Shown piece by piece: positions 1-9,908 of a stretch of 9,908 nucleotides of DNA. This DNA comes from Treponema sp. (GTDB lineage: Bacteria > Spirochaetota > Spirochaetia > Treponematales > Breznakiellaceae). Each line of letters opens with the position of its first letter. The stretch's first letter is position 1. Location of the stretch: NCBI GenBank assembly GCA_031255815.1, contig JAIRRU010000136.1, positions 1 to 9,908 of the forward strand, read 5' to 3'. The position numbers and the translations under genes were made by a program. The notes under the pieces are model-generated. The model was not told the origin of the DNA. It saw nothing but the letters and a program-made list of their open reading frames with translations, and made no database searches.

Positions 1-1
1 C

Positions 2-811
2 GGGTGTATTCATGGATGTATCTATTGTGACGCAAGAAGTAAATGTTATAATATCGACCATGAATTTGAGGATGTGGAAATAAAAATTAACGCCCCTGTG
101 TTGTTGGAACAGAAATTAAAATCCAAACGGAAAAAATGTATGATTGGTACCGGCGCAATGAGCGATCCATATGTTCCTATAACTGAAAATCTGCGTAATG
201 TAAGGACTTGTTTGGAAATAATAGAAAAATACGGATTTGGGCTGGCAATTCAAACAAAATCAAATTTAATACTGAATGATATGGATTTGTTAATAAAAAT
301 CAACAAAAACGCGAAATGTATTGTGGAAATAACCCTTACAACATTTGACGAAAAATTATGCAAAATAATAGAACCGAATGTATCCACAACAAAAGAACGG
401 TTTGAAGTATTAAAAATAATGCGGGATAATAACATTCAGACCATAGTATGGTTAAGCCCGGTATTGCCATTTATAAATGATACGAAAGAAAATTTGATTG
501 GAATACTGGACTATTGTATAGTGGCAGGGGTATACGGGATAATATGTTTTGAAATGGGGTTGACCTTACGGGAAGGGGACAGGGAATATTACTATAAAAA
601 TCTTGATAAAAGTTTTCCCGGAATAAAGGAAAAATATATAAAACGATACGGAAATAATTATATACTAACCAGCGATAACAACAAAGAACTAATGGGAATA
701 TTTAATAAAACATGCGATGAAAATAGTATAGTACATGATGTAAAAGAATTATTTAATTATATGTATACATATGAAGAAAAAAATAAAAAAGGGCAATTGG
801 AATTATTCTGA
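2..811 (+). CDS. Radical SAM protein, spore photoproduct lyase-like (SPL/COG1533) family, 5'-truncated
   Basis: The reading frame is open from base 2 to a TGA at 809-811, so the gene begins before the window; the GTG at 74 is internal. The second to ninth visible codons give C-I-H-G-C-I-Y-C, the CxxxCxxC motif that binds the [4Fe-4S] cluster of radical SAM enzymes. Next come G-A-M-S-D-P-Y-V-P, an R-T-C-L-E-I-I helix, Q-T-K-S, E-I-T-L-T-T, I-E-P-N and P-V-L-P-F-I-N-D, a series typical of SPL-like radical SAM proteins often annotated as DNA repair photolyase. Family members cleave S-adenosylmethionine to start radical chemistry. The substrate here cannot be told, and true spore photoproduct lyase is unlikely outside spore formers. 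The gene is clearly AT-rich with many ATA and AAA codons, while the rest of the window is GC-rich, which points to horizontal acquisition. Family assignment is firm; function is not. Confidence 0.85.
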   Translation, partial: GCIHGCIYCDARSKCYNIDHEFEDVEIKINAPVLLEQKLKSKRKKCMIGTGAMSDPYVPITENLRNVRTCLEIIEKYGFGLAIQTKSNLILNDMDLLIKINKNAKCIVEITLTTFDEKLCKIIEPNVSTTKERFEVLKIMRDNNIQTIVWLSPVLPFINDTKENLIGILDYCIVAGVYGIICFEMGLTLREGDREYYYKNLDKSFPGIKEKYIKRYGNNYILTSDNNKELMGIFNKTCDENSIVHDVKELFNYMYTYEEKNKKGQLELF

Positions 812-1090
812 TCAACAACCTCGCCCTAAAGCTCCCCCGCGAACCGGTGAGCGGGCTCCTGGGTATTAAACCCTTCGCTACGAATAAAAAACAGAAAAAC
901 TTCGCATAACGGGGCTTTATGCGCTTCGCCGCCGGTATGCGGCTCGGCCTCCGCAACGGCTAGGTCATTCCGCTACGCTTCATTCCCACGCTGCTGCTCC
1001 GGCACATTTTGCCGGCCCCGGAAATGCCGTGCAAGCCCTTATCCGGGCCGCCAAACCGTCATGCACAGCCGGAACGTCAGGCGCATAATT
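812..1090. other. Gene-free stretch with clustered hairpins, possible structured RNA (minus strand) or remnant of an interspersed element
   Basis: No convincing coding frame is seen on either strand. Base composition switches to GC-rich right after the radical SAM gene. Four stems are visible: CCCGC 836-840 with GCGGG 851-855; CGCATAA 903-909 with TTATGCG 917-923; GCCGC 928-932 with GCGGC 939-943; CCGGCA 999-1004 with TGCCGG 1010-1015. Read on the minus strand, the last three come in succession and end in a T-rich tract, the layout of a structured transcript closed by a terminator. On the minus strand GGAATGA also occurs twice, separated by AGCGTAGC. I do not recognise an Rfam family. It could equally be an eroded mobile-element end or simply the long 3' untranslated region of the GH57 gene. 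Confidence 0.35.
886..923 (-). terminator. Rho-independent terminator, minus strand
   Basis: On the minus strand a perfect 7-bp stem, CGCATAA and TTATGCG, encloses a 7-base loop. It is followed after AAG by a T-rich tract, TTTTTCTGTTTTTT. This would end transcripts coming from the GH57-like gene, whose stop lies 250 bases upstream, or from a small RNA in between. The stem holds only three G-C pairs, so efficiency is uncertain. Confidence 0.55.
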
Positions 1091-1142
1091 TTTGAGGCTG
1101 TTTCAAAACTTCAGTTTTTGGAACAAGCTCACCTTCAACTTT
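1091..1142. repeat. Interspersed hairpin repeat, copy 1
   Basis: An imperfect inverted repeat pairs GAGGCTGTTTCAAAA (1094-1108) with TTTTTGGAACAAGCTC (1115-1130) around the loop CTTCAG. The same loop bases and arm pattern return at 9795-9825, and the arm GAACAAGCTCA is close to bases 3270-3280. The tail ACCTTCAACTTTTTCAT resembles the ACCTTAAATTTATG tail of the right-hand copy. It lies between the GH57-like stop and the structured gap. No U-tract follows on the minus strand, so it is not an obvious terminator for that gene. Confidence 0.6.
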
Positions 1143-1172
1143 TTCATCCGCCTTTTGAATAGAGACTGGATA

Positions 1173-3134
1173 CTAATGGGTAAATTTCAGGGTAAAGGCC
1201 AGCTTCCAGCTTTCCCCGGGTTTGACGGCCGCCGGGAAAAACGGCATAACGCAGGATGACTGGTAGAGGCCCGGGCCGCCCCAGGTTTCCGGCGCGGTTC
1301 TTCGGGAAAAAATCCAGGCGCTAAAGGGCCTGTCCGCGCCCAGGCTGATGATCGCTTCGTTTTTAAGATCCTGGAATTTAAGGAGATCCGTGTCCCGCGC
1401 CGCCAGAACGTTTCCCCCCAAAGCGCCCTCCCCGGTTTCGGGTTTCAAGACCCCCGCGCCTTTAAGAACCCGCACGAAGTTTTCCCCCTCCCCGGGGAAG
1501 GACAGATCGATGCTGGAAGCGAAAAGAAAACCGGCTTCTTCCCTTCCCGTGTTGGACAGGGTGTAGTTTACCGTCAGCGTGTCCCGGTGGAGGCGGTAGC
1601 TTTTCTCCACGCCCAGGGCGCGGAAGGGCCCTCCCCCCGGGGTTTCGGCAGCGGGGGGGAGGTAAAAGGAGGCCTTCCCCCGCGCCTTGTCCATCTCCCT
1701 CAGGTCAAAGCGTTCCTCCCCGCAGTCCCGGATCCCGTCGTTCCGGCCGGAAAGGATATCCGCGGGGGAAAAATCAGCGGGCAGGATCCGGTCGGTAAAG
1801 GCGGCTTTCCGATTCCGCCTCCCCCTGGGGCCGGGTTCCGGCTGATCGAAGGTGTCCAGGTAGTTCCAGGAATTGGGCAGGTAATCCAGTTCAAAGACAC
1901 CCGCCCCCAAAAGCCGGACGTAGCAGTTGATCCTGTCGCCCCGGAAGAGGTATTCGGTCTCATTATCAAAATCGAAATCAAAATTCATCAGGGAAGGGAT
2001 AAAATCCCCCGCCTCGCGGGTTATCTTTTCCGCCTCCAGAAGGGCCTTGTACGCGGATCGCCTGATCGCCGGGCGGTATATGCCCCCGTTTTCCGCGGGA
2101 TAAAAAACATCGATCCCCTGGGCCTTCCAGAGTTCCTCCAGGGCGGTCCGCTTACGGGACTTGTCCCCCCGGAGCTGGTTTGCCAGGGTATGGGAAAAGA
2201 TCATCTTGGAGTAAATCCCGTTTGCCTCGGGGTAGTCCAGGAGGTACTGCCGCAGGAAAAGCCGCCCGCCGTTCTTCCCGTTCCCGCCCCCCTCCATGGA
2301 ACTGGGGAAACAGGCCCGTACAAGATCCCGGCGGCCTTTAAGATAGCGGCCCGGGCTGGTAAATTCCAGGAAAGATTCGCAGGAGTAAAGGCCCTCGAAG
2401 AATTCCTGCCAGAAAAGTTCCGCCTCCCCCGGGTTTTTAAGTTCCCCGGAAAGCTGATCCGGATTGTCCGGCAGAAGGCGGCCGGGGCCCGGGAACACGG
2501 AAACCAGCCAGTCCCGGCCGGCCGGAAGGGCGGCGGCCATTTTTTCCAGAGCCGCCCGGGGCCTGTTGCCCCAAAGCGGGTCGCCGGTCTGTCCCTGCAC
2601 CGGAAAGACCGCGATGAGCTTTCCCTGATCCTCGCTGATACAGGGGGCGTAGAGATCCCTGCCGGAAAGCCCCGCCAGGGCGAACTGGCTTTCGCTTAAA
2701 AAAGTATAAGCTATACCGCAGCTTGCCAGGGAAGCCACCAGGTTTTGCTCCCAGTCCATGGCAGGTATCCAGCAGCCCTGGGGTTTCTTCCCGAAACGCT
2801 TGCGCAGGTAGGTGGTCAAAAGCTCCACCTGGCCTATCCTGTCCTGCTGGGGGATGACGGAGAACAGGGGCTCGTAAAAGCCGCCGCCCAGGATCTCCAC
2901 CTGCTTGGCGGAGACCAGATCCTCGATAAACACGAGAAACTCGGGGTATACCCGTTCCAGCCAGTTGAGCAGGGTTCCCGAACAGTGGAGGGTTCCCTGT
3001 ATTTTGGGAAACTTAAAGAGTGTCGAGATAAAGGGGCGCAGCCGGAGCGTATAGACTTTTTCGAATTCCTCATCCCCCGCCCCGTAAGGGACATGAAAAT
3101 GAGCGCCCACTATAATATGCAATTTTCCGGCCAT
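1173..3134 (-). CDS. GH57-family (4-alpha-glucanotransferase/alpha-amylase type) protein, apparently lacking the catalytic residues
   Basis: This 653-residue protein has the GH57 plan: N-terminal (beta/alpha)7-type barrel, a helical DUF1925-like part (about 295-370, with L-W-K-A-Q then G-G-I-Y-R-P-A-I-R-R) and a DUF1926-like beta domain (about 380-653). Length fits the 4-alpha-glucanotransferase branch. Motif 1 is H-F-H-V-P (12-16). Motif 2 is K-Q-V-E-I-L-G-G-G-F-Y-E-P (77-89). At motif 3, where the family has W-L-x-E-R-V-W with the nucleophile Glu, this protein has W-I-P-A-M-D-W (122-128), so the Glu position is Ala125. At motif 4, normally D-D-G-E-K-F-G with the acid/base Asp, it reads F-P-G-P-G-R-L (214-220). 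Both acids thus seem lost, and a binding or regulatory role on alpha-glucan is likelier than catalysis. The ATG at 3134 places motif 1 at the usual distance; a weak AGGA lies 12 bases upstream. There is no signal peptide, so it is probably cytoplasmic. It lies on the same strand as the Rnf-like operon, 267 bases downstream, probably as a separate unit. Confidence 0.85.
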   Translation of the reverse strand: MAGKLHIIVGAHFHVPYGAGDEEFEKVYTLRLRPFISTLFKFPKIQGTLHCSGTLLNWLERVYPEFLVFIEDLVSAKQVEILGGGFYEPLFSVIPQQDRIGQVELLTTYLRKRFGKKPQGCWIPAMDWEQNLVASLASCGIAYTFLSESQFALAGLSGRDLYAPCISEDQGKLIAVFPVQGQTGDPLWGNRPRAALEKMAAALPAGRDWLVSVFPGPGRLLPDNPDQLSGELKNPGEAELFWQEFFEGLYSCESFLEFTSPGRYLKGRRDLVRACFPSSMEGGGNGKNGGRLFLRQYLLDYPEANGIYSKMIFSHTLANQLRGDKSRKRTALEELWKAQGIDVFYPAENGGIYRPAIRRSAYKALLEAEKITREAGDFIPSLMNFDFDFDNETEYLFRGDRINCYVRLLGAGVFELDYLPNSWNYLDTFDQPEPGPRGRRNRKAAFTDRILPADFSPADILSGRNDGIRDCGEERFDLREMDKARGKASFYLPPAAETPGGGPFRALGVEKSYRLHRDTLTVNYTLSNTGREEAGFLFASSIDLSFPGEGENFVRVLKGAGVLKPETGEGALGGNVLAARDTDLLKFQDLKNEAIISLGADRPFSAWIFSRRTAPETWGGPGLYQSSCVMPFFPAAVKPGESWKLAFTLKFTH

Positions 3135-3171
3135 GTTCGCGGTTAATCCTGTATGCCGTTCGGTTTAACTT

Positions 3172-3290
3172 GGGGGCCTTCCCGGAACTTCCGCTCTCGG
3201 GAAAGCTGCCTTTAAATTCATTTGAGCTTGTTCCAAAACCCGGCTGGCGCGGAAACTCCGTTTCCGGTGAAACAAGCTCATTTTGCTTAT
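3172..3290. repeat. Composite interspersed hairpin repeat, copy 2 (two modules)
   Basis: Module A pairs TTCCCG (3179-3184) with CGGGAA (3198-3203). It continues GAAAGCTGCCTTTAAATTCAT (3201-3221), very close to AAAGCTACCTTAAATTTATG at 9821-9840. Module B is a larger palindrome with perfect 9-bp outer arms, GAGCTTGTT (3224-3232) and AACAAGCTC (3271-3279), enclosing an inner perfect hairpin GGAAAC (3251-3256), TCC, GTTTCC (3260-3265). It fills most of the 267-base gap between the rnfA-like stop and the GH57-like start. The remaining bases 3291-3401 hold no gene; AACCCGC (3319-3325) and GCGGGTT (3384-3390) could pair over a 58-base loop, too long to call a terminator. No promoter for the GH57-like gene is evident. 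Confidence 0.65.
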
Positions 3291-3401
3291 TTTAAAGTAT
3301 AAACGGAGAAAGGGGAAGAACCCGCGCTTCGGTTGGATTTTACGGGAGACAGCAGGGAACCGGGCCGGAAACGCCGCGCCCAAGCGGGTTTCGGGGAGCG
3401 C

Positions 3402-3992
3402 TCAGCCCAAGGCCCTGAAAAACAGCGCCGCCACGGAAGCAAAAACAAGGGACATGATGCCCAGGGCGATAAGCGCCAGGGGGCTTCCCCTTAAAAAACG
3501 GGGAACAGCCTCAAAATCGGCCCGGCGGCGGATCTCCTCCAGGGCAAGGGCCGGGAACAGTATCCCCAAAACAAAGGAAAAGGCAAGCGCCGCCGCCTCC
3601 AGGGTATTGGCCGCCGTGTGCAGGGTCAGAAAAAGGGCGGCGGGAATCAGGCCCTCGTAGGCGCTGACGGTTCTGAAAACAGGCGCCCAGTCCCATTTCC
3701 GGGGGAGAAAACGCCTGAAAAGAGCCTCAAAACCAGCGCAAACCGGGACGCTGAGGGGGAAAATAAGGATGAAGCGGAAAAAACCGAGCCTCAGAGGCCC
3801 CAGGAGGAAGGTAAAAACAAGCCACAGAACCAGAACCGACAGGAAGATCACCCCCCCCTCCAGAAGGCGGAAGGCGCAGCAGGCCCTGTGCTCCTTCTTT
3901 TCCACCGCCAGGGCCCGGATCCCCAGGCCGAAGCGGAGAACCAGATTACAGGCCAGGGCCGCGAAAAGCCCCAGTCCGGCCAGGGTACTCAC
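3402..3992 (-). CDS. rnfA: RnfA-like membrane subunit of a diverged Rnf complex, lacking the [2Fe-2S] cysteines
   Basis: A 196-residue, very hydrophobic protein with about six membrane segments, the usual RnfA/NqrE length. It keeps family marks: N-L-V-L-R-F-G-L-G-I (16-25, like N-F-V-L-x-x-F-L-G-I), and F-L-R-G-S-P-L-A-L-I-A-L-G-I-M-S-L-V-F (166-184). In RnfA/NqrE one Cys follows the first motif (G-I-C-P) and a second lies in T-T-N-C-A; together with two Cys of RnfE/NqrD they hold an intramembrane [2Fe-2S] cluster. Here the first position is Arg26, and there is no Cys after residue 85, so the second is absent. The GTG start is fixed by AGGAGG seven bases upstream and a 4-base GTGA overlap with the rnfE-like stop. 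It is the last gene of the operon; the usual rnfB does not follow. Family call is good, electron transfer is doubtful. Confidence 0.75.
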   Translation of the reverse strand: MSTLAGLGLFAALACNLVLRFGLGIRALAVEKKEHRACCAFRLLEGGVIFLSVLVLWLVFTFLLGPLRLGFFRFILIFPLSVPVCAGFEALFRRFLPRKWDWAPVFRTVSAYEGLIPAALFLTLHTAANTLEAAALAFSFVLGILFPALALEEIRRRADFEAVPRFLRGSPLALIALGIMSLVFASVAALFFRALG

Positions 3993-4615
3993 CGGCCTTC
4001 CTCCTGCCGGAAGATCTCCAGCCGTCTAAAGAGAACGATCCCGTAGCCCAGAAGGAACAGCGCCCCGGGGGCGGCGGCTATTATCCTGATGGGGAAAAAG
4101 GCCTCCTCCTCCGCGATAAAGAGGAAAAAGATCCCCTCCGGGCCGCCGGGCAGGGAAAGGGTGCAGAAGCCCAGGGGCTCCCGGATAAACGCGAAGACAA
4201 GGATCAGCGCCGAAAGGCTGAGCGCTTCGGAGTATGCCTTGGACAGAATATCCGCCGGGCTGAGGCTTTCAGTCCGATCCAGTATGCCCGAAGCCATACA
4301 GCAGATCGGGGTAAGGAAAAGGATAAAAAAGGTCTCCAATACCAGGAAGGGGCTGATAAACCAGAGGAGCAGGTCGTATACGCTGGCTATGACCGAAACC
4401 AAGAGCGCCAGGATCCACCGCTTCCCCTTCCGGGGCAGTATCCGGCCGGCCGCGCCGTGGACAAGGGCCGACAGGGCATAGACCCAGAGCAGGGAACCGG
4501 CGGCAACCAGGGCGAAGGCGAGCCTTCCGGAGGAAAGGATAAGGACGCTGCTGCCTATCAGGCTGTTCAGGGGCGAGCGGCTGCCCCAAAAATTGCCGCC
4601 CTCATTCAAATTCAC
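3989..4615 (-). CDS. rnfE: RnfE-like membrane subunit of a diverged Rnf complex
   Basis: A 208-residue protein with about six membrane segments, placed between the rnfG- and rnfA-like genes as in standard rnfCDGEA order. Family-like stretches are S-P-L-N-S-L-I-G-S-S-V-L (14-25, matching N-P-V-x-V-Q-x-L-G-L-C-P-x-L), T-P-I-C-C-M-A-S-G (102-110, matching V-T-N-C-A-I-x-G), A-F-I-R-E-P-L-G (142-149, the conserved I-R-E-x-L-G) and A-A-P-G-A-L-F-L-L-G-Y (181-191, matching P-P-G-A-F-x-x-L-G). The first cluster Cys is replaced by Ser (22 or 23), while Cys105 or Cys106 remains at the second site. The GTG start at 4615 overlaps the preceding stop by four bases and has GGGGAGG about six bases upstream. 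The protein should sit in the inner membrane with the RnfA-like partner. It is diverged enough that automatic annotation may call it hypothetical. Confidence 0.72.
   Translation of the reverse strand: MNLNEGGNFWGSRSPLNSLIGSSVLILSSGRLAFALVAAGSLLWVYALSALVHGAAGRILPRKGKRWILALLVSVIASVYDLLLWFISPFLVLETFFILFLTPICCMASGILDRTESLSPADILSKAYSEALSLSALILVFAFIREPLGFCTLSLPGGPEGIFFLFIAEEEAFFPIRIIAAAPGALFLLGYGIVLFRRLEIFRQEEGR
4000..4005 (-). promoter_or_regulatory. Ribosome binding site fixing the rnfA-like GTG start
   Basis: Minus strand AGGAGG, seven bases before the GTG at 3992. It lies inside the end of the rnfE-like gene and decides the start, since the start codon overlaps that gene's stop. Similar strong sites precede the rnfD-, rnfG- and rnfE-like starts, which shows that the whole set is under selection for translation. 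Confidence 0.75.
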
Positions 4616-5073
4616 CGCCGGCCTCCCCTTCTTATCAGTTCCTCGTCCGCCTCTATCCGGCGGATATATATCTTCAGGATTCCCGGAGGAATACGATCGA
4701 AAACCTGTTGCCCGTGGTTCCCCAGGGGGATGAGCCGATCCACCTTCCCCTGGCTGTCCAGGAGCGCCCCAACGGGCAGGGCGGCCCCCTCGTTAAGGAG
4801 GGGGAAGATAAGCATGGTTCCGGCTGAATCCGTCAGGCTGAAACGCCGGCCCAGGGCTTCGCGGCCGGAAAACTGCCGGGGCAGGGGCTCCGAAAGGCGG
4901 ACGCTCTCCTTCCGGGCGGCCAAAGAGTGGTTTGCCGCCTGGATCAGCCTGAAATCCCTTACCGATCCGGTAAGGATCCAGAGCAGCGCCCCGGTAAGAA
5001 CAAGCCCGCCTATCCAGCCCCCCAGGATCGCCGTATCCTTCATTTTCAGGCCCGGAAAGTCAAAAAAACTCAT
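4612..5073 (-). CDS. Short RnfG-like membrane-anchored protein without the flavin-attachment segment
   Basis: A 153-residue protein in the rnfG slot between rnfD- and rnfE-like genes. One membrane anchor (about 15-36) is followed by a domain expected outside the cytoplasmic membrane. Residues 101-120, V-G-A-L-L-D-S-Q-G-K-V-D-R-L-I-P-L-G-N-H, resemble the first part of the FMN-binding domain (I-D-x-x-G-K-I-x-x-V-x-V-L-x-H), but E-T-P-G-L-G is absent and the protein ends about where the second half with S-G-A-T, the covalent FMN threonine site, would start. RnfG is usually around 180-220 residues. So this is RnfG by place and layout, not by cofactor. The ATG at 5073 has AGGGGG seven bases upstream and a 4-base ATGA overlap with the rnfD-like stop; the end overlaps the rnfE-like start by four bases. 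The tight coupling argues for a selected short form rather than a frameshift. It could also be an unrelated replacement. Confidence 0.6.
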   Translation of the reverse strand: MSFFDFPGLKMKDTAILGGWIGGLVLTGALLWILTGSVRDFRLIQAANHSLAARKESVRLSEPLPRQFSGREALGRRFSLTDSAGTMLIFPLLNEGAALPVGALLDSQGKVDRLIPLGNHGQQVFDRIPPGILKIYIRRIEADEELIRRGGRR

Positions 5074-6203
5074 ACGGGAACCCCCTTAGGCCCGGCGGGG
5101 GAGGCCCCGGAAGGAAGGAAAGCCTGCCCGCGCTGCCGCCGGGAATAGAGGAACCGATCCTCCAGAAGCCGGATAAGAGGGGTAAGGGCGTTTACCAGGG
5201 CTACGGCGAAGAAGGCCCCGTAGGGCTCGGCGCCCGGATAGCGGAAAACGAATGAAAACAGAGCCCCGAGAAACACCGTCACCAATATTCCCGCGCTGGA
5301 TTTGGCCCCGGTAACGGGATCCGCCATAAGGAGGAAAGCCGCCGCCAAAGTCCCCCCGGAAAAGAACCCGAAAAGAACGTCCCCGCTTCCCGGCGGCCCT
5401 CCGTAGAAGATCCCGCCGAATATCCGGATAAGCAGGGCGTAGGTCCCCAGGTAAACCGCGGGAATCCAGGGGCGGATCGCCTGGGAGGCAACGATAACCG
5501 CGGTTCCCAGAAACAAAGCGGCAATGCCCCTGTCGGCGATTATGCCCGGATCGCGGGAGAAAAAGAGCGAGATATAACCCGGGGGGAGTTCCGATCCGGT
5601 AAGGGAAAAGATGCCGCGGTTAAGAAAGCCCGTTACCGCCGCGTCTATTCCCGAAAAGGAGGAGCCCCCGGCGTTCAGCCTGAGAATTCCCAGCGGGGAA
5701 CCCTGGGGGTCGCTCAGGCCCTGCCCCAAGGCCGCGGACAGGGCCGAAAAGGAGGAGTTTTCCAGGGCGGCGTCAAAGGCATGGGGCCAGGAAAGGCGGA
5801 CGAAAAGCCAGGCCCCCAGGGCGGGGTTCATCCAGTTCGCGCCTAATCCCCCAAAGCTAAACTTGACCAGCAGCATGGCAAAAACCACCCCCGCCGCCGC
5901 GTACAGGGGATTGATCTGGTTGGGCAAAAGCAGGGTAAGAATCATGGCCGACGCGGCGGCGCTCCCGTCGGAGACCCTGCCGCCGGGCAGGGCGCCTTCC
6001 CGGCGGAAAAAATGCTGCGCCCAGAATTCGACGCCCAAGGCGGTAATCAGGGCGGCCAGGGCTAATTCAAGGGAGATGAAACGATCCGTCCAGGACGATT
6101 GCAGCACGGCGGCGCCCGTGCAGGAACACACCAGGAACATACGCAGGGGCGTCGAACGGGCAAGATTAACCTGGGGGTTCTGTTTAATCAGGGTATTCTG
6201 CAC
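5070..6203 (-). CDS. rnfD: RnfD-like membrane subunit (RnfD/NqrB family)
   Basis: A 377-residue protein with roughly ten membrane segments. The family signature F-G-G-L-G-A-N-W-M-N-P-A-L (117-129) followed by L-S-W-P is clear. Also family-like are W-I-P-A-V-Y-L-G-T (246-254), F-S-G-G-T-L-A-A-A-F-L-L-M-A-D-P-V-T (281-298) and V-N-A-L-T-P-L-I-R (337-345). RnfD normally carries FMN bound by phosphoester to a Thr in S-G-A-T, in a loop soon after the signature. In that loop this protein shows S-A-L-S (153-156) and S-G-I-D (184-187), not S-G-A-T. An S-G-A-S occurs only in the C-terminal tail (365-368), an unlikely place. The start is GTG at 6203, one base after the rnfC stop, with GGGGAGGG six bases upstream. 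In ordinary Rnf, RnfD is thought to take part in ion transport; whether it does here is open. Confidence 0.85.
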   Translation of the reverse strand: MQNTLIKQNPQVNLARSTPLRMFLVCSCTGAAVLQSSWTDRFISLELALAALITALGVEFWAQHFFRREGALPGGRVSDGSAAASAMILTLLLPNQINPLYAAAGVVFAMLLVKFSFGGLGANWMNPALGAWLFVRLSWPHAFDAALENSSFSALSAALGQGLSDPQGSPLGILRLNAGGSSFSGIDAAVTGFLNRGIFSLTGSELPPGYISLFFSRDPGIIADRGIAALFLGTAVIVASQAIRPWIPAVYLGTYALLIRIFGGIFYGGPPGSGDVLFGFFSGGTLAAAFLLMADPVTGAKSSAGILVTVFLGALFSFVFRYPGAEPYGAFFAVALVNALTPLIRLLEDRFLYSRRQRGQAFLPSGASPAGPKGVPV

Positions 6204-6204
6204 T

Positions 6205-7509
6205 TTAGCCCTCCCCGGAAGCGTTCAGGATGACGCTTGAAAGGGGGAGGCGGGAGGGGCACACCACATCGCAGCAGCCGCAGCCGTGACATTCCCCCAG
6301 CCAGCCGCCCGCGGGAGGCTGGAAGTTCCCGCCCTCGATTTTTTTAAAGAGCTCCTCCGGATCAAGCCCCACCGGGCAGACCGTCCGGCAGTCGCCGCAG
6401 CCGATGCAGTTCTGGGGGGCGCTTTTTTTGGACTGGTTTTCCAGAATGGCAAAAACCGCGAAACTGGTCTTAACAATCGGTTCATCCAAATCAACCACCC
6501 TCTGGCCCAAAAGGGGGGAGCCGGTGGCGATCCGTTTCGGCTTTTCGATAAAACCCCCGCACTCGTCAAAGACCTCGCCTATCCGCGTGCCAATCCGCAC
6601 CCTCATTACCTGGGGGCGCCTGACCGCGGAGCCGCCCACGCTTACATAACGATCCAGAATGGGTTTCTTCAACCTTACCGCGTCATAAACCGCCGCCAGG
6701 GTCGCGGGCCCCAATATAAAGAGGGAATCCAGCGCAACAGATTCCTTTTTCTCGTAGCTTCGCAGGATCAGCTCCAGTTCCCGGCGGTTCCGCTGGGGGT
6801 ACCGGGATCCGGTCAGCACCAGGGAAACGGGAATATCGTAATTGCCCGCCTCGGCGAGAAACAGGTTCCCCAGATCCTTTTTCTGCCGGGAAACGGCAAA
6901 CACAAGGCGCCGGGCGCCCGTCATGTTTGCCGCGATAACGCCGCCTTCCACCACCGCCTTGAACCTTTCCCGGCAAAGCGCGTAATCCGCCGCCAGCCAG
7001 GGATCGTCAAACACGCAGCGGACAACCAGGCTCAGAGGCTCGGGGGAGGATCTTGCGCCCGAAACAATCTCCGACAGGGGGCGGCCGGAACCCTCCATCT
7101 CCACCACGCCATATTCGGATACGATATGCTGAAGTTCGTATGGGGAAAGCCCCGACCAGGGGGAAAGGCCCTCCGCCTTTCCCAGCTTTTCAAAACTCCC
7201 CCCCATGCTGATAACCAGGGCCTCGTTGCTGAGCCCGTTCGCCGTTTTCCAGGAGACCAGGCTAACCACCTTGCCGGGGACGGTGGCATGCACGTTGGCG
7301 GAACCTGTGCCCTGCCCCCGCCCGATAAGCATGCCCTCCTTAACCCGATCCCCTACCGTTACGACAGGATAGGCCCGGCCCCCCGAATGCTGGGTCAAGG
7401 GGATGATCGACAGGCCGGGAAGGCAGGCGGTTACGCTGGAATTTCCGGAGGGAGCCGTGGAATCTTCGAAAGAAAGCCCCCCCCGGGGGAACGAATACAC
7501 TCTCATCAC
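6205..7509 (-). CDS. rnfC: RnfC-like peripheral iron-sulfur subunit with degenerate flavin/NADH site
   Basis: A 434-residue RnfC homologue, probably bound to the cytoplasmic face of the membrane. The N-terminal barrel-sandwich part reads G-D-R-V-K-E-G-M-L-I-G (53-63) and H-A-T-V-P-G-K-V (74-81). An SLBB-like part has G-T-R-I-G-E-V-F-D-E-C-G-G (307-319). Two complete [4Fe-4S] motifs follow: C-I-G-C-G-D-C-R-T-V-C-P (Cys368, 371, 374, 378) and C-H-G-C-G-C-C-D-V-V-C-P-S (Cys407, 410, 413, 417). In normal RnfC, G-V-V-G-M-G-G-A-x-F-P-T forms the nucleotide/flavin site; here it is G-V-V-E-M-E-G-S-G-R-P-L (134-145). The conserved E-C-E-P-Y-L-T-A-D has become V-F-D-D-P-W-L-A-A-D (166-175). Electron carrying is therefore plausible but NADH oxidation by FMN is doubtful. 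The GTG at 7509 overlaps the upstream stop by four bases; an ATG follows directly and could be the true start. Family assignment is firm. Confidence 0.88.
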   Translation of the reverse strand: MMRVYSFPRGGLSFEDSTAPSGNSSVTACLPGLSIIPLTQHSGGRAYPVVTVGDRVKEGMLIGRGQGTGSANVHATVPGKVVSLVSWKTANGLSNEALVISMGGSFEKLGKAEGLSPWSGLSPYELQHIVSEYGVVEMEGSGRPLSEIVSGARSSPEPLSLVVRCVFDDPWLAADYALCRERFKAVVEGGVIAANMTGARRLVFAVSRQKKDLGNLFLAEAGNYDIPVSLVLTGSRYPQRNRRELELILRSYEKKESVALDSLFILGPATLAAVYDAVRLKKPILDRYVSVGGSAVRRPQVMRVRIGTRIGEVFDECGGFIEKPKRIATGSPLLGQRVVDLDEPIVKTSFAVFAILENQSKKSAPQNCIGCGDCRTVCPVGLDPEELFKKIEGGNFQPPAGGWLGECHGCGCCDVVCPSRLPLSSVILNASGEG

Positions 7510-9107
7510 GCGGCTACCCGTTTATCGTTGTACAGGGAAGGCTTTCGTTTTCCCCCGCCCCTGCGGGCAGGGCCGGCAAAGGCGGGTATGCAGATAAGCA
7601 GGGTGCAAAGGGCCGGAAAGAATCCGGCAAGAGAAGAACCGCCGCCTCTGAGGTCATCCGCATCCATAAAAACCTGGTTTTCCAAAAAAGCCATAAATCC
7701 TTCAAGCGAAAAAGGCGGAATATCCCCCTCAAGACCCTGAAGCCCGGGAGAGACATCCGTAATAAGTCCGTCTTGGCCTACATTATAGTGATAATACCCC
7801 GGTTGGGCAAATCCGGCGCCCAGGGGCAGCAGGGAAAAACCGCTCTGGAACAGCGCGTGGGCTTCGTATTCGGCGGCGCTGATGGGCGCGGGCCAGGACT
7901 CCGCTTCCCAGCGGCTTCCCCCGGACAGGGCGGCCTCCGGCTGCCTGATTTCGTCAAGCCAGGCGAGGGGCCGGGGAGGGTCGAAATCGAAGGAGGAGAG
8001 GGAAAAAACCGCCGAAATGAGGGAGGCGCAGGCAAAGGGAAGCATGGTTTTGGGGAACTCGGGCCCGGCCCGGGTCTCCATGATTATCACCGGGACAAAA
8101 GGCACATGCCCCCCCCTGTTCCGGGTCTCCAGCGTGAAATACGAAAAAAAAATTCCCATAAAAGCCGCAAAGCTTCCCGCCGCAAGCAGGGGCCCGGCTT
8201 TCCCCAGCACCGCGGAGAGAACGTAGATCCCGGCAAGGGAAAGCCCGAGGAGCCAGTGGAAACGGTAGGGAAAGCCGCTCCGCCGGATGCCGGCAAGGAA
8301 GCCCCGCTCTTTCCGCCCGAAAGAAGCGGTAAAGCGCAGGGAAAAGCAGATTTCCCGCACCGGCTCCAGGAGCAGCCCCGCCAGCAGGCAGAGGATCGCC
8401 CCCATGGCGAAGCCCGGGGAACCCAGAAGGCTGAGGCCTGCCAGAGGCGGGACCAGGTGGAAGGCCAGCAGGCGGGGGCGGAGCAGGAAACAGAGCCCCA
8501 GCCCGGCCAAAAGGTAACAGAGAAGGTACAGGCCGGAAAAGCCGCGCCCGGCGGCGGCCTTAACGGAGGCCGCGGCGGCCCGGAGCGAGGCCTCCCCGGG
8601 AAAGATCAGGGTGTGGGGGGTCTCCCCCATCAGATCGCGGATCGTCTTTTCCACCGAGCGGTAAAGGGCGGGCCGGAAAACAGCGTCAAAACGCAGGGCC
8701 GAATCGTCAAGGGGGATAAAAAAGTAACGCTTCCCGTTCCGGACAAAGAAAGAGCGGAGCCGCCCGGCAAAACCGTCGTTCCTGGGATCAAAGGCTTCCA
8801 CCCTGTCCTCGTACTGATCCAGGGGAACCCGGATGATCCGGTTAAAATCGTTCAGCAGCACCCACTGGGACGACTCGGACAGGGTCTCCCTGCCGGAGGC
8901 TTCCAGGTTCAGGGCCTGGTTCAGGGCGGCCGCCGTTTCCCGGTCGGCGGCCGCCTGGTCAAGTTCGAGCACCGCGAAAAGCGGCCCTTCCGCCACGCGG
9001 TTCACTGCCGGCGCGGAAACGGGGAAAAGCGCGGCCAGGGCAAAGAGCAGGGCCCCCAGGATCAGGGAACAGAAGCTTAGAACCGGAAGGGGGTTTTTTA
9101 AAACCAT
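7506..9107 (-). CDS. Unrecognised 533-residue multi-pass membrane protein, coupled to rnfC
   Basis: I do not recognise a family. Residues 10-32 form a signal-anchor-like membrane segment. A soluble stretch of about 155 residues follows (35-190), probably outside the membrane, with Q-W-V-L-L-N-D-F-N-R-I-I-R-V-P-L-D-Q-Y-E (81-100) and G-K-R-Y-F-F-I-P-L-D-D-S (125-136). Then come about six hydrophobic segments (191-209, 212-230, 232-249, 283-301, 305-324, 353-371), a second soluble stretch (about 372-490) rich in aromatic residues, and a final membrane segment (495-512) with a basic tail. No cysteine cluster, nucleotide or flavin motif is seen. The stop overlaps the rnfC GTG by four bases and the start follows the DUF212 stop by 12 bases, so it is cotranscribed with and translationally coupled to the Rnf-like genes. 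An accessory or new subunit of that complex is the natural guess. The ATG at 9107 has only a weak AGGG site upstream. Confidence 0.8.
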   Translation of the reverse strand: MVLKNPLPVLSFCSLILGALLFALAALFPVSAPAVNRVAEGPLFAVLELDQAAADRETAAALNQALNLEASGRETLSESSQWVLLNDFNRIIRVPLDQYEDRVEAFDPRNDGFAGRLRSFFVRNGKRYFFIPLDDSALRFDAVFRPALYRSVEKTIRDLMGETPHTLIFPGEASLRAAAASVKAAAGRGFSGLYLLCYLLAGLGLCFLLRPRLLAFHLVPPLAGLSLLGSPGFAMGAILCLLAGLLLEPVREICFSLRFTASFGRKERGFLAGIRRSGFPYRFHWLLGLSLAGIYVLSAVLGKAGPLLAAGSFAAFMGIFFSYFTLETRNRGGHVPFVPVIIMETRAGPEFPKTMLPFACASLISAVFSLSSFDFDPPRPLAWLDEIRQPEAALSGGSRWEAESWPAPISAAEYEAHALFQSGFSLLPLGAGFAQPGYYHYNVGQDGLITDVSPGLQGLEGDIPPFSLEGFMAFLENQVFMDADDLRGGGSSLAGFFPALCTLLICIPAFAGPARRGGGKRKPSLYNDKRVAA

Positions 9108-9119
9108 AGAACGGAAACC

Positions 9120-9608
9120 CTACAAAAACACGAAGGCGGCGGATATAAAGATGCCCAAAAGGCCCCCCACCGCCACCTCCAGCGGCGTATGCCCCTGGAT
9201 TTCCTTTACCGGATGGTATTCCGTATCCAACTTTTCCGACACCTGCCTGCCCAGGATATTGAGAATCCGCGCCTGGATACCCGAAGAACGGCGTACCCCC
9301 ATAGCGTCCCGCAGCACTACCAAGGCGAACCAGAAGGAAAGCTGGAAAATGTTTGAACCCGGCCCCTCCACAAAAGCGAAGGATGTGGCTATGGAACATA
9401 CCAGGGCGGCGTGGCTGGAAGGCATGCCGCCGGTGCGCCAGACCAGGGTCTCCAAAGTATCCCGGAAATTTCTTTTCCGGGAGCTTATCAAGTGAATGAT
9501 CATTTTTAAAAACTGGGCCATACAAAAACTGGTTATTGAGGAAAGAAATATCTGATTTTCCAGAAAAGCCTTAAGCGGCCCCGCCCTTAAAGGCATAGAA
9601 AAAAGCAT
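9120..9608 (-). CDS. DUF212 / YuiD-like membrane protein (acid phosphatase/vanadium haloperoxidase-related)
   Basis: A 162-residue membrane protein in the DUF212 family (Bacillus YuiD type, usually about 150-160 residues). Signatures are A-Q-F-L-K-M-I (31-37), W-R-T-G-G-M-P-S-S-H-A-A (57-68), R-D-A-M-G-V-R-R-S-S-G-I-Q-A (100-113) and G-H-T-P-L-E-V-A-V-G-G-L-L-G (139-152), followed by a C-terminal membrane segment. The M-P-S-S-H and G-H-T motifs resemble the phosphate-binding motifs of PAP2-type phosphatases, so a membrane lipid phosphatase role is possible but unproven. The frame is open up to an ATG at 9707, which would add 33 residues with no ribosome site. I chose the ATG at 9608 because GGAGG (9624-9620) lies 11 bases upstream and the length then fits the family. 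It is the first gene of the Rnf-like operon, 12 bases before the next start. Family call is firm; the link to Rnf rests on position. Confidence 0.85.
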   Translation of the reverse strand: MLFSMPLRAGPLKAFLENQIFLSSITSFCMAQFLKMIIHLISSRKRNFRDTLETLVWRTGGMPSSHAALVCSIATSFAFVEGPGSNIFQLSFWFALVVLRDAMGVRRSSGIQARILNILGRQVSEKLDTEYHPVKEIQGHTPLEVAVGGLLGIFISAAFVFL

Positions 9609-9707
9609 TATACCATGTTCCTCCAAGTAAAGGGGGACTGTCAAGACTCCGCCGGATACGGGGCCGGAACCCCGAAACCCGGCCTCCGGAAAAATCCTCC
9701 GGTTCAT

Positions 9708-9790
9708 ACTGAATGAATAAGCGCTACCCCCGCCCTTTGCGCGCCTTTTCGCCCGGCCTTCGGCCCGGTGGTAAATTTCTTGAATTCATA
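9708..9790. other. Upstream region of the DUF212-Rnf-like operon, no clear promoter
   Basis: Together with the possible leader 9609-9707 this is where the operon promoter should lie. I find no convincing sigma-70 pair. A minus-strand TTGACA (9644-9639) and TATAAT (9612-9607) exist but are 26 bases apart, and the second overlaps the chosen start codon. A small GGCC-TTC-GGCC stem is at 9755-9765. Confidence 0.3.
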
Positions 9791-9840
9791 TGAGGCTTTC
9801 CCAAAACTTCAGCTTTTGGGAAAGCTACCTTAAATTTATG
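9791..9840. repeat. Interspersed hairpin repeat, copy 3 (perfect 12-bp stem)
   Basis: GCTTTCCCAAAA (9795-9806) pairs perfectly with TTTTGGGAAAGC (9814-9825) around CTTCAGC. The tail TACCTTAAATTTATG matches the tail of module A at 3205-3221 with few changes. Loop and flanks match copy 1 at 1091-1142. Changes in one arm are balanced in the other between copies (TTCCC with GGGAA here, GTTTC or GTTCC with GGAAC in the other copies), which suggests that the stem is what is kept. Confidence 0.7.
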
Positions 9841-9842
9841 GG

Positions 9843-9868
9843 AAAAAGCGGGCTTTAGACCGCTTTTT
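9843..9868. terminator. Symmetric (bidirectional) intrinsic terminator
   Basis: AAAAAGCGG (9843-9851) pairs with CCGCTTTTT (9860-9868) over the 8-base loop GCTTTAGA. The A and T arms give a T-run after the G-C core on both strands, so it can end transcripts from either side, including a gene beyond the right edge. It directly follows repeat copy 3. Confidence 0.7.
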
Positions 9869-9873
9869 CAAGA

Positions 9874-9908
9874 GCATTTTCCGAAACCAACCGGGTTTTG
9901 GGAAATGC
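9874..9908. repeat. Hairpin at the right edge, related to the interspersed repeats
   Basis: GCATTTTCCGAAACC (9874-9888) pairs with GGTTTTGGGAAATGC (9894-9908) over AACCG: a 15-bp stem with two G-T pairs. The GGTTTTGGGAAA arm echoes the CCAAAA/TTTTGG arms of the other repeats. It may continue outside the window. Confidence 0.5.

What the first reader, a model, noticed from the sequence alone, without database searches (positions are those of the whole stretch)
3402..7509. Rnf-type operon with intact genes but redox sites erased across several subunits
The order C-D-G-E-A, the tight junctions (-4 to +1 bases), strong ribosome sites and family motifs all show a maintained Rnf-derived operon. Yet the flavin/NADH motif of RnfC, the flavin-attachment motifs of RnfD and RnfG, and three of four intramembrane cluster cysteines in RnfA/RnfE look lost. 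Concerted loss without frame breaks suggests a repurposed complex, for example an ion-flow, transport or assembly machine no longer driven by the usual electron path. I know of no description of such a form.
Basis: partly seen in the sequence, partly recalled or inferred. Interest (0 to 1): 0.82.

Follow-up and report, generated by a model that had tools for sequence, protein, structure and literature searches.

The report
Rnf pump stripped of electron path
A bacterial membrane machine that normally moves electrons to pump ions has, in treponeme spirochaetes, lost most of its electron-carrying sites while its genes stay intact, and a small genome that matches the syphilis bacterium appears to have only this stripped version.

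Summary
Minus-strand genes C-D-G-E-A (3402-7509) are a packed Rnf-derived set. Three of four RnfA/RnfE cluster cysteines, the RnfC FMN/NADH motifs and the RnfD/RnfG flavin motifs are gone, and the window has no RnfB. Nearly the same losses recur in 89 distinct gut-treponeme loci and, in another form, in 20 wider Treponema loci. At the same syntenic site other spirochaetes keep a canonical RnfCDGEAB, and intermediates show partial losses. dN/dS below 1 in most comparisons and new lineage-specific invariant motifs argue against decay. In 36 of 40 genomes searched, the non-canonical locus coexists with a canonical rnfA elsewhere. A 1,139,633-bp genome, taken as T. pallidum from size and tp0151 coordinates, has the stripped set and no other RnfA/E match found. 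This bears on the published flavodoxin-driven Rnf energy model. Function is inferred, not shown: most likely an ion or solute conduit gated by the RnfC clusters.

The parts
9120..9707 (-). DUF212 (divergent PAP2) gene, first of the row, 12 bases before U
   Evidence: PF02681 141.7 bits; homologue in 64 of 80 loci, upstream of the set
7506..9107 (-). gene U: 533-aa predicted membrane protein with two alpha/beta parts in the model, overlapping rnfC-like by 4 bases; no known family
   Evidence: no Pfam/NCBIfam match (in one search no family matched more than 2 of 79 members); homologue in 67 of 80 loci; AF2 mean pLDDT 83; many but weak RND-transporter matches in Foldseek, none at E 0.001 or better, top hit FtsEX; VIA top row Wzc
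6205..7509 (-). RnfC-like protein: barrel-sandwich, 51K-like, SLBB and dicluster ferredoxin domains; FMN/NADH motifs lost
   Evidence: TIGR01945 236.5 bits, just under the 245.95 cut-off; motif alignment
6247..6414 (-). the two [4Fe-4S] motifs of RnfC-like (CIGCGDCRTVCP and CHGCGCCDVVCP); coordinates counted by hand from the translation
   Evidence: 8 of 8 Cys in 139 of 139 rows and 20 of 20 rows
5070..6203 (-). RnfD-like protein: FMN-Thr motif lost, GxIGE replaced by GIIADRG; riboflavin-contact Asn and Asp equivalents kept
   Evidence: PF03116 173.7 bits
4612..5073 (-). RnfG-like stub, 153 aa, one long helix plus a shortened domain; no FMN attachment motif
3989..4615 (-). RnfE-like protein: first cluster Cys lost (S), second kept (C106)
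   Evidence: PF02508 E 4e-4, below cut-off
3402..3992 (-). RnfA-like protein: both cluster Cys lost
   Evidence: TIGR01943 E 8e-13, below cut-off
1173..3134 (-). GH57 amylase/glucanotransferase gene, conserved downstream neighbour
   Evidence: PF03065 93 bits; homologue in 69 of 80 loci

Best explanation
An ancestral spirochaete Rnf locus (DUF212-U-C-D-G-E-A-B-GH57) was converted, in the treponeme lineage, into a complex that is no longer a ferredoxin:NAD+ oxidoreductase. SHOWN by sequence: the RnfC FMN/NADH motifs are lost in every non-canonical form read; the RnfA/E [2Fe-2S] cysteines, the FMN sites of RnfD and RnfG, and RnfB were lost to different extents in different lineages; the RnfC [4Fe-4S] cysteines are kept throughout, and the subunits stay mostly under purifying selection. 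[quoted passage not shown] That is a redox-gated transporter or sensor rather than a redox-driven pump. Canonical Rnf activity is carried by a separate canonical operon where there is one.
For: Ligand tallies, duplicates removed: RnfA C25 canonical 32/32, gut 2/88, wider Treponema 0/20; C113 31/32, 1/88, 1/20; RnfE first Cys 32/32, 1/89, 5/20; second 32/32, 43/89, 1/20. RnfC cluster Cys 8/8 in 159 of 159 rows. New lineage-specific invariants: RnfC ..FDD (D in 91/91 gut rows), RnfD GIIADRG (D in 89/90 gut rows) and FR at the same place in the wider group (F 20/20). Order C-D-G-E-A kept in 77 of 80 loci, the full DUF212-U-CDGEA-GH57 row in 52 of 80. dN/dS in 6 close gut pairs: C 0.08-0.28, D 0.16-0.28, E 0.14-0.43, A 0.09-0.39 in 5 pairs. 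Intermediates at the same site: L171 keeps A/E Cys, RnfD and RnfG Thr and RnfB but not the RnfC motifs; L128/L177 keep A/E Cys and RnfB. Tree: gut rows, wider-Treponema rows (with the 3 oral-type rows) and canonical rows are each one side of a branch with support 100. Separate canonical-strength rnfA or RnfA/E in 36 of 40 genomes with a non-canonical locus (25/26; 11/14), against a second copy in 10 of 33 canonical-syntenic genomes (Fisher p 1e-7, not corrected for kinship). RnfA/E architecture is described as reminiscent of H+ or Na+/solute symporters, with a Na+ path proposed through RnfA/E (PMC12174285, PMC11889175, passages).
Against: No activity, cofactor content or interaction was measured. 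Residues named at the Na+ site of A. woodii RnfA/E are not well kept in the gut clade either (RnfA N112 35/88, RnfE E115 31/89; for RnfA T111 the five commonest letters do not include T), which weakens a Na+ conduit. Canonical A/E are far more constrained (dN/dS 0.01-0.09 where finite), so stripped A/E are relaxed; one gut RnfG pair gave 1.33 (alignment ran to 270 aa, past the gene) and one intermediate RnfE pair 0.63. The RnfC clusters could be kept for folding only. U is missing in the T. pallidum-like locus, so it is not essential to the set.
Confidence: 0.55

Rival explanations
1. A short residual electron path: a cytosolic donor reduces the RnfC [4Fe-4S] pair, which exchanges electrons with riboflavin in the cytoplasmic pocket of RnfD and from there with an unknown partner (U, the canonical Rnf, or a small molecule). 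It would still be a redox enzyme, but a different one.
For: RnfC cluster Cys in 159 of 159 rows; N123 equivalent in 90/90 gut and 18/20 wider rows, D249 equivalent D or E in 90/90 gut rows; an RnfB-like ORF with ferredoxin-type Cys motifs persists in 11 of 20 wider loci.
Against: Both soluble-carrier ends are missing in the window (no RnfB; no FMN/NADH motifs). In 9 of 20 wider loci the D249 column reads W (alignment there is uncertain). No alternative acceptor site was identified.
Confidence: 0.22
2. Accessory or assembly partner of the canonical Rnf in the same cell, for example a regulatory or mixed complex.
For: Coexistence with canonical-strength RnfA/E in 36 of 40 genomes.
Against: The T. 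pallidum-like genome G057 has the stripped set and no PF02508 match, and G139 has only its non-canonical rnfA match. G122 and G459 had no PF02508 match either, but their loci were not fetched and gaps in draft genomes are possible.
Confidence: 0.1
3. Canonical Rnf function kept with ligands at shifted positions or supplied by other subunits.
For: The second RnfE Cys survives in 43 of 89 gut rows; gut RnfA ORFs hold on average 2.9 Cys somewhere. The RnfD motif scan is a weak test: a relaxed pattern finds 26 of 33 canonical and still 11 of 90 gut rows.
Against: No RnfA Cys column reaches half of the rows, and the best one does not go with the RnfE Cys: 22 both, 18 A only, 19 E only, 29 neither. 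RnfG motif 1 of 90 gut against 29 of 33 canonical rows. No RnfB in the window.
Confidence: 0.05
4. Ordinary decay of a redundant operon after gain of a second Rnf.
For: Redundancy association; raised dN/dS in A, E and G compared with canonical; split RnfC or RnfD ORFs in two wider genomes (L222, L237).
Against: Gene order kept in 77 of 80 loci; dN/dS below 0.5 in C, D, E and A of the six gut pairs; new invariant motifs in each clade; retained in a strongly reduced genome without other Rnf matches.
Confidence: 0.05

Closest known systems
RnfABCDGE ferredoxin:NAD+ oxidoreductase (structures 9eri A. woodii, 7zc6 C. tetanomorphum, 8ahx A. vinelandii)
   Same: Descent and order of C, D, G, E, A; RnfC domain layout and eight cluster cysteines; RnfD family and two riboflavin-contact residues.
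   Different: No RnfB in the window; no RnfC FMN/NADH motifs; no RnfD/RnfG flavin-Thr motifs; three of four [2Fe-2S] Cys lost; RnfG reduced to 153 aa; GxIGE replaced by GIIADRG.
Na+-NQR (NqrABCDEF)
   Same: Shared membrane core by homology (TIGR01937, TIGR01939 and TIGR01940 weak hits).
   Different: No NqrF or NqrA among the nine ORFs scanned; RnfC rather than NqrA; same missing cofactor motifs.
Canonical spirochaete Rnf at the same syntenic site (e.g. L124, L170, L174, L196)
   Same: Same neighbours (U, GH57) and same gene order; closest evolutionary counterpart.
   Different: Those have RnfB and the cluster and flavin ligands.
Putative atypical RNF of Treponema pallidum (tp0151 called rnfD in PMC11371664; RNF pump in PMC7512555; passages seen)
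   Different: Published as a flavodoxin-driven ion pump; the ligands for that path were not found in the locus read here.

Membership tests
Rnf (ferredoxin:NAD+ oxidoreductase) | Homologous C, D, G, E, A genes in Rnf order | tested here: met
   G by position and weak fold match only
Rnf (ferredoxin:NAD+ oxidoreductase) | RnfB subunit in the operon | tested here: not met
   RnfB model, six frames of the window: best E 0.14; rest of the genome not held; canonical syntenic loci have it
Rnf (ferredoxin:NAD+ oxidoreductase) | Four Cys for the RnfA/E [2Fe-2S] cluster | tested here: not met
   one of four in the window; tallies; no replacement column
Rnf (ferredoxin:NAD+ oxidoreductase) | Covalent-FMN threonine motifs in RnfD and RnfG | tested here: not met
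   the RnfD scan is weaker than the RnfG scan
Rnf (ferredoxin:NAD+ oxidoreductase) | RnfC FMN/NADH-binding motifs (GxGGxGFP, NAAEC; recalled names, columns from the canonical rows) | tested here: not met
   (NAAEC Cys 32/32 canonical rows, Asp 91/91 gut rows)
Rnf (ferredoxin:NAD+ oxidoreductase) | Two [4Fe-4S] motifs in RnfC | tested here: met
Rnf (ferredoxin:NAD+ oxidoreductase) | Curated subunit cut-offs (NCBIfam rnfA, rnfC, rnfD) | tested here: not met
   49.3 of 229.3, 236.5 of 245.95, 119.1 of 207.05 bits
Rnf (ferredoxin:NAD+ oxidoreductase) | Redox-driven Na+/H+ pumping | not testable with these tools
   needs purified complex
Na+-NQR | NqrF and NqrA subunits | tested here: not met
   not among the nine ORFs scanned; other ORFs of the window not scanned for them
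RND superfamily (gene U) | RND fold | tested here: inconclusive

The most novel reading that the evidence does not exclude
Treponemes carry a family-wide, selected, pump-less Rnf: a membrane complex whose transmembrane electron relay was dismantled while its RnfC iron-sulfur pair was kept as the control element of an ion or solute conduit. The syphilis spirochaete has only this form, so the flavodoxin-driven Rnf pump postulated for its energy metabolism would lack the known cofactors.
Probability: 0.45. Interest if true: 0.9.

Novelty: new variant of a known kind. Interest (0 to 1): 0.8.

Why it matters
It is a well-sampled natural case of an energy-converting redox complex turned into something else, with canonical forms, several intermediates and two divergent end states at one syntenic site. 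That allows tests of which parts of Rnf are separable from electron transfer (ion path, RnfC clusters, riboflavin pocket). It also makes a debated question directly testable: how Treponema pallidum conserves energy. Papers seen in passages attribute a flavin-based Rnf pump to it (PMC7512555, PMC10194888, PMC11717252, PMC11371664), yet the locus read here lacks the cofactor ligands, and no other RnfA/E match was found in that genome.

Tried and rejected
Shifted ligands: no conserved replacement Cys in RnfA/E. Misalignment as the cause of 'loss': canonical control rows align at the four cysteines (31-32 of 32), and a motif scan without alignment agrees for RnfG (29 of 33 canonical, 1 of 90 gut); for RnfD it is weak (relaxed pattern 26 of 33 canonical, 11 of 90 gut; the strict pattern finds only 3 of 33 canonical). 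Local decay: disfavoured. Horizontal replacement of the locus: not favoured, because DUF212, U and GH57 neighbours span canonical and stripped forms; not tested further. Rfam gave nothing. Gene U: no family; the RND-like resemblance is weak, with FtsEX and Wzc as top rows. For the G stub no family stood above RnfG, and the RnfG match itself is weak. An RnfA alignment was too diverged for a contig scan, so RnfD was used. Papers: searches (no paper) listed no description of a cofactor-less Rnf; only titles, abstract starts and passages were seen, in an open-licence library. The paper I recalled as the main T. pallidum Rnf proposal (mBio 2015) was not held, so which genes it named is unknown to me. 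Tree limits: quick method, SH-aLRT only, midpoint root, 27 rows with odd composition; the direction canonical-to-stripped is inferred from the function of Rnf outside spirochaetes, not from the root. Rows dropped or moved: duplicates L166 and L198; L179 (partial, really canonical) was scored as intermediate, counted as canonical and left out; E, A or G rows are missing in some diverged loci (denominators per call). 7 of the 26 genomes (G366, G374, G352, G264, G357, G032, G166) and 2 of the 14 (G122, G459) were taken as non-canonical from their RnfD score alone. In one search a Fisher table with 37/41 was run; recounting gave 36/40.
Full report
WHAT IS THERE. The minus strand of the window carries a packed row: DUF212 gene (9120-9707), gene U (7506-9107), RnfC-like (6205-7509), RnfD-like (5070-6203), RnfG-like (4612-5073), RnfE-like (3989-4615), RnfA-like (3402-3992), then after 267 bases a GH57 gene (1173-3134). 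Junctions overlap by 4 bases except C/D (1 base apart) and DUF212/U (12 bases apart). An RnfB model finds nothing in the six frames of the window (best E 0.14).

LIGANDS. Aligned with the canonical Rnf of Breznakiella homolactica (from the same genome that carries the stripped locus L008) and with canonical syntenic loci, the window has lost both RnfA cysteines, one RnfE cysteine, the FMN threonine motifs of D and G, and the RnfC FMN/NADH motifs. It keeps all eight RnfC [4Fe-4S] cysteines, one RnfE cysteine (C106), and the RnfD Asn and Asp that correspond to N123 and D249, named as riboflavin contacts in A. woodii RnfD (PMC11889175, passages; correspondence counted by me on the alignment; columns). 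The kept sites lie on the RnfC/RnfD side that faces the cytoplasm in that structure.

HOW WIDE. A genome-contig scan with an RnfD alignment gave 269 relatives, of which the best 80 loci were kept. C-D-G-E-A order is intact in 77 of 80, and the whole DUF212-to-GH57 row in 52 of 80; shorter rows were not checked one by one for contig ends. A sweep of 392 genomes of the phylum found RnfD matches in 304, and one of 195 genomes of the family of G020 found matches to the T. denticola-type RnfD alignment in 191; these counts mix stripped and canonical RnfD. From the first I fetched 59 usable stretches, from the second 20. The 139 loci first scored fall into three states at the same syntenic site, by model score: canonical (32), intermediate or otherwise diverged (16, one of them really canonical) and gut-type stripped (91, two of them duplicates). 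The 20 later loci form a wider Treponema stripped group, to which the three oral-type rows of the intermediate set belong on the tree.

TALLIES (duplicates removed). RnfA C25: canonical 32/32, intermediate 5/14, gut 2/88, wider 0/20. RnfA C113: 31/32, 5/14, 1/88, 1/20. RnfE first Cys: 32/32, 6/12, 1/89, 5/20. RnfE second Cys: 32/32, 5/12, 43/89, 1/20. RnfD GxIGE Glu: 33/33, 10/15, 0/90 (Asp in 89), 0/20 (Phe in 20). RnfD flavin-Thr position: Thr 26 and Ser 7 of 33 canonical, Thr 5 and Ser 62 of 90 gut. RnfC cluster cysteines: 8 of 8 in all 139 rows and all 20. Diverged E, A and G rows make single columns less certain in the wider and intermediate groups.

INTERMEDIATES. L171 has lost only the RnfC FMN/NADH motifs; it keeps RnfA/E cysteines, the RnfD and an RnfG threonine, and RnfB. 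L128 and L177 keep the A/E cysteines and RnfB. L172 keeps RnfB and the flavin threonines but not the A/E cysteines. Loss of the RnfC motifs is common to all non-canonical rows read. The other losses happened more than once: the tree needs at least 4 changes for RnfA C25, 6 for C113, 8 and 6 for the RnfE cysteines, 13 for RnfB presence, but 2 for the RnfC NAAEC site (on the tree; the partial row L179 is in that count). RnfB-like ORFs with ferredoxin-type motifs persist in 11 of the 20 wider loci.

SELECTION. In six close gut pairs dN/dS was 0.08-0.28 for C, 0.16-0.28 for D, 0.14-0.43 for E and 0.09-0.39 for A (five pairs); G was 0.23-0.49 with one value of 1.33 from an over-long alignment. Two further pairs were identical duplicates and failed. 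Among wider and intermediate pairs with finite values most were below 0.45, with 0.63 for one RnfE pair. In eight canonical pairs A and E were 0.01-0.09 where finite. Purifying selection persists, but its emphasis has moved from A/E to C and D. ORFs were untrimmed at their 5' ends, which raises these values.

SECOND RNF. Of 26 genomes with a non-canonical locus searched with TIGR01943, 25 also hold a canonical-strength rnfA elsewhere (7 of the 26 were assigned from their RnfD score alone). Of 14 more searched with PF02508, 11 do (the loci of G122 and G459 were not fetched). Of 33 genomes with a canonical syntenic locus, 10 have a second copy. The contrast is strong (Fisher p 1e-7), but genomes are related and some are incomplete.

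TREPONEMA PALLIDUM. G057 is a single contig of 1,139,633 bases whose RnfD-like gene lies at 173910-174908 on the minus strand. PMC7162541 gives 1,139,562 and 1,139,560 bases for two T. pallidum strains and places a tp0151 variant at 174174 (passages). I therefore take G057 as T. pallidum; the handle itself is unnamed. The row there is GH57, A-like, E-like, G-like, D-like, C-like, DUF212, without U and without RnfB (A and G assigned by weak model scores and position). RnfC has 8 of 8 cluster cysteines, and none of the four RnfA/E cysteines or RnfC motifs was found. No PF02508 match exists in that genome, although its own stripped A/E also escape that model, and both TIGR01945 matches lie in the one RnfC-like gene. 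Two FMN_bind matches lie elsewhere. Published papers describe an RNF pump fed by flavodoxin in this organism (PMC7512555, PMC10194888, PMC11717252, passages) and call tp0151 rnfD (PMC11371664, passages). PMC7512555 itself calls the system noncanonical. Relatives named by their source include T. denticola, T. pedis and T. phagedenis and T. primitia.

FUNCTION. Shown: an Rnf-derived, mostly constrained complex without the sites for ferredoxin:NAD+ electron transfer. Inferred: the membrane core works as a conduit, with RnfC clusters as gate or sensor. The review PMC12174285 (passages) notes that the RnfA/E architecture is reminiscent of H+ and Na+/solute symporters, which makes a conduit plausible; against it, Na+-site residues named for A. 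woodii are poorly conserved. A residual RnfC-riboflavin redox path is the main rival.

NOVELTY. Eight paper searches listed no description of such a form, within an open-licence library only. PMC13067680 (passages) reports Rnf in termite-gut spirochaetes without mention of a stripped form in the two passages seen.

Noticed in passing
window 1-811 (+): Partial radical SAM ORF (PA0069/Rv2578c-type matches below cut-off) in DNA of about 30-33% GC, against about 60% for most of the rest; looks like foreign DNA or a chimeric contig end.
   Followed up: partly
L222 (G289) and L237 (G340): The RnfC-like gene (L222) and the RnfD-like gene (L237) are each found in two ORFs. Possible frameshifts or assembly errors.
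   Followed up: no
L224-L226, L228-L230, L232, L234-L236, L238: A shortened RnfB-like ORF with ferredoxin-type cluster motifs sits between the A-like gene and GH57; its role without an RnfA/E cluster is unclear.
   Followed up: partly
G001 (Breznakiella homolactica): 14 FMN_bind matches in one genome, many in open frames of about 580-740 aa: a rich set of possible flavinylated proteins.
   Followed up: no
L058 / L198 (G306): A metagenome assembly titled Treponema denticola carries the gut-type stripped locus, unlike the T. denticola-named RnfD; the record title may be wrong.
   Followed up: partly
L124, L170, L174, L196: Gene U matches (20-63 bits) also occur at fully canonical Rnf operons, so U may predate the loss of redox sites and be an unrecognised Rnf partner.
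   Followed up: partly
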